Assembly: GCA_019448385.1 (NCBI GenBank)
Contig: JAGTXO010000011.1
Span: 958,001-1,022,000 of the forward strand
Source: Diacronema lutheri
Lineage: Eukaryota > Haptophyta > Pavlovophyceae > Pavlovales > Pavlovaceae
Direction of reading: 5' to 3'
Length of the DNA stretch: 64,000 nucleotides
The notes beneath the pieces are model-generated. The model worked only from the letters and a program-made list of their open reading frames with translations. It was not told the origin of the DNA and searched no databases. Each line of letters starts with the position of its first letter. Positions within the stretch are counted from its first letter, which is position 1. Positions 1 to 64,000 of the stretch are shown here, one piece after another. The position numbers and the translations under genes are program-made.

Positions 1-8
1 GAGCGGCA

Positions 9-2687
9 ATGCCGCGCGGCGCGGCGCTCGGCGCGCTCGCGTTCGCGGCGCTGGCCGCGGCCGAGCCAATGCTGGACTTTGCGGGCTGCCGCAAGCTGCT
101 GGTGGACGCTGGTGCCAAGTACACGTACCGCGGCACGCGACACAACGGGCACGCGCACTACACGTGCACGGGCGCGGGCTGCCTGCAAGAGCAGCCGGCG
201 GGCGTGGCGGCGGTCCTCGTCTTCTACACGCCACTCAACGGCTGGCAGTTTGCAGCGTGCCCGTCGCGCGCGATTGAGCTCAAGCAGCTCGGCCTGTGCA
301 GAGACGTCCTCCTGCGGCTGCCGGCGGGCTCGCCGTGCGGGCCAGGCGGCGCGGCGGACGGGCACGAGTGCATCGAGCTGCCCGACGGCGCGAGCTGGGA
401 GCGGGGCGAGGCCGCCAGGCCGAGCACGGGCGCACGCGCGGTGCACATTACGTGCGCGCCGCCGCCCTCTTCGCCCGCTCTCGCCCCGTCGCCGCCGCCG
501 CGCCCGCCGCCGGCCGCCGCGCCCGCCGGCGCCGCTGGGGTCGCGCGCCCGCCGAGCGAGCAGCCATCGCTCCTTGGCTGTGCCGACCTGCGCATTGCGC
601 CCGAGGGCGGCAGCGGCGGCGCGGTCGCATACGACTACGAGCAGGTGTTCGTGCGCCACTCGCGCCCCGTGTACAAGTGCGTCAGCCCCGGCCACTGCCT
701 GCCGCCGCTGCCGAGCTCGGCGCCGCGCGTGCCGCCTGCCGGTGCGGGCGTGCCCGCCTCCTCCCCCGCCGGCGCGGTGATGCTCGCGTTTGGCCACTCT
801 GGGCTCGGCGCGGCCGCGCGCTCTCCCGCAACGGGCCGCGTTACGCAGCCGTCGGGCTGGTCCTTTGTCGTCTGCCCCGCTGGCCAGCTTGACGTGAGCC
901 AACTTGAGAACGCGACGGGCTGCGTTCCCGCCCTCGTCGCGCCTTGCGACGAGGAGCTCCACGATGGCGGAGGGGCCAGCGGCGGTGCGGGTGCGGCGGA
1001 AGGTGCGGTCGCGTGCGCGAGCGTCGTCGGCACGAGCGAGTGGCACGTAACGGGCGCGGGCGCGGGCGGCGCGCGCGTGCGGCTGCGCGTCACGTGCGAC
1101 GATGCCCTGCACGGCACGGCCGCGGCCGAGCGGCCGCGCGGCGCGTCCGCCGGCGGCGCGGGCGATCGCGATGCGCACAGCGTGGCGAGCACGAGCTCGA
1201 GCTCAACGCGGCACGTATGGGACCACAGTTTCGGCGGGCTGAGCGGTGGGATGGAGGGATGGAAGCCGCCTCCCGCCATCTCGCACGCGACTCCTCCGCC
1301 CTCGCCCTCGCCCTCGCCCTCGCCCTCGCCCTCGCCCTCGCCCTCGCCCTCGCCCTCGCCCTCGCCCTCGCCCTCGCCCTCGCCCTCGCCCGCGCCGCCG
1401 CCTTCAAAAGCCACGTCGACGCCACCACCGCCGCCGCCGATCTCGGTCGGCGCGGGCGTGCCGCACGAGGAGGCGACCGAGCCGCTTGGCGCCGCGCGAG
1501 TGCTGCTATCACTTCCGGACGGCGGTGGGAGCCACTGGCTTGAGTACGCCGGTGAGAGGTTGCATCGGCCAGTGTACCGGTGCGCGGACGACGAGGGGGG
1601 CTGCCTGCCGCTCTCCGCGCTCGGCTCGTCCGCCGCCGTGGCGGTGTCGAGGGCAGCGCTCGCCGCGCGGACCGCAGGCGGCGTGGGTGGCGCAGGTCAG
1701 CTCGGCGTCTACCTGTCCTTCGTCAGCAGATCGGGCTGGACCTTTGCGTCGTGCCCGTACAGCGTAGCGACTGACCCGCGACACCTGCCATCGCACTGCA
1801 CGCCGCTGCTCGCTGCCGGGCTGGACGGCTGCATGGGCGACACGCCCGGCGCGAGCGCGTTGTGCGCGCAGCCGCCTGCCGCCGCACGATGGCGGACGCT
1901 CGCGGCAGACGGCACAGTCGACGACAGTGCGCCGCCACGGCGCATCGAACTGAGCGCTCATGGCGGAGCAGCGCACAGCCCACCCGCGCCACGGCTCGGC
2001 CCGCGCCCCAGCCCGCGCCCCAGCCCCAGCCCCCGCCCCCGCCCCAGCCCGCGCCCTAGCCCGCCGCCGCCGCCGCCGAGCCCGTTGCCAGCGTTCCCGG
2101 CCGAGCCGCCCATCCTCTCACCGCCGCCGCTCCCCGACGCCTACCTCGGTGCGCTCGGCGTGTCGGTGGCGAGCGTACACGGCGCGGGCGCGGACGGCGA
2201 CGATGGCGGCTGGGCGGGAATAAGCTCGCACACTCAGCTTGCGGGCGTATTTGCGGGTGTCGTCTTCGCGATGATGCTCGCCGCTCTCAGCTTGATCGCC
2301 CTCGCGACGGCGCACGCGGCCGAGCAGGCGGCGCGCGGCACCGGCGCGGCGGACGAGGACGAGGTGGCGCGGCAGCGGCTGGCCGCGCAGGTGCTCGCGC
2401 TGCCGGCCGCGCGCGTCGCAGAGCTGCGCGCCGAGGTTGAGCGACAGGCGCGCCTCGCAAAGATGGCGACGGCGGCCGGCGGTGGTGGCAAGCCGGCGGG
2501 CGGGGGGCGAGCGCGCGCGAGCGCCGCGGCGTGGGCCGTGCACCGCGCGCCCGACGGCACGCGGTACTACGTGCACGCCGAGACGGGCACGGCCACGTGG
2601 GAGATGCCGCAGGAGCTGCGCAGCCACATGGCGTGGGACCACCGCAAGAGCGCGGCCGAGATTGCCGTGCCGCCAGATTTTGAGTGA
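9..2687 (+). CDS. Type I membrane protein with three Cys modules and a cytoplasmic WW domain
   Basis: An 892-residue protein of unknown function. It starts with a short hydrophobic signal-like stretch (residues 1-19). Three related extracellular modules follow (about 25-110, 190-300 and 490-620); each has a tyrosine-containing segment of the type PVYKC or HAHYTC, a nearby Cys-Leu, and then a GW(Q/S/T)F..CP motif. They are separated by Ser-Pro-rich linkers, one of them a perfect SP dipeptide run. A single membrane-spanning helix lies at about 742-772. The tail carries a WW domain at about 842-870, with both tryptophans, the central YYVH strand and a closing proline. WW domains bind Pro-rich peptides, so the tail may recruit a partner while the modules face outside. 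The first visible ATG is used as start, but only 8 bases precede it, so the true start could lie outside the window. Confidence 0.75.
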   Translation: MPRGAALGALAFAALAAAEPMLDFAGCRKLLVDAGAKYTYRGTRHNGHAHYTCTGAGCLQEQPAGVAAVLVFYTPLNGWQFAACPSRAIELKQLGLCRDVLLRLPAGSPCGPGGAADGHECIELPDGASWERGEAARPSTGARAVHITCAPPPSSPALAPSPPPRPPPAAAPAGAAGVARPPSEQPSLLGCADLRIAPEGGSGGAVAYDYEQVFVRHSRPVYKCVSPGHCLPPLPSSAPRVPPAGAGVPASSPAGAVMLAFGHSGLGAAARSPATGRVTQPSGWSFVVCPAGQLDVSQLENATGCVPALVAPCDEELHDGGGASGGAGAAEGAVACASVVGTSEWHVTGAGAGGARVRLRVTCDDALHGTAAAERPRGASAGGAGDRDAHSVASTSSSSTRHVWDHSFGGLSGGMEGWKPPPAISHATPPPSPSPSPSPSPSPSPSPSPSPSPSPSPSPSPAPPPSKATSTPPPPPPISVGAGVPHEEATEPLGAARVLLSLPDGGGSHWLEYAGERLHRPVYRCADDEGGCLPLSALGSSAAVAVSRAALAARTAGGVGGAGQLGVYLSFVSRSGWTFASCPYSVATDPRHLPSHCTPLLAAGLDGCMGDTPGASALCAQPPAAARWRTLAADGTVDDSAPPRRIELSAHGGAAHSPPAPRLGPRPSPRPSPSPRPRPSPRPSPPPPPPSPLPAFPAEPPILSPPPLPDAYLGALGVSVASVHGAGADGDDGGWAGISSHTQLAGVFAGVVFAMMLAALSLIALATAHAAEQAARGTGAADEDEVARQRLAAQVLALPAARVAELRAEVERQARLAKMATAAGGGGKPAGGGRARASAAAWAVHRAPDGTRYYVHAETGTATWEMPQELRSHMAWDHRKSAAEIAVPPDFE
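1298..1391 (+). repeat. Hexanucleotide repeat (CCCTCG)n coding for Ser-Pro
   Basis: About fifteen tandem copies of a CCCTCG hexamer encode an uninterrupted Ser-Pro run inside the WW-domain membrane protein. The near absence of synonymous changes suggests recent slippage expansion. Confidence 0.9.
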
Positions 2688-2875
2688 GCGGCTCAGTCAG
2701 TCAGTGTCTCAGTGACGCCGCATGAGACCGTACGGCTCGGGCGGCACCGTTGCGGCTGCGGGCTGGGCCCACGCTGTGCGGCGCACGCGGCGCGACATCG
2801 CCTGGACATCTCTGACCTGCGCATGAGACGCGAGTGCGACCGGCGGAGCAGACACTCCGACATGGGAACGGCACC

Positions 2876-5380
2876 CTAGCTCGGCGCCCGCTCGTCACCG
2901 CCGCCGTCCGTCGCACCGCTGCGCGCATCGACGAGCCGTCGCAGAAGCCGCGCGTGCGACGAGAGCCTCTCCGCCGTGGACTGCGTGCGCAGCCAGCGCG
3001 CGCGCACGGCCGGCGTGATGATCGGCAGAGACGAGAGCGCGTCTGAGAGCACATAGCTCGCGGCCTCGTCCGAGAGGCCCGCGAGCCGCTCGGCGCTCAG
3101 CTCGCCGAGCGCCTCGCCACCCACCGCCGCGTCGGCGCGCGACGCGGCGAGGTCGCGCAGCGCCGCCTCCACCGCCTCGCGTGCGGTGCGCGACGCCGCG
3201 CAGGCGCGCGGCTCGGACGCGCTGGCGGCAACCGCGCTCGCCTCGCCCTCGGGCCGATCGGCAAAGGCGCGCACGGCGCCGAGCCGAAGCCCAAATGCAT
3301 GCGGCGCTATCCACGACCGCTCGAGCACGCAGCGGAAGGTGCCTGCAAGCTGCACGAGGAAGCGGCCATCGTGAAGCTGCGTCGCCTTGGCCACCGACGC
3401 GACGCAGCCGACGCCGCCCGCGCCGAGCAGCGCGAGCGGCGCGCTTCTGGCAAGGCAGTGTGCGAGCATGAGGCGATAGCGCGGCTCGAAGATGATGTAC
3501 TGCCGAACGGACTGTGGGAAGAGCGACTCTGAGCGCAAATCGAAGACGGGCAGCGTGAGCGGAGCGCCCGTCGCGACGATCGGCGGCAAGCAGGTGCGTG
3601 CCGACGCGAGCGACGCCGACGCGAGCGACGCCGCCGCACCGCCCTCCGCATCCGTCGCCACCTCGCCGCCGCCATTGCCATCGTCGTCGTCGTCGTCGCC
3701 GCGCAGGCGCGCGCCACCGCCGCCGGCCTGCGCGTCGCCATCGCCATCTTCACGCACGTCCTCCTCGCGCGCCGGCCCGGGGCCAAGCGCGCTCTGCAGT
3801 GCGGTCGCGCGCGCGTCGAGCGCGCGCGTGAGCGCCGCGGGCAGCTCGCCGCCAAAGGCCGCTCGATCCGCATCGCCGCACGAGAAGATGGCGGGAGGCT
3901 GCGCACTTGCGGGCGCGCCGGAGGCCGCGCTCAACTCGCGAAACGACGCGACGACGAGCGATTCGGGCAGAATGTGCGTGCGCCCCGATCCGACGAGCGC
4001 GCAGATGGGCGAGCCGGCGTACGCGCCGCACACCTGCGCGGCAGCGTTCCCGCTCTCGTCGAGCGCCGCGCGCAACGACAGCACGTCGTGCCGCGATGCG
4101 CCAAAGAGGCTGGTGCGCGTCGCCGACGAGCTGCGCGCGCCCGAGCCAAAGACGAGCGCGCCGCGCGACCGCGCGAGCGCCGCGTGCGCCTTGGCGAGCC
4201 CGATCGACATGTCAAGCGCCGCCGACGTGGCGTCGTGCGCGCAGACCGCGGCGCGCGCGCCCGCGAGCGCGAGGCCGTGCGAGGACGGGACGACGGGCAC
4301 GCCAATCGAGTTGCCGTCGGGCGTGCGCCGGCCCACCGCGAGCGGTGCCCATGGTGACGCGGCGGCGGCGGCCGCGAGCCTGCCCGCCTCGGCCCCGCTA
4401 CTCTCGCCGCCGGCGCCGGCATCGGGCGGCGCGGGCGGCATGACGGGCGGCAGGATGACACCGAGTCGAAGCTCCTGCGTGCCGAGGAGCCGCTCGCACT
4501 GCGTGAGCACCTGCTGCGCCGGCCTGCCCTCGAGCAGCGCAAGCGCGACGTCGTCGCTCGCCTCTGCTGCCTCTCGCGCCGGCGAGCCCGCGCGCGCCGG
4601 CGCGCGCGTAAACGTGGTCGCCATCCCGCCGGTGATCGGGCGCAGGCCGCACGAGGCGACCACGTCGATCGTCACGTTGCCGCTCAACGCGACGCCGACC
4701 GCGCCGCGCGTGAGGACGCGGCCGGCGGCAAAGACCTCCGGATCCTCCTGCGCGTCGGCGCAGTCGGCAAGCATGCCCACCTTGGGCGCCCCCGGAAAGG
4801 CAGCGTCGAGCAACCGGAGGACGGAGACTGAGGCGAAGCGGGGCGTCGCGCAGAGGAGGAAGGCGGGCGGGCGGTCGGCGGGCGCGAGCACGAGCGAGCG
4901 CATGTCGTCAAGCTCGGGCAGGCGCGGCTGCTCGAGGGCGAAGAGCTGCACCGACGTGGCCGGCATCCACGCCGCGGTCATCGCCACCGCCTTCTCGCCG
5001 CCGAGCGTCTCGACGTCGCCCTCGGCCGAGCCGTCGCGCGAGGCGTGCAAGAGCGAGTAGGCGGTCGAACCGAGCGTGCGCGCGGCAAGCGCAGGATCGT
5101 ATGCGTGGACATGTGCGAGCGCCTCGGCCGACGCGTGGCCCGCGAGCCAGACGAAGAGGACCGACGCGCCGGCCGGTTCGAGCGCGGCCAGGCACTCGCC
5201 GATCGCCGCCTCGGCAGTATTGGCGGTCGAGAGCGCCGAGCGCAGGCGCAGCTCGCGCGGCTGCGCACGTGCACTCGCCGACGCTCCCGCCACCGACGTG
5301 AGCCAACGACCCCGTGGCCGTAGGGTCGCCGCGCGCGAGAGGACGGCCGCCATGTTCCAGAAGGGGCCGCGACGTGACAC
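2876..5380 (-). CDS. FIST domain plus LON substrate-binding domain protein
   Basis: An 834-residue protein in a single exon. Residues about 55-290 resemble a FIST N domain, including the CGLRPITGGMATTFTRAP stretch that matches the family's 'GxRPI...' element. A FIST C-like part follows with GALVFGSGARS. Residues about 605-825 resemble the N-terminal substrate-binding domain of LON proteases (LPVFDLRSESLFP, then FEPRYRLML), but no AAA or protease domain is present. FIST domains are presumed small-ligand sensors and occur in F-box protein 22; LON-N domains bind protein substrates. The N-terminus after an internal Met (start at 5353) is Arg/Ala/Ser-rich and could be an organelle-targeting peptide. 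It is convergent with the WW-domain gene, 188 bp away. The function of the fusion is unknown. Confidence 0.75.
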   Translation of the reverse strand: MSRRGPFWNMAAVLSRAATLRPRGRWLTSVAGASASARAQPRELRLRSALSTANTAEAAIGECLAALEPAGASVLFVWLAGHASAEALAHVHAYDPALAARTLGSTAYSLLHASRDGSAEGDVETLGGEKAVAMTAAWMPATSVQLFALEQPRLPELDDMRSLVLAPADRPPAFLLCATPRFASVSVLRLLDAAFPGAPKVGMLADCADAQEDPEVFAAGRVLTRGAVGVALSGNVTIDVVASCGLRPITGGMATTFTRAPARAGSPAREAAEASDDVALALLEGRPAQQVLTQCERLLGTQELRLGVILPPVMPPAPPDAGAGGESSGAEAGRLAAAAAASPWAPLAVGRRTPDGNSIGVPVVPSSHGLALAGARAAVCAHDATSAALDMSIGLAKAHAALARSRGALVFGSGARSSSATRTSLFGASRHDVLSLRAALDESGNAAAQVCGAYAGSPICALVGSGRTHILPESLVVASFRELSAASGAPASAQPPAIFSCGDADRAAFGGELPAALTRALDARATALQSALGPGPAREEDVREDGDGDAQAGGGGARLRGDDDDDDGNGGGEVATDAEGGAAASLASASLASARTCLPPIVATGAPLTLPVFDLRSESLFPQSVRQYIIFEPRYRLMLAHCLARSAPLALLGAGGVGCVASVAKATQLHDGRFLVQLAGTFRCVLERSWIAPHAFGLRLGAVRAFADRPEGEASAVAASASEPRACAASRTAREAVEAALRDLAASRADAAVGGEALGELSAERLAGLSDEAASYVLSDALSSLPIITPAVRARWLRTQSTAERLSSHARLLRRLVDARSGATDGGGDERAPS

Positions 5381-5516
5381 GATGGCGACACCGGGGGATC
5401 ACGAATCGAACCCGGAGTCGGCCCGGTCCCATTCTCCCCCGGCCCCGGGGCCTCCTGCGAGCGCTTCTCGGCTTATGCCCCCTCAACAGGACGTGTGGCT
5501 CACGCCTTGCGCCTCG

Positions 5517-6674
5517 TCACGCTGCCTTACCGCCGCTCACGGTCGCGGCCAGGGCGGGCGACGCCAACCAGTCGGAGATGGCGTCCGCCGCGCGCTCCCA
5601 GCCGGGTACGAGCATCACGTCGTGCCCGAGCCCGGGCAGCATGGCGGAGCTCGCGCCATAAAACGCGGCGGCCTCTTCGATCGCCTCCGCGTCCACCACC
5701 GCGTCGCGCTCAGCGCCAAGCACGAGCATCGGCGGGCATGCGCGAACCCATGCCGGCCGCTCGTCTGCGCGCGCGCCGCGCGACGGCAGCTTTCGGTTGA
5801 AGTCGGGCACGTCGAGCGAGCACGCGCTGTCCTCAGCGAAGCGCGTCATGTGCCGTCGCACCTCGTCGGGCGGAAGCGCGGCCGAGAAGAAGAGGCGCGA
5901 CGCGTCGTCGACTGAGGTGCACGCCGACTTGAGCGCAAAGCCGCGCGTGATCCGGAGGGCGCTCAGTGGCGAGCGGCGGAGGAAGCGCCAGATCATCGCG
6001 CCGTTGCCCGAGGGTGGCACGGAGCAGAGCAGCACCGCGCCCGCCGCGGCTGGCTCGCCCCGCTCAAGCAGCTTCTGCACGTACGCGCCTCCAAAGCTGT
6101 GGCCGACGAGTACCGCCGGCCGGCCCACAACGGCCGTGAGGAACGCGGCGAGGTCGTCGACGTGCTCGTCGACACTGATGCGCCGCGGTGTGGGCTCGGG
6201 CGAGCCGCTTGTCCCGCGCAGGCTGATCGCGTACGCCTCATGGCCCCGCTGCGCAAAGAAGCCGAGCCAGTGCTCCGCCCAGCACCACGACGAGTGGAAC
6301 GTCCCGTGCACAAACACGAGCGGCGGGCGTTGCGGACGCGCGCTCGGGCTAGGTGGCAGGGCGACCGAGTACTGCATGCGCAAGCCCCGCTGCGGCAAGC
6401 CAACCGTGCGCGACGCGATGGTGGCGGTGGCGGCTGTGAGCGCGAACGAGCGGGCGAGCCACACCAATCGCACGGGCCATCGTGCGCGCGCCATCGTGCG
6501 CGACATGATGGCGGCGGCGTTCGTGGCGCCGGACGGTGACACGTGCGGACGTGGACGGCGGCTCGGGCGCGCGGTGGCACGCGCCGAGCGTCCTCGTCGG
6601 GCGTCAAGCACGCTGGTGTCGATCAATGTGCGCCTGGTGCCGCCACGTTTCGCGCACGCGCCGCACGTTGCCAT
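5517..6674 (-). CDS. Alpha/beta hydrolase
   Basis: A 385-residue serine hydrolase-fold protein. Seen directly: an oxyanion-hole HG motif (HGTFHSSWCW, from residue 123), a nucleophile elbow GHSFGG (Ser193), an acidic residue in a GAERDAVVD strand-end context and the catalytic His in GLGHDV near the C-terminus. The triad therefore looks complete. The closest general type is the single-domain lysophospholipase or esterase-like alpha/beta hydrolase; the substrate cannot be told. The first 56 residues are Arg-rich and low complexity. A second Met at 6506 begins a segment with a hydrophobic stretch (VRLVWLARSFALTAATATI) that looks like a leader or anchor, and it may be the true start. Confidence 0.8.
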   Translation of the reverse strand: MATCGACAKRGGTRRTLIDTSVLDARRGRSARATARPSRRPRPHVSPSGATNAAAIMSRTMARARWPVRLVWLARSFALTAATATIASRTVGLPQRGLRMQYSVALPPSPSARPQRPPLVFVHGTFHSSWCWAEHWLGFFAQRGHEAYAISLRGTSGSPEPTPRRISVDEHVDDLAAFLTAVVGRPAVLVGHSFGGAYVQKLLERGEPAAAGAVLLCSVPPSGNGAMIWRFLRRSPLSALRITRGFALKSACTSVDDASRLFFSAALPPDEVRRHMTRFAEDSACSLDVPDFNRKLPSRGARADERPAWVRACPPMLVLGAERDAVVDAEAIEEAAAFYGASSAMLPGLGHDVMLVPGWERAADAISDWLASPALAATVSGGKAA

Positions 6675-7038
6675 TCGCGCGGCGCTCGCGCTCGCCTGCG
6701 ACGCGACGCCCGACGCGCGTGCGCCGGCCGGGCGCGCGGACGGCGCAGGCTGGTGGCAAACGCCGACGCTCGCGCGCGCTCAGCCGCTGCCGCGCGCCGC
6801 GGCCGCATGCGCCGGCCGGCAGGGCCTCGCCGACGAACCCGGGCGTGTGCCCGGGGACGGCTGGTCGAGCAGCGGCGAGGACGCGGCGATGCCTGGCAAC
6901 GCTCAGCCGCGCGCCCGTGCAAAAGCGAGCGGTGCACCGAACACCCCGAAGCGGTCATCTTAGCGGAGGCTGCAAGGGGGAGGGAGGGGGGGGGGGGGGG
7001 GGGGGGGGGGGGTTAGGCGGTGCGGGACGCGTCCTCGG
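6675..7038. other. Intergenic region between two minus-strand genes, with poly-G tract
   Basis: About 360 bp of GC-rich sequence upstream of the hydrolase and downstream of the PAN-like gene. The only structure I see is a long poly-G run close to the PAN-like gene's stop codon. No promoter element is recognisable by eye. Confidence 0.6.
6986..7012 (+). repeat. Poly-G tract, 27 G
   Basis: Uninterrupted run of 27 G on the plus strand (poly-C in the orientation of the neighbouring minus-strand genes). The exact length may be affected by sequencing error. Confidence 0.9.
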
Positions 7039-7907
7039 CTAGTCTGGATTTTCGTGCACGTGCGTTGGCGGCCAGACGGCTGACTGCTGCGACGGGCACG
7101 GCGGATGCCGGTCGCAGAACATCTTGTTCATGTTCGGTCGTTGCGGGCGAATCCGGACGCCGACCGGAGCGAGCACGCCCGACGTCCAGGAGGCCTGCTC
7201 GGGCAGCGGCCACGGCCACACGTTCAGCGCGACCGACCACGGCCAATGCTTGCGAGGCGCGCTGAGCATTTCCGGCGGGAAAGGGCCGCCGCTGCCGACC
7301 GCCGGTGTGAGCGGCGTCCTGCTGTGCTTGAGCCCTGCGCGGGGCCGCGGTGGGGACAAGGCGCCGGGCGTGAGCGGCGAGCGTGAACAGCGGCGCCCGG
7401 CCCGCCGCCGCCAAACGCACAGCACTCGTGCCGCGAATGATTGTGGATATCGAACGCAAAGCAGCGCTCCTCCGGGCAGTAGGTCCAGATGTTGCACCCC
7501 ACCGCCTCCTTGCCGCATTTGGACGGCGCGCTCTGCATCGACGCCTGCCAGAACGGCTTGTGCGCATTCGACCGGTCGGAGCATGTTCGGTTGTGCGCGG
7601 CGCACGCCTCGCAGCACTCCTGTTCGTCCTTCACCATGAAGGAGGAGCCCCAGGTGAAGGAATACTCGGCCGAGTACCCCATGTGCGCCCATGGATGACA
7701 GCCTGTCCGCCTATCGCCCGTCAGCGTCATCGGCGCTTCCGCGCGCAACGTGGCTTGCGCGTGCAGCGGGACCGCCGGCGCGACGGCGTCCAAGTGCACC
7801 GTTGTTAGCCCGTGGGACAACGGGAGCCGGCCGCGCATCACGGTGGAGAGCAGCGCCAGGGTGAGACCCGCGCCGATCAACACCCACTGCAGACTGCAAC
7901 TCGCCAT
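7039..7907 (-). CDS. Small secreted or membrane-anchored protein with PAN/apple-like Cys domain
   Basis: Two exons, 7421-7907 and 7039-7334, give 260 residues. The intron 7335-7420 has donor T|GTGCGT and acceptor GCGCAG|G, phase 1. The N-terminus (MASCSLQW, then IGAGLTLALLSTV) is a signal peptide or signal anchor. The body has many Cys and aromatic residues (ECCEACAAH, CGKEAVGCNIWTYCP, CFAFD), then across the splice the sequence reads HECWLKH, and near the end WTSGV. The CWLK and WTSG pair is the pattern seen in algal PAN/apple-type domains, which supports both the splice and the assignment. PAN domains bind proteins or carbohydrates outside the cell. Its start lies 40 bp downstream of the stop of the next minus-strand gene. 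Confidence 0.7.
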
Positions 7908-7947
7908 CGTTCGTGCGGAATTATTGACTCTGACTTGGGTCGGACTC

Positions 7948-9552
7948 TCATGGGCCCAGTGGCGCAGACAAGACGTGGAGCTCGACGGCGCTGACGGCCG
8001 CGCGCAACGCGCGCGCATCCACCCCACAGCCACCCTGAGCCTGGCCCTGGGCCTCCGCCTGACATTCGCCGCACACGCACGCGCACGAGAGCGTGGCGAG
8101 CTCGGACGGGCACAGGTCGATGCCGCCGACGCGCCGTGCCGCGGGCGCGTGCACGACCGCCAGCGCGCACCAGCTGCGCGCTCCATCGCCCTCTGGCGTG
8201 AAGGCGCCCTGCGGCGCGAAGAGCGCGGGTGGCAAGCGCAGCTCTGCGCAGCCGTGCGCGGGCGCGCAGACGCGCACCAGCTGCCCGACGCCATCGTGAT
8301 TCGTACCTGCGGTGCGCAGCAGTCGCAGCGTGACTCGCACGCGTCCGCCCGCCGTCCGCTCGACGCCGCCGTCGGCGCACTCGCAGCTGCCGAATAGCGT
8401 GACGAGCGCGCGCGTCGGAGCCGCGCCGCCATCGCCGCCATCTCGGCCGTGCGCACGCTCGCGCGCGCCGGCGTCGACCGGCGGCGCGGCCGCGCCGAGC
8501 GCGTGCGGCGCTGGCGGTGCGGCGCCCACGACGAGCGCCACGACCGTTGCCTGGCCGTACCGCAGCACGACGCGCTCAGCCGCCGCCGCGTTCCCGCTCT
8601 GCACGTAGGGCTCGTGCAGAAGGAGAGGGAAGCCATCGCTCGGCTGGCCGGCTGGCGCGAGGCAGAGCGCGAGCAGTGCATGCGCGCCGACGAGCAGCAG
8701 CTCGACACCGCTCGGCGGAGAATCGGTGCGCTCGGCGAGCAGGATCCGCGCCCAGCGCGCCTCGGAGAGCGGTACCTCTGGTGGAGGCCGTGCGTCCGCG
8801 CTCGGCGCCACCGCGCGCGACACGAGCGCGCACGCCTCGGCGGCGAGCGCCGACGACATCTCGATGGAGTGGACGCGGCAGAGCAGCGTGAAGCGCGTTC
8901 CGCGCGCGAACGCATCCGCGTCCACCTCGCCAAGCGCGTGCGTGACCGCGCAGATGGCGAGGAGGTCGTCGTCCTCGCTCGAGCCGTCGAGGAGTGGCAA
9001 GGTGACCTCGGACGGGAGCAGCTGCGGCAGGGGCGGAGCGCCGACCGGCGCGGCGAGCGCGGCATCGAAAGGCACAATGGCACCCGCAATGCGCAGTACG
9101 CGGCCCGGCGCGACAAGCGCCGCCATCCCCGCCACGCTCGCGAGCGCGCACAGCCGCTCTGGCAGCGCGATCTCGATCGCGCGGCCGGCGCGCGCGCCCG
9201 TGCCGTCGACCGGGTGGGCCATCGCAAGAACGAGCGGTATTGCCGCACCAGGCACGAACTCAACGGCCTCGATGCGCATCTCGACGTACATGCGCCCCTC
9301 GCTCGCCGCCTTCGCGTCGCGCACGCGCACGCGCGCGAGCGCGGCGAGCTCGGCCTGCGCCTGCGCGAGCAGCGCGGCGCGGCCGAGACGGCCACCCCAT
9401 TGAGTTAGCGTGCGCGCGCACAAAAGCATAGCATCGTCCCACGCGAGCGTGGCGCTCGCGCCACCGTTGCCCTCCTTGCCTCGGTCGAGCTCGAGCAACT
9501 CATCGACCAGAGCACAGAGCTGCAGAGCCGCCATCTCTGCAGCCTTCATCAT
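7948..9552 (-). CDS. Protein of unknown function, 534 residues
   Basis: I do not recognise this protein. It is a single open frame, Ala/Leu/Val-rich with alternating hydrophobic stretches such as LLAICAVTHAL and VVLRYGQATVVALVVG that suggest beta-rich domains. Near the C-terminus is a Cys cluster (LSCACVCGECQ) that might bind a metal. No signal peptide or membrane helix is evident. The first ATG (9552) lies inside a perfect 28-bp inverted repeat (see separate entry), so the start region is duplicated in inverted orientation upstream. A shorter start at the Met in AAEMAAL is possible. Confidence 0.6.
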   Translation of the reverse strand: MMKAAEMAALQLCALVDELLELDRGKEGNGGASATLAWDDAMLLCARTLTQWGGRLGRAALLAQAQAELAALARVRVRDAKAASEGRMYVEMRIEAVEFVPGAAIPLVLAMAHPVDGTGARAGRAIEIALPERLCALASVAGMAALVAPGRVLRIAGAIVPFDAALAAPVGAPPLPQLLPSEVTLPLLDGSSEDDDLLAICAVTHALGEVDADAFARGTRFTLLCRVHSIEMSSALAAEACALVSRAVAPSADARPPPEVPLSEARWARILLAERTDSPPSGVELLLVGAHALLALCLAPAGQPSDGFPLLLHEPYVQSGNAAAAERVVLRYGQATVVALVVGAAPPAPHALGAAAPPVDAGARERAHGRDGGDGGAAPTRALVTLFGSCECADGGVERTAGGRVRVTLRLLRTAGTNHDGVGQLVRVCAPAHGCAELRLPPALFAPQGAFTPEGDGARSWCALAVVHAPAARRVGGIDLCPSELATLSCACVCGECQAEAQGQAQGGCGVDARALRAAVSAVELHVLSAPLGP

Positions 9553-9630
9553 CACTAACCGACTCTACTTTACACAGAGAGCATGCTCGCGCGCTTTTTG
9601 TGAGTAGAGTCGGTTAGTGATGATGAAGGC
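9542..9630. repeat. Perfect inverted repeat, 28-bp arms with 33-nt spacer
   Basis: Left arm 9542-9569 and right arm 9603-9630 are exact reverse complements; the spacer is 9570-9602. The left arm contains the start codon and first residues of the minus-strand unknown gene, and the right arm carries the same start context on the plus strand (ATGATGAAGGC). It would form a long hairpin in RNA from either strand, or a cruciform in DNA. Confidence 0.97.
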
Positions 9631-9703
9631 CTCGATGGGCTCCGTTGCAAATAGCGACGGGGGGCTCTGGGAGAGGCAAGCCTACGACGAGCGCGTCTCA
9701 CGG

Positions 9704-10523
9704 TCACACCTCGTCCTTCCCGCTGTGCTGCAGGCGCTTTTTCGATTTCTTGCCCTTCTTCCTCCCCGCGGGCGACGCCGCCGTCGGCTGCGGCTCGGGC
9801 GGCGTGTACTCCTCGTAGCCGGGCACGCCCGTCGGCGCCTTCCAGTCGATGCCCTCGCACACGCCCGTCAGCTCGACGCACGCCGTGTCCGACATATGCG
9901 CGAGCGTCCCACCCTTTGCGATCACCTCCTCGAGCTCGTCGCCTAGGCAGCGTGCCGCGCGTGTGTGGGTGCGCGTGTGCGCGGCGCGAGTGGGCGGAGC
10001 GCGCGCGAGGTGCGCGGCGCGCGCGCGCGAGCGCCGTGCGGTGACGCGGCGCATGCGCGCGCACTCGAGTGCGCGCCGAGAAAGTCCGTGCAGCCCTTCT
10101 TCATCTTTGGCGGGATGTACTCGTAAATCTTGAGGTTGGCAATGTCGCAGATCTTCTCGAGCTGCTCGAGCACGTCGACGTGTGAGCGCGTCGGTGTCGC
10201 CTTCAGCTTGTGATGCAGTTGGTGCATCACTGCGCGGCACGCGTGGCAGATGAGCCGGCCGTCCGCCTCGATGGGCGCGCGCGGGTCCTGCACGTGCATG
10301 CGCGAGAGCCGGGCGCACGCGCCCACACTCGTGTTAGCTCGAGAGCGCGGCGCGGTGGGCGCGCTGCGGGCGCGGCTCGCGCGTGCGCACGCACGGAGCC
10401 GAAGATCTGCCGTGGCGCCATTTCCGCGGCGCAGGCCCCGGTGAAGAGGCCGGCGAGCAGCAGAGATGCCGGGCGCAGGCCCCGGTGAAGCGGCTCGCGC
10501 CCTTTGCGCCCGGTGGCCGGCAT
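9704..10523 (-). CDS. Canopy-like (DUF3456, saposin-like) ER protein
   Basis: Three exons (10395-10523, 10077-10287, 9704-9942) give 192 residues. Exon 1 supplies a clear signal peptide (RPASLLLAGLFTGACAA). The mature part has the canopy CxxC start (LICHACRAVMHQL), spaced Cys in EKICDIA and KKGCTDFL, and a helix ELEEVIAKG, matching the KK-C...EEVI pattern of CNPY proteins, which assist folding of receptors in the ER. The C-terminus is Lys-rich and ends in KDEV, resembling a KDEL-type retrieval signal. Intron 1 (10288-10394) is GT-AG. Intron 2 (9943-10076) is best read as GC-AG (CTCG|GCGCGC ... CCTAG|GCG), which gives family-like spacing between Cys and EEVI; a GT donor 13 bases further would insert five residues. 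The start codon lies 11 bases from a plus-strand ATG. Confidence 0.75.
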
Positions 10524-10534
10524 CGTGCGCAAAG

Positions 10535-11086
10535 ATGGGCGACCGTTGGACTCCACATCCCCGGCAGACGCCGACCGCTCAGGCGATCGTGCAGCGTGTG
10601 CGGCGGGGGCCCGTGGTTGTCAAGGCGGCGCAGCTAGCGCCATCGCAGTACGCTTCGCAGTACGCTCTCACGCGCGCAGCCGCGGCGGAATACGGCGACG
10701 GGCATGACGACGCGTGGGCGGCGGCACCCGCGCCAGCCGCACTGCACGGACCGCCGCGCCCGAGGCCGTTCCCGCGAACGGATCTGCGGCGCCTGCAGCT
10801 CCTCGGCATGCTCGACGCAATGGTCAACGCCGCGCAGCCCCCGCCCATGCACGCGCTGTACGAGGTGCTCTCGACCCTCGAGCGCTTCCACGCCGAACGC
10901 GGCGCTCCGCCTCATCCAGCGCCAATGGAGACGACCGCACGCGCGACGCTGGCGGAGCGCGTCGGTTGGCCGCAGGCGACCTGCGCGGTACAGCGGCCGT
11001 CCGCACCGGCCGTCGGCGTTCGCTCCGGCTCCGGTCCCGGCGCTCGACCCGCCTCTGCATCCGGAGGCAGAGGCAGGCTGCGATAG
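10535..11086 (+). CDS. Hypothetical protein, 183 residues
   Basis: Open frame from ATG 10535 (MGDRWTPHPRQTPTAQAIVQ). I do not recognise it. It contains a plausible amphipathic helix (LRRLQLLGMLDAMVNAA, then ALYEVLSTLERFHAERG) flanked by Pro/Ala/Arg-rich low complexity. Support is only the non-random helical stretch and its head-to-head placement with the canopy gene, whose start is 11 bases away. It could also be non-coding sequence, since very GC-rich DNA has many chance open frames. Confidence 0.4.
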   Translation: MGDRWTPHPRQTPTAQAIVQRVRRGPVVVKAAQLAPSQYASQYALTRAAAAEYGDGHDDAWAAAPAPAALHGPPRPRPFPRTDLRRLQLLGMLDAMVNAAQPPPMHALYEVLSTLERFHAERGAPPHPAPMETTARATLAERVGWPQATCAVQRPSAPAVGVRSGSGPGARPASASGGRGRLR

Positions 11087-11280
11087 CGCGGTGCGTCTGC
11101 TGTGCGTACCTAGCGTCGGCGCGTGATGGCCCGCGCTGCGCATCAGGACTCCGTGGGCGCCGCTGCCGGTCGGCTTGGCCTCTGGCTCTGGGCTCGGTGA
11201 GGGGTTTCAAACTGTGCGACATTAATGTGGTCGTTACACGCCACAGAAGGCCGTTCAGTAGGCCGTTCGCTGAGCGCGCC

Positions 11281-14200
11281 ATGTCGGAGGCGCTGAAGGT
11301 GGCCGTGCGTGTGCGGCCGTTCAATCAGCGCGAGCTTGATCGCAATGCCAAGCTGGTGATTGATATGGTCGGCGCGACGACCGTCATCCGCCACCCCGAC
11401 ACCGACGAGGAGAAGAAATTTGCGTTCGACTACTCGTACTGGTCGCACGACGGCTTTGACACGGAGGAGAATGGGTACATGCGCGCCAGCAGCGCCAAGT
11501 ATGCAGACCAGGAGGTCGTGTTCCGTGACCTCGGGATCGGGCTGCTCGAGAATGCTTGGAAGGGCTTCAATTGCTGCGTGTTCGCATACGGCCAGACCGG
11601 CTCGGGCAAGTCGTACTCGATCGTCGGCTACGGCGAGAACAAGGGCGTCATCCCGCTCACGTGCGCGGAGCTGTTCAAGCGGGTGGGCGAGACGACATCG
11701 AGCACGCTGCAGTACCGCGTGCAGGTGACCATGCTTGAGATCTACAACGAGAAGCTGCGCGACCTGCTCAACCCGAAGACCGCCGCCGACCAGCTCAAGA
11801 TCCGCACCAACGCGAGCGGCATGTATGTCGAGAACATTCGCGAGGTCGCCGTCGATTCGTACCACGCGATCGAGCACCAGATGGACGTGGGTGCGCGCAA
11901 TGCGTCCGACTCCGCGCGGTCCTGCCCTGTCCCGCGCCCTCGGCGCTCGCTCACGCTGCGCCGCCGTGCGCGCCTGCTTCTCTCCGCGCAGGCACGAAGA
12001 ACCGGACGGTGGGCGCGACGCAGATGAACGCGACCTCGTCCCGCGCGCACACCGTCTTCACCATCAACTTCACCAAGGTCGACTCAAGCGGCGGCGCCAC
12101 GTCGGAGATGAAGGCGTCGCTCAACCTCGTCGACCTTGCGGGCTCGGAGCGCGCGAACTCGACGGGCGCGACGGGCGAGCGACTCAAGGAGGGCGCGGCG
12201 ATCAACCAGTCGCTCTCCAACCTCGGCCTCGTCATCTCCGCCCTCGCCGAGCAGGCCAACCACCCGAAGAAGAAGGTGCTTGTCCCGTATCGCGCATCGA
12301 AGCTCACGATGCTGCTGCAGAACGCGCTCGGCGGCAACTCGAAGACGGTCATGGTCGCCGCGCTCTCGCCCGCGGACATCAACTATGAGGAGACGCTCTC
12401 GACGCTGCGCTACGCCGACCGCGCCAAGCAGATCAAGACGGTCGCGACCGTGCAGGAGAACCCGACCGACAAGCTGATCCGCGAGCTGCGCGAGGAGAAC
12501 GAGCGGCTGCAGAAACTCGTCTCATCGGGAGGCGCGACGCCGCGCGGCGGGCCGCAGGACGCGGCGGGCGTCGAGATGGTCACGCCCGAGGAGATGCGCG
12601 CCGCCGTCGAAGAGGCCGTCGGCGCGGTGAGTCGCACGTCGGCCGACGAGCGCAGGGTGGCGGTCGACGCGACGATCGCAAAGTTCCGCCCCAAGTACAG
12701 CGAGGGCGGCTCGATCCCCGACTCGGACATGATGGAGATCGTCACGTTCGCCGTCTTCCAGCTCACGAGCCTCTCGACCGACGAGAAGAATGCGGTCGCC
12801 GAGCGGACCAAGACGGCGGCGAACTGGCGCAATGGCGGCCGCTTCCGCTTCCTGCTCATGGGGCAGCAGCGCACGCTGGCCAAGGCGCGCTTCGGCGACG
12901 CGATCGCGCGCACGATGCTCCAGTCCACGTCGCGCAAGGGGCAGCTCTTCGCGGCGATTGAGGCGATCCGCCGCATGAAGGCCGTCGAGGACGTGAAGAG
13001 CGCGCGCGAGCAGCTCGAGGCCAACGAGCGGAAGATCGCCGACCTGCAGATGAGCTGGGAGCAGCAGCTCGAGCTCTCGAAGAAGATGGATGAGGAGCGC
13101 GCCGAGGCGATGCGCCAGCTCGGCTTCCAGGAGCTCTCGCCCGAGCAGATGAAGTCGACGCCGTCGCTCGTCAACCTCTCGGACGACCCGCTGATGAGCG
13201 GCCAGCTCTACTTCTGGATCACCAAGCAGAGCGCGCTCGTCGGCTCTCTCGCGGCGGCGGACATCGTGCTGCAAGGTCTCGGCGTCGCGCCCGAGCACTG
13301 CCAGCTGCACAAGGGCGACGACGGGAGCGTGACGGTCGTGCCCGTGAAGGGCACGACATTCCTCAACGGGATGGAGGTCAAGGGCGCGACCAAGCTCGAG
13401 CACAACGCGCGGCTGATCATCGGCAACACGAACGTGCTCCGCTTCAACGACCCCGTCGCCGCCGCCGCCGCGCGCGCCGCCGGCCAGAGTGCCAAGGCCG
13501 TGTTTGACTGGGACTTTGCGCAGAGGGAGCTCTCCGACGCGCTCGGCGCGACGGTGACGCTGAAGGTGGAGGAGGAGATCGCCAAGGAGAAGGCGGCGCT
13601 CGCCGCCAAGTCGCAGGAGATGGAGCAGCGCTTCGCCGCCGAGCGCGAGGAGATGCTCGCCGAGGTCGCGCGCCTCAAGGCGTCGGCCGGCTCATCGGCC
13701 GAGGCGCGCGAGGCGATGGCCGGCGAGGAGGCCAAGCTCAAGGAGCTCGACTCGAGGATCGCGCAGGTGGCCGCATTCCGCAAGCAGCGCGAGGCGTCGA
13801 TCGCCACCTACCGCCGCGACCTGATCCGCCTCGAGGAGACGCTCGTGCGGCTCAACCCGGTCGTGGGCGAGGCGAACGCGATGGCGACGCAGATGGGTCG
13901 CAAGGTCGCCTTTGGTATCAAGCTCGTCACCAACATCCCCGAGGTGGCGGCGGCGAGCCCGCTCGACGAGCTGTGGGCGGACAAGACGACGGACGTGATG
14001 GTGCGCGTCACGATGACCGGCCACACGGACGAGATCCGCCGCTCGTGGCTGTGGACCGTCGACGAGTTTTACGACCGCATCTTCATGATCCGCGACCAGT
14101 TTGCGCTCCACCTGCGCGCGCAGCCGACGCTGGCACGGAACAAGCCGGGCGACCCGTTCTGGGCGCCGCCCAAGCCCGAGGTGATCGGCAAGGCCTTCCT

Positions 14201-16186
14201 CTACCTGACGCCCCTCGCGCACCGCTCGTCGTTCTCCGACTGGCTGCCGATCGTCGACTCTGCCGGCAAGACGCAGGGCGAGCTCAAGGTGAGCCTCAAG
14301 TGCACGGCGGCCAACTACGTGGACGCGCTCGCGCCCGTCGCCGACCCAAAAGCGACGCTCGGCGAGGAGCTCCACTTCACGCTGCGCATCGACGGCGCGC
14401 GCGGGCTGATCGGCGACGTGACGACGGACACGTTCGTGCGCTTCAACTTTAGCGACGAGGAGACGCCGCGCACGTCGGACGTGTGCGAGGGGCGCACGAC
14501 AACGCCGCAGTACCAGTTCAAGGAGGCCTTCGACGTCGAGGCGCTCTCCGAGAAGATGCTCGCCTACCTGACGACCGACGCGATCTGCTTTGAGGTGTGG
14601 GGCCAGGCGGAGGAGGTGGCCGAGGGCATCGCCAAGGCGGCGGCGATCGAGCAGCCACCCGAGATCTTCGACTTCTTCGTCTCGATCGACATCCACGAGG
14701 CGACGGGCGAGGTGCGCACGGGTTCGTGGATCGAGGCCGCGTGGGAGAAGGGGATGACGCGCGACGGCAAGCCGGCGCTTTACGTGACGCAGAACCGCGC
14801 GCGCAGGATCGTCATCGCCGTCTCGCAGCAGCAGTCGCTCTTCATGGTCTCGCGCTTCGCGCACGTGTGGCTGGGCAACCTGCGCGACGAGTTCCACGAG
14901 GTGTGGGACGCGTCCTTCATCCCGCTCTCCATCGTCTCGCAGGCGCGCAACGGCGACCGCTTCGAGCTCGTGTGCGAGTGGTTCTCGCAGTTTGACATGC
15001 TCAACCAGGCGAGCGCGGCGGGCAAGATCTTCTACATGGACGTCAAACTCGAGTGCACCGAGCTCGAGCGCCTCGTCCTCGAGGAGCCCGTCATCCTCAA
15101 CCGTAGGCTCAACGTGGCGATCAGCGCGACGCCCAAGGAGGCGAGCGGTGGCGTGCTCGGCATTGGCGGGCTCGTCGGCGGCAAGAGGGGGCAGGCGCGG
15201 CGTATCATCCACGAGGGCGACGGCAAGGGCATCGTCGCGGACTCGAACCGGCTCCACCGCCTCGAGGAGCACATGCAGCACTACATGGGCAGCTGGGACA
15301 TCACGGGCGAGGCTGTGGACATTGCGATGGCCTCGCTCAAGAGCAGCGCGGTCGCCGACACCGGCAAGGAGATCAAAAAGCAGCTGCACGTGCGCGCGGC
15401 GCGCGCAGGCCGTGCGCTCTGACGCAGCGCGCCCTCGCCACCCCAGCCGCGCGCGACCGGCGCGCCGGCGCTCACGCCGCAGCGCGGCGCGCGGCCTGCG
15501 CCGCTGCCCGCCCGCGCGCCGGGTGTCGCGCCGCTGTGCGTGTGCGCAGGAGATGGACGAGGGGCTGCGCGCGCTCGGCGCGCGGATGCTCGAGGAGCAG
15601 AACCGGCAGCTTGAGGTGCTCTCAAAGAACTTGGGCAAGCTGGGCGGCGGCGAGGCGGCCGCCGCCATCGCCGAGAAGAAGCGGCTGGCGAACGAGCGCC
15701 AAGCCGCCGCGACGGCTGCCATGGAGGTGCGCGCGGGGGGGGGGGGGGGGGGGGGGGGGGGGCAATCCGCGGGGGGGGGGGGGGGGGGGGAGGTGTGCGT
15801 GCGCTCGATGCCGCGCGGCAATCCGCGGGCACGCGGCGCGTTGCGCACGAGGCACGCGCGCGCGCGCTGCCTCGTGCGCACGCCGTGCGCCTGACGTCCG
15901 CCCGCGCCGCGCCGCGCGGCGCTGCGGGTCACAGGAGACGCGCATGGAGGACGAGGCGGCCAAGGCGGCCGAGGCGGAGGCGGAGGCGCGCAAGAAGGAG
16001 GAGATGCTCGCCGCGCAGCGCGCCAGACAAGAGGCGGAGCTGCGCTCGGCCAAGCTTGCGGAGGAGAACGCCAAAATGCAGGCGGAGCTCGACGCCGCGC
16101 GCAAACAGCTCGAGGCGTCGCGCGCGGAGGCGGCGCGCGCGGCGGCGAGTAAGCCCAAAAAATCGTCCGCGTGCCTGCTGCAGTAG
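11281..16186 (+). CDS. Kinesin-3 family motor with FHA domain and C-terminal CaaX box
   Basis: Four exons (11281-11890, 11992-15389, 15550-15726, 15935-16186) give 1478 residues; all introns are GTGCGC...CAG and phases agree. The motor domain is N-terminal (about 1-345) with P-loop GQTGSGKS, switch I NATSSRAH and switch II DLAGSERA. A neck coiled coil follows (REENERLQKL). An FHA domain lies at about 609-693 (LVGSLAAADIVLQGLGV, then GTTFLNG), which with the motor defines kinesin-3 (KIF1/Unc104 type). The middle region resembles the KIF1 stalk/DUF3694 part, and the tail is coiled coil. The protein ends in KPKKSSACLLQ. CLLQ fits a CaaX prenylation box, with Gln favouring farnesylation, and the Lys cluster before it would aid membrane binding. 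PH, PX and CAP-Gly tails of known kinesin-3 members are absent. It probably carries membrane cargo along microtubules or flagella. Confidence 0.93.
15735..15790 (+). repeat. Two poly-G runs (28 and 20 G) in kinesin intron 3
   Basis: Runs at 15735-15762 and 15771-15790, separated by an 8-base CAATCCGC spacer, begin eight bases into the intron. The sense RNA would contain long G-runs able to form G-quadruplexes next to the 5' splice site. Confidence 0.9.
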
Positions 16187-16254
16187 GGCCAGGGAAGGGG
16201 GGCAGTGGAAATTGTACCTAGCCCGCCCGTGCCCTACGCTGAGTCATTTGCACG

Positions 16255-19200
16255 TCAGCCTGGCCGCGTTGCAAGCCAGGTTCGCACCTGCTCGATCACC
16301 TCGCGGATGCCGACGACCGCAAAGTTGTCGAGGCGCGGCGCGTCTTCCCCGCCCGCCTCGCCCGGCCTGGGCCCGAGCACGGCGCCGCGCTGCCAGTCGT
16401 CGCTCGCCTGCACGTACTCGCCCAGACGCTCGAGCAGCGCGACGGCTCGCGGCTGCTGCTCGGGCGGGATTGGCTGCGCTCTTGAGCGCGCAGCGGCGAG
16501 CGCGCTACTTGTGTCGGGCTCGAGCGGCAGGAGGCTCGTCTTCTGCACGCTCGCATCGCCGAGCGCGCCCGTCTGCGCGAGCGCGAGTCGCTGGCACACC
16601 CATGCCTCGCGCAGCGCCTTTGGCTCGAGGTTGAGGAGGCGCATGCAGCAAACAGCAGCGCACTTGTAGCTGCAGCGAGGGGAAGGCACGCAGGCATGGC
16701 GGGAGAGAGAGAGAGGGTTGCGGCTGAGAGCACGCGCAGGTGGGCGCGCGGCCGCCGCACATGCGCTCGCCTCGCGCCGCTGTGCGCGCGGCGGCGCGCG
16801 TGTTGACGCGGCCCCCCACCAGACGGACGCGCCGATGTGGTCGTCATTGTCAATGTACGCGAGCGCGGCCACGGAGCGCAGGTAGTCGGCCGCGCGGCGG
16901 AAGGAGCTCTCGACGTGCGCGCGGTTTTGCGCGCGGCGCGCGGGCGGCTCCGCGCGTTGGTGCAGCTCCTGCGCGCATCCCACGAGGCGGCAGAGCGGGA
17001 CGTGGCGTGAGGGCGGACGTGGCGTGAGGGCGAGCGGCGCGGCGCGCGGGCGTGCGCGCGCACACGCGGCTCTGCCCCTCTTCCCCTCGCATCTCACCTC
17101 GAGGATGTGCGCCTGCTCGAGCTGGGCGAGAGCCGCGCGTAAGCACAGCGTCGCCTTCGCCGCCTGGTCGTCGTTGGCATCGGCCGCACCCTTGAGCGCG
17201 CTCCACCTCCGCGCGGCGAGGACGGCGCCCTCGGGCGTCACGTTGAAGCCGATGCCCGCGGAGTCCGCAGACGCGGTCTGTGCGTTGCACGCGCCATCGC
17301 CGCCGCCGCCGCCGCCCTCGCACGCGCCACCGCTGCCGCCGCCCGCGCACGCGGCGCGCGGTGGGAGGGGCGGCGCGAGCTCTGCGGCCGTCGCGTCGAG
17401 TGTGGCGGCGAGCGCGAGCGCACGCGTGTCATCCTTGGCGCGCGACAGCGCGCGCGTGTCGAGCGCTCGGTGATTTGCGCGCGTGTCGCCCGCCTTCGTC
17501 GCGGCGGAGCGGAGGAGAACGCCCGCATCGCCCGCAACGCCCGCATCGCGAGCGTCACTCCCATCGCTCCCGCCGCGTGCGGCGCAGGCGCCGCGCGCGT
17601 CGGCGGCGGCGGTGGCGGCGGTGGCGGCGGCTGCCGCGGCGGTGGCGACGGCGGCCGCATCCGTCGCGATGCTGGCGGGCGGCAGGCGGAGCGCGGGCCC
17701 GACGACGAGCCCGTCGGCGCAGCCATTTTGCGCTGGGCTGCCGCTCTCGTCGCACCCAGCGCCAAGAACGCCCTTGCCGCCCTTGCCGAGGCCGCCCCTG
17801 CTCGAGCTTGAGACCGACCCCCTCGCAATGCCCTCCGACCATTGCACCCCGCTGTTCGCGCCTCGCGCCGCGCCGACGTCGCCGACGCCGTTCGACACGC
17901 ACCCGTTCAGCGCCTTGCCCACAGCGCCTGATGCGGACGCGGGCCGCTTTCCCTTGCCGCCTTTGCCGCCCTTGCCGCCCTTGCCGCCAGGCCCGCCGGG
18001 CCCGCCGGGCCTGCCGTGGGTCGCGCGAGCAGCCGCGCTCGCCTCAATCAGCGCGGCCATTTCAACGTCCTCGTCGCCGCACAGCTCACCGAGCAGACCG
18101 CCGAGCGCGCCCGCACTGCCGTCCGCGTCGTCGGCGCCGGCCGCGCCAGCTGCATCGAAGGCGCGTGCCGCGCGCGCGGCAGCGTGGCCTGCTGCGCCCG
18201 CGTGCACACGGAGAGCGTCGTCCAAGCCGCCGTCGCCGAGCCGCGCGCGCTCGCTCGCCACCGCGCCGCTGGCGGCGGGCGGGCGTGATGTCACGTCACG
18301 CGGCGCTCCGCCGACATCGTCCGCCGTCTCCTCCTCCTCCTCCTCCTCCTCGCTCTCGTCGGTCAGCTCGTCGCCAAAGCCGTGCGCGTAATCGGCGAGC
18401 AGCGAAGCGCCCTTGCCAAAGCCCTTACTCCCCTTGCCCTTGCCCTTGCCCTTGCCCTTGCCACGGCACAGGGCGATGGGCGCGCCCTTCCCGCCCATCG
18501 CGCCTAGCCCGCCCTTGCCGCCCGGCCGAACGGCGCAGCTCGGCCGCGGGAACGGCGCGCACGGCGCGAAAGGCAGCGGCGCGCGCGCGCCGGCCGCGTC
18601 GGGCGGAGGCGCGCCCAGCCGCGTGTGGGGCTGATCGCCCGCGGGTGGCTCGGGTCCGGCCGCGGCCGCGGCGGTCGTGTGCGCCAGCGTCGCAAGCGGT
18701 GCGCACACGGCGCCCCCGCGCGCGCCGCCGTCCAGCCACGCGCCGTGCTCACCGCCGCCGCCGCCGTGCACGCATCCGTAGCGAGCATCGGCGCCGCGCG
18801 CAACGGACCCGTCCGGCTGCACTCCGCGCGCCGCGCCGGTGCAGTGGCCCTCAACCCGGCGTGCGCTCGAGTCGGAAACGGCAGCGCGCGCCGGCGCGGA
18901 CGGCGCGAGCGCGCCGTGCGCAGGGCTAGCGTCGCAGGCTCGCCCGCCGCCGTGCGCCGGCGACACGTGTGGCGCGCGCAGCGGCTCGGTGCTCTCAGCG
19001 CCGTCCGCACTCGCAGCGCCGAGCGCGCCGCGCCGCGCGCCGTTGGATACGCCGTTCTCGCGCTCCTCGCGCTGCGCTCTGGCGAGCTCGCCGTAGTGCA
19101 AATACAGCTCCTCGACCTGCTCGTCAGCCTCGTACTCCGAGCCGTTGGCGAGCTCGTCGTCCGCGCCGGCGGCCGCAGGGTCGCGCACGCGGCTGGGAGA

Positions 19201-22109
19201 GCGGCCCGACGAGGGCACGGCGCGTGCGGCGGGCGCGCCGCCAGTCTCGCGTGAGAGCATCACGGCGCGCTCGTTAAAGCCATCCACGCGCAACAGAAGG
19301 CGCACGCGTGCCGGCTGCGCGCCGGGCCGCTGCGCGCCCGCCAACGCGTGGCCGTGGCCGGCTGACGGCGCGGGCGCGCCGTCGGATGGCGCGGGCGCGC
19401 TCGGCACGTTGGCGGGTTGCGCGGCGCGCGCGGGTGGCGGGTGCGCGAAGCTGCGCGGCCGCTTGCCAAGGAGCGGCTGCGGCTGCGGCTGCGGCTGCGG
19501 CTGCGGCTGCGGCTGCGGCTGCGGAGGCGGCGGCGGCGACGCGTCTGCCGACCGCGCGCGCTCGTCAGCGGCGGCCGTGAGCGATCTGCGTTTCGTCAGC
19601 GCGTCCGCAAGAGCCGCGCTCCCGCCCACCGCCGCCTCGGCGAGCGGAGGGGCGCACGAACAAGCGTTACGCGCCTGGCCATCGCCGGCACGACCCGCCG
19701 CGAGAGGCGCACCAGCCTTGCCGCCGGCGGGCTTGGCCTCGCTGCCCGCATCGCCGCGTGCGCTTGTGCGCGCGACGGCGTCAACTTGCGCCGCCGCCTT
19801 GCCCGTAGGCTGCGCGGCCGGCTGCGGCGGAGCGGGCGCGGCCGGCGTGGCGGCTGCCGCCGGCGGCGTAGCCTCCGCCGCGGCGGCGAGCGGCGCACGC
19901 ACCGCCGGTGCGAGCCGAGCGGCGCGCTTCACCACGGGCGCGGCCGCCCCTCCCGCGCCCGCCGCCCTTTTTTGAAATGACCACGCCTTGAGGCGAGGCT
20001 TGGAAGGTGGCAGCGTCTCCTCCGGTCGAGCCGCTGCGGGCGCACCGTGCGACGCGCCGGCGGCAGCGCGCGCGGGGACTGGGGCCGTGGACGCGGTCGC
20101 GCCGGCTACCGCGCGCGCGCCCGACGGCGTGGCGTCCGTTGGAGCGCCGGCCGCGCCGTGCCCGCGGCTGACGGGCGCAGCGTCGGCCGCGTGCTTGCGC
20201 GGCGGCTCGGCGGCCACCGCAGCGGATTTGGGCGCGGCGGCCACCGGGACGGGCTTGAGCGCGGCGGCCGTCGCGGCGGTCGGCTTGGGCGCTGGTCGCT
20301 GCGCCGCTTGCTGCCACGCGCTCGGCCGTTCGGGCCGGAGCGAGGTGTCGGCGCACACGACCGGCGCGTTGCAGCCGTCCGGGTGCTCCGACCCGCCTGC
20401 GCCGCGCGCCGCGCCCGCGGCCGACCGGCTGGTGCGGTCAGGCGCGTAACTGATTGGCGGCGGCGGGTGTCCGCCGTACACCAAAGTGCGCGTGACTGTG
20501 CCAGTGGTACGCTCCTCCTCGCCCTCGTCAAAGAAGACGAAGCCAGCGCCGCCCGGCGCTGCGCCGCGCGCGCGCGGCGCGAAATACGCGCCGCCTGCCC
20601 TCGCCGCCGCAGTCGCCGCTGCGAGCGCAGCGTCCGCCTTGGCCTCCGCCTCGATCGCCGCGGCCATCGCCGCCTCGTCGACCGCGTCGATCGACGCGCT
20701 CGCAGACGCGCTCTGCCCAGCCGAGCCGCGCGCCGCGCCGCCGCCATCGTGACCCGCCTCGCCCTGCCCTCCTCGACCTGCACACGGCGCCCAGCCTTCC
20801 TCGCCCTGCCGCCGCCTCAGCGCCTCGGCGTCGCGCGCGCGCTCGAGCGCGGCGCGGAGGGCGAGCACGAGCGCGCGCGCCTCGGCCGCCGCCGCCGCCG
20901 CGTCCGCCTCTGCGCGCAGCAGCCGCACGCTGTCGCCGTCCGGATGGCGTGAGGCCCTCGCGACGAAGGTGCCCACGCCGTACATGGCGCTCATCGAGTG
21001 CGGCACGTCCGGGATCTCGCCGATGGGCAGGGGCGCAAGGCGCGCGAGCAGGCGGCGCTCACGGCTGCGTCGGCCGCGATCGCGCGCGCTCTCTGCGCGC
21101 GCGTCCGCCGATACGAAGAAGGCCGCGCCGAGGCCGCAGCGCGGGTGGCGCAGTGCGCGCAGCTCGGCCAGCCGCCCGCCCTCGCTGCTCACGCGTGCGC
21201 TGCCGAGCGCCGCGCACAGCCGCGCCTCGAGCGCGACGTAATGCGGCGGCGCGCCCGGCCCGCCCGCGATCGTCTCAACTGCGCCGTTCGCGCTCGCCCA
21301 TGGCGGCAGCTGCGCGCGCTGCGCGTTGCTCGGAGCGGAAACGGGCGTGGGCATCGCCACGATTGCAACGTCGAGCGCACCGCTTGCATCTTCCTCGTGC
21401 GTGGCGTACGCGACCAGAGGCGCGACGGCGGGCCTGCCCGCCGAGCAGCTCGCCGCGATTGAGCCCGCTGTGAGCACCGCCACGTCGCCGAGCGACCGCG
21501 GCGGCCTCGCGCTCCCGTCGGCGCGCGTCGGCGGCGCGCCGGCCGAAGGCGCGGCGGCTGTGCCGCCACCGCCCGCGTGCGTGACGCGCGCGCGTGGGCG
21601 AGTCCCCCTGCGTGGCGCCGCATGCGGCGGCGGCGGAAGGGCGCCGCGTGAGCACCGCACTGCGTTCGCGTCGCGGCGCGGCGCGGCGCGCTCAGCACGC
21701 CGCCAGCGCGCGAGCGAGCGCGCGCGCACTCTGCCGCGCCTCCGTCCCCTTCCGGTAGCCCTCGCTTGAGGTCCGCGCGCGCGTCGATGGGCGAGCGCGG
21801 CCGGCTGGCGCCCGCGCTTTGGCCACGCGGGTAGTACCAGGTCCGCTGCTGGCCCCGCGTGAGCGAGCCGCTGCGACTGCGCGAGCGGTGCGGCGAGCGG
21901 CTGCGGCTCCGCGAGCGCGCGCGCGGCCGCCACTGCGGGCTCGGCCGGTGCGGCGTGCGCGAGCGAGAGAAGGGCTGGTCGACCACGCGGCCGCGCAGAG
22001 GGCTGCGATACTCGCGCCAATCATCGCGCCCGCGCGAGTGGTGCTGGTCGGGGCTCCAGCTGCGCCGCCTCTCGCGCGGCGGGCTGTCGCCCCGCCAGCC
22101 GGGCGGCAT
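16255..22109 (-). CDS. Very long low-complexity protein with AF4/FMR2-like C-terminal domain
   Basis: Four exons (21730-22109, 17098-21607, 16820-16968, 16255-16669) give about 1817 residues; introns are GT-AG with matching phases. The N-terminus (MPPGWRGDSPPRERRRSWSP) is rich in Arg-Ser dipeptides, as in nuclear RNA-processing or transcription proteins. The middle is Ala/Pro/Gly-rich with a QP run, a (GK)n run and an acidic ESEEEEEEEE patch. The C-terminal 250 residues are ordered: AARRWSALKGAADAND, then RRAADYLRSVAAL, then YKCAAVCCMRLLNLEPKAL, then LLERLGEYVQASDDWQRG and a closing helix with EQVRTWL. This order resembles the C-terminal homology domain of AF4/FMR2 (AFF) proteins, scaffolds of the super elongation complex. 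The assignment is from memory of motif order only. Confidence 0.6.
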
Positions 22110-22308
22110 CCGCGCGCCGCCCAAGAGATGCCTGAACTGCTGTGAAGTCTGCAGCAAGAGGGCGAAATGTCCGCAATCGCGCCCAGCCTTTGAACTATAC
22201 CCCCATGCCGCCAATTTTGGACCGGACGGATGGCGGCGGGAGCCGCAGGGGCCGGGCCGGAGTCCGGACCGGCACGCGGGTGCGTGCGCAGCCGCACGCT
22301 CAGGCAGC

Positions 22309-23352
22309 TCAGGCGGATGGTCCGCTGTCGCCATCGGCCGCCGCGCTCGGCGGCGAGGCGCAGCCCGTTTCGCCCTCGCGCTCCTCGCACGAGCTGGGCG
22401 CGTGCGCACCGCCGCCCGCCGCGCCGGCGGGCGAAGCGCACTCGCCGCCGCGGCCACCGCCATCGTTCCCACCGCCGCTCTCGCTCCCGCCGCCGCACAC
22501 CGGCTTGAGCCGCAGCCCCTTGCGGCCCGGCACGGCGTCGACGATGGCCTGCGGCCACGAGCGCGTCACGCGGAAGCGGAGCAGAAGGTGGAGCACGTGG
22601 TTGACGGCGAGGACCTTGCGCGACACCATCGTCGAGAACTGCTCGAGTGGCAGCCGCGCGCACGCGAGCCCTCGCGCGTGCGCCTCTCCGTGGATGAGCC
22701 CTTTGTGCCTGTTGTGGTCGACCAGCCCGCCAATCACGTACACCTTGCCCGGCTCGAGTTCGAGCAGCACGTCCGTCGCTTCGGCGGAGAGCACGACAAT
22801 CGAGCTGTGCGGGAACACCTCCCAGTACGGCTGCTCGTGCCTGTGCACCAGCCAGCCCGCGCCCTTCACCTTGTCGAGCGCGCGCGCCGTCTCGCCACCG
22901 AACGAGGTGAAGTGCAGCGGCAGTGGCGCCTCGCAGCGCTTGTTGCACGCGTACGAGAACATGAGCTGCTGCGCCATGCTCGTCCGCTCGGCCGGCCGCA
23001 TGAGTGCGTCGTGGCTCAGATCGATCGCGATGCTCGGAAGCGTCGCACCCCTGCCCTCGGCATGCGCGTCGACGAGCCGCGCGTAGTTCTCGCGCCTCGA
23101 CAGCCGCACGGCGCACGCCTCGCCCGCCGGCGCGCCCGGGCTCTCGCGCGCATCGCCCGTTGGCCTGGCCGTCTCGGCCGCGGGCGCCGCCTCGCGCGCG
23201 CGCGCGAGCCGCCGCTCGCGCTCAACGTCCCTCCTCTCCTTGCGCAGCTCTTTCTTGCGCGCCCAGCATGCCTGGCGCGCGACCAGGCGCGCGGCCCGCT
23301 TCACCTGCGCGCGCGATGACGCACCGGCCTCGGCCGATTCTGCATCCGCCAT
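22309..23352 (-). CDS. TRM10: tRNA (guanine-N1)-methyltransferase, TRM10 family (SPOUT fold)
   Basis: A 347-residue single-exon protein. It methylates N1 of purine 9 in tRNA using S-adenosylmethionine. The basic N-terminal helix (WARKKELRKERRDVERERR) is typical of the family. The core shows the signature elements in order: IAIDLSHDALM, then MFSYACNKR, then FTSFGG, then IVVLSAEATDVL, then the near-invariant KVYVIGGLVDHNRHKG with its Asp-His-Asn, ARLPLEQF and RKVLAVNHVLHLLL. The C-terminal tail of about 70 residues is Gly/Ser-rich low complexity. The start codon is 12 bases from that of the divergent CLPTM1 gene. Confidence 0.95.
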   Translation of the reverse strand: MADAESAEAGASSRAQVKRAARLVARQACWARKKELRKERRDVERERRLARAREAAPAAETARPTGDARESPGAPAGEACAVRLSRRENYARLVDAHAEGRGATLPSIAIDLSHDALMRPAERTSMAQQLMFSYACNKRCEAPLPLHFTSFGGETARALDKVKGAGWLVHRHEQPYWEVFPHSSIVVLSAEATDVLLELEPGKVYVIGGLVDHNRHKGLIHGEAHARGLACARLPLEQFSTMVSRKVLAVNHVLHLLLRFRVTRSWPQAIVDAVPGRKGLRLKPVCGGGSESGGGNDGGGRGGECASPAGAAGGGAHAPSSCEEREGETGCASPPSAAADGDSGPSA

Positions 23353-23364
23353 CCTGCTTCAACG

Positions 23365-25499
23365 ATGGCGCGCGCTCCGCCCGGCGCGCCGGACGAGCAG
23401 CCGACGGTGTTCGGCTCAGTGCTCGGGTCGATTCCGCGCATGATCATGCTGTACGCGGCCATCACGGCGCTCAGGAGCTTTGCTGGCGGCGCATCCGCTC
23501 GGCGGGCGACGACTGCAAGCGTCACTGCCAGCGGCCGCGCCGGCGCCCTGCCCGCCGTACCGGTCGCCAACGGCTTTGCGGGCGCGCGGCTCGAACTGAG
23601 CCTGTACCTGTCGGAGCGCGAGGCCTTTAGCGCGTTTGGCGACGCCAGCGCGCTTGCGTGGGCGCACGAGTTTGACCTCGGCGATGGCGGTGGGAGCACG
23701 CTCGCGCGCTTCAACCACACGCTGCGCGCGTCGGGCGCGCTCGCGCGCAATGCGAGCGCGGTCTGGGCGCACATCTACGTGACGCAGCAGGGTGCCTCGC
23801 CCGATCCGCGCAGCAGCCGGCACGTGCCCCACTTGACCGCCGAGCGCCACCACCGCCTCATCGAGTACAGGCGGGCATTTGCGCAGCGCAAGGCTCGCTC
23901 GCTTCTCGGCGACGCCGTCGGCGCCGACGGCGCGGACGGCGAGCCGCACGCGCGCGGCGCGGCGGACGCCGCAGACGTCGGCGCGGAGCCGCTCGTGCCA
24001 CACTGGAAGCCTTCGCTGAGCATTGCGCTGTGCGCGGACACGACGACGTACGCGCAGCGCGGCTCGATCCCCGATGCGCTGCTCGATGTCCTCGCTCTCC
24101 ACCCGCCGTCGGCCTACGTGCCGCGCCCGTGGGTGAACGACGTCTGGCTGAGCGAAGCAGAGCTGGTGCAGATCAACGCGAGCACGGCGCTGCTCCCGCT
24201 GCGCGTCGAGCTCAGCTCGCCATCGCTCCTCCGCCTCTCGCTGCTCGTGCAGCTTTCCAAGACGCTCGCGCAGCAGAGGGCCGCGCACGGCGACAGCGCG
24301 CGCGGCGCCGCTGCGAGCGAAGAGCTGCGCCGGATGCTCACCGAGACGAACCCGTACTTGCTCCTCCTCACCCTCGTCGTCACCGTGCTCCACTCCCTCT
24401 TCGACTTCCTCGCGTTCCGGAACGACATCAAGTCCGGACGGCGCGCCGCGCTTCCCCTCATCACGCTCGCGCGCGCCTGACACTTGCGCGCCGCGCGTCC
24501 CGCGTGGCAGGTTCTGGCGCGGGACCAAGTCGCTGCAGGGCTTGTCGACGCGCGCGCTGCTGGTGAGCGTGTGCGTGCACACGATCACCTTCCTCTTTCT
24601 GCTTGACAACGACACGTCGAATGTCGTGCTGCTCTCGAACGGCGTCGGCCTGTTGATCGAGGCGTGGAAGGTGCACAAGGTGTGCGACGTCACGATCGGC
24701 TGGCCGGCGGAGGGCGGCAGCGTGCTGCCCACGATCCGCGTCAAGGCGCGCGGCGACTTTGCGCACGGCGCGACGGCGACGTACGACAAGCAGGCGGCGG
24801 AGTACGTGGCGTGGGCGCTGCTCCCGCTCGTCGTCGGCACGAGCATTTACTCGCTGAGCTATTCGCAGCACACGTCGTGGTACTCGTGGCTGCTCCGCTC
24901 CCTCGTGTCCGCGGTCTATTCCTTCGGCTTTGCAAACCAGGCGCCGCAGCTCTTCATCAACTACAAGCTCAAGAGCACCGCGCACATGCCGTGGAAGACC
25001 CTCTGCTTCAAGGCGCGACGCGCGCGCACGCTGCGTCGGCCGCGCGCCGGAGGCGGACGGGCTCGTGCTCACGCGCCCGTACTACCCCCCTCCCCCCTTC
25101 CCCCCTCCCGCATGCCATGCGCGCGTGCGCAGGCGCTCAACACGTTCAGTGCGCGCGGCCTGAGCGCGCACCGCTGCGCGCGCCTTGTCGCGCTCACCCG
25201 CGCTGCTATGCCCGCGTGCGCCGCGCGTGCGCCGCGGTGCAGTCGACGACCTCTTCGCCTTCATCATCAAGATGCCGACGATGCACCGGCTCTCGTGCCT
25301 GCGAGACGACATCATCTTTGTCATATACATGTACCAGCGTTATGCGTACGGCGTCGACAAGAAGCGCGCCAACGAGTACGGCCAGCGCGAGCAGGACGAG
25401 GACGAGGGCGACGCGACAGACCGTGTGGCGCGCGCGCTGCCTAACGTGCGCGCCGACCCATCTGGCGACGTGAGTGGAGAACCGGGAGTGGCCAGATGA
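23365..25499 (+). CDS. CLPTM1: CLPTM1 family multi-pass membrane protein
   Basis: Four exons (23365-24431, 24511-25012, 25133-25148, 25243-25499) give 613 residues. Family members act in the ER or early secretory pathway; human CLPTM1 holds back GABA-A receptors and CLPTM1L is linked to lipid scrambling. Matches: YLLLLTLVVTVLHSLFDFLAF and RNDIK, then across intron 1 FWRGTKSLQGLS; FLLDNDTSNVV; YSLSYSQHTSWYSWLL; APQLFINYKLKSTAHMPWK; and across introns 2 and 3 FKALNTFIDDLFAFIIKMP; then LRDDIIFVIYMYQRYAYGVD. Intron 2 is GC-AG (AAG|GCGCGA). Exon 3 is only 16 nt, and it is needed to rebuild the conserved ALNTFIDD. The tail is acidic (EQDEDEGDATD). Confidence 0.95.
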
Positions 25500-25597
25500 C
25501 GACGCAAGGGTGCTCGTCCTCCGTGCCGCGTGTCGGACTCCAAATACACCCCGGCGGGTTGCCCGAATAGAAGGAGGAAGGAAAGGCGATCGCTCCT

Positions 25598-25598
<1 letters not shown>

Positions 25599-25647
<49 letters not shown>
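25599..25647 (+). repeat. Poly-C tract, 49 C
   Basis: An uninterrupted run of about 49 C lies between the CLPTM1 stop and the next plus-strand start. It is the longest homopolymer in the window; its length may vary or be mis-assembled. Confidence 0.9.
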
Positions 25648-25649
<2 letters not shown>

Positions 25650-25666
25650 AAGGAGCGGACGGCCGC

Positions 25667-27355
25667 ATGCACCGAAAGGGCGACCATCCCGCCCCGAGCG
25701 ACGCGCGCGACTCGATAAGGACGCCACACGCGTCCGACGCGCCACGGCATATGACCTTGGCGGCGCGCGCGCAGCGCATTTCAGGCGCAGTCCGCGCCGG
25801 GCTACTCGCTGGGCTCGACGCGCTCGGCAGCGACGTGGCGCGCGACTGGTCGGCGGCGCCCGAGATCGCCGCGCGGATCAAGGCGTCTCACCTCGCTTCC
25901 GTCGAGGCGAGCGCAAAGCGGCTGGCGCAGCTTGCCGCAGCGCAGCCGGTCGATGGCGCCGCGCTCCGAATCGCCGCTCACGCCTGCGTCGAAGCGCTCG
26001 GCCAGCTCAAGGCACAGCTCTTGACACTCAAGCTCGCGCTCACCGACGCGACGAGCGCGCGCGCGCGCGCACGCTCGGAAGCAATGCCACTCATGCTGCG
26101 CCACTTCCTCCTGTGCAGGGGCGCGCAGTTCGCCGCGGACGTCCTCGCTTTCGTGCAGAATCACATGGTGCACCGCGACTTTCAGTCTGAGCAGCCGACG
26201 ACGCTCCTCTCGGTGAAGGACTTCCTTTGCGCCACGGAGCGCACGAGGGAGGCGAGCCTCGAGGCCGTGCTGCTCTCGCTCCGCCCGCCGTCGCCGCTGC
26301 CGTCGCACGCGGCCAGCATGCTTGGAGTCGCGCTCGACGAGGAGCGGCTTCTCGGCGACCGCTTGTGCGCCACCATCTGGGCGCTTTACAAGTCGAACGT
26401 GAGCCGCGTGCGCGCCGAGTCCGAGGTGGCCTTGGAGCGCGCGCGCGCCACGCGCGACGTGGCGCGCGGCGCGTCGGGCCACGCTAGCATCACGATTGCG
26501 CTTCTCGACGAGGCGATCTTCTCGGCAGAGATGCACGCCGAGCGCTCCTCGGAGCGCGTGGACGCGCGCGACGCCTTCAACTTGCTCGGCCCCTTCGTCA
26601 AGATCATGGGCGTGCACGGCTGCGTCCTGCAGACGGCGAGCCGCGCGTTCAAGCAGCTGACTGAGCTCGCCTCGCTGAGCAGCGTCGCGCTTGGTCGCTC
26701 GAGCGGCGGAGGCGGCGAGAATAGCCAGCTGGCTTCGGCCACTGGCACCGGGCCGGTGCGCGCGCGCAAGCGGCTCTACGAGGAGGGCGACAGTGTGGAC
26801 GCGGCAGATCCTGGAGAGCCATCGACTCTTGCGGCGGCGACGCTCGACGCAGAGACAGCGCCCGCACTGGCGTCGCACCCAAGCCGCTTCACGCGCATCG
26901 TTGGCGTCTTTCGACGTACGCCCGTCGTCGCCGTCGCGACTGTCGAGAGCAAGCTCAGCCAGAGCTTTGCCGACGAGCGCAACCCACACGACGATGGCAG
27001 CGCGCCGGCCAGCTCGGTGGACGAGCACATTGCAGAGTGCGCGCTCGAAGCGTCGCGCGACAGCGGCGAGCTCGAGCTGCTGATCAAGAACGCCGGCAGC
27101 CAAGCGCCTCTTGTGCCGCTCCACCTCAACGTCGAGCATCTCGTGCGCGCGGAGAACGTCGGTAACGACCACAAGCGGCGCTGGGAGAGCGACGGCTTTG
27201 CCGAGCTGCGCACGCATGGCTACGACCTAGGCCACGTGCCCGCCATCCTCCCCGGCGCGACCGCCAAGATCCGCGTCCGCTGGCCGAGCAGCCGGTCGCA
27301 CCACGTGTCGATCGTCTTCGAAGGGAGCCGCACGCAGCAGCCACCGCCGTCGTGA
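25667..27355 (+). CDS. Protein of unknown function, 562 residues
   Basis: I do not recognise this protein. It is a single open frame with a non-random composition. The N-terminal two thirds are helical (AARIKASHLASVEASAKRL, then CVEALGQLKAQLLTLKLAL, then RHFLLCRGAQFAADVLAFVQ), suggesting an alpha-solenoid or helical bundle. A linker with charged residues follows. The C-terminal 90 residues look beta-rich (LVPLHLNVEHLVRAENV, then KIRVRWPSSRSHHVSIVFEG). An alternative start is ATG 25751 (MTLAARAQRISG), which avoids a basic low-complexity leader beginning right after the poly-C tract and may be preferable. Confidence 0.65.
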   Translation: MHRKGDHPAPSDARDSIRTPHASDAPRHMTLAARAQRISGAVRAGLLAGLDALGSDVARDWSAAPEIAARIKASHLASVEASAKRLAQLAAAQPVDGAALRIAAHACVEALGQLKAQLLTLKLALTDATSARARARSEAMPLMLRHFLLCRGAQFAADVLAFVQNHMVHRDFQSEQPTTLLSVKDFLCATERTREASLEAVLLSLRPPSPLPSHAASMLGVALDEERLLGDRLCATIWALYKSNVSRVRAESEVALERARATRDVARGASGHASITIALLDEAIFSAEMHAERSSERVDARDAFNLLGPFVKIMGVHGCVLQTASRAFKQLTELASLSSVALGRSSGGGGENSQLASATGTGPVRARKRLYEEGDSVDAADPGEPSTLAAATLDAETAPALASHPSRFTRIVGVFRRTPVVAVATVESKLSQSFADERNPHDDGSAPASSVDEHIAECALEASRDSGELELLIKNAGSQAPLVPLHLNVEHLVRAENVGNDHKRRWESDGFAELRTHGYDLGHVPAILPGATAKIRVRWPSSRSHHVSIVFEGSRTQQPPPS

Positions 27356-27689
27356 TTGCGCGCGTGCATGGCGCTGGCTTTCAAGAGTGCGTGCGTGCGG
27401 ACGGGCGGGCCTGGAGTGCGAGCAGCGACGGTGCGCGATGCATACAGAACTTCTCATGGGACGCGCGCGCGACGTGCCAGTGTCCTCTCCCGATCGCGTG
27501 GGTCGCGCCTCCAAAGCCAGTCCGTGGCCGACCACAGCCGCCCGCAACCGGTCAGTGAAAGGCACCGCCGTCCGCAATCCTGGCCCCACGGCGACCGACC
27601 CTCGATGCACTCACATGGTTGCGCACTCACGCCCAGCACGCGCCCGTTTGCATCTTCACACCTCCGCCACCCAGCGCTCGGCGGTGGGC
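27356..27689. other. Intergenic region between convergent genes
   Basis: 334 bp between the stop of the unknown plus-strand gene and the stop of the minus-strand glutaredoxin gene; it must hold both 3' UTRs. No AATAAA-type signal or repeat is visible. Confidence 0.5.
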
Positions 27690-28382
27690 TCAGCTGGCGA
27701 GCGCGTCCTTGAGTTCGCCCTCCTCCTTCAGCTCGCGCACGATGTCGAGGCCGCCGACCAGCTTGCCGCCCGCGTACAGCTGCGGGTAGGTCGGCCAATT
27801 GGAGAAGGCCTTGAGCCCATGCCGCACGTCCTCGTCCGCCAAAATGTCAAAGTGGCCGAACGGCACGCCCTCCGCGCGGAGCAGCTCGACGATCTGGCGC
27901 GAGAAGCCGCAGCGCGGTGCATCGGGCGAGCCCTTCATGAAGAGCATCGTCGGCGCCGACGAGACGAGCGCCTTGAGCCGATCGTCGAGCGAGGCGGACG
28001 AGGGCGGCGACGCCGTAGGCGGCGCGCTCGCGGGCAGCGGCGCCACCTTGGCGGCCTCGGCCTCGGCGGCGAGCTTGGCGACCAGCTCGACGAGCGCGGG
28101 CGCGGTCACGCCGCCAAGCCGGCCCGCCTCTTTGCCCTCGCGCAGCACGACGACCGCGGGCAGCGCGTCGACGCCGTACCGCTCCGAGACGGCCATCAGC
28201 TCCTCCGCGTCCACGCGCACAAACGCGCAGCTGGCGGCGTGGTCGGCGGCGAGCTGGTCGAAGACGGCGTCGAGCTGCGCGCACGGCTCGCACCAATCCG
28301 CGCGGAAGTAGGCGACGGTCGCCTCGCGAACGCGCACCGCCTCGTTGAAGGCCGCCTCGTCGCGGGGCGATGCGGACGCCAT
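27690..28382 (-). CDS. GLRX3: Monothiol glutaredoxin with N-terminal thioredoxin domain (PICOT/GLRX3 type)
   Basis: A 230-residue single-exon protein. It carries iron-sulfur clusters between partner proteins in cytosol and nucleus. The thioredoxin-like domain (1-105) has WCEPC with Cys31 and Cys34. A short Ala/Pro linker leads to one glutaredoxin domain whose KGSPDAPRCGFS contains the monothiol CGFS (Cys158), followed by the WPTYPQLYAGGKLVGG and D-hydrophobic motifs that bind glutathione. Metazoan members usually have two glutaredoxin domains; one, as here, is the fungal-type arrangement. No organelle leader is evident. Its start is 67 bp from that of the divergent coiled-coil gene. Confidence 0.95.
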   Translation of the reverse strand: MASASPRDEAAFNEAVRVREATVAYFRADWCEPCAQLDAVFDQLAADHAASCAFVRVDAEELMAVSERYGVDALPAVVVLREGKEAGRLGGVTAPALVELVAKLAAEAEAAKVAPLPASAPPTASPPSSASLDDRLKALVSSAPTMLFMKGSPDAPRCGFSRQIVELLRAEGVPFGHFDILADEDVRHGLKAFSNWPTYPQLYAGGKLVGGLDIVRELKEEGELKDALAS

Positions 28383-28449
28383 CGCCCTCCGTCGCTGCCA
28401 CGCGTCCCCCGGCCGGTGCGACTACTCGGCCGCGCCGTTGAGCGGGCCC

Positions 28450-31400
28450 ATGCGACGCGGCGCGCTCGCGCTCGCGCTGCTCTGCTTCTCAGGCTCCGCG
28501 GCACACTCGCCCACGCCGGCGCGACACGCGCGGCGTGACGGCATATCGGCGCGCGCTGCACGCGCCCACGCCCGCGCGCCCGCGCTCTCCGCGCTGCGCG
28601 GCGGCGGCGCGGCCGGCGACGAGCCGTCCGAGGGCGGGGTGAAGCCGCTCGGCCCGGCGCACGCGGCCTTCTTGCAGACCTTTGAGCACTTCCTCGAGCA
28701 CTTTGCCGCCGCGCTCGAGAAGGCGTGCACGCGCGACAAGGGCTGGCTCCTCGGCGGCGGTGCGTCGCGCCGCGCGCATCTCAAGCCGGACCGCGTCGCG
28801 ATGCAGCAGGCGTACAATCACGTGCATGACTGCTACGCCACCGGCCTGCTTGCCGCACGCACGCCGCAGCAGCTCGTCCTTTGCGCGATGCAGGTCCGCA
28901 CCCTGCCGCCCTGCCTTCGCGCCCGACGCGCTGCGCGTGTATGGGGCATGAGGAATGGGCGTTGGCGCGTGGCGCACGCGCGCGCGCAGGTTGGCCGCCC
29001 TCCGGTCCCGAAGCTCGTGCGCGGGTGGCGCGCGCGCGCGCGCGCGCAGCACGCCGCGCGCCATGCCGCCCGTCACGCCGCGCCGCCGCGCGAAGTTCAC
29101 CGCCGCGTCCTCGGCCCGCGTCCTCGGCCCGCGCCGCGCCGCGCCGCGCCGCGCCGCGCCGCGCCGCGCCGCGCCGCGCCGCGCCGCGCCGCGCCGCGCC
29201 GGCGTGCGCCAGGCGATTGCTGAGGGCGAGCTGCTGCTGAGCGGCGAGGAGGCGCCCGTCGCCATCGCCTCACCCGTGAGCGAGGCCGACCGCGCGCGCC
29301 TTCGCGCCGTCCACGCGAAGATGTGCGCCAAGCCGGACGGCACCGTCTCGCGCGCGCTCGCGCCGGTCGCGCGCGCCTTCCGCTCGGCCGTCCACCCGGC
29401 GGTGCTCCACCTGTGCTTGAACCTGCTCGACGACCTGCTCGGCGCGGCGGACGGCGCCGACGGCGACGCGTCGACCGCCGCCGCCGGCGGCGTGCTCAAC
29501 GAGCTGCGCGCGGCGCTCGCGGAGGCCGAGGCGCGCGCCGACTCGGAGGCGACGGCGCGCGCGGCTGCAGAGGAGCGCGCGGCACACCGCAGCGACGCGC
29601 GCGCCGAGTCGGACGCGGCGATCGCCGAGCTGCACGCCGCGCTGCAGAAGGCGCGGCTGCAGCTCGCCGAGGCGGAGATGAGCGCAAAGGTGCGCCAGCT
29701 CGCCGCGTCCGTGCGCGCCGCGCCGCGCCGCGCCGCGCCGTGCGCTCGTCGAGCTGCGACGCCTCGGCCCGCGCGCCGCCGCGCGCGACGTGCGCGCGCC
29801 GCCCGACCGCGCAGAGCGCTTCGTCCGAACAGCTCGACACCCTCGCCGCGCAGCACGCGCGCGCGCTCGACGCGGCGACGCGCGCGGCCGACGCGGCGAA
29901 GGCCGACGCGGACGCGGCGCGCGCGGCCGCTGCCGCGCGCACCACCGAGGCGCACGCACACGCGCGCGAGCTCGCGGCCACGCGCGAGCGCGCCGCTCAG
30001 CTCGAGGCCGAGCTCGCAGCGGCCGTGTCGCGCGGCACGCAGGCGGCGCTGGGCGCGCGCGCCGAGGCGGAGCGCGCGCGCGCCGCGGTCGATGCCGCGC
30101 GCGCAGACGCCGCGGCCGCGGCGGGGCGCGCGGCGCGCGAGGCCGCGCGCGCGGCGGACGCGGAGCGCGCGGCCGCGGACGGGCGCGCGGCCGCGGCGCG
30201 CGTCGACGCGCAGGTGCACGCGCTCCGCGCCGCGCTCGACGCCAAGGCGGACGAGGCGAGGCGGATGGAGGCCGCTGCCGCTGCCGGCCGTTCGCTCGAC
30301 GCCATTGCTCGAACGGCGGCGGCGGAGGGCGCGCGCGACGCCGACGCCGACGGCGGCAACGGCGAGCGCGAGCAGAGCGCGCTCGCGCTGCGCGACGCCG
30401 TCGCCGTCGCCGACGGGCTGCGCGCGCAGCTTGAGGAGGCGGCGACCGAGCTCGCCGCCGCGCTCCAAGCGGCGGCGGCCGCCGACGCGCGCGCGACCGA
30501 GCTCGCGGCCGCGGTGGCCGCCGGCGAAGAGCGCGCGCGCGCGCTCGGCGATGAGATGGGCGCGGCGGCGCGGCGCTCGGATGACGAAATCGCGCGGCTG
30601 CGCGCGGCCGAGTCCGCCGCGCGCGACGCGCTCGCCGCGGAGGCGGCCCGGTGCGCTGCGCTTGGCGAGCAGCTCGACGCGCAGGCGAAGCACCGGACAT
30701 CCGCCGTTGCGCTCGGCGCGGCGGATGGGCAGGCGAGCGGCGCGGCCGAAATGAGCGGCGGGCGTGGTGCGGCGGACGGCAGCGAATCGCAACGCGGCGC
30801 AGCCGTTGGGAGCGGTCGGCCGCCCGTAGCCGAGCTGCGCGGCGAACTGGCGGCTGCGGACGAGGCGGGCGGCGCCGGCGTGGGCCAGAGCCCGCCGGAC
30901 CAGAGACCGCCGGACCACGGCGGCGATGGCGGCTGGGGCGGTGCACCTCCGTCGGAGCGCCACGCGGTCGCAGACGGCGTTGGCGTCGGCGTAACGCTCG
31001 TCGGCTCAGCGCCGCGGCCGGCCCCGGGCGGAGGCTACGATGGCGGTCTGGCGCGCGCGGGCGCGGGGCCGCCGCAGCCGTGGGCGTTACCGGCCGCGCA
31101 CGCATCGCTCGCCGCGCAGCCGCCGCAGCCGCAGCCGCAGCCGCCGCAACCGCCCGCAGCGTACGCATGGCTGGCCGGCGCGGGCGGCGCGGCGCCGGGC
31201 CTCGGAGCGGGCGCCACGCAGCCCGCGCTGTCGCCCTTTGGCGGCGGCGCGGCGCGATCGGCGGTCGACGGCGCCGGCGGCAGCGGCTTTGGCGGCGGTG
31301 GCGGCGGTCTCGCGAGCGCGAGGGCGCACGCGTCGACCGTGCCGTTCGGCGCGGCCAACCGTGGCGGCGATGGGTCCGGCTTTGGCGCCTCGCGCGCGCA

Positions 31401-31821
31401 GGCGTCGCGCATCGCCGGCACGGTCGGCTCGGCGGCGAGCTCGGCGGCAGTGATCGCTGGCCGGCAGAGCCGCTCGCTCTTCAGCGCCGTGAGTCATTTC
31501 GCGCAGCGCGCGGTCGAGGCGGGCGCGGTCGCGGCGGCGGGCGCGGCGCACGGCGCGCGCGGCGCGAGCGGCAGCGGCAGCGGCAGCGGCAGCGTGCTGC
31601 AGGCGCAGGAACGATGGCGGCGCGCAGCGACGAGCGGCGGCGGCGCGCCGTGGGGCGGCGGTGCCGAGTCGCCAAGGTCGTTGAGTGGTGGTGCGCCGCG
31701 GCCAACGTCCGCGTCGAGCCCGCCCTATCCGCCGGGCGCACAGCCGCCGCCGTCCATTCCGCCCTACCCGCCGTCGGGCCCGGCCCCGGGTGGGCCGCCG
31801 TACGGCGGCGGATCATGGTGA
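28450..31821 (+). CDS. Coiled-coil protein with possible plastid-targeting leader
   Basis: Three exons (28450-28893, 29213-29689, 29815-31821) give 975 residues; both introns are GT-AG, phase 0. The leader MRRGALALALLCFSGSAAHS looks like a signal peptide followed by a Ser/Arg/Ala-rich transit-like stretch and then ALRGGG, a layout compatible with bipartite targeting to a secondary plastid. A conserved-looking helical domain follows (FLQTFEHFLEHFAAALEKAC, then LHLCLNLLDDLL). Residues about 210-610 are an Ala/Glu/Arg-rich coiled coil (for example RDALAAEAARCAALGEQLDAQ). The last 360 residues are Gly/Pro/Ala low complexity ending in PPYPP and GGSW. I do not recognise the family. The first intron holds a GCCGC pentamer tandem repeat. 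Confidence 0.7.
29128..29202 (+). repeat. Pentanucleotide (GCCGC)n tandem repeat in intron
   Basis: About fourteen copies of a GCCGC pentamer end shortly before the 3' splice site of the first intron of the coiled-coil gene (28894-29212). Confidence 0.85.
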
Positions 31822-31903
31822 GCGGCTGAGACCTGTGGGCCCAAAAGTGACAAGCGGGCCTCCGTGCTACGGGCTGCGGCCGCTGGCAACCGCCCACTCA
31901 TCT

Positions 31904-34900
31904 CTAGCCGTTTCGGCCGCTGAGCCGGCGGGCGCCGCTCTCGCGCGCCGCGAGTGCGGGAGCGACTGGCGCGTAGGGAAAGAGCTGCGACTGCTCCCAG
32001 TCGGGCGCTGCGTCGCGCGCCGCGCGCACCTGCGTGCCCTCGCGCATCGCGGCGGGCACGGAGGAGCCCCAGCCCGCCGGTCGGTGCGCACGCTGATCGG
32101 CGGTCGGGTCATCGCGCCGCTCATCATCGCCCTCGCCGAACAGCAGCGCGAGCGCCTGCGCGGCCGGCAGCGGCTGCGGCTGCTGCGCGTCGGCGCCGCG
32201 CGCGCTCGAGGCGCTCGCGCCGCGCGCTCGCGCGGAGCCCGACTGCTGGGCGAGGCGCGCGTCATCGTCCGGTGGCGGTTCGCTCGGCACAGCCGGCGCG
32301 AGTGGCGGGCGCGACGCGTCGTACGAGGAGGGCGCGCCGCTGCCGCAGAGCGCTGGGCGGAGGAGCGGCTGAGCTGGCTGCGCCGCGCCGCCCGCGCGCC
32401 TTGCCCACGGAGCCTCGACCGTTCGCAGCGGCGGCACGGCGGGTGGCGCGCAGTGGGACGCAGCGGCGCGGGCGCGAGCAGGGCACGCGCCGTGGCCCTC
32501 CGCCTGCCCGACCTGCCAGTGCGGCAGCGCGGGCTCGGCGTGGCCCGCGCACAGCGCGTCACTGGCGTCACCGCCCGTCACCGCGAGCGCCGCCGCCGCT
32601 CCGACGCTCGCGCGCTCGCACGACGGGCGGCGCGGCCCGCCAGGCGCAGGCGCCGCCCCGGCCGCAAGGCGTGCGAGGGGCACGGCCGCGTCGGCGAAGC
32701 GGAGCGCGGCTGGCAAGCGCGCGCACGCGTCCGCACGCCGCACGTCGATCCGGCCGCACGCGCTGGGACCGACGAGCTCGCCCACGCTCCCCGCGCCATG
32801 CGACGCGGCCGGCCCGTCGGCGCGAGTCGACAGCGCATGCCCGCCATCATCCTCGCGCGCGCCCACCGCTCGGTCGAGGTCGCGCGCGCGCGCCGCCCGC
32901 GGATCGGGCGGCGGCGCGCCCGCGTCCGCGCGCACGTCGGCGCAGCTCGGCGCGCCGTGCGCGAGGAGGCGGCGCGCGGCGGCCGAGCCAAGCGCGTCAC
33001 GGCGCGGCAGCGCGCGTGCCGCCGCATCGCCGTCGGCGCCGGCGACGGCGCGCGCAGAGCGCGCGCGCGCCTCGTCGCGCGGCGGTCCTTCGCCCTCGCG
33101 GGCCGCTGCGGCCACCGCCTCGTCCACATCCGGCCCGACGCCATCGTGCAGCATGGCTTCCGCCGTGTGCTCGGCGGTCATCCGCAGGCGCAGCTCAAGC
33201 CAGCGTGGGCCGGCGCCGGATCCCGCGGTAGGCGCCGAGATCGACGGTGCGCGGCTCGCGACAAACTCGTAGATGTACTCGCCCGGGTACCTGCACTGGC
33301 CCGGGGGCGGCTCGTAGCGTGCACGTGGCGACTGCTCCGAGTCGTAGAGCAGGCCGTGAGAGAGCGCGGCGACGCCGTCGCCGTCGTACGCCGAGAGGAG
33401 AAGCCGCCCTTCGCCGCGCACCTCGAGCAGCTCGAGCGACTCGTGCCGGTGCACGGCGATTAGCGCGCGCGCACGCGCGGGCGCCTCGCCGCCGCCGCCA
33501 TCGCCGCCCAGCTCGAGGCGCGCGGGCGGCGCGGCGGCGATCGGCGCGTCGGGCAGCAGCAGCCGGCGCGTGAAGACGCGGCGGAACGCGTACACGCGGC
33601 GCGAGCGCGTCGGCGAGGGGAGCGGCGCGCTCGGCGCGTGCCGAAGGCTGAGCGCCGGCGCCGGCGGCGCGTGCGGCGTGGCTGAGCGCGCGCCTGCGTT
33701 GACCGCGTCCGGCATCGCGACGCTGGCGCGCTCGGGCTGGCCGGCGCCGTGCTCGGCGGGAGGGCTGGGCTGCCGGGGGCTGGGCTGTTGCGGGCTGGGC
33801 TGCAGGCTGCTGCTGCGACTGCCACGTACGCTGTGCGCCTCGGGGGCGGGCGCGGGCTGCGGCGGCGGAGCGGGCTGCGGCGGCGGAGCGGGCTGCGGCG
33901 GCGCAGCCCGCGCGCAGCTCCACAGCGTGGCTGCGTCGCCGTTCCCTGGCGCCCATTGTGCAGCCTCGACCGGCCCTGCCGGCGCGCGCGCAGCCACGCG
34001 CACAGGTGGCGCACGCTGCGTGGGTGGTGGCCGGGCGCCGAGCGCCGCGGCGAACGCGGGCTGCGGCACGTTCGGCTGCGCGCTCTGAGCTGCGGCGCCG
34101 GCCTCGCGGCCATGCTGCGAGCGCTCAATGTGGCTTGGCTGCGCCGCGCTGGCCGACGGCACGGCCGCGGTCGCGTGCTCTTCGCACGATCTCTCGTCGG
34201 CTGCCGAATGCTCGCGCGCGAGAGGCGCCGCGCCAGGCGCGCCCGCCGGGCCAAGCGGCCCGACACGAGCGGCGGCGGCCGCCGCGCGCTCATGCAGACT
34301 GGGCGGAGCGACCGACGGCGTGCCGCGCGGCGCAGCGTGCGCACGGCCGTGGCCCGCACCGTGCGCGCCATGCGCGCCCGCGCTCGAGCGCAACGCGGGC
34401 GGAGCGCCATCGGCCGGCGCGACGGGCTGCGGCGCGCCGGCGTCGAGGCCGGCATGCGCCGACCGAGCGCGCAGGAGCCACGAAAGCGACGCACCGCTCC
34501 CCGCCACGGTGCCCACCGGAGCGCTCGCGGGCGGCGGCACGGAAGGTTGCGCGGCCGCGCGCGACGCGCCTGGCGCGTCCAGCATCGCGAGCGAGGGCGG
34601 CGTGGCGCCCGCCGCGCCGGCGGGCGCAACCGGCGCCGCGCGCTCCGGCCTCGCCGAGCGCGGCTTTGGCGCGGGAAGCGCGTCTGCCGGCGGATTGGTG
34701 GCCGGATCGATTGGCACCGCCTCGGCGCACGCAGATACTGGCAAACACTGGCGCCGTGCCGGCGGTCGCGCCGCGCTTGCCGCCACCACGGCCGGATCAG
34801 CGGCGTCGGCGTCGGTCGCGGCCACGCGCGCACAGCCGGCGTGCGCGGGCGATGTGGCGCGGCCAGCGGTCGAGCACGACGCGCCGCCCTGCAGCAGCTG

Positions 34901-35023
34901 CTGGTAAAATGCGAGCTCGGACGCGTCGTGCTCGACCGCACGCGGCGTCGGTAGCTCGGGGAGGTCGTCGTCTCCGTCCCGTGGGGGCGGGTTCTGCACG
35001 AGCGGCCTCGCCTCGGCAGACAT
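31904..35023 (-). CDS. Low-complexity protein with one ordered domain, unknown function
   Basis: About 1039 residues in a single frame, from the Met in MSAEARPLVQ (another Met lies four codons upstream at 35035). The N-terminus is acidic (DGDDDLPELPTP) followed by EHDASELAFYQQLLQGG. Most of the rest is Ala/Pro/Arg/Gly low complexity with PPPQPAPPPQPA repeats. One ordered segment at about 470-640 has hydrophobic periodicity: VYAFRRVFTRRLLLPD, then ALIAVHRHESLELLEVRG, then CRYPGEYIYEFVASRAPS, then WLELRLRMTAEHTAEAMLHD. I do not recognise it. The open frame over 3 kb and this segment argue that it is real. Confidence 0.6.
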   Translation of the reverse strand: MSAEARPLVQNPPPRDGDDDLPELPTPRAVEHDASELAFYQQLLQGGASCSTAGRATSPAHAGCARVAATDADAADPAVVAASAARPPARRQCLPVSACAEAVPIDPATNPPADALPAPKPRSARPERAAPVAPAGAAGATPPSLAMLDAPGASRAAAQPSVPPPASAPVGTVAGSGASLSWLLRARSAHAGLDAGAPQPVAPADGAPPALRSSAGAHGAHGAGHGRAHAAPRGTPSVAPPSLHERAAAAAARVGPLGPAGAPGAAPLAREHSAADERSCEEHATAAVPSASAAQPSHIERSQHGREAGAAAQSAQPNVPQPAFAAALGARPPPTQRAPPVRVAARAPAGPVEAAQWAPGNGDAATLWSCARAAPPQPAPPPQPAPPPQPAPAPEAHSVRGSRSSSLQPSPQQPSPRQPSPPAEHGAGQPERASVAMPDAVNAGARSATPHAPPAPALSLRHAPSAPLPSPTRSRRVYAFRRVFTRRLLLPDAPIAAAPPARLELGGDGGGGEAPARARALIAVHRHESLELLEVRGEGRLLLSAYDGDGVAALSHGLLYDSEQSPRARYEPPPGQCRYPGEYIYEFVASRAPSISAPTAGSGAGPRWLELRLRMTAEHTAEAMLHDGVGPDVDEAVAAAAREGEGPPRDEARARSARAVAGADGDAAARALPRRDALGSAAARRLLAHGAPSCADVRADAGAPPPDPRAARARDLDRAVGAREDDGGHALSTRADGPAASHGAGSVGELVGPSACGRIDVRRADACARLPAALRFADAAVPLARLAAGAAPAPGGPRRPSCERASVGAAAALAVTGGDASDALCAGHAEPALPHWQVGQAEGHGACPARARAAASHCAPPAVPPLRTVEAPWARRAGGAAQPAQPLLRPALCGSGAPSSYDASRPPLAPAVPSEPPPDDDARLAQQSGSARARGASASSARGADAQQPQPLPAAQALALLFGEGDDERRDDPTADQRAHRPAGWGSSVPAAMREGTQVRAARDAAPDWEQSQLFPYAPVAPALAARESGARRLSGRNG

Positions 35024-35141
35024 TGCGCTCTGCAACGGTCATTACAGTATTCAGTGAGCGGTGAACCCGGTGCTTCTTGTCGCGACTTCAGTGACGGACA
35101 GACAGCCAGCCCACAGCGCCAACCGCCGCCGGCCGAGCGCG

Positions 35142-37366
35142 TCAGTCGACCGCCGCGCCCGTCGCGACCATTCGGTCAGGCAGCCGGCTGCCGATCGCGC
35201 CGGCCGCCGCGGCCGCGCGGCGCGCCGCGTCGGCCGCGTCGGCTTGCCTGCGGCGCGCGGCCTTGCCGCCCTTGGCGCCCGCGGCGAGGCCGCCGCCGCC
35301 AACGCCGCCCTTGCCAAGGTCGCCGCCCGTCACCGCGCGCACGCCCTCCTGCGCGTCGAAGCGCGAGTCCTTGACGTAGCGCTCGGCGGTGATCGGCCGG
35401 CGGCCGGCGGCGTGGAGGGCGAGCTCTTCATCAGTGGGCGCATCGGCGCCGGCGAAGCGCAGCTCGTCGTGCGATTCGAGGCCGTCGGGCGGCGTCGTCC
35501 AGTGTCGCAGCTTGCCACCGACCAGGTCCTTGAGCATGATGCGCGCGGCGCGCGATGTGTCAATCGCGCCACCTTTGGTCGTAAAGGAATGCACGAGACC
35601 ATAAGCAATCAGCAGCTCGTGCGCGGGTGAGAGCGGCTCCGGGTCGTCGCCGTCGAGCCGGAGCGCGAGCGTGAGCGCGTACGTGCGCTCGAGCTCGCGG
35701 CGCGGCACGCGCGAGACGAGCTCGTCGAGCGCGGGCGCCGGGTCGCGCAGCTGGTCGATGGGCAGCACGCCGTCGCAGAGCATCTGCGCCTTGGAGCCGG
35801 CGAGCGCGGGAAAGACGAGGCCCGGGCAGTCGCAGATGCGAAGCTCCGGCTCGTCCGGGCAGCTCAACGTCTGGAAGTGCTTCGTCTTGCCCGGCGTGGC
35901 CGAGACGCTCACCTTCTTGTCGGCGACGAGTGTGTTGATCGTACTCGACTTACCCACATTCGGGTAACCGACGAATCCGACGTTGAAGCGGTACGGGCGG
36001 GAGGAGGCGGGCGCGCCGCCCGCGACGGAGACCGAGTCGTCCTCCGCCACGTGCCGCTGCGGGCAGACCTCGAGCAGCAGGCGGAGCAGCTCGTCGCGAC
36101 TGTACACGTGCTCGGCGGCGAACGGAAGACACGGCGGTGCACGGTCGGCCTCGGGCGCGCCGGGCTCGGCGGCGGGGGCCGTCGCGCTCGGCTCGCCGTC
36201 GACGGGCTGCCGCCACGACGGCGCCGGCTCGTCGCCGCCGTTCTCGCGCGCGTCGGCCGGCCGGCCGAGCGGCTCGGCGTCGCCGAGCGCGCGCAGGGCG
36301 GCCGCGTACTGGCGCTGCGCGGCGACCATCTCCTCCTCGGCCTTGAGCGCGGAGAAGAAGACGAAGCGCACGCCGCGCTGCGCAAAGTAGGCCGCCCAGC
36401 GCGCGCGCAGCTCCGCCGGGAGCAGGTCCGCCTTGTTGAGCAGCAGCAGCGAGCGCTTGGCCAACCTGCCGACGGTGCCCGCGGAGAGAGGCGAGGCCAC
36501 GCGCGCCGCGCGCTCGTCGCCGTCGGCGGGCGGAGCGGCGGCAGCGGCGCCCGGCGGCGGCGTCTCGGTACCGTCCACTACCCCGTCTCCGTCGCCCTCT
36601 GCCTCCTCGCCGACGGCCGGCAGCGGCGCGCGCGGCTGGGCGGGCGCGAGCGGGCCGGGCAGCTCTGCGACGTATTCGTCGAGATCGTCGCATTTGAAGA
36701 AGAGCGGGTTGCGCGCGTCGACGATCTGCACGACGAGGTCGGAGCGCTCGAGCACGCGCCACAGCTGCCGCCACACCTCCAAGTTGCGCTCGAACGGCGT
36801 GAGCAGCGCGCCCGACTCCTGCGCGCCGCGGCCCGGCGGCGGAGGCGCGCGCGCGCGCGCGCGCGCGCGGCGGGTGTCGCGTGAGCAGCCGGCCGGCGCG
36901 CGGCGCGCGCGCGCGCGCGCGCGCGCACCTCCATATTGGCGAGCCCGCGGCGCCACTCGAGGAACGCTGCGTGCTCGAGCTGCGTGAGCTCCTCCGCGGT
37001 CGTGGCCACGCCCCAGCGCGGCCGGCGCGGCACGCGCAGCAGCGCCTGGTGCACAGGTGCGCGCTCGGCGCGCGCGCTCTGCACGACGGCCGACTTGAGG
37101 ATGACGGTGTGCGCCCGCTCCGTCGCGGTGAAGTCAGTGTTCGCCATCGTCGCCTGCGCCATGAAGTCCTCGAGGTCGTCGCAGTCGGTGACGGAGCGGA
37201 GCTTGCTCTTGCCGCGCTCCCACTCCGCCGTCTCGTCGGTGCGCGCGACGAGCTGGTGCACGCGTTGGACGGCGCGCTGCTGGTTGGCAAGCGCCTTACC
37301 GAGGTGGCTCTCCGACCCCTTCTTCGGCTTGCCCTTGCTCCCGCGCTCCTGCCCGCGCTTGAGCAT
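35142..37366 (-). CDS. LSG1: Large subunit GTPase 1 (60S ribosome export and maturation)
   Basis: Two exons (36929-37366 and 35142-36818) give 704 residues; the intron 36819-36928 is GAG|GTGCGC ... GCGCAG|GAG, phase 0. LSG1 releases the export adaptor NMD3 from cytoplasmic pre-60S subunits. The N-terminus (LGKALANQQRAV) is family-like. The GTPase is circularly permuted: LTPFERNLEVWRQLWRVLER and VDARNPLFF come first, then G4 (LLNKADLLP), then after an insert G1 (GYPNVGKSS), the switch region SVSATPGKTKHFQTL and G3 (DCPGLVFP). A C-terminal helical part (HELLIAYGLVHSFTTKGGAID) follows. The tail is Lys/Arg/Ala-rich. An Ala/Asp insert between G4 and G1 is longer than usual. Confidence 0.95.
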
Positions 37367-37699
37367 GGGGCCTCGAGGCGGACGTCCGCACCACGTGCAG
37401 CCCAGTGACGGTGACACGGCCAGTCACAGTTGTGGGTATGAGTATACTAACGGCGCTTACGTCAGGACAGCGGGGTCAGCACCAGCTGCGGGGGAATCGA
37501 GTAGCCACCAATGTCGTCGATCCCCGCGCATCCCGGTCACCAGCGAGTATTGAACTGTGACTGGCCTGCCGTGGCGACGGGCTTGTGGACACGACGGTGA
37601 TTCCATGCCGTCGTCACGATCTCAGACAGACGTTCCTATGTACCTGTGAACGCCCTCTGCCAAGTGCATCACCATTCGTCACCGCCGCTCGGCGCGCAC
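37367..37699. other. Intergenic region between two minus-strand genes
   Basis: 333 bp holding the LSG1 promoter side and the myotubularin 3' end. It is less GC-rich than the genes around it. I see no repeat or RNA gene. Confidence 0.5.
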
Positions 37700-39953
37700 T
37701 CAAAGGTGCTCTCTGCGGTGGCGCTCGCCCAACGCGCGGTCGGCCATGTCGCGCACGTCGTCGCGGTGGACCGTGTGCGGCCCGCGGCTGTAGTACGCCT
37801 TGAAGACCTCGAGCGTGCAGCCCGACAGGTCGACAGCGAGCGCACCCGGCGTGCCCTGCGGGTCGTAGAACGGGTTGACGAACCCTCGCTCCGCGGGCGC
37901 GTCGAGCAGGTCGCTCCACAGAGAGCGCGTGCGCGAGGGCAGCTGGGCGCGCGCGCGCAGCAGGTGCGTGTCGAGGAGGAAAGTGCCGTACTGCGCCGAG
38001 AAGACATGCTGCAGCACCGTTGCGAGGAAGAGCTGCGAGAACTCGAAGGCGCGCGGGCAGCACAGCGTGAGCTGCCACACGCAGTCGACGAACTGCACGA
38101 ACACCGGACTCTGCTGCTCCTCCGATGCACCCGGAGTCGGTGCGCCGCCGGCCGCGCCGCCGAGCGCGGGCGCGTGCGCGTGTACGGCCGAGCCGTGCCG
38201 GAGCGCAAAATGGTGGCCAAACGAGAGCCACTCCTGCACGCGGAGGGAGGGAGGGATGGGGGGGGGGGGGGGGGGGGGGGGCAACGCGCGCGCGCCCGCG
38301 CGGGGCGCGCGCACGTTCCCGCGGCGCGGCGTGGGCATGGACGGCGAACGTGTGCGGCCGCGCGGGCCGGAGGGCGGCGCACGAAGTCGCGCGCGGCACG
38401 CGGCGGCGCGGCGCGCGCGCCTTCTCGACGAGCACGGCAAAGCCGCGCAGCGTGCGGAAGTACGGGTCGAGCTGCAGCTGCGCGAGCGCGGTGATCTGCG
38501 AGGTGCGGTCCCATCCGTCCGAGCAGTGCACGAGCACCGAACGATGTTCGAGCACGAGCTGCACGACCGCGCGCGCGCCGCGCAGCACCGCCTGGACGTG
38601 CTCGAGCCAGCCGCAGCCGCTCAGCTCGCGCAGCCATTCGGCCGCGCCCTCGCCACGCGGCTCGAGCGCGGTGAGGAGCCGGCGCATCGACTCGCGCATC
38701 ACGTGAATGTTCTGGATGTCGACGAAGCGCAGGAGTGTGCGCTGGTAGTTGGCCGCGCTCTCGTACCCCTTGCCGTTCAGCACGTTCGCCTCGGCGTTGA
38801 GACGCGGCCGGCAGTCGACGATCGCGAGCGTGTCGCACTCCGGGTTGGTCTCGAGCAGCGCGCAGAGCAGCCGCTCGTCGTGCACGGAGCGCTTGCCGTT
38901 GATGCCGACGAGTGGCTGCCCCGCGCGCGAGATGGACGCGAAGCTGTGCGGGTCCTTCCAGCACAGCGCCGGGAAGCGGCCCGACGCGCGGAACGCGGCG
39001 GACGCGCTCAGAGCCTCGTCGTCGATCGCCTTGGGCACGACGATCGCGGGCGGATACGAGGCGCACAGCGCGTACTGCCTGTTCGCCTCGCACACGCGCC
39101 AGCACGAGAGCGGGTTGAGCAAGCCCTGCCGGTGGAACTCCGCCTGCGCGTCGTACACCGCCCAGCCGTCGTCGCGCGCGCCGCCGAGCGCGGCCGCGTG
39201 CGCGCTCGCAAAGGACGCGTCGACGGTGCACTGGGCGCGCAGCTGGCGAAGCAGCTCGGTGACGCGCGAGACGAGCGCGTCCGTCGCCTGCAATCGCAGC
39301 GCGGGCCGCGCGTTCACGCGGCAGTGCACGTCCAGCCGCTGCCCGAGCCCCTGCCCGCCGTGCTCGGACACGAGCGCGTGCGGCGCGTGCGCGCGCCGCA
39401 GCCGGCTGACGGCGTGCACGTGCACGGCGAGCGCGCGCACGTGCGGCGCGGCATGCGCCTCGACGAGCACGCGGTGATTCGTCAGGAACAGTGCGCACGC
39501 GCACGGTCCGCTCGCGTCGGACACATCGAGCACGGTCGGCTCGTGAAGGACCACGCGCTCGCCGGCGAGGAGCGGCGTCGCCGGCGCGCCGGCTGGCGCG
39601 CGCGCCGAGCCGGCGGGCTGCGGCTGCGGCTGCGGCTGCCACTGCCATTGCGGCGCGGGTGCGGACGCTATGGGCGCACCGTCGCCGCCCAGCGAGACAC
39701 GCCGCGGTGGCTCGGGCGAGGGCGTGACGAGCGCGGGCTCCGCGCCCGCGGTCACGTGGCCCGCGCGCAGCCCAAGTTCGCCAAACGCGTGCGCGAGCGA
39801 GCGGTCGCCGGCGGTGCAGGCGCTCGGTGACGGGACAGCTCCCAGCTGCTCCGCCTCGCTCGATCTGGCGCGCACGGTGGGCGCCGGCGGGGAGTGCGGC
39901 TCGTCCTGCGGACCCCCTCCGAGCACCCCGAGGGGATCGAAGGAGAGCGCCAT
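37700..39953 (-). CDS. Myotubularin-family phosphoinositide 3-phosphatase
   Basis: Two exons (38421-39953 and 37700-38233) give 688 residues. The enzyme removes the 3-phosphate from PI3P and PI(3,5)P2 on endosomal membranes. The first 110 residues are low complexity with a WQWQPQPQPQ stretch. A PH-GRAM-like part spans about 115-245 (LLAGERVVLHEPTVLDV, then CALFLTNHRVLVEAH). The phosphatase domain has CEANRQYALCASYP, FRASGRFPALCW, the active-site CSDGWDRT (Cys477, Arg483, so catalytically competent) and across the intron VLVEKEWLSFGHHF, a near-invariant family motif. The intron 38234-38420 is GC-AG (AAG|GCGCGC) and contains a long poly-pyrimidine tract. Start codons of this gene and the small plus-strand gene are 33 bases apart. 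Confidence 0.93.
38258..38281 (+). repeat. Poly-G tract, 24 G (poly-C in the myotubularin intron)
   Basis: In the sense strand of the myotubularin gene this is a run of 24 C that begins about 25 bases before the 3' splice site, where a polypyrimidine tract is expected. Confidence 0.9.
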
Positions 39954-39986
39954 CCTTTGCGCCGCTTCGCCGCGTACAGGAGCGCG

Positions 39987-40151
39987 ATGGCGCCGCGCAA
40001 CTTTGACGCGGGGGTCGTTTGGGGTCTCTACATGTCGGCGCTCATTGTCGCGTCCGTGAGCACCCTGCTCGCCGTCATGTTCACCTTCACGACGATCGTC
40101 GACAGTCTCACGACGCACATGGACACGGCACACGGCGCGGCCGCCGAATGA
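39987..40151 (+). CDS. Small single-span membrane protein, 54 residues
   Basis: From ATG 39987 (MAPRNFDAGVVWGLYMSALI) to TGA at 40151. One long hydrophobic helix spans about residues 10-38 (LIVASVSTLLAVMFTFTTIV) with a short charged N-terminus and a polar C-terminal tail. I do not recognise the family; it could be a small organelle membrane subunit. Support is the clear helix, a sensible start and head-to-head placement with the myotubularin gene. No homology can be claimed. Confidence 0.55.
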   Translation: MAPRNFDAGVVWGLYMSALIVASVSTLLAVMFTFTTIVDSLTTHMDTAHGAAAE

Positions 40152-40852
40152 GGTGGCCAGCGTCGGCGGGTCGGCGCGGCACAGCTCATCCGCCTCGAGC
40201 CCGCGTGGGCGTGTGGAGCATCCGTCGAGCTCGCGCGCACAAGACCGTCGCCTCGACCTCGCGGTGTGAGCCCGCGTGAGGGTTGCTCCGCGTGAGGGTT
40301 GCTCCGCACACGAACGCGGGCCAGAAGCAGACGATCTGCGCGTCGGGCGCCTTCGGTGCGCGCATGAGCGGATTGTCCGCCTCGAGCCTTCGCGGGCGAG
40401 CCCGTGTGGGCGAGCCTGCGCGGGCGAGCCTGCGCGAGCAGTGCAGCGTGCTCTGGCGCCGGCTCGTGAATTGTGGGCATGCTGCTCACGCGGAGCATTT
40501 TCACGCCAACGTCGGCCGTGGCCGTCGCGACACGCGCACGGAACGCGCCGACAGCCTGGGCGTCTATATTCACATTCCACGGCTCGGCCACCCACGGCTC
40601 TCCCGGCCCCGAGTGGCCTACGAGGACTGCTCCTTGCTTCGAGCCACCCAGGCTCAGGCGCGCGCGAAGCCGACGGCGATTGAGATACTGCGCGACTGAG
40701 TCTGAGCGCAGAGGCCTGAGAGCCAGATCGATGCCGCCCGAGCGGGCGAGCTCGACGCCACGCGCGCTGCCCTGTCTGCGCGAACGGCGGCGGTTGGGCG
40801 AGCGCGCGCGTCCCATCCCTACGCGCGCTGGTCGGCGCGCCGCGCATCGCGC
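40152..40852. other. Intergenic region with short direct repeats
   Basis: About 700 bp between the small membrane protein and the stop of plastid L11. It contains two adjacent 16-bp copies of GCGTGAGGGTTGCTCC (around 40275-40306) and several GGGCGAGCC-type repeats (around 40390-40435). Open frames across it on both strands have arginine-rich composition and no motif I know, so I leave them out. It may hold an unrecognised gene or decayed element. Confidence 0.5.
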
Positions 40853-41419
40853 CTACTCGGAGATCGTGATGCCCATGTTTTTGGCGGTGCCCGCGACGAT
40901 CTTCATCGCAGCCTCAATGTTTTTCGTGTTGAGGTCCGGGATCTTGACCTTGGCGATCTCCTCGAGCTGCGCCTTTGTGATCGAGCCCACCTTATCCCTC
41001 TGCGGCTGTGCCGAGCCCTTCTGCACGCCAGCCGCCTTGTTGATGAGCACGGACGCGGGCGGCGTCTTCAGGACGAAGGTGAACGAGCGGTCCTCATACA
41101 CGGTGATCTCCGCGGGGATGATCATGCCGGGCTGGTCGGATGTGCGTGCGTTGTACTCCTTGCAAAACATCACGATGTTCACGCCCGCGGAACCGAGCGC
41201 CGGGCCGACCGGCGGCGCCGGGTTGGCCTTGCCCGCGGGCAGCGCGAGCTTAATGATGCGCGTGACCTTCTTGCCACCCATGAGCACGTCGCAGCGCGAG
41301 ACGGCGGGCCGCTGCACGCGCGAGCGCGCGAGCGGCGCGCCAGCCGACAGCCACGCGCCCGCCGGCTGAGCGATGAGCGCCGCGAGGGCGGCGAGCCGCA
41401 CTGCCAAGGAGAACGCCAT
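40853..41419 (-). CDS. rpl11: Plastid 50S ribosomal protein L11, nuclear-encoded
   Basis: A 188-residue single-exon protein. L11 forms the GTPase-associated centre of the large ribosomal subunit with 23S rRNA. The core from about residue 48 is a textbook bacterial-type L11: [20 protein letters not shown], then [15 protein letters not shown], then the C-terminal rRNA-binding helices [16 protein letters not shown] and GTAKNMGI. The first 46 residues are a leader: a hydrophobic signal-like part ([20 protein letters not shown]) ending in GAW, then a Ser/Arg-rich transit-like part. This bipartite form indicates import into a plastid with extra membranes. Its start is 248 bp from that of the divergent CNOT1 gene. 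Confidence 0.96.
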
Positions 41420-41667
41420 CGAAGGCAGTCGACCAGCTGCCCCTCTTGGCCGGGCGCGTCGCGTGGAGAGGGAGGCCCTCGTAAAAGGGCTTTTCCAAGC
41501 ACCTTTTCAGCTTTTCTCTTCTCATCGCGTGCCGTTCAAATGGCGCGACACTGGTCCGTCCGGATCGCTCCCGGACAAGAGAGAAGACAGGCTGCCAAGC
41601 ACAAAAGGCCCCTCTTTGCTCTGAGCGCAGCGAGGCTCCGGGCGAGGCGCGCGCAGCGCCGCGGCCG
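41420..41667. promoter_or_regulatory. Shared divergent promoter region of rpl11 and CNOT1
   Basis: 248 bp between the two divergent start codons. It is less GC-rich than the surroundings, with CTTTT-type pyrimidine stretches around 41490-41520. No TATA-like box is certain. The function is inferred from position only. Confidence 0.5.
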
Positions 41668-44600
41668 ATGGTCGCGTTCGCGTCGGTGGTGTATGCGCAG
41701 GTGCGCTACCTGTGCTCCAACCTGAACACGAGTAATTACAACGCGTCCGTCGCCGAGCTCCACCACGTGAGCGCGCGCTCCTGTCCGCGCGTCGGCCGGC
41801 GCGCGGACCGCGGCCCTGCCCGCGAGCGGGCCGCGCGCTCGCACGGCCGCGCGCGGCGCTGGCCGCGCGCGGCGCCGGTGCCATTGTCTCGTCGCGCGTG
41901 CCTCTGCCCTCTCCCGGCGCGCACCGGTCGGGTGGCGCACGCTGGCCGGCCTCACGCGGCGCGCACGCCTGACGCGCCTCGCCCGCGCCGCCGCCCCCGT
42001 GCTCCGCGCGCTGTTGCGCAGCTGCTCGCGCTCTACGGCGACGACGCGCTCGCCTACCTGCTGCGCGCGCTCCTCGACGACCTGCAGCCCGGTGCAGGCG
42101 CAGGCGACGGCGGCTCGGAGCGCGAGCCGGACGCGCTGCAGGCGCAGCTCCTCGCGTCGGAGCTGTCGCGCCTTCTCGCGTCGGGAGCGGGCGCGACGGC
42201 CGTGTGCACCGTGCTCGAGGGCGCGGGCGCGGTGCTGGGCGGCCTCACCGAGCAGTGGGTTGCGTCTGTCTGCCTGCTCGCGCGACTGCGGCTCGGGCAG
42301 CAAGTGGCGCTCGGCGTCGCGCTCGCGCAGGCGCGCGCGCCGGCGCTGCACGCGCAGGGCGTGGCCTTTTTGCGCGCGCGCACGATCGAGCTCGTGGCGA
42401 GCGCCGAGCGGCCGCTGCCCATCTCCGCGCACGAGGCGCACGCGCTGCTCGTGCACTGCGCGCTGCGGCAGCCGGGAGGTGGCGCGCTGGGCGCGGGCGC
42501 CGCCGCGTCGACGAGTGGCGGTGGCGGCGGCGATGCGCTGCTCGCCGCGCACGAGCGCGCGGCGTTGCTCGCCGCGCTGGCCGCACGCTTCCCTGCGGAC
42601 TCGTGCCCCGCCGCCCTCCTCCCGCTCCTCCACTGCGGCGCACATTCGGCGTATGACATGCACGCACGGCTCGCGTCGCCTGAGCCGCTGGCCGAGTCCG
42701 CGCTGGCCGAGTCCGGGCACGAGCAGCAGCAGCAGCAGCCGGACGAGGGCGCGCCGAGCCTCGCCGAGCTGCTCGCCGACGTCGGCCCCGCCGCCACGGC
42801 CGCACCGGGCTCGCTCGCCGGCCTCCTCGCCCTCGTCGGCGCGCGCGAGCTCCAATCGGCCGAGGCGGTGGGGCGCGCGCTCGCGATGATGGCACGGACG
42901 CACACGACGTGCGCCGACGACGCGGCGTCGCGCGGCGGCGCGGGCGCGGGCATCGCGGCCAGCGTGCACGGCCTGCTCATCGAGGTGCTCGTCGGCGACG
43001 CGCCCGCCGCCGGCGCGCCGCCCGGCGCGGCCGGTGCGGCGGCGCAGCCCGCGGCCACGCAGTGGGCGGTCGGCGCCTTCGTCGATGCGATCAGGGCGGC
43101 GGCGCCCGCCCTCAACTGGGACGCGGCGATCTGCGCGGCGGGCGCCGACCCGCTCGGCGTGCTGCCCGCCGCGCGCGCGCCGCGCGCCGGCGCGCCGCCG
43201 GCCGGCGCTGCCGACGAGGCCGCTCTCAGGCTGCTCGCGCGCGCGCACGCGGCGGGCACGGGCGGAGCGGCCTTCCCGCTCGGCGCGCTGCTCGCCGCCA
43301 CGCCGGCGGGCGGCGCGCTGCTGCGCGCGCTCGGCGCGGCGCTGCGCATCGCCGACGCGCCCTTTGGCGCGCCCGCGGCCGCGCCGGGCGCGGCCGCCGT
43401 GCCCGCCGCCGCCGAGATCGCGCGTGCGTGCACCGACCCGGCGGCCGCAGAGCGATGGCGGTGCGTCGAGCTCGCGCGCGCGGCGCTGCGCGCGGCGGCG
43501 GCGGGGCACGCGGTTGAGGTGCGCGCGCTGTTCAACGCGCCCGACGGGCCGGTGCGGCTGTGCGCGCCGATGCTTGCCGCGGCGCTCGGCGCGGCAGCGT
43601 GCGCGCCGGGCACGCCGCTCGATGGGGTGCGCTTTGCCGAGGACACGCTCGCCGGCATGGTCGCGGGCGACGGCGCACGCTGGGTGGACGCCGATTCGGC
43701 CGAGCCCGCCGCGCGCGCGCTCGCCGCGTCGCCCGCCGGCGCGCGCGTGCTGCTCGGCGCGATGGCGCGCGCGCTGCGTGACGACCCGGCGTTCGCCCGG
43801 CGGTGCGCGCAGCTGCTCGGCGCGCTCGGTCTCGTCGAGGTCGCGCTCGACTCACGCGAGCACCCGGCGCTCGCGATCGCGCTCGCGTCGGCGCTCGCTG
43901 CCGAGGGCCGCCTCGACCTCGCGCCGTGGCTGCGCGCGGCGCTCGCAGATGCGTCGCCCGCGCGGCGCGGCGCGGCGTTCGTGCGCGCGGCGGTGGCGCA
44001 CGCGCGCGCGCAGCTTGTCGCGGGCGATGCGGGCGGCGGGCTCGACCTGCCGGCGCTCGCCGCGCTGCTGAGCGAGCTGAGCGCGGCGGGCGGCGGCGGC
44101 GCGCCCGCGGGCGGCGCGGCCGGTGCGTTGGGTCGTGGCGTGCCGCTCGGCGAGCAGCTGGACGAGCTGTGCGCCGCGGCGCTCACGCTGCACCCATCGC
44201 TTGCCGCGCTGCTGCAGCATGGCGGCGGAATGGGCGTCGGTGCAGACGGCGGCGGCGGCGGCGGCGGTGCGCCGTTGCGCGCCGCGCCGCGCGACGCGCA
44301 GCTGCTCGGCGAGCCCGGCGGCGCGCGCGGCGCACTCGGCGCGGCGGAGGCGGCGTGTGGCGCGGGCGCCAGCGGCGGGTGCGGCGGCGGGTGCGGCCTG
44401 GGCGCCGAATCGTCCGACCCGATCTCGCGGCTGCTGCTCGCCGGAGCTGGCACTGCGGCGGGTGGCGCGGCTGGCGGCGGCTCGGGCGACGGCAGGGCGA
44501 GTAGCCCACCCAGGTGCTCGGGCGCCATGGGCGCGCCGCTCGGCGGGCTGGGCGGGCTGCTCGGCACGCAGCACCCGTCGGACGCGGCGGGCGGCGCGCG

Positions 44601-46997
44601 CGCGTACGCGCAGCCCGCCGCGTGTGCGGGCTCAGCCGCATCGTGCGCGGGCGCAGCCGTGCAACCGCCGTCGCAGCTGGCGATCGGCCCGGCGGGCGCG
44701 GGCTGCGGCTCGGCGGCGGGCGTGGCGTCCGACGCGTACGGCTGCGCGCCGGCCGGCGGCGGCGGGCTCGGCGCGCTGATGGGCGGCGGTGGCGGCGTCG
44801 GCGCGCTCGGCGGCGGGCAGGGCGCGTCGGCCGAAGGCTTTGCGCCCGACGTCGAGGCGGAGGCGAACGGGCTCTTCCAGCGCGTGTACACGGGCGGCGC
44901 GAGCGTGGACGAGCTGGTCGCGAGCCTCCACGCGCTGCGCGCCACGTCCGACGGCCGCTCGCAGGAGGTGGTCGCGTGCGTGGTGCACAACCTCTTTGAG
45001 GAGTACCGCTTCTTCCCCAAGTACCCGGACCGGCACCTGCACATCTCCGCACACCTCTTTGGCGCGCTCATCGAGCATGAGCTCGTCGCGTCGATCACGC
45101 TCGGCATGTTCCTCCGCTACGTGCTCGAGGCCGTGCGAAAGGGGCCCGAGCACCGCATGTTTGCGTTTGGAGTCGTTGCGCTCGACCGTTTCAAGCGGCG
45201 CGTGCCCGAATGGCCGCAGTACTGCGCGCAGCTCCTGGCGATCGGCCACCTGCGCCAGGCGCAGCCCGAGCTCGTGCAGATGATCGAGGCGACGCGCGAC
45301 CGCCGCGCGCGCGCCGCGCGCGGCGCCGCCGCCGTCACCGCCGGCCGCGGCGCCGAGCCCGCGTCCCTCTCGCCTGCGCGCTCGGCGGGCGCGCCGGGCA
45401 GCACGCCGCCGCTCCCGCCGGGCGCGGCGACGGGCGTGGGCACGCCATGCGCGCCGGGCGCGCCGGCGCTTCCGCCGGGCATCGCGACCGACGCACTGCC
45501 CTTCCAGTTGCCCCGCGCCGCCGCGCAGGCCGCCGGCGCGAGCGCGGGCGGCGTCGGCGCCGCCGGGCTCGTCGGCGGCGGCGGGCTGCTCGGCCCGCGC
45601 GCGCTCGCGCCGGGCAACACGCCGCTGCCGCCGACGCCGCACCGCGCGATGACAATGCCGTCGCCGTCGCGCGCGCCGGGCGCGCCGCCCGTCGCGCGCC
45701 ACGCAAAGTCGGGCGGCGAGGGCGAGCTCACCGCACCGCCAAGCGGCACGTGCCTGCTGCCCACCGACGAGGAGATCGCCGCGGCGGCCGCCGCGGCGCT
45801 CGACGGCGGCGACGTCTACCAGAAGCCCGAGGCGAACCCGCTTGTCGAGGCCGAGCGGCGCGCGCCCATCGCCGCGCCGTGCGAGGAGCTGCGCGACAAG
45901 ATCTCCTTCGAGCTGAACAACCTGACGAGCGAGAACACGCAGCTGCGCGCGCGCACGATCCGCACGCTCATCACGACCGCGGAGCCGGCCGCGCTGCCAT
46001 GGCTCGCGCACATGCTCGTCGTGAAGCGCGTCGCGGCGGAGCAGAACTTCCACCCGACGTACCACGCGCTCGTGCAGCAGATCGGCCTCGCCGCCTTCGA
46101 GCGTGAGGTGGGCGCCGTGTGCGTGCGCAACATCTACACGCTCCTCAAGTCGACGCGCATCCGCACATCCGTGTCGGAACGTTCGCTCCTCAAGAACCTC
46201 GGCGCGTGGATTGGCATGCTCACGCTCGCGCGCAACCGGCCGCTGCTGCAGCGCGATCTCGACCTCAAGGCGCTCGTGCGCGACGCGTACGCGAAGGGCT
46301 TTTTGATCGCGGTGATCCCCTTCGTCGTCAAGGTGCTCGACGCGTGCCGTCACTCGACGGTGTTCCGGCTGCCCAACCCGTGGCTCTCGGCGCTACTCTC
46401 GCTGCTCGTTGAGGTGTACGGCATGCCCGCGCTCAAGCTCAACCTCAAGTTTGAGATCGAGGTGCTGTGCAAGGCGATCGGCGTCGAGCTCCTCGAGATA
46501 CGGCCGACGCGCGACCTCGCGGGCGTGGCGGTCGATCGGACGGGCAACTACGACTTCACTGCCAAGGGCGGCCAGCAGCAGGCGAGCGTGCTCAACGCGT
46601 CGCCCGGCCTGGGCGCGTGCGCCGCCTTCGCCCTCGCGCCCTCCGCGCGCGGCGTGCTCGGCGCCGGCGGCAGCGACGCGCACCTAGGCGGCGTTGGCGG
46701 CGGTGGTGGTGGCGGCGGCGGTGGCGGCAGCGGCGGCAGCGGCTCGCCGTATCACGGCGCGCGCGCTGCGCACGGCGACGTCGGCGCGCTCGCGCCGCAC
46801 GAGCTCGCGCAGCAACAGCTCGGCTCGTTGCTCGGGCTGCATGCCGGCCGGCCGGGCGCGCACGGCGCGCAGGGCGCGCTGCAGGGCGGCGGCGTGCTGC
46901 ACGGCCTGCCGTCGGACGGCCTCGGCCAGCATGGCGTCGGCGTCGGCGAGAAGGGCGGGGGCGGCGGTTCGTTGCTCACACTCTCGTCGCACCTCGC

Positions 46998-47050
<53 letters not shown>

Positions 47051-50000
47051 CTGCTGCGCAGGCGGCGGCGCAGCAGGCGCAGCAGGCGCAGCAGCAGCAG
47101 CAGCTCCTGCACGCGCAGGCCGCGCACGCCGCCGGTGTGTTCGGCGCGCCCGCCGGCGGGCCGGCGCCGCCTGCATTTGGTGGCGCGCTCGCTGCCGCGC
47201 TCGCGCACCCTCAGCTCGCTGCCGCGCTCGCCGCAGCCGTCTCGGCCGGCGCGCAGGGCGGCGCAGGGGGCGGCACGGCCGGATCGGACGGGATGACGCT
47301 GCTCGGCACACTCGCGCCCTTTGTGACCATCTCGCCGTCGCTGCCCGCCGCCGCGCAGAGCGCGCAGGTGCGAAGGCTTCTCCTCGTCGCGCTCGAGCGC
47401 GCCATTCGCGACATTATCCAGGTGAGCGCGGCGCGGCGCGGCGCGGCGCGGCTTGGCGGCGCGCGCGGCGCGCACCCCACGCGCCCAGCCGGCGCCCACC
47501 GCGCCCGCGCCGCGCCCCACGCGCCCGCGCCGCGCCCACCGCGCGCGCAGCCGGTCGTCGAGCGTTCGGTCACGATCGCGTCGATCACGACGCGCGAGCT
47601 TGTGGTGAAGGACTTTTCGCTCGAGCCGAGCGAGATCGAGGTGCGCCACGCCGCGCACCAGATGGTCCGCTCGCTCGCCTCGTCGCTCGCGCTCGTCACG
47701 TGCCGCGAGCCGTTGCGCGGCAGCGTCGCGTCGCACCTGCGCGCGCTGCTCTCGGCGCAGCCGCTCGGCCTCGGCGCCGAGCAGCTCGAGGGCGTGCTCG
47801 GCGCGCTCTCGGCGGACAACCTCGAGATCGGCTGCGCGCTCATCGAGAAGGCCGCGACCGACCGCGCGCTCCGCGAGATCGACGAGGCGCTCGCGCCCGA
47901 GCTCGACGTGCGTCGCCTCTCCCTCGAGCAGACAGGTCAGCCATACTTCAACGCACAGGCGCTGCAGGGCGGCGGCCGTTACCCCGCGCAGCTGCCCGAG
48001 CTGCTCCGCCCGAGGCCGAGCGCGGCGCACGCGACGCACGCGCCGCTGCCGCGCGTCTACGACCATTTTGCGCGGCTGCAGCCGTCCGTGCCGCCGCCGT
48101 CCGCGCCGCCGCGCTCGCCCGAGTGGCGCGGCACGGACGGCGGCGGCGCTCTTGGCGTCGACGCGCAGGCGCAGGGCGGCGGCAGTGGCGCGGGCACTCT
48201 GTCGGTCGCGCGCGTGCTCGAGCGCTTCGGTGCCGTTGTCGCGCAGCTCGAGGGCCTCGTCGGTGGGCTGTGCGCCGGCAACTCGTCGCCCGCGGCCGTC
48301 GGCGCGCTCGGCAACCCACCGTCGCTCGCCGCGCTGCCCGCCGAGCACGAGATTGGCCAGCTGCTGCGCGCGATGCCGCAGCTCATCGCGCTCGCCGCGC
48401 AGCGCGACGAGGCGAGCGCCGCGCTCGCCTCGCGCCTCTTCAAGCGCGCGCACGAGGCGGCGGCTGCATCGCCACCCGTCCTCGCGCGGCTGCTGCTCCA
48501 GCTGCACGTCGCGACGCTCGCGCGCGTGCAGGCGGCGTGGCCGGGCGTCGCAAAGCTCGTCACCGAGCTCGCGCTCGCGCCGCCCGACGAGGACCGGCGC
48601 GCGACGCGCGACGTGACCGCCGCGCTCGTCTCGGCCGGCGTGCTGCAGCCCACCGAGCTGGGCGGCGCGCTCGCAAAGGCGATGGAGGGGCCGCGCAGCT
48701 CGCACGCCGCCACGCTCGGCGCGCATATCGTGCGCGCGTGCGTGCTGCAGGAGCGGACGGTCGCGCCGCACGAGCTCGCCGAGCTGCTCGGCGCGCTCGC
48801 CAAGTTGAGCGCGCGCGTGCAGCAGCTCGTCGCCGCCGGCTCGGCGCCGGCCGTGCCCGCCGGCCTCGACGCCATCACACCGCTTCTCGACGAGGTGCGC
48901 GCGCTCGCGCAGCAGCAGGCGGCGGCGGCGGCGCACGCGGCGGTGCATGCGGCCGGCGCGCCGCCCGGCCACAAGCCCGGCGCGGGCGGTGGCGCCGCCG
49001 ACGGCGGTGGCGGCAACGGCGGCGGCGACGAGCCCGAGCGCGTCAGCCGCGTCTCGGCGGTGCCGGCGGACGTGCGCGAGCAGGTGCGGGTGCTGTGGGA
49101 GGAGTGGCTCGCCGTGCACTCGCAGCCGGCGCAGTCGGACAAGGCGTACGCGCAGTTCATGGTGCTGCTCAGCCACAACGGCTGGCTCAAGAGCGCAGAG
49201 CCGTGCGACCACTTCTTCCGCGTGATCGTCGACGTGGCGGTCGAGGCGACGCTCGCGTCCGCCACGCCGCTCGCCGACGAGGGCGCACGTGGCACGGCAG
49301 ACGGCGGCGGCGGCGGCGGTCGGACTGCGCTCGACTTCCGCGCGCTCGACGCGCTCTCCAAGCTCGTCACGATCCTCGTCAAGTATTTCTCAGACGCGTC
49401 GTCGAGCAACACGCGCCTCACGCTGCTGCACCGCGCGCTCGCCGCCGTGCTGCGCGCGCTGCTCCACCAGTACGAGCACGAGCCCGAGCGCTTCAACCAG
49501 CGCGTCTACTTCCGGCTGCTCGCGAACTGGCTCTTTGACCTCAACGCGCCCGACCCGGTCCTCGACTCGATCAACTTTGCGGTGCTCACGGCCTTTGCGA
49601 ACGCGCTGCACGCGCTGCAGCCCGCGCGGCTGCCCGGCTTTGCTTTCGCGTGGCTCGAGCTGAGCACGCACCGGATGCTGATGCCCAAGCTGCTCGCGGC
49701 AAAGGGGCAGCGCGGTTGGGTTCTCTTCCAGCGGCTTCTCGTCCACCTCCTCCGCTTCCTCCATCCTTTCCTGCAGCAAGCTCAGCTGCCCTCGCCCGTG
49801 CGCGCCGCCGCGCCGCCGCGCCGCCGCGCCGCCGCGCCGCGTCCAGAGGGGGAGGGTGGGGGGAGTAACAGTCGACTGGTGTCTTGCGCGCGCGCAGGCT
49901 GACGGCGAGCGCGCGCGCGCACCTGCGCCCATCGCCGCGCAGGTGCGGCTGCTCTACCGAGGGCTGCTGCGCGTGCTGCTCGTGCTGCTGCACGACTTCC

Positions 50001-52039
50001 CCGAGTTCCTCTCCGAGTACCACTTTGCGCTGATTGACGCCATCCCGCACACCTGCGTGCAGATGCGTAACATCGTCCTCTCCGGTAACGCGCGCTGCGA
50101 CACGCGCGCGCCGGGCGGGACGGTCGCCGCGCCGCGCGCGTCGCGCACCGCGCGCCGGGCGTGGCGCTGAGCGGCGTCTGACCCTGCCCCCACACCGTGT
50201 GCTCGGCGATTTGTGTGTGCGTGCGCGCCGCAGCCTTCCCGCGCAACATGCGCCTGCCCGACCCCTTCACGCCAAACCTCAAGGTCGACCTGCTCGCCGA
50301 GATCACGCAGTCGCCCCGCACGCTCTCCAATGTGCCGCACGCCCTCGACAGCGCGGGCCTGCGCGGCGCCGTGGACAGCTACCTCAAGCAGCGTGCGCCC
50401 TTCACGTTCCTGCTCGAGCTGCGCCTACGCCTCCTCACCGTCGACAGCGAGAGGCGCAGCCGGTACAACGTGCCGCTCCTCAACTCCCTCGTGCTGCACG
50501 TGGGCATGCAGGTGCGCCGTCGCGCGCGCGCCACCGCCGTCGTCGCGTGCGCCGTCGCGCGGGGGTGGCGGCTGCCTCTGGTGGCGAGCACGCGCACGGA
50601 TGCGCCCGCCGCCGCGCGCGCGCGCCAACCGCCGCACCTGCGCTCGCGCCCCCGGCTGCCGCCGCCCCGCCCGTTGCCGCGCCGCGCCGCGCCGCACCGC
50701 ACCGCACCGCACCGCACCGCGCAGGCGATTCTGCAGATGCAGGCCAAGGGGGGGCAGCCCGCCGCGCCGCTTTCAAATTGCGCGCCGATGGATATTTTCC
50801 AGCAGCTGAGCGCAGAGCTTGATTGCGAGGGGCGCTACCTGCTGCTCAACGCGTTTGCCAACCAGCTGCGCCACCCGAACAACCAGACGCACTACTTCTC
50901 GTGCGTGCTCCTCTTCCTCTTCCACGAGGCCACCGCCGAGCAGGCATGCGCCTGCGCCTGCGGCATGCGGCTGCGCCTGCGCCATGCGCTTGCGCCTGCG
51001 GCTGCGGCTGCGCCTGCGGCATGCGGCTGCGCGCGCGCGCGCCGTGCGCGAGCGAGCGAGCGAGCCCGGCGACCGCGCGGCGCGCGCGCGCAGTGCCCAC
51101 ACACCGCCGCCCGCACACCGCCGCTCAGCCCATCTCGCGCCCGCCGCGCCGCATCGGCGCGGCGCGCTCGTCCCCCCACTCCGCTCCGCCATTGCTATGT
51201 GCTCCGCCATTGCTGTGTGCTCCGCCATTGCTGTGTGCTCCGCCATTGCTGTGTGCTCCGCCATTGCTGTGTGCTCCGCCATTGCTGTGTGCTCCGCCAT
51301 TGCTGTGTGCTCCGCCATTGCTGTGTGCTCCGCCATTGCTGTGTGCTCCGCCATTGCTGTGTGCTCCGCCATTGCTGTGTGCTCCGCCATTGCTGTGTGC
51401 TCCGCCATTGCTGTGTGCTCCGCCATTGCTGTGTGCTCCGCCATTGCTGTGTGCTCCGCCATTGCTGTGTGCTCCGCCATTGCTGTGCTGTGTGCTCCGC
51501 CATTGCTGTGTGCTCCGCCATTGCTGTGTGCTCCGCCATTGCTGTGTGCTCCGCCATTGCTGTGTGCTCCGCCATTGCTGTGTGCCCCGCCATTGCTGTG
51601 TGCTCCGCCATTGCTGTGTGCTCCGCCATTGCTGTGTGCTCCGCCATTGCTGTGTGCTCCGCCATTGCTGTGTGCTCCGCCATTGCTGTGTGCTCCGCCA
51701 TTGCTGTGTGCTCCGCCATTGCTGTGTGCTCCGCCATTGCTGCGTGCGCAGCTGCAGGAGCAGATCACGCGCGTGCTCGTCGAGCGGCTCATTGTGCACC
51801 GGCCGCACCCGTGGGGTCTACTCATCACCTTCATCGAGCTGATCAAGAACCCGCGCTACAACTTTTGGGCAAAGCCCTTCATCCGCGCCGCGCCCGAGAT
51901 CGAGAAGCTCTTCGAGAGCGTCTCACGCTCGTGCATGGGGCCGCCGCCCGCGCCCTCCGCGTCCGTCGCGGCGAGTGGCCGCGCGGACGGCGATGACGGT
52001 GCGAGCTGCTCGTCGTTTGCTGCTGTCGGCGAGCAGTGA
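41668..52039 (+). CDS. CNOT1: CNOT1, scaffold of the CCR4-NOT deadenylase complex
   Basis: Seven exons: 41668-41766, 42022-47421, 47551-49797, 49943-50084, 50234-50511, 50725-50943, 51752-52039; phases agree and give 2890 residues. CNOT1 holds the deadenylases and NOT modules for mRNA decay. Seen in order: N-terminal helical part ([20 protein letters not shown], then [14 protein letters not shown]); a TTP-binding-like region ([20 protein letters not shown]); the MIF4G CAF1-binding region ([20 protein letters not shown], then [16 protein letters not shown]); a polyQ run; the CNOT9-binding region ([15 protein letters not shown]); and the NOT1 domain ([56 protein letters not shown]). The last intron (50944-51751) is GC-AG (CAG|GCATGC) and holds a minisatellite. 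Other introns are GT-AG. Long Ala/Gly-rich inserts make it longer than most relatives. Confidence 0.96.
46998..47049 (+). repeat. CAG repeat coding polyglutamine in CNOT1
   Basis: About seventeen consecutive CAG codons, followed by further Gln/Ala-rich sequence, lie between the MIF4G region and the CNOT9-binding region. Confidence 0.9.
51184..51742 (+). repeat. 18-bp minisatellite, 31 copies, in the last CNOT1 intron
   Basis: The unit TGCTCCGCCATTGCTGTG is repeated in tandem; I count 31 copies of the CCATTGC core. Copies are nearly identical: one has an extra five bases near 51486, one a T-to-C change near 51584, and the first reads CTATG. Because 18 is a multiple of three and the unit has no stop, all six frames stay open across the array; these frames are not genes. 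The last, variant unit runs directly into the 3' splice site (TGCGTGCGCAG). Confidence 0.97.
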
Positions 52040-52344
52040 GCGCCGGCCGCGCTGCCACCCCGTCGGCAGCGCTCTCAAGTGAGGCACGCACGTGTCACCC
52101 GCGCCACGTGACAAAAGCCCAAAGTCGAAAGCAAAGCATGGCACCCACCAAAAACCGTTGTAAGCGTCGTTCGCGCGCTGGGCACGTTCGACGACAACGG
52201 CGGAGCGTGCCCGTGCCAATCCTCATCGGGCGTCAGCCTCCCGAGCCCCACGTCAGATCCCCGCGTCTCCGCCCACTGCTCGAGCGAGTGGAGTGTGCCC
52301 GAGTGTCCTAATCCACGACTGTTCTCACTTACTCACGCCGCACG
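52040..52344. other. Intergenic region between CNOT1 and the DUF1499 gene
   Basis: 305 bp, with a less GC-rich stretch around 52105-52170. A short inverted repeat GGGCACG...CGTGCCC (about 52181-52213) could form a hairpin. No other feature is seen. Confidence 0.5.
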
Positions 52345-53103
52345 ATGGCGTGTGTCGTCGGCATTCTCGCCGCGACGGCGATGTCGCCGGGGCGAACGAC
52401 GCGCTTCCCGACGGAGATTGCGACGCGACGTTCGGCGCTCGCCACGCTCGTGGGCGTGGCGCCGTTTGCACTCGACGTCCTCGCCTCGCCACGCGCCGCG
52501 CGCGCCTTTGAGAACGGCGTCGCCGAGATGGACAAGTACAAGGACAAGCCCAAGCAGCGCGGCCCAAAGCCAAACGACATCGGGCTCAAGACGCGCGTCA
52601 TCAACGCCGACGGGGACGAGGCAGTCGGCGCGGTCAAGATCTGCGGCGGCGCGCCCAACTGCTTCACGACGACTGGCGACATGGCCATGCCGGGCGATTC
52701 GGAGCATCTCATCCCGTTTTGGAGGCCGCCCAAGGGCGCGTCCGCCGAGGCGGCGATGCGCGACGTCGTGGACGTGCTCAAGGCGTACACGCCGGGCCAG
52801 TCCGGCATCGACGGTGGTGGCTTCAAGATCGTCACCGCCGACGCGGGCTACGTGTACGCGCAGTTTGAGTCGCTCCGGCAGGGCTACATCGACGACCTTG
52901 AGATTGCGCTCGCGCAGAACGGCGGCGACGCGTTGGCGGTGCAGGTGCGCTCGAGCTCGCGGTTGGGGTACCTCGACTTTGGCGTGAACGCGCTCCGGCT
53001 CAACGCCATCTCCAAGGAGCTGCGCGCGCGTGGCTGGACGGCCGCGGAGATCACGCCAAAGTCGCACGCGCAGTATTGGGCGTTGAACGCCCCGCGCCGC
53101 TAA
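52345..53103 (+). CDS. DUF1499 protein, probably thylakoid lumenal
   Basis: A 252-residue single-exon protein. The first 55 residues form a leader with a hydrophobic start and then a twin-arginine-like element, TRRSALATLVGVAPFALDVL, ending ASPRAARAF. That fits Tat-type transfer into the thylakoid lumen, as in many algal lumenal proteins. The mature part matches DUF1499: GAPNCFTTTGD, then LIPFWRPP, then YVYAQFESLRQGYIDDLEIA, and RSSSRLGYLDFGVNALRLNA near the end. The biochemical role of DUF1499 is unknown. It is convergent with the formin gene; their stops are 44 bp apart. Confidence 0.85.
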   Translation: MACVVGILAATAMSPGRTTRFPTEIATRRSALATLVGVAPFALDVLASPRAARAFENGVAEMDKYKDKPKQRGPKPNDIGLKTRVINADGDEAVGAVKICGGAPNCFTTTGDMAMPGDSEHLIPFWRPPKGASAEAAMRDVVDVLKAYTPGQSGIDGGGFKIVTADAGYVYAQFESLRQGYIDDLEIALAQNGGDALAVQVRSSSRLGYLDFGVNALRLNAISKELRARGWTAAEITPKSHAQYWALNAPRR

Positions 53104-53147
53104 CCGCGACTAGCAGGGTGTGCCCCGATAGCAAGCGACGGAAAAAC

Positions 53148-54860
53148 TCACGAGGGGCGCCGCTGCCGTCCCCCCGGCCTCTGCGATTGGCCGTTGCACG
53201 CGCCGAGCGGCGTCGACTCGTCGCCCGCGCCGGCCGACCCCGACATGCGCCGCTCGAGCATCCGCGCGGCTGGCGGCTCGGCGTCCGTGGGCTTGGGCGC
53301 GGGCAGCGGCACGAGCAGCAGCTCGCCCTTCGCCTTGCGCTCGTCGAGCCGCTCGCGCGCGCTCTCGACCTCCGCGACAAAGCGCGCGCTGCCGTGCAGC
53401 AGCTCGTTGAGCGAGCACGCGTCGGGGCTCTCGCCAAAGTAGAGCAGCAGCTCAGGCAGCAGTGCCCCCACGTCGGCGTGTGCGGCGTGCAGCTCGGCGA
53501 GCGCCTCGCGCGCCTGCGCGCAGAACGGCTCCATCTTCGACTCGAAGGCGTCCGTGTGCGCGCTCGCGACGACGCGCCCGCCGTCGACCGCGAGGGAGAC
53601 GTGCGCACGCACGCCCGCGCGCGCGCGCAGTTGTGCGTACTGCAGCTCGGCGCTGACGGCCTCGACGGTGCTGCCCAATCGTTCCATCTCCGCGCGCAGG
53701 TGGTCGTGGTCGACGCGGCGCGTGGCGAGGAGAGGGCTGAGCTCGGGCAGGAGCGAAGGAATGTGCGGCAGCGGGTCGCTCACGCTCTCAATTAAAAAGT
53801 CGACGAGGCTTGCGGCCTCGCGCACGCCCGTCGCCTTGTGCTCGAGCGCCTGCTCGGCGCGCGCGGCGGGCCACGCGCGCGGCGCGGTGAGGCGCGCAGC
53901 CCGCGGCGCGCGCGCGCGCGGGCACGTGGCGGAGGATGGCCGTGAGATGGGAGAGAGGGGACGGGGACGGAGAGAGGGAGAGGGGGGGGGGTTCAAATTC
54001 GGCGCCTGCCGCGCACTCGCCTTGAGCATGGTGGAGAGAACGCGGTAGCCGGTGGCGTTGCCACTGGGCGTGCCGCTGTTGAGGTGGTTGCCCAGCCGCA
54101 GCAGCATGTGCAGCAGCTCGGCAAGCCGCTTCGACTTGAGCAGGGCGCGCGCACCCGCGGCAATCTGGCGCATGCCGCGCGTGGCCGCCGCCGCGTCGGC
54201 CAGCACGCTCTCGCGCGCGGCGGCGGCGCGCAGGCGCGCGCCGAGGCGGGGCACGTCCGCGACCTCGAGGAGGTAACGCTCCGCTTCGGAAAGCGGCGGC
54301 TGCTCGCCGGGCGTGTGCGCGGGCGCGCAGAGCTCGGCGGCAAGGATGGCGAGCGCCGCGGCCTCGGGCGGAGTTGGCAGGCACTGGAGCAGCGCGCTGA
54401 TTGTGTCCGGTGTGAGGACGGTACTGTCGAGAGTGAGCAACGCACTCTTGATGCGCGCCGGGTGCATCCGCAGCTTGGAGAGCGAGATGCCAATCAGATT
54501 TGATCGATTCGCGTCGAGCGCGGCGCGGCGTGTTTTGGGCGTGCGCGCGCTCACGGCGCGCGCCTTTGCGCTCGGCGGCGCGGCGCGGAAGAAGGCGTCG
54601 GCGCGCGCGAAGAGCGTCGCGCACTCGGACGGCAGGTGCGAGCACGGCCGCCGTGTCCACACCGAGCCGTCCAGCTCGCGTGCGGGCAGCTTCGCCCAGT
54701 GCAGCTGCCGGAAGCGCGGAGCCGCGCGCGGCTGCGCGGGGGTAGGGCCGCCCGTGCTCGGCCGGCGGCCGGGCGGCGGCGGAGGGGGCGGCGCGCCGGG
54801 CGCGCTGCCGGGCGGTGCCACCGGCGGCGGCGGCGGCGGCGGCGCGCCGGGCGCGCGAGG

Positions 54861-54891
<31 letters not shown>

Positions 54892-54915
54892 GGCGCGCCG
54901 GGCGCGCGAGGCGGC

Positions 54916-54959
<44 letters not shown>

Positions 54960-54990
54960 GCCGGGCGCGCGAGGCGGCGGTGGCGGCGGC

Positions 54991-55037
<47 letters not shown>

Positions 55038-56112
55038 GGCGCGCGTCGCCTCCTCGCGGCCACCCTCCCGGCTGCCGTCCGAGCCGACGCCAGCGCTGGC
55101 GGAGGCGGAGGCGGGGTCGCCGTAGCCGCCCGTGCCGGTCGGCGCGCCGCCAGCGCGGGGCACGCCGTCGAGCGCGGCGGCAAGCGCTTCACCAATCGCA
55201 CCGCCACCGCGAGCGCCACCGCGCGCGCCCCCGAGCGGCGCGCGAGGCGCAAGCAGCGCGGTCTGCGCATGCGCCGCCGGCTTGATGGGCGACCCGGACA
55301 CGCCGGACCCGGACGCGCCGGACCCGGACGCGCCGGACCCGGACGCGCCGCTCCCGGACGCGCCGGACCCGGACGCGCCGCTCGCGTTGCTCTGCGCGCC
55401 CGCACCGCCCGCCGCCATGTGTGCTCTCGCGGTACCGCCCGCACCGCCCGCCGCCGCGCCTCGCGCCAGCGCTGTGCTGCGCTCGAACGCGAGGCGCTCG
55501 GCAGCGAGCGCCTCCTCCGCCGCCGCTGCGCGCCGCGCGGTCGCCGCGTGCGCGCCGCGCTCGGCCTCGAGGCGCTCGCGTAGCGCAGCGCATTCGTGTA
55601 GGAGCGCAGTCAACTCACTCGAGCTGCCCACGCCCGCGTGCGCGCGGTTGCCGTCCGTTCCCGAGTGCGCGCCGCTGGCCGTCGCGCCGTGCACACGGCC
55701 GCCGTCGGCTGTGGCCGCCGTGCCGGCTGCGCGCGCGCGCAGTGCGTCCGCCGGCGGCCGCGCGCGGCTCGGCGCGGCGGCCGAGTGGTTGGTGGCGGGT
55801 ACGGTCGGCTCGAGCTGCGATGGCTGCGCCCTCAGCTCTGTGCCGCTTTCCGCCCTCAGCTCTGTGCCGCTTTCCGCCCTCAGCTCTGTGCCGCTTTCCG
55901 CCCTCAGCTCTGTGCCGCTTTCCGCCTGCCGCGCGGCCGCGAGAAGCGACGGCGCGTCGAATGGCGTGGCGGGCGCGCGCGTTGCGACGTGCGTTGCCGC
56001 ACCAGCCGAGTCCGGCTGCGGCTGCGGCTGCGGCTGCGGCTGCGGCTGCGGCTGCGGCTGCGGCTGCTTGCGCGCGGCGCGCAGCTCGTCGCTAGGCGGC
56101 GCGCCGTCGACG

Positions 56113-56169
<57 letters not shown>

Positions 56170-56233
56170 GCGCGCTCGCGCCCCTTTCGCTGGTGGTCCG
56201 CAAAAATTTCGGAGAAGATGCGCCGCGTCTCCG

Positions 56234-56265
<32 letters not shown>

Positions 56266-56834
56266 CGCGCGGCGCGCGCGCCCGCGCCGCGCTCCGGCGC
56301 GCTCCGACGTGCGGTGGCTGCGCCGCCGCCGCCACGTCTACTTCCGCCGCCGCCGCCACCGAGCGCAAAGGCGTCGCGCCCGTTCACCTGCGCGCGCGGC
56401 TGCGGCACGCGCACGCCGAGCACGTTCTCGTCGGCCTCGAGGAGGAGCTGCGCAAACATCCGCCGCATCTCCGTGGGCTCGTGCTCGCGCAGCGCGCCGC
56501 TGTGCACCTTGAGGCCGTGCGCGGCGGTCTGCGCCGAGATCGGCAGCGACGGTGGTGCGGACGACTGCGCGGACGACGACGCCGACACAGGCCGGCGCGT
56601 CAGCGCACTGCCGCCGAGCCGCCCGCCGCGCCCCTCGCGCAGCGCCACGCGGCACACGTCGCACACGCCGCAAAAGCGGCGGCAGTACTGCAGCCGCGGG
56701 CCGGCGTATGCGCGCGCCGCCATCCGCTCGGGCGTGCCGGGCGAGCCGCCCGGCCCTGGCTCGCCGCCGCTCCGCGCGCGCCGCGCGTCGCCCTCGACCA
56801 TCCCTGGACAAGACGTCGGATTTGACAGATTCAA
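53148..56834 (-). CDS. Formin (FH1-FH2 actin nucleator)
   Basis: Two exons (54021-56834 and 53148-53849) give 1171 residues. Formins nucleate and elongate unbranched actin filaments. FH1 is at about 590-690, long proline runs separated by RAPGAP. FH2 begins about 705 (FRQLHWAKLP) and contains NLIGISLSKLRM, LLLRLGNHLNSGTPSGNATG and, joined across the intron, TMLKALEHKATGVREAASLV and DFLIESVSD. The intron 53850-54020 is GC-AG (AAG|GCGAGT ... GAGCAG|GCG), 171 nt and free of stops, so an unspliced reading would add 57 residues inside FH2. The N-terminus has a Cys cluster (YCRRFCGVCDVC), a polyQ run, a QP run, a tandem ESGTELRA repeat (four copies) and SGSGA repeats. No GBD or DAD regulatory domain is recognisable. 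The start could be the Met at 56801. Confidence 0.93.
54800..55035 (-). repeat. Proline-codon repeat of the formin FH1 domain
   Basis: Runs of CCG/CCA-type codons, in three blocks separated by Arg-Ala-Pro-Gly-Ala-Pro. Such tracts bind profilin-actin. Confidence 0.85.
56110..56170 (-). repeat. CAG repeat coding polyglutamine in the formin
   Basis: About twenty CAG codons in the sense strand, adjacent to a QP dipeptide run encoded around 56014-56065. Confidence 0.9.
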
Positions 56835-57188
56835 ATCAGTTAGGGAGAATATCAGTTATCCTCGAGTTTTTGCTACGACGATCGTTTTGCCAGAATAGAT
56901 ACTGCCCGTTGGGTCTGAGTTCGCGGACGAAGGAATAGGAGAGACCCGCGCGCGAAAAAGCGAAAATGGCCGCGAGAGGTGCGCGCGCGCGTCGCGTCGG
57001 CCCCGCGGGAGGTGGCGCGGTGCGTGTCGCGCTATGCGTGTCGCCGCTGCGCGTGGGGGTTCCTGACATACCCGGCAACCCCGCTCTCATAACCGCGACA
57101 CGTGCAGGCGGCGCGGCCGCAGCGCCGCGAGCGGCGTCGTCATCGGCGTCGGTCGCGGGCACCGGCTCTCGGTCGAGGTCATGAATCA
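56835..57188. other. Intergenic region between formin and the mobile-element island
   Basis: About 350 bp. The first 130 bp (56835-56965) are clearly AT-richer than the surroundings and may be the formin promoter or the left flank of the mobile element. I found no terminal inverted repeat by eye. Confidence 0.5.
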
Positions 57189-57590
57189 TCCTGCGGCGGC
57201 TATTTTCTCGGCAGGAGCGCGGTGAGGATTGCGGATGACCTCCACACATCCACCGACACGCTCACGGAGTCGATCGTCCGCGCCACCATCGAGCGGTACG
57301 AGGCCACCGGCATCGTCGATTCCCAGCCGAACAAGCCGTGCGCGAAGCTCATGAGCGAGCTCGACCAGGAGCTGATGCTCGCGATCATGGCGGAGCAACC
57401 GTGACTTTACTTAAGCGAGATTGCGGCCGAGCTGCAGGCCGTCACGCTCAAGGCGTTCACGCGCGAGTACATTCACTACAACCTCTGCGCCGCCGGCCTC
57501 TCGCTCAAGAAGATGCAGCGCGTCCAAGCGGCCCGCGACGAAGAAGAACACCTCGGGCATGCTGAGGAACAGCTGCGCGCGCTCGACGCT
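57189..57590 (+). pseudogene. Tc1/mariner (IS630-like) transposase, DNA-binding half, interrupted
   Basis: The reading frame shows two helix-turn-helix units typical of this transposase group. First: GRSAVRIADDLHTSTDT, then RYEATGIVDSQ. Second: LYLSEIAAELQ, then REYIHYNLCAAGLSLKKMQR and ARDEEE. The GLSxKKMQ...RDE signature is characteristic just before the catalytic domain. An in-frame TGA (57402-57404) separates the two units, and the DDE/DDD catalytic domain is missing: the frame continues only as antisense of another ORF. The fragment is therefore a truncated, stop-containing remnant, unless the TGA is removed by splicing. Confidence 0.65.
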
Positions 57591-57617
57591 GCTGTTGATG
57601 TGCTCAGCAGCCTTGAT

Positions 57618-58160
57618 TCACGCCTGCGCGGTCGCATCCCAGCCAACTTTGCACAACTCGAGCGCCTGCGCGACCTGCTGCGCGAGCGCCACGCTCTGAG
57701 CGGCCGGCATAGTGGGAGCAATGGACTGCGGCGCCGGCACAGGCGCGGAGCAGGCACCGAACGCGCCGGCCCAGCCGCCCGACGCCACGAGGCCGCCGCC
57801 ACCGACCTTGCCAGGGTGCTTGGGCGGGGGCGTCACCTCGACGACAAGGTAAAGAATGCAGATGTCCAAGTCCTGCTGCGCGCCGCTCGGCGCGTAAAAC
57901 CTGCGCGCCACGTCGGCATCGTCGGTGATCAGCGTCAGGCGGACGAACACTGCGGGCGCGCCGACCTCTCGCTGATGCCGATCCGGTAGAGCCGAAGGGA
58001 GTGAGGCGGCTGCGGCAGGTTGCCGTGAGCCGAGTCGTGCGTCGAGCGTAGGAGCGTGGTGAGCACGTCGCGGCTCTCGACCAGCGCGTAAAAGCCGTCG
58101 GCTGCTTGTAGACCAACGAGAGCGCGTAGCGGCGCGGAAGCGCTTGCTTCGTCATCCTCA
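57618..58160 (-). pseudogene. Broken minus-strand ORF of unknown family
   Basis: Coherent protein-like sequence is spread over more than one frame: QAADGFYALVESRDVLTTLL and RLYRIGISE in one, then VFVRLTLITDDADVARRFYA and LDICILYLVVEVTPPP in another, ending with stop at 57618. At least one frameshift separates them. I do not recognise the family. Its placement between transposase remnant and Fanzor suggests a former element gene or a host fragment. Confidence 0.4.
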
Positions 58161-58365
58161 CCGTCTTCGCCGGTCGAGCGCGATTAGCGGCGCGACGCGT
58201 CTCGCGCGCCGGGCCGGCGCGCCGACACATCGCTCGTCTCCGCCGTGCGCTCCTCAAGCTGCGCGGCTTTGATCTCCGCCGCCTTTGCGGCCGCCTCGTC
58301 CTTGTTGGCGCGCGTCTCAGCCGACCGGGCCTGCGCTTGCGCCTTCTCCCCGAGCGCAGGCGCAA

Positions 58366-61262
58366 AGTACGAGGTCGAGACGGTCGTCGACGAGCGCTGC
58401 AAGGCGGGCAAGGGAGTCACGCTCCAGTTCCGGATCAGGTGGCTGGGCTACGACGAGATCGCCGACACGTGGGAGCCCGAGGGCAACCTCGACAAGGGCC
58501 TCGTCGCCCAGTTCCGCAAGGCGCGACGAGCAGGAGTGGCGGCGCGGGCGGATCAGGCAGCGGCAGTGGCGGCGCGGGCGCGGGCGCGGCGTCGGCGTCA
58601 GCACCGCTGCGCGCGCACGGCGTGTCGGGCGCCGCGGGCCAGCGCGCCGCGGTGGGCGCCGCCGTGGGCGCGCGCGCGCCGAGCGCCCCCCGCGCGCGCG
58701 GCGTCGAGGGCACGAGCGTGGACGAGCCCGCCGCGCCGAGCGCGCGCGCCGCCGGCGGCGCGACTGCGCGCACGCGCGGCAGCATGCTCCCGGGCTTCGT
58801 GGTCAAGCGCTCGACGCTCAACGCGGGGCCGCAGGCGGTGACGGCGCAGCCCGGTGCGCGGAAGGAGCTACGGCGCCTCGTGACGGCCGTGCACAAGCTC
58901 ACGACACAGGCGTACCGCGTCATCAACAAGGTGGTGCGCGACGAGGCCGCGGTGGCGAGCGCGCGGGCCGCCGGCGTGGCGTCGGGCGGCCCGTCGACCA
59001 GCGTACACACGTCGACCACGATGGACAAGGGAACTGTCGGCGCGATCTTCTCGGCCATCGGCTGGCACAAGGACGAGAGCACGTACGGTGCAGCGCCCCG
59101 AGGCAGGCCCGCCGAGCAAGCCGCCGCGCAGACTAAAGCGGCGACGGCGCGCGCCGTCGGCGAGATGGCCGAGGGCCTCCAGCCCATTTGCGCGGTGGGC
59201 CTCGGGTGCATCCTTGCCAAGGAGGCGGTGCAGGTGTCCGTCGCGTGCCTGATGCACCCATCGCGCGTCGTGAACGGGCTGCTCCGCGACGTCGTCCGCG
59301 CGGCAGTCGAGCGCGACGAGGCGCTCGTGGCGCTGCCCGAGATGCAGCGAAACGCGCGCGTGCGCGAGCTGTGCCAGCTGCTGCTGCGCGGCAACGTGGC
59401 GGGCGCGCGCGCCGGCTGCCCCGCCGCGCTCGACCGCCATCTGCCCGATATGGTCCTCCACGGCATCGACTACACGTGCACGTGCACGCAAAGGTGGGAC
59501 TACGACCGGCACACGACGCGCTCCTTCCTCGTGCAGATCCGCAACATGCAGCACGTGGCCGAGGGGCAGGCGCTGCTCTGCCGGCTCGCGCACATCCATA
59601 CGCAGCTGACCGGCCGGCCGCCGCGGTACAATGTGGCGCCGCTGCGCACGCACAATGTGCGCGCGAGCCGCTGCTGCCGCTGCCGCCACCGAGCGCCCAA
59701 GCGCGCGCGCCGCCGCCGTGCGCGCCGCCCCGCGGCCAGGTTGCTCACGCGCCCGCGCGCTCGCGCGCCGCGCGCTGCGCGCAGATGCCGCGCAACGTGC
59801 GCCTCACCGCGGACGCCATCTGGGACACGCGCGGGCGGGACGAGCGCAAGGAGCTGCGTGCGCGGCTCAAGGCGCTGGACCTGCGCGACCACGATGAAAT
59901 AATAATAAAAAAAAATTTGGCGAGCCGATCAGGTAGACCGATCGTAGCGGCTCATTCGTCCCGCCAATGTCGGACGTGCGTGTCAAATATGCGGTCCTCG
60001 CGACGCGCTTTGACATCTCCAACCGCGTCTTCGACTTCGCCGGGCGCGAGCGGCCGCCGGCCGACCTGCCGTGGCACGCGCGGCGCTCGTGGGTTGGCCT
60101 CGCGCCGCTGCCGCGCGTGCCGCTCCCGGGCCGGCAGCCTGTCACGTCGGTAGTGACGGATGGCGTCGCCGTGCACGCCGTCGGGGTCGTCCTCGTGCCG
60201 AAGGCGCAGGCGCCGACCGGCGGCTCGAGCGTCCTGCACCGCTGCCGCCGGCCGGACGGGCGCATCGCCATCGCGCTCGGCTCCGAGCTGCGGCGGGCGA
60301 TCGACGTCGAGGAGGCGGTCGTCGTCGCGGCCGACCCGAACATGGGCAACATCACCACCTACTCTGCGCACGTCGGGCGGGCGGCCGCCTGGCGGCAGTT
60401 CACGCAGCGCGCGCGCGCGCGCGCCGCGGGCTTTGCGCGCGAGACGGCCAAGACCAACACGGCGCGGCGGCGTGTGCGCACCGTCGGGCGCGGCGAGGAG
60501 TTGAGCGTGGAGGCGGACGAGGCGTGGCTTGGCGAGGCGCACAGCTCCAAGGTGCTCGACGCGCGGAGAGTGCTCGACGCGCGGAGATTCGTCGCCTTCC
60601 ACCGCGCGAGCGCGCCGGTGCGCGAGCGCGCCGCCGAGCACGTGTACGACGCGCCGGCGCGCCGCAAGGAGCGCTGGCGGCGCGACAGCGGCGGGCGGTC
60701 CAACGCGGCGCGCGTCGCCGAGGCGCTCATCGCGGCGCACTGCGTCGACGGCGTGACGCGCGACCGGCTGCTCGTGTGCGTGGGCAAGTGGCTGCACGAC
60801 CACAGGGGCGCGTAGCCCAAGGGCGCGCCGCCCGCCTTCCAGGTGGGGCTGCTGCTGCGCGAGCGGCGGCGGCGCGGCGTCGCGGCCGTCTTCGTGCCCG
60901 AGCCGTACACGTCGATGCACTGCTCGACGCCGCGGCTCGCCAAGGGCGGCAGGCTGCAGCGCTGCGGCGCGGAGCTCGCGCAGAACCCGCGCCTGCCCGT
61001 GGCAAAGGGCGGCACGCGCAAGGTGCGCGCGCTCGTCGTCTGCCCGGCGTGCAACGGCGGCAAGAAGTTAGCGCACCGCGACCACAACGCCGCGCGCAAC
61101 ATCTTCTACGACGTGCACGACATGGCGGCGCACGCGGCCGGGCGCGACACCACGTCGACGCCTGAGCGCTTTGGCCTCGTGCTCGCCTGGTGGGCGCGCG
61201 GCGAGGTGTGGGAGCTCGAGGAGCGCATGGTGCACGGCGAGGGCAACGAATGGGACGACGAA

Positions 61263-61326
<64 letters not shown>

Positions 61327-61793
61327 GCAGCGTCGCCGACGATGACGGTGGCGGCGGCGGCGACGGCGGTGGCGACGACGACGACGGCGGTGGCGGCGGG
61401 CGCGGCGGCGGCGCTTGCGCCCGCATCCCCGCCCGCAGAGCTGTCGGCGCCAGTGTTGGCGGTGGCAGCGCGCGCGGAGCGCTCGCGGAGCGAAGCGCGG
61501 CCGGCATTGACGCACGGCCGAGCCGCGCAGTGATCGACGCTTTGCGGGCTCAGCCCAGGTCGCGCGTGGCTGGCGACGCGCGTTGCGCGCGACTCGCTTG
61601 TGCACGCCGCCGCCCACGGCCGAGCGCGCCGCGTCAGCCGGCCCGCTCCGACCGCCGTTTGGATCACGAACGCCCGCTACGGCTCGTCGGCGCGCGTCCT
61701 CTGCGCCGACGGCCACGGCGCCGTCCGCTTCGGCCTCGTCTCGAGCAGCCCGCCCGCTGCTCGCCGCCCCCCACGCCGCCGCAGCTTCGCTGA
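58366..61793 (+). CDS. Fanzor (eukaryotic TnpB-type) nuclease with upstream chromodomain exon
   Basis: Proposed exons 58366-58520, 58643-59656, 59785-59871 and 59937-61793. The first encodes a chromodomain (KYEVETVVDERC, then LQFRIRWLGYDEIADTWEPE) and joins in frame through a GC-AG intron (AAG|GCGCGA ... GCCAG|CG). The Fanzor part has the helical N-terminus RRLVTAVHKLTTQAYRVINK, then YNVAPLRTHN spliced to MPRNVRLTADAIWD, then VTSVVTDGVAVHAV. RuvC-I is VVAADPNMGN (Asp codon 60333-60335), RuvC-II VFVPEPYTS (Glu codon 60900-60902), a Cys cluster ends in VVCPACNGG, and RuvC-III is HRDHNAARNI (Asp codon 61080-61082). All three acidic residues are in one frame. Fanzors are RNA-guided DNA nucleases carried by transposons. 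An in-frame TAG (60813-60815) lies between RuvC-I and -II, so this copy may be dead. The start exon upstream of the chromodomain was not found. The tail is Asp/Gly-rich. Confidence 0.7.
59896..59967 (+). repeat. A-rich segment followed by a nested hairpin inside the Fanzor gene
   Basis: An A/T-rich run (59896-59918) stands out from its GC-rich setting. It is followed by nested complementary segments: TTGGCG (59917-59922) with CGCCAA (59962-59967), GAGCCG (59922-59927) with CGGCTC (59948-59953), and GATC (59927-59930) with GATC (59940-59943). The Fanzor reading frame changes across this segment, either because it is part of a short intron or because it was inserted. Confidence 0.7.
61266..61325 (+). 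repeat. Hexanucleotide (GACGGC)n repeat coding Asp-Gly
   Basis: About ten GACGGC copies after the Fanzor RuvC-III motif, followed by further Asp/Gly-rich sequence. Confidence 0.9.
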
Positions 61794-62268
61794 GCAACGT
61801 GCTCCCACGCTCGCCAATCGAGGAGCACCCTTCCGAGGACCTCCCTCTGAACAACCCGCGCCGCACCTGGGCCGCCCCTCGCGAACATATCTCAGCGAGT
61901 GTCCATAAACCCTTGTGACTCGGGCAAGGCGACCAGACAAGGTCGGATAATGGAAGCGTCCGCTGCGAGAGCCCCGTGGCCAGGCGCCGAGCAGCCGATC
62001 GGCGCTGCGCGCTGCTGCATCGCCTGCCAGCTGCGGAGCGTTGCGTCTCCCGTCCTTGTGCCCGCGTCGAAGAAGGACGAGAGATCGTACGCCTTGTCGT
62101 CAAAAGAGCCCTGCCCGACGATGCCGGCGATCCTGGCCGTGCTGCCTCATTTTTAGCACGAAGCGTTAAGCAGAGAAAAACGCTCGTAGAGCCAGCCTGC
62201 CTCGGCCCCGTGCGCGCCCCTCCTGCTGACCCGCTTGTAAGCGTCGTTATGGGGGGTAGTATTTTTAG
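61794..62268. other. Region downstream of the Fanzor, no gene recognised
   Basis: 475 bp. If the Fanzor is functional, its guide RNA would be expected to overlap the 3' end of the gene and this region; I cannot identify it by eye. The segment 61899-62156 is less GC-rich. The only repeat seen is the 25-bp pair noted separately. Confidence 0.5.
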
Positions 62269-62285
62269 CACGAAGCGTTGAGCAG
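62149..62285 (+). repeat. Pair of 25-bp direct repeats
   Basis: Copies at 62149-62173 and 62261-62285 match at 24 of 25 positions (ATTTTTAGCACGAAGCGTT, then A or G, then AGCAG). They are AT-rich for this genome and start 112 bp apart. Confidence 0.9.
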
Positions 62286-64000
62286 TTGTGGAAAAAGACG
62301 TGCCAAGTTTCTGGAAGCCTGGCTCACGCGCGCCGTGATCCTGCCCCTCGTGCTCGGCGTCTCGCACGCGGCGACCAGCGGTCCGGTAAGCTTCGGCGGC
62401 AATTCGTGGTACCTTGCGCCTGTCCAAACTACTTGCACCCAAGCGTGCACAGGGCTAGGCTTGGAGTGCGACGGTGATGTCCTTCTCAACCATGGGATGG
62501 AGGCTCTGAATCAAGCTGCGTTCGAGGCCTTCGTTGACGACTTCACCGACGTTCCCTCATCGTACTGCTCTACCACTTTCGACCAGTCGGCGGGCGGCGG
62601 ATTCGGCCTGTCACACTTACCCCTCATCACCGCGCAAGGCCCACAAGCCAACCAATGTTACACGGGGCAAACCTCAGCGACGACGGCTGGGTCGGCCTGT
62701 GATGCAGCATCAACTAACATTGACCGGCGGCTCTGCCCGTGCCTGACTCCGCCGGCACCACCGCCATCGCCCCCTCCGAGCCCAACGCCACCGCCGCTGC
62801 CGCCGCCGCCGTCACCCCCTCCGAGCCCGCCGCCCTCGCCCTTGCCGCCGCCGTCTCCCCCTCCGAGCCCGCCGCCCCCGCCCTCGCCGCCGCCGTCGCC
62901 CCCTCCGAGCCTGCCGCCGCCGCCGTCGCCGCCGCCGTCGCCGCCGCCGTCGCCCCCTCCGAGCCCGCCGCCCCCTCCGTCGCCGCCGCCGTCGCCCCCT
63001 CCGAGCCCACCGCCGCCGTCGCCGCCGCCGTCGCCCCCTCCGAGCCCGCCGCCCCCGCCGTCGCCGCCACCTTCGCCCCCTCCGAGCCCGCCGCCCCCGC
63101 CTTCGCCGCCGCCGTCACCCCCTCCGAGCCCGCCGCCCCAGCCGTCGCCGCCGCCGTCGCCCCCTCCGAGCCCGCCGCCCCCGCCGTCGCCGCCACCGTC
63201 GCCCCCTCCGAGCCCGCCGCCCCCGCCGTCGCCGCCGCCGTCGCCCCCTCCGAGCCCGCCGCCCCCTCCGTCGCCGCCGCCGTCGCCCCCTCCGAGCCCA
63301 CCGCCGCCGTCGCCGCCGCCGTCGCCCCCTCCGAGCCCGCCACCCCCACCGTCGCCGCCACCTTCGCCCCCTCCGAGCCCGCCGCCCCCGCCTTCGCCGC
63401 CGCCGTCGCCCCCTCCGAGCCCGCCGCCGCCGCCCTCTCCGCCGCCGTCGCCCCCTCCGAGCCCGCCGCCGCCGCCGTCGCCGCCGCCGTCGCCCCCTCC
63501 GAGCCCGCCGCCGCCGCCGTCGCCGCCGCCGTCGCCCCCTCCGAGCCCGCCGCCGCCGCCGTCGCCGCCGCCGTCGCCCCCTCCGAGCCCGCCACCCCCG
63601 CCGTCGCCGCCGCCGTCGCCCCCTCCGAGCCCACCGCCGCCGCCGTCGCCGCCACCGTCGCCTCCTCCGAGCCCGCCGCCGCCGCCGTCGCCGCCGCCGC
63701 CGTCGCCCCCTCCGAGCCCGCCCCCACCGTCGCCGCCGCCTTCGCCCCCTCCGAGCCCCCCGCCGCCGCCGTCGCCGCCGCCGACGCCCCCTCCGAGCCC
63801 CCCGCCTCCCTTTCCGCCGCCAAGTCCGCCGCCCAGCCCCAACCCGCCGCCCTACCCGCCGCTGTCGAGCGAGCTGCCCCCTGTCAAGGCGCTGGTGAGC
63901 GTGACGGTCGACCAGTCAATCGAGGACGTGCAGCAGCTCCTCGCAAACATGACCGCCGCCTTCGCGCGCGGCATGCAAGTCCCCATAAGATACGTCGAAG
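62269..64000 (+). CDS. SPPP-repeat (hydroxyproline-rich type) extracellular protein, partial
   Basis: Open frame from after a TAG at 62266-62268 to the window end; it continues beyond. No ATG is in frame near the beginning, so a 5' exon is missing from my model or a non-ATG start is used. The first part has a signal-like AVILPLVLGVSHA, then a Cys-containing domain (YLAPVQTTCTQACTGLGLEC, SSYCSTTFDQSAGGG, then RRLCPCLTPP). A stretch of about 1 kb then encodes Pro/Ser repeats, and after it an ordered domain begins (VKALVSVTVDQSIEDVQQLL). Such SPPP linkers are hydroxylated and glycosylated in algal wall or scale proteins (pherophorin-like layout). The function of the domains is unknown. Confidence 0.65.
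62757..63840 (+). repeat. Tandem Pro/Ser repeat, mostly 42-bp units
   Basis: About 25 imperfect units of 42 bp encoding PPPSPPPPPSPPPS-like peptides, some shortened by one or two codons. Variation is mainly synonymous third-base change, so selection on the protein is likely. The opposite strand is also open (Gly-rich) but is a shadow. Confidence 0.9.

Follow-up and report, generated by a model that had tools for sequence, protein, structure and literature searches.

The fusion of a chromodomain to a Fanzor nuclease in the haptophyte Diacronema lutheri is real, and the window, by which we mean the whole 64,000 nt stretch of contig JAGTXO010000011.1 that was analysed, displays only a decayed example of it. 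The window holds the remnant of a giant DNA transposon of this species, no longer functional and cut short at its 5' side. We consider it probable, judging from reading frames and splice signals, that chromodomain and Fanzor share one polypeptide of this transposon by way of a GT-AG intron, and that this protein would perform chromatin-directed cutting. No described chromodomain-Fanzor turned up in the literature searches made.

Results

Layout of the window copy

The remnant covers just the last 3.5 kb of the element, ending about 36 nt short of the element 3' end, and it is a pseudogene, truncated at its 5' side and decayed. Within it a divergent Fanzor1-type nuclease spans 58784-61790. The features are, in order:

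58358..61875, + strand: element remnant, 88.6% identical to copy C9 across 3,598 aligned columns
58365..58520, + strand: chromodomain of the HP1/CDY type (PF00385)
58521..58603, + strand: first part of a Gly/Ser-rich linker, as aligned to copies C9 and C78
58604..58783, + strand: remainder of the flexible linker, Fanzor frame restored, from translation and alignment
58784..59656, + strand: Fanzor N-terminal exon, presumed N lobe, read as an open frame in the window and other copies
59657..59784, + strand: candidate GT-AG intron, phase 0, 128 nt
59785..59901, + strand: beginning of Fanzor exon 2; the predicted relatives P0003, P0004 and P0005 start at the same residue
59902..59936, + strand: A-rich insertion and frame shift of the window copy, from comparison with the C9 reading
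59937..60812, + strand: TDG motif (WED-type; codons starting at 60156), then RuvC-I with its Asp codon at 60333-60335
60813..60815, + strand: TAG stop in frame, separating RuvC-I from RuvC-II
60816..61790, + strand: RuvC-II (Glu 60900-60902), zinc region (PF07282), RuvC-III (Asp 61080-61082) and an acidic/glycine tail of low complexity

The chromodomain

A chromodomain had been claimed at 58366-58520 from the sequence alone, and this was borne out by the match to Pfam PF00385 (E 7.8e-11; 42.2 bits, where the cut-off is 25.1); the Pfam scan also found the chromo signature in the C9 copy. The solved chains nearest to the C9 chromodomain are CDY1, CDYL and CBX5/HP1, all with E about 1e-9. Aligned to the CDY1 and CDYL chains, the three positions which we take to make up the aromatic cage are Y, W and Y in C9, and the letters are identical in the window. 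In one search of the genome 150 of 247 candidate chromodomain sites were scored; none had a stop within the match, and many sit in frames 4,000-6,136 aa long. In another, 150 of 260 candidates were scored, most of them in giant frames of this kind.

Linkage and reading frame

One unbroken frame runs from the latter half of the chromodomain into the N-terminus of the Fanzor in 27 of 30 loci (L001-L030, which begin inside the chromodomain). The exceptions are L001, which is the window itself, the 5'-truncated copy L020, and L028, where the exact search string is missing and the exon-1 length is normal. At least 134 copies of the Fanzor piece were found in the genome, and at 109 or more of these the chromodomain lies at a near-constant spacing. 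The central idea of the sequence-only reading, a link between chromodomain and Fanzor, is hence upheld by a pair that recurs, in frame, in further copies of an abundant element, and it also withstood the check that related copies might never show such a link. As to the fusion proposed for the window, the pair and its linkage are real, but the splice model was wrong and the chromodomain sits in a far larger open frame.

A GT-AG intron is likely at 59657-59784, where it would join the frame of the N-terminal exon to the RuvC exon and thereby place chromodomain and nuclease on one polypeptide. The intron length is identical in the 28 loci measured, with borders set by the search pattern. It should be noted that exon-1 loci were filtered for a length that is a multiple of three (28 of 29 retained), and that the script forces exon-2 lengths to be divisible by three, so that these carry no evidential value.

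The nuclease

The Fanzor/TnpB C-terminal zinc region of the window matches PF07282 with E 7.3e-7 and 29.7 bits, and the C9 copy reaches 27.3 bits (cut-off 26.3). The window motifs read ADPN for RuvC-I, VPEPYTSMHC for RuvC-II and HRDHNAARN for RuvC-III, and 28 of 30 loci keep the exon carrying the D-E-D triad open in a single frame, the exceptions being L022 and the window copy. The claim that the three acidic residues stand in one frame is correct as far as the frame goes, but the TAG at 60813-60815 separates RuvC-I from the other two, and this stop accounts for the window being an exception. Nor is the Fanzor frame intact upstream, where the A-rich insertion near 59902 shifts it ahead of RuvC-I.

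Sections of PMC10711439 define an alternative glutamate for RuvC-II, placed six residues ahead of the zinc motif, and such a glutamate is present here (E-PYTSMH-C, six residues ahead of the zinc-region cysteine). The same sections give DPG in RuvC-I as near exclusive to Fanzors, though not absolutely so, and assign the TDG motif to the WED domain of Fanzor1. RuvC-I in our element reads DPN, with D and P retained; two of three other relatives have DPG and the third DTG. TDG is found in the window, L031 and P0005, with SDG in P0003 and VDR in P0004.

A profile of other Fanzors from the same genome matches the stretch after RuvC-I through RuvC-III with an hhalign probability of 97.9 (E 3.8e-13), and in hmmsearch a stretch including TDG and RuvC-I (E 1.4e-13); this profile in turn matches SpuFz1 at E 6.6e-6. 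The N lobe matches the canonical Fanzor N lobe only weakly (hhalign probability 3.3, E 0.013, not above shuffled sequence), and the likeness of the N-terminal exon to the Fanzor WED/REC N lobe is one of collinear position only. A direct sequence match to any solved Fanzor was not found, both of two AF2 models were poor, and Foldseek alone gave no match at E 0.001.

The giant element

One largely intact copy of the element is about 31 kb long. The giant open frame of the family encodes 4,513 aa, and as many as 6,136 aa in certain copies; in the 31-kb copy and its close relatives its C-terminal part has the order RecE/YqaJ exonuclease, chromodomain, Gly/Ser linker and Fanzor N-terminal exon. The RecE/YqaJ domain was recognised in the C3 copy (phrog_434, E 5.6e-17), a PIF1 helicase in C13 (PF05970, E 1.8e-24) and a ubiquitin-hydrolase-like protein (USP) in C9 (E 4.3e-8). 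Ulp1-like H-D-Q-C motifs were seen by eye in the giant protein and have no HMM support. A segment of 0.87 kb is a palindrome.

Signs of mobility are sharp 3' ends with 26 nearly unrelated flanks, and for one ORF of the element 131 scored copies show 99-100% identity. The ends read TATATA(C/G)GGCGCGG and CCATCTATAC. In nine end pairs whose flanks could be read on either side, visual inspection showed no shared target-site duplication apart from a 12-nt repeat at C9b, the sole one among the nine, which may be local; as there is no consistent duplication, the exact terminal bases are uncertain. The last 60-300 nt at the 3' end showed no unusual RNA stability (z +0.6 to -1.2). Telomere targeting was considered for contigs starting or ending about 1.15 kb past the Fanzor match, and rejected: the three contig ends read (C1, C3 and C6) break off only a few bases from where the element ends and carry no telomeric repeats, hence we take them to be assembly breaks.

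Relatives of the element were found neither in the viral contigs nor in the prokaryote genomes scanned. Among the best 8,000 candidates by shared words in the protein database, the RuvC exon retrieved one near-identical and three distant proteins, the chromodomain exon a partial match in the same species only, and the 1,345-aa ORF no match; in these searches no relative with the chromodomain exon was found outside D. lutheri.

Discussion

In the reading that we prefer, the putative binding of a methylated histone tail by the chromodomain would keep the giant protein at selected chromatin. Guided by an RNA from the right end of the element itself, the Fanzor might then cut DNA in or close to empty sites or donor sites, and the RecE/YqaJ nuclease and PIF1 helicase could process the break and help to copy the element, in an order and with a necessity that are hypothetical. 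Tethering of the Fanzor to chromatin is a prediction. We further speculate, with considerable doubt, that the element has no conventional transposase, and that the RecE-chromodomain-Fanzor protein picks the chromatin by its chromodomain, makes an RNA-guided RuvC cut and with PIF1 copies the 31-kb element into TATA-type sites; the element would then be an RNA-guided, chromatin-reading giant transposon.

The chromodomain could instead be a relic or a structural part of a giant polyprotein, possibly cleaved off, in which case the Fanzor acts, if at all, without it. Exon 1 dN/dS, which is near or above 1, speaks for this: in seven chosen copy pairs with open frames the ratio was 0.73-1.14 for exon 1 and 0.44-0.69 for exon 2, and against the decayed C70 and C78 copies it was 1.37 and 1.60 for the whole of exon 1 and 0.74 and 0.84 for the chromodomain alone. 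Two frame-shifted controls for C70 gave 0.75 and 0.85, so the true frame of exon 1 seems no more constrained than wrong frames, and dN/dS offers no support for selection on this exon. The protease-like motifs, seen by eye only, point the same way, as do three other Fanzor ORFs scanned in the D. lutheri genome, which are without a chromodomain. On the other hand, both C9 and the window copy retain the three cage positions, and of 260 candidate chromodomain sites the 150 that were scored all reached at least 53.7 bits, against the cut-off of 25.1. We regard a relic as possible, if rather unlikely.

A further alternative, which we consider unlikely, is that two polypeptides are made. The giant chromodomain protein would stop about 170 nt beyond the donor, and the RuvC part would be a separate ORF from the ATG or GTG of exon 2, giving a nuclease without a chromodomain. 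Consistent with this, the RuvC exon starts with ATG in the window, with GTG in C9 and with Met or Val in three relatives, and the two exons differ in dN/dS. However, a candidate 128-nt intron, in phase 0 and with GT-AG consensus borders, unites the frames, the RuvC exon alone would be without the N lobe of known Fanzors, and exon 1 runs stop-free through a weakly Fanzor-like segment at the collinear position.

A GC-AG intron at 58521-58642, by which the sequence-only reading had spliced the chromodomain exon to the Fanzor, would account for the two frames that differ in the window, but we dropped it as very improbable because other copies stay in one frame and read through the same stretch; the window break consists of two small indels relative to C9, a 2-nt deletion and a 1-nt insertion, aligned near 58521-58545 within 58521..58603. 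Chance neighbourhood of a chromovirus (Ty3/Gypsy) fragment and an unrelated Fanzor might be imagined, as part of PMC6338049 describes chromodomains as well-known accessory domains of LTR-transposon polyproteins, but we give it practically no credence since the linkage recurs in frame, the spacing is near constant at 109 or more of at least 134 copies and no reverse transcriptase or integrase Pfam family was found in the element ORFs scanned, which are part of its frames.

Against the preferred reading of a giant transposon with both domains on one polypeptide, which we hold to be probable, stand the dN/dS values of exon 1, DPN in RuvC-I, an N lobe that is matched no better than shuffles, the ordinary fold of the 3' end, the poor AF2 models and a chromodomain exon found in D. 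lutheri alone among the candidates scored. Fanzors are nucleases borne by many kinds of eukaryotic transposon. Here the chromodomain and the nuclease lie in one gene region of a giant protein, in one frame up to the exon border, and in an element of well over 100 copies, many of which hardly differ. Should the chromodomain direct the nuclease, nature would offer a precedent for RNA-guided cutting that is addressed to chromatin, and the role of Fanzors in their transposons would become directly testable in a culturable alga with a small genome, whose genome paper (PMC8379373) drew on three RNA-seq libraries.

Comparison with known systems

With Fanzor1 (SpuFz1, PDB 8gkh/9ceu) the nuclease shares PF07282, the D-E-D triad, TDG, the glutamate six residues before the zinc cysteine and life in a mobile element. 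The chromodomain and giant open frame linked to it, DPN in place of DPG and the long acidic tail set it apart. Another Fanzor family in the D. lutheri genome (L060, L061) has TDG, DPG and ExYTSxxC and is homologous at the profile level (E 3.8e-13), but no chromodomain was detected in it, its ORF is about 1,650 aa and it belongs to another element.

Chromoviruses are Ty3/Gypsy retrotransposons whose integrase carries a C-terminal chromodomain, and like them our element is mobile and pairs a chromodomain with a DNA-cutting enzyme; unlike them its nuclease is of the Fanzor type, and the scanned parts hold no reverse transcriptase, integrase or terminal repeats. Helitrons have the ends 5' TC and 3' CTRR. 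The PIF1 helicase, the Fanzor part and the lack of a consistent target-site duplication resemble Helitrons, whose transposases are listed in sections of PMC10711439 among those associated with Fanzor1s, whereas the ends as read here are not TC...CTRR and RecE/YqaJ, USP and a chromodomain are present. No HUH Rep nuclease was matched by Pfam in the element ORFs scanned, a search that could miss distant forms. With PIF1, USP, RecE/YqaJ, chromodomain and Fanzor and no recognised transposase, the element fits neither chromoviruses nor Helitrons, the two classes tested.

Chromodomain and Fanzor N-terminus in one frame

Both domains recognised by the sequence-only reading were recovered by Pfam in the window, the chromodomain as PF00385 (E 7.8e-11) and the Fanzor by the PF07282 Fanzor/TnpB zinc region (E 7.3e-7). 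The proposed fusion of the two is found in frame in other copies, where an uninterrupted frame runs from the second half of the chromodomain through a Gly/Ser linker into the Fanzor N-terminus (27 of 30 loci), although the window copy itself is frame-broken. The middle part of the Fanzor is present in at least 134 copies including that of the window (134 scored of 356 candidates), and the chromodomain in at least 150 (150 scored of 247 candidates) with no stops inside the scored matches. Among the matches listed, a chromodomain lies upstream on the same strand and at a near-constant distance for at least 109 of the 134 Fanzor sites; several of the remaining 25 have one on direct reading, e.g. 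loci L002, L008, L009, L013 and L014. A more diverged copy on contig C70 keeps a single frame of 503 aa across the whole chromodomain, the linker and the Fanzor N-terminus; in another, on C78, the shared frame opens only partway through the chromodomain, and stops occur further down. Diverged chromodomain copies are also seen at C78:245067, 252275 and 259491 of the same genome (G000), about 7.2 kb apart and resembling a tandem array.

The window copy

The assembly comprises 43.5 Mb in 103 contigs, and the window corresponds to C37:958001-1022000. Its copy is decayed. In an alignment with the largely intact copy on C9 (88.6% identity), its match begins abruptly with the chromodomain, at 58358, and falls 36 nt short of the element end. 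Near 58521-58545, the loss of 2 nt and the gain of 1 nt put chromodomain and Fanzor N-terminus out of frame with each other. The GC-AG intron suggested earlier was an attempt at explaining this frame break, and it gives way to the two small indels. The frame of the RuvC exon (exon 2) is further shifted by an A-rich insertion near 59902, and a TAG is found at 60813-60815. Three neighbouring stretches were also noted:

53148-56855, minus strand: long frame that by eye shows poly-proline and a stretch resembling formin (FRQLHWAKL)
57093-57560, plus strand: short frames with the look of a transposase helix-turn-helix by eye, for which Pfam gave no convincing match
62269-63999, plus strand: long frame, still open where the window ends, whose (SPPP)n repeats resemble a hydroxyproline-rich extracellular protein

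The giant element

The C9 copy of the element measures about 31.0 kb, from C9:1127562 to about 1158600.

Open reading frames of the element family, 5' to 3'
1. PIF1-family helicase, 5'-most; E 1.8e-24, obtained with the C13 copy (99.7% identity to C9 over 8 kb)
2. Ubiquitin-hydrolase-like frame; E 4.3e-8; at least 132 copies (132 scored of 351 candidates)
3. 1,345-aa frame without a recognised family; at least 131 copies (131 scored of 207), all scored copies 99-100% identical
4. 4,513-aa open frame, last; RecE/YqaJ exonuclease domain, chromodomain and Fanzor N exon

The RecE/YqaJ domain was detected in the C3 copy by phrog_434 (E 5.6e-17), and Pfam YqaJ scored 20.7 bits there, slightly below the cut-off of 22. 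In four copies (C11, C48 and two on C75) the 1,345-aa and giant frames are merged into 5,733-6,136 aa. Codon-usage scoring, with the long frames as training set, gave no further long stretch with a clearly positive score. The spacing between 5' end and Fanzor site points to shorter relatives, about 21.5 kb long; one of these, partly read, has the 5' 2.4 kb in common at 99.4% and lacks a central block. In the 5' region, a segment of about 0.87 kb (L038:3919-4790 and the matching L037 stretch on C9) matches its own reverse complement at 91%, forming a large imperfect palindrome. Locus L062 (C49:211000-216500) is an internally deleted copy whose giant frame is fused to the RuvC part as a 987-aa frame; the chromodomain is gone, as are the Fanzor N exon and the first part of exon 2.

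The 3' end of the element is sharp, with CCATCT followed by ATAC in 22 of 26 flanks. These flanks are in essence mutually unrelated (one pair has 57 nt in common, and four show weak matches to the element itself), and their first 50 nt average 57% GC versus 69% for whole flanks. The 5' end is preceded by TATATA(C/G) in 10 of the 11 copies read and by TATAGAG in one. Comparison of paired element ends gave no consistent target-site duplication. Since the copies are near-identical, their sequences suggest recent multiplication of the element. Contigs C1, C3 and C6 (L029, L002/L032 and L011) stop only a few bases from the 3' end of the element; we interpret these as places where the assembly broke at the edge of a repeat.

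Probable junction to the RuvC exon

Exon 1 (chromodomain, linker and Fanzor N exon) stays open in the C9 copy until shortly past RPPRYNVAPLRTHN. A 128-nt phase-0 GT-AG intron, which we infer here, would join exon 1 to the RuvC exon, whose translation opens with VPRNV. With its borders set by the search pattern, the putative intron has this length in 28 of the 29 loci measured; the exception, L020, is 5'-truncated and was dropped. Counted from a point within the chromodomain, exon 1 is 1,227 nt long in 27 of the 28 loci and 1,221 nt in one, the script keeping only lengths divisible by three. A less likely alternative is that the RuvC part is a separate ORF, not spliced to exon 1; three proteins related to that part at 40-45% identity have their predicted start at the first residue of the RuvC exon.

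Selection

For seven chosen pairs of open-frame copies dN/dS was 0.73-1.14 in exon 1 and 0.44-0.69 in exon 2 (first 1,260 nt). When the decayed C70 and C78 copies served for comparison, the values for exon 1 were 1.37 and 1.60 (chromodomain alone 0.74 and 0.84), and window versus C9 gave 0.96, 0.78 and 0.87 for chromodomain, linker and N exon. Two shifted-frame controls gave 0.75 and 0.85. These comparisons thus do not demonstrate that the chromodomain exon is under selection, and it should be noted that the method is crude at the present GC content.

Other Fanzors and a possible role of the chromodomain

In the Pfam scan, the Fanzor ORFs at L060, L061 and L063 of the D. lutheri genome matched the TNB region alone, with no sign of a chromodomain. 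L060 (C9:378000-387000) and L061 (C71:945500-953800) belong to a second Fanzor1 family with the motifs TDG, DPG and ExYTSxxC; they are the two read of 14 sites scoring 43.9-44.5 bits with PF07282. A 436-nt stretch adjoining this family (L060:8566-9001) shows 98% identity to a portion of the 5' region of the giant element. The main text of the D. lutheri genome paper contains neither 'transpos' nor 'Fanzor' (PMC8379373). Literature searches, which took in only a minority of subscription journals and preprint servers, listed no description of a chromodomain-Fanzor, as judged from titles and abstract openings.

In the reading that we favour, the chromodomain would keep the RecE-chromodomain-Fanzor protein on methylated-histone chromatin, where the RuvC nuclease, presumably directed by a guide RNA, would break the DNA, and such breaks may aid copying or keeping of the element; RecE and PIF1 might have roles of their own. 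The solved chains nearest to the C9 chromodomain are the chromodomains of CDY1, CDYL and CBX5/HP1 (E about 1e-9), and when aligned to them the three positions that we take to form the aromatic cage are Y, W and Y, in the C9 copy and also in that of the window.
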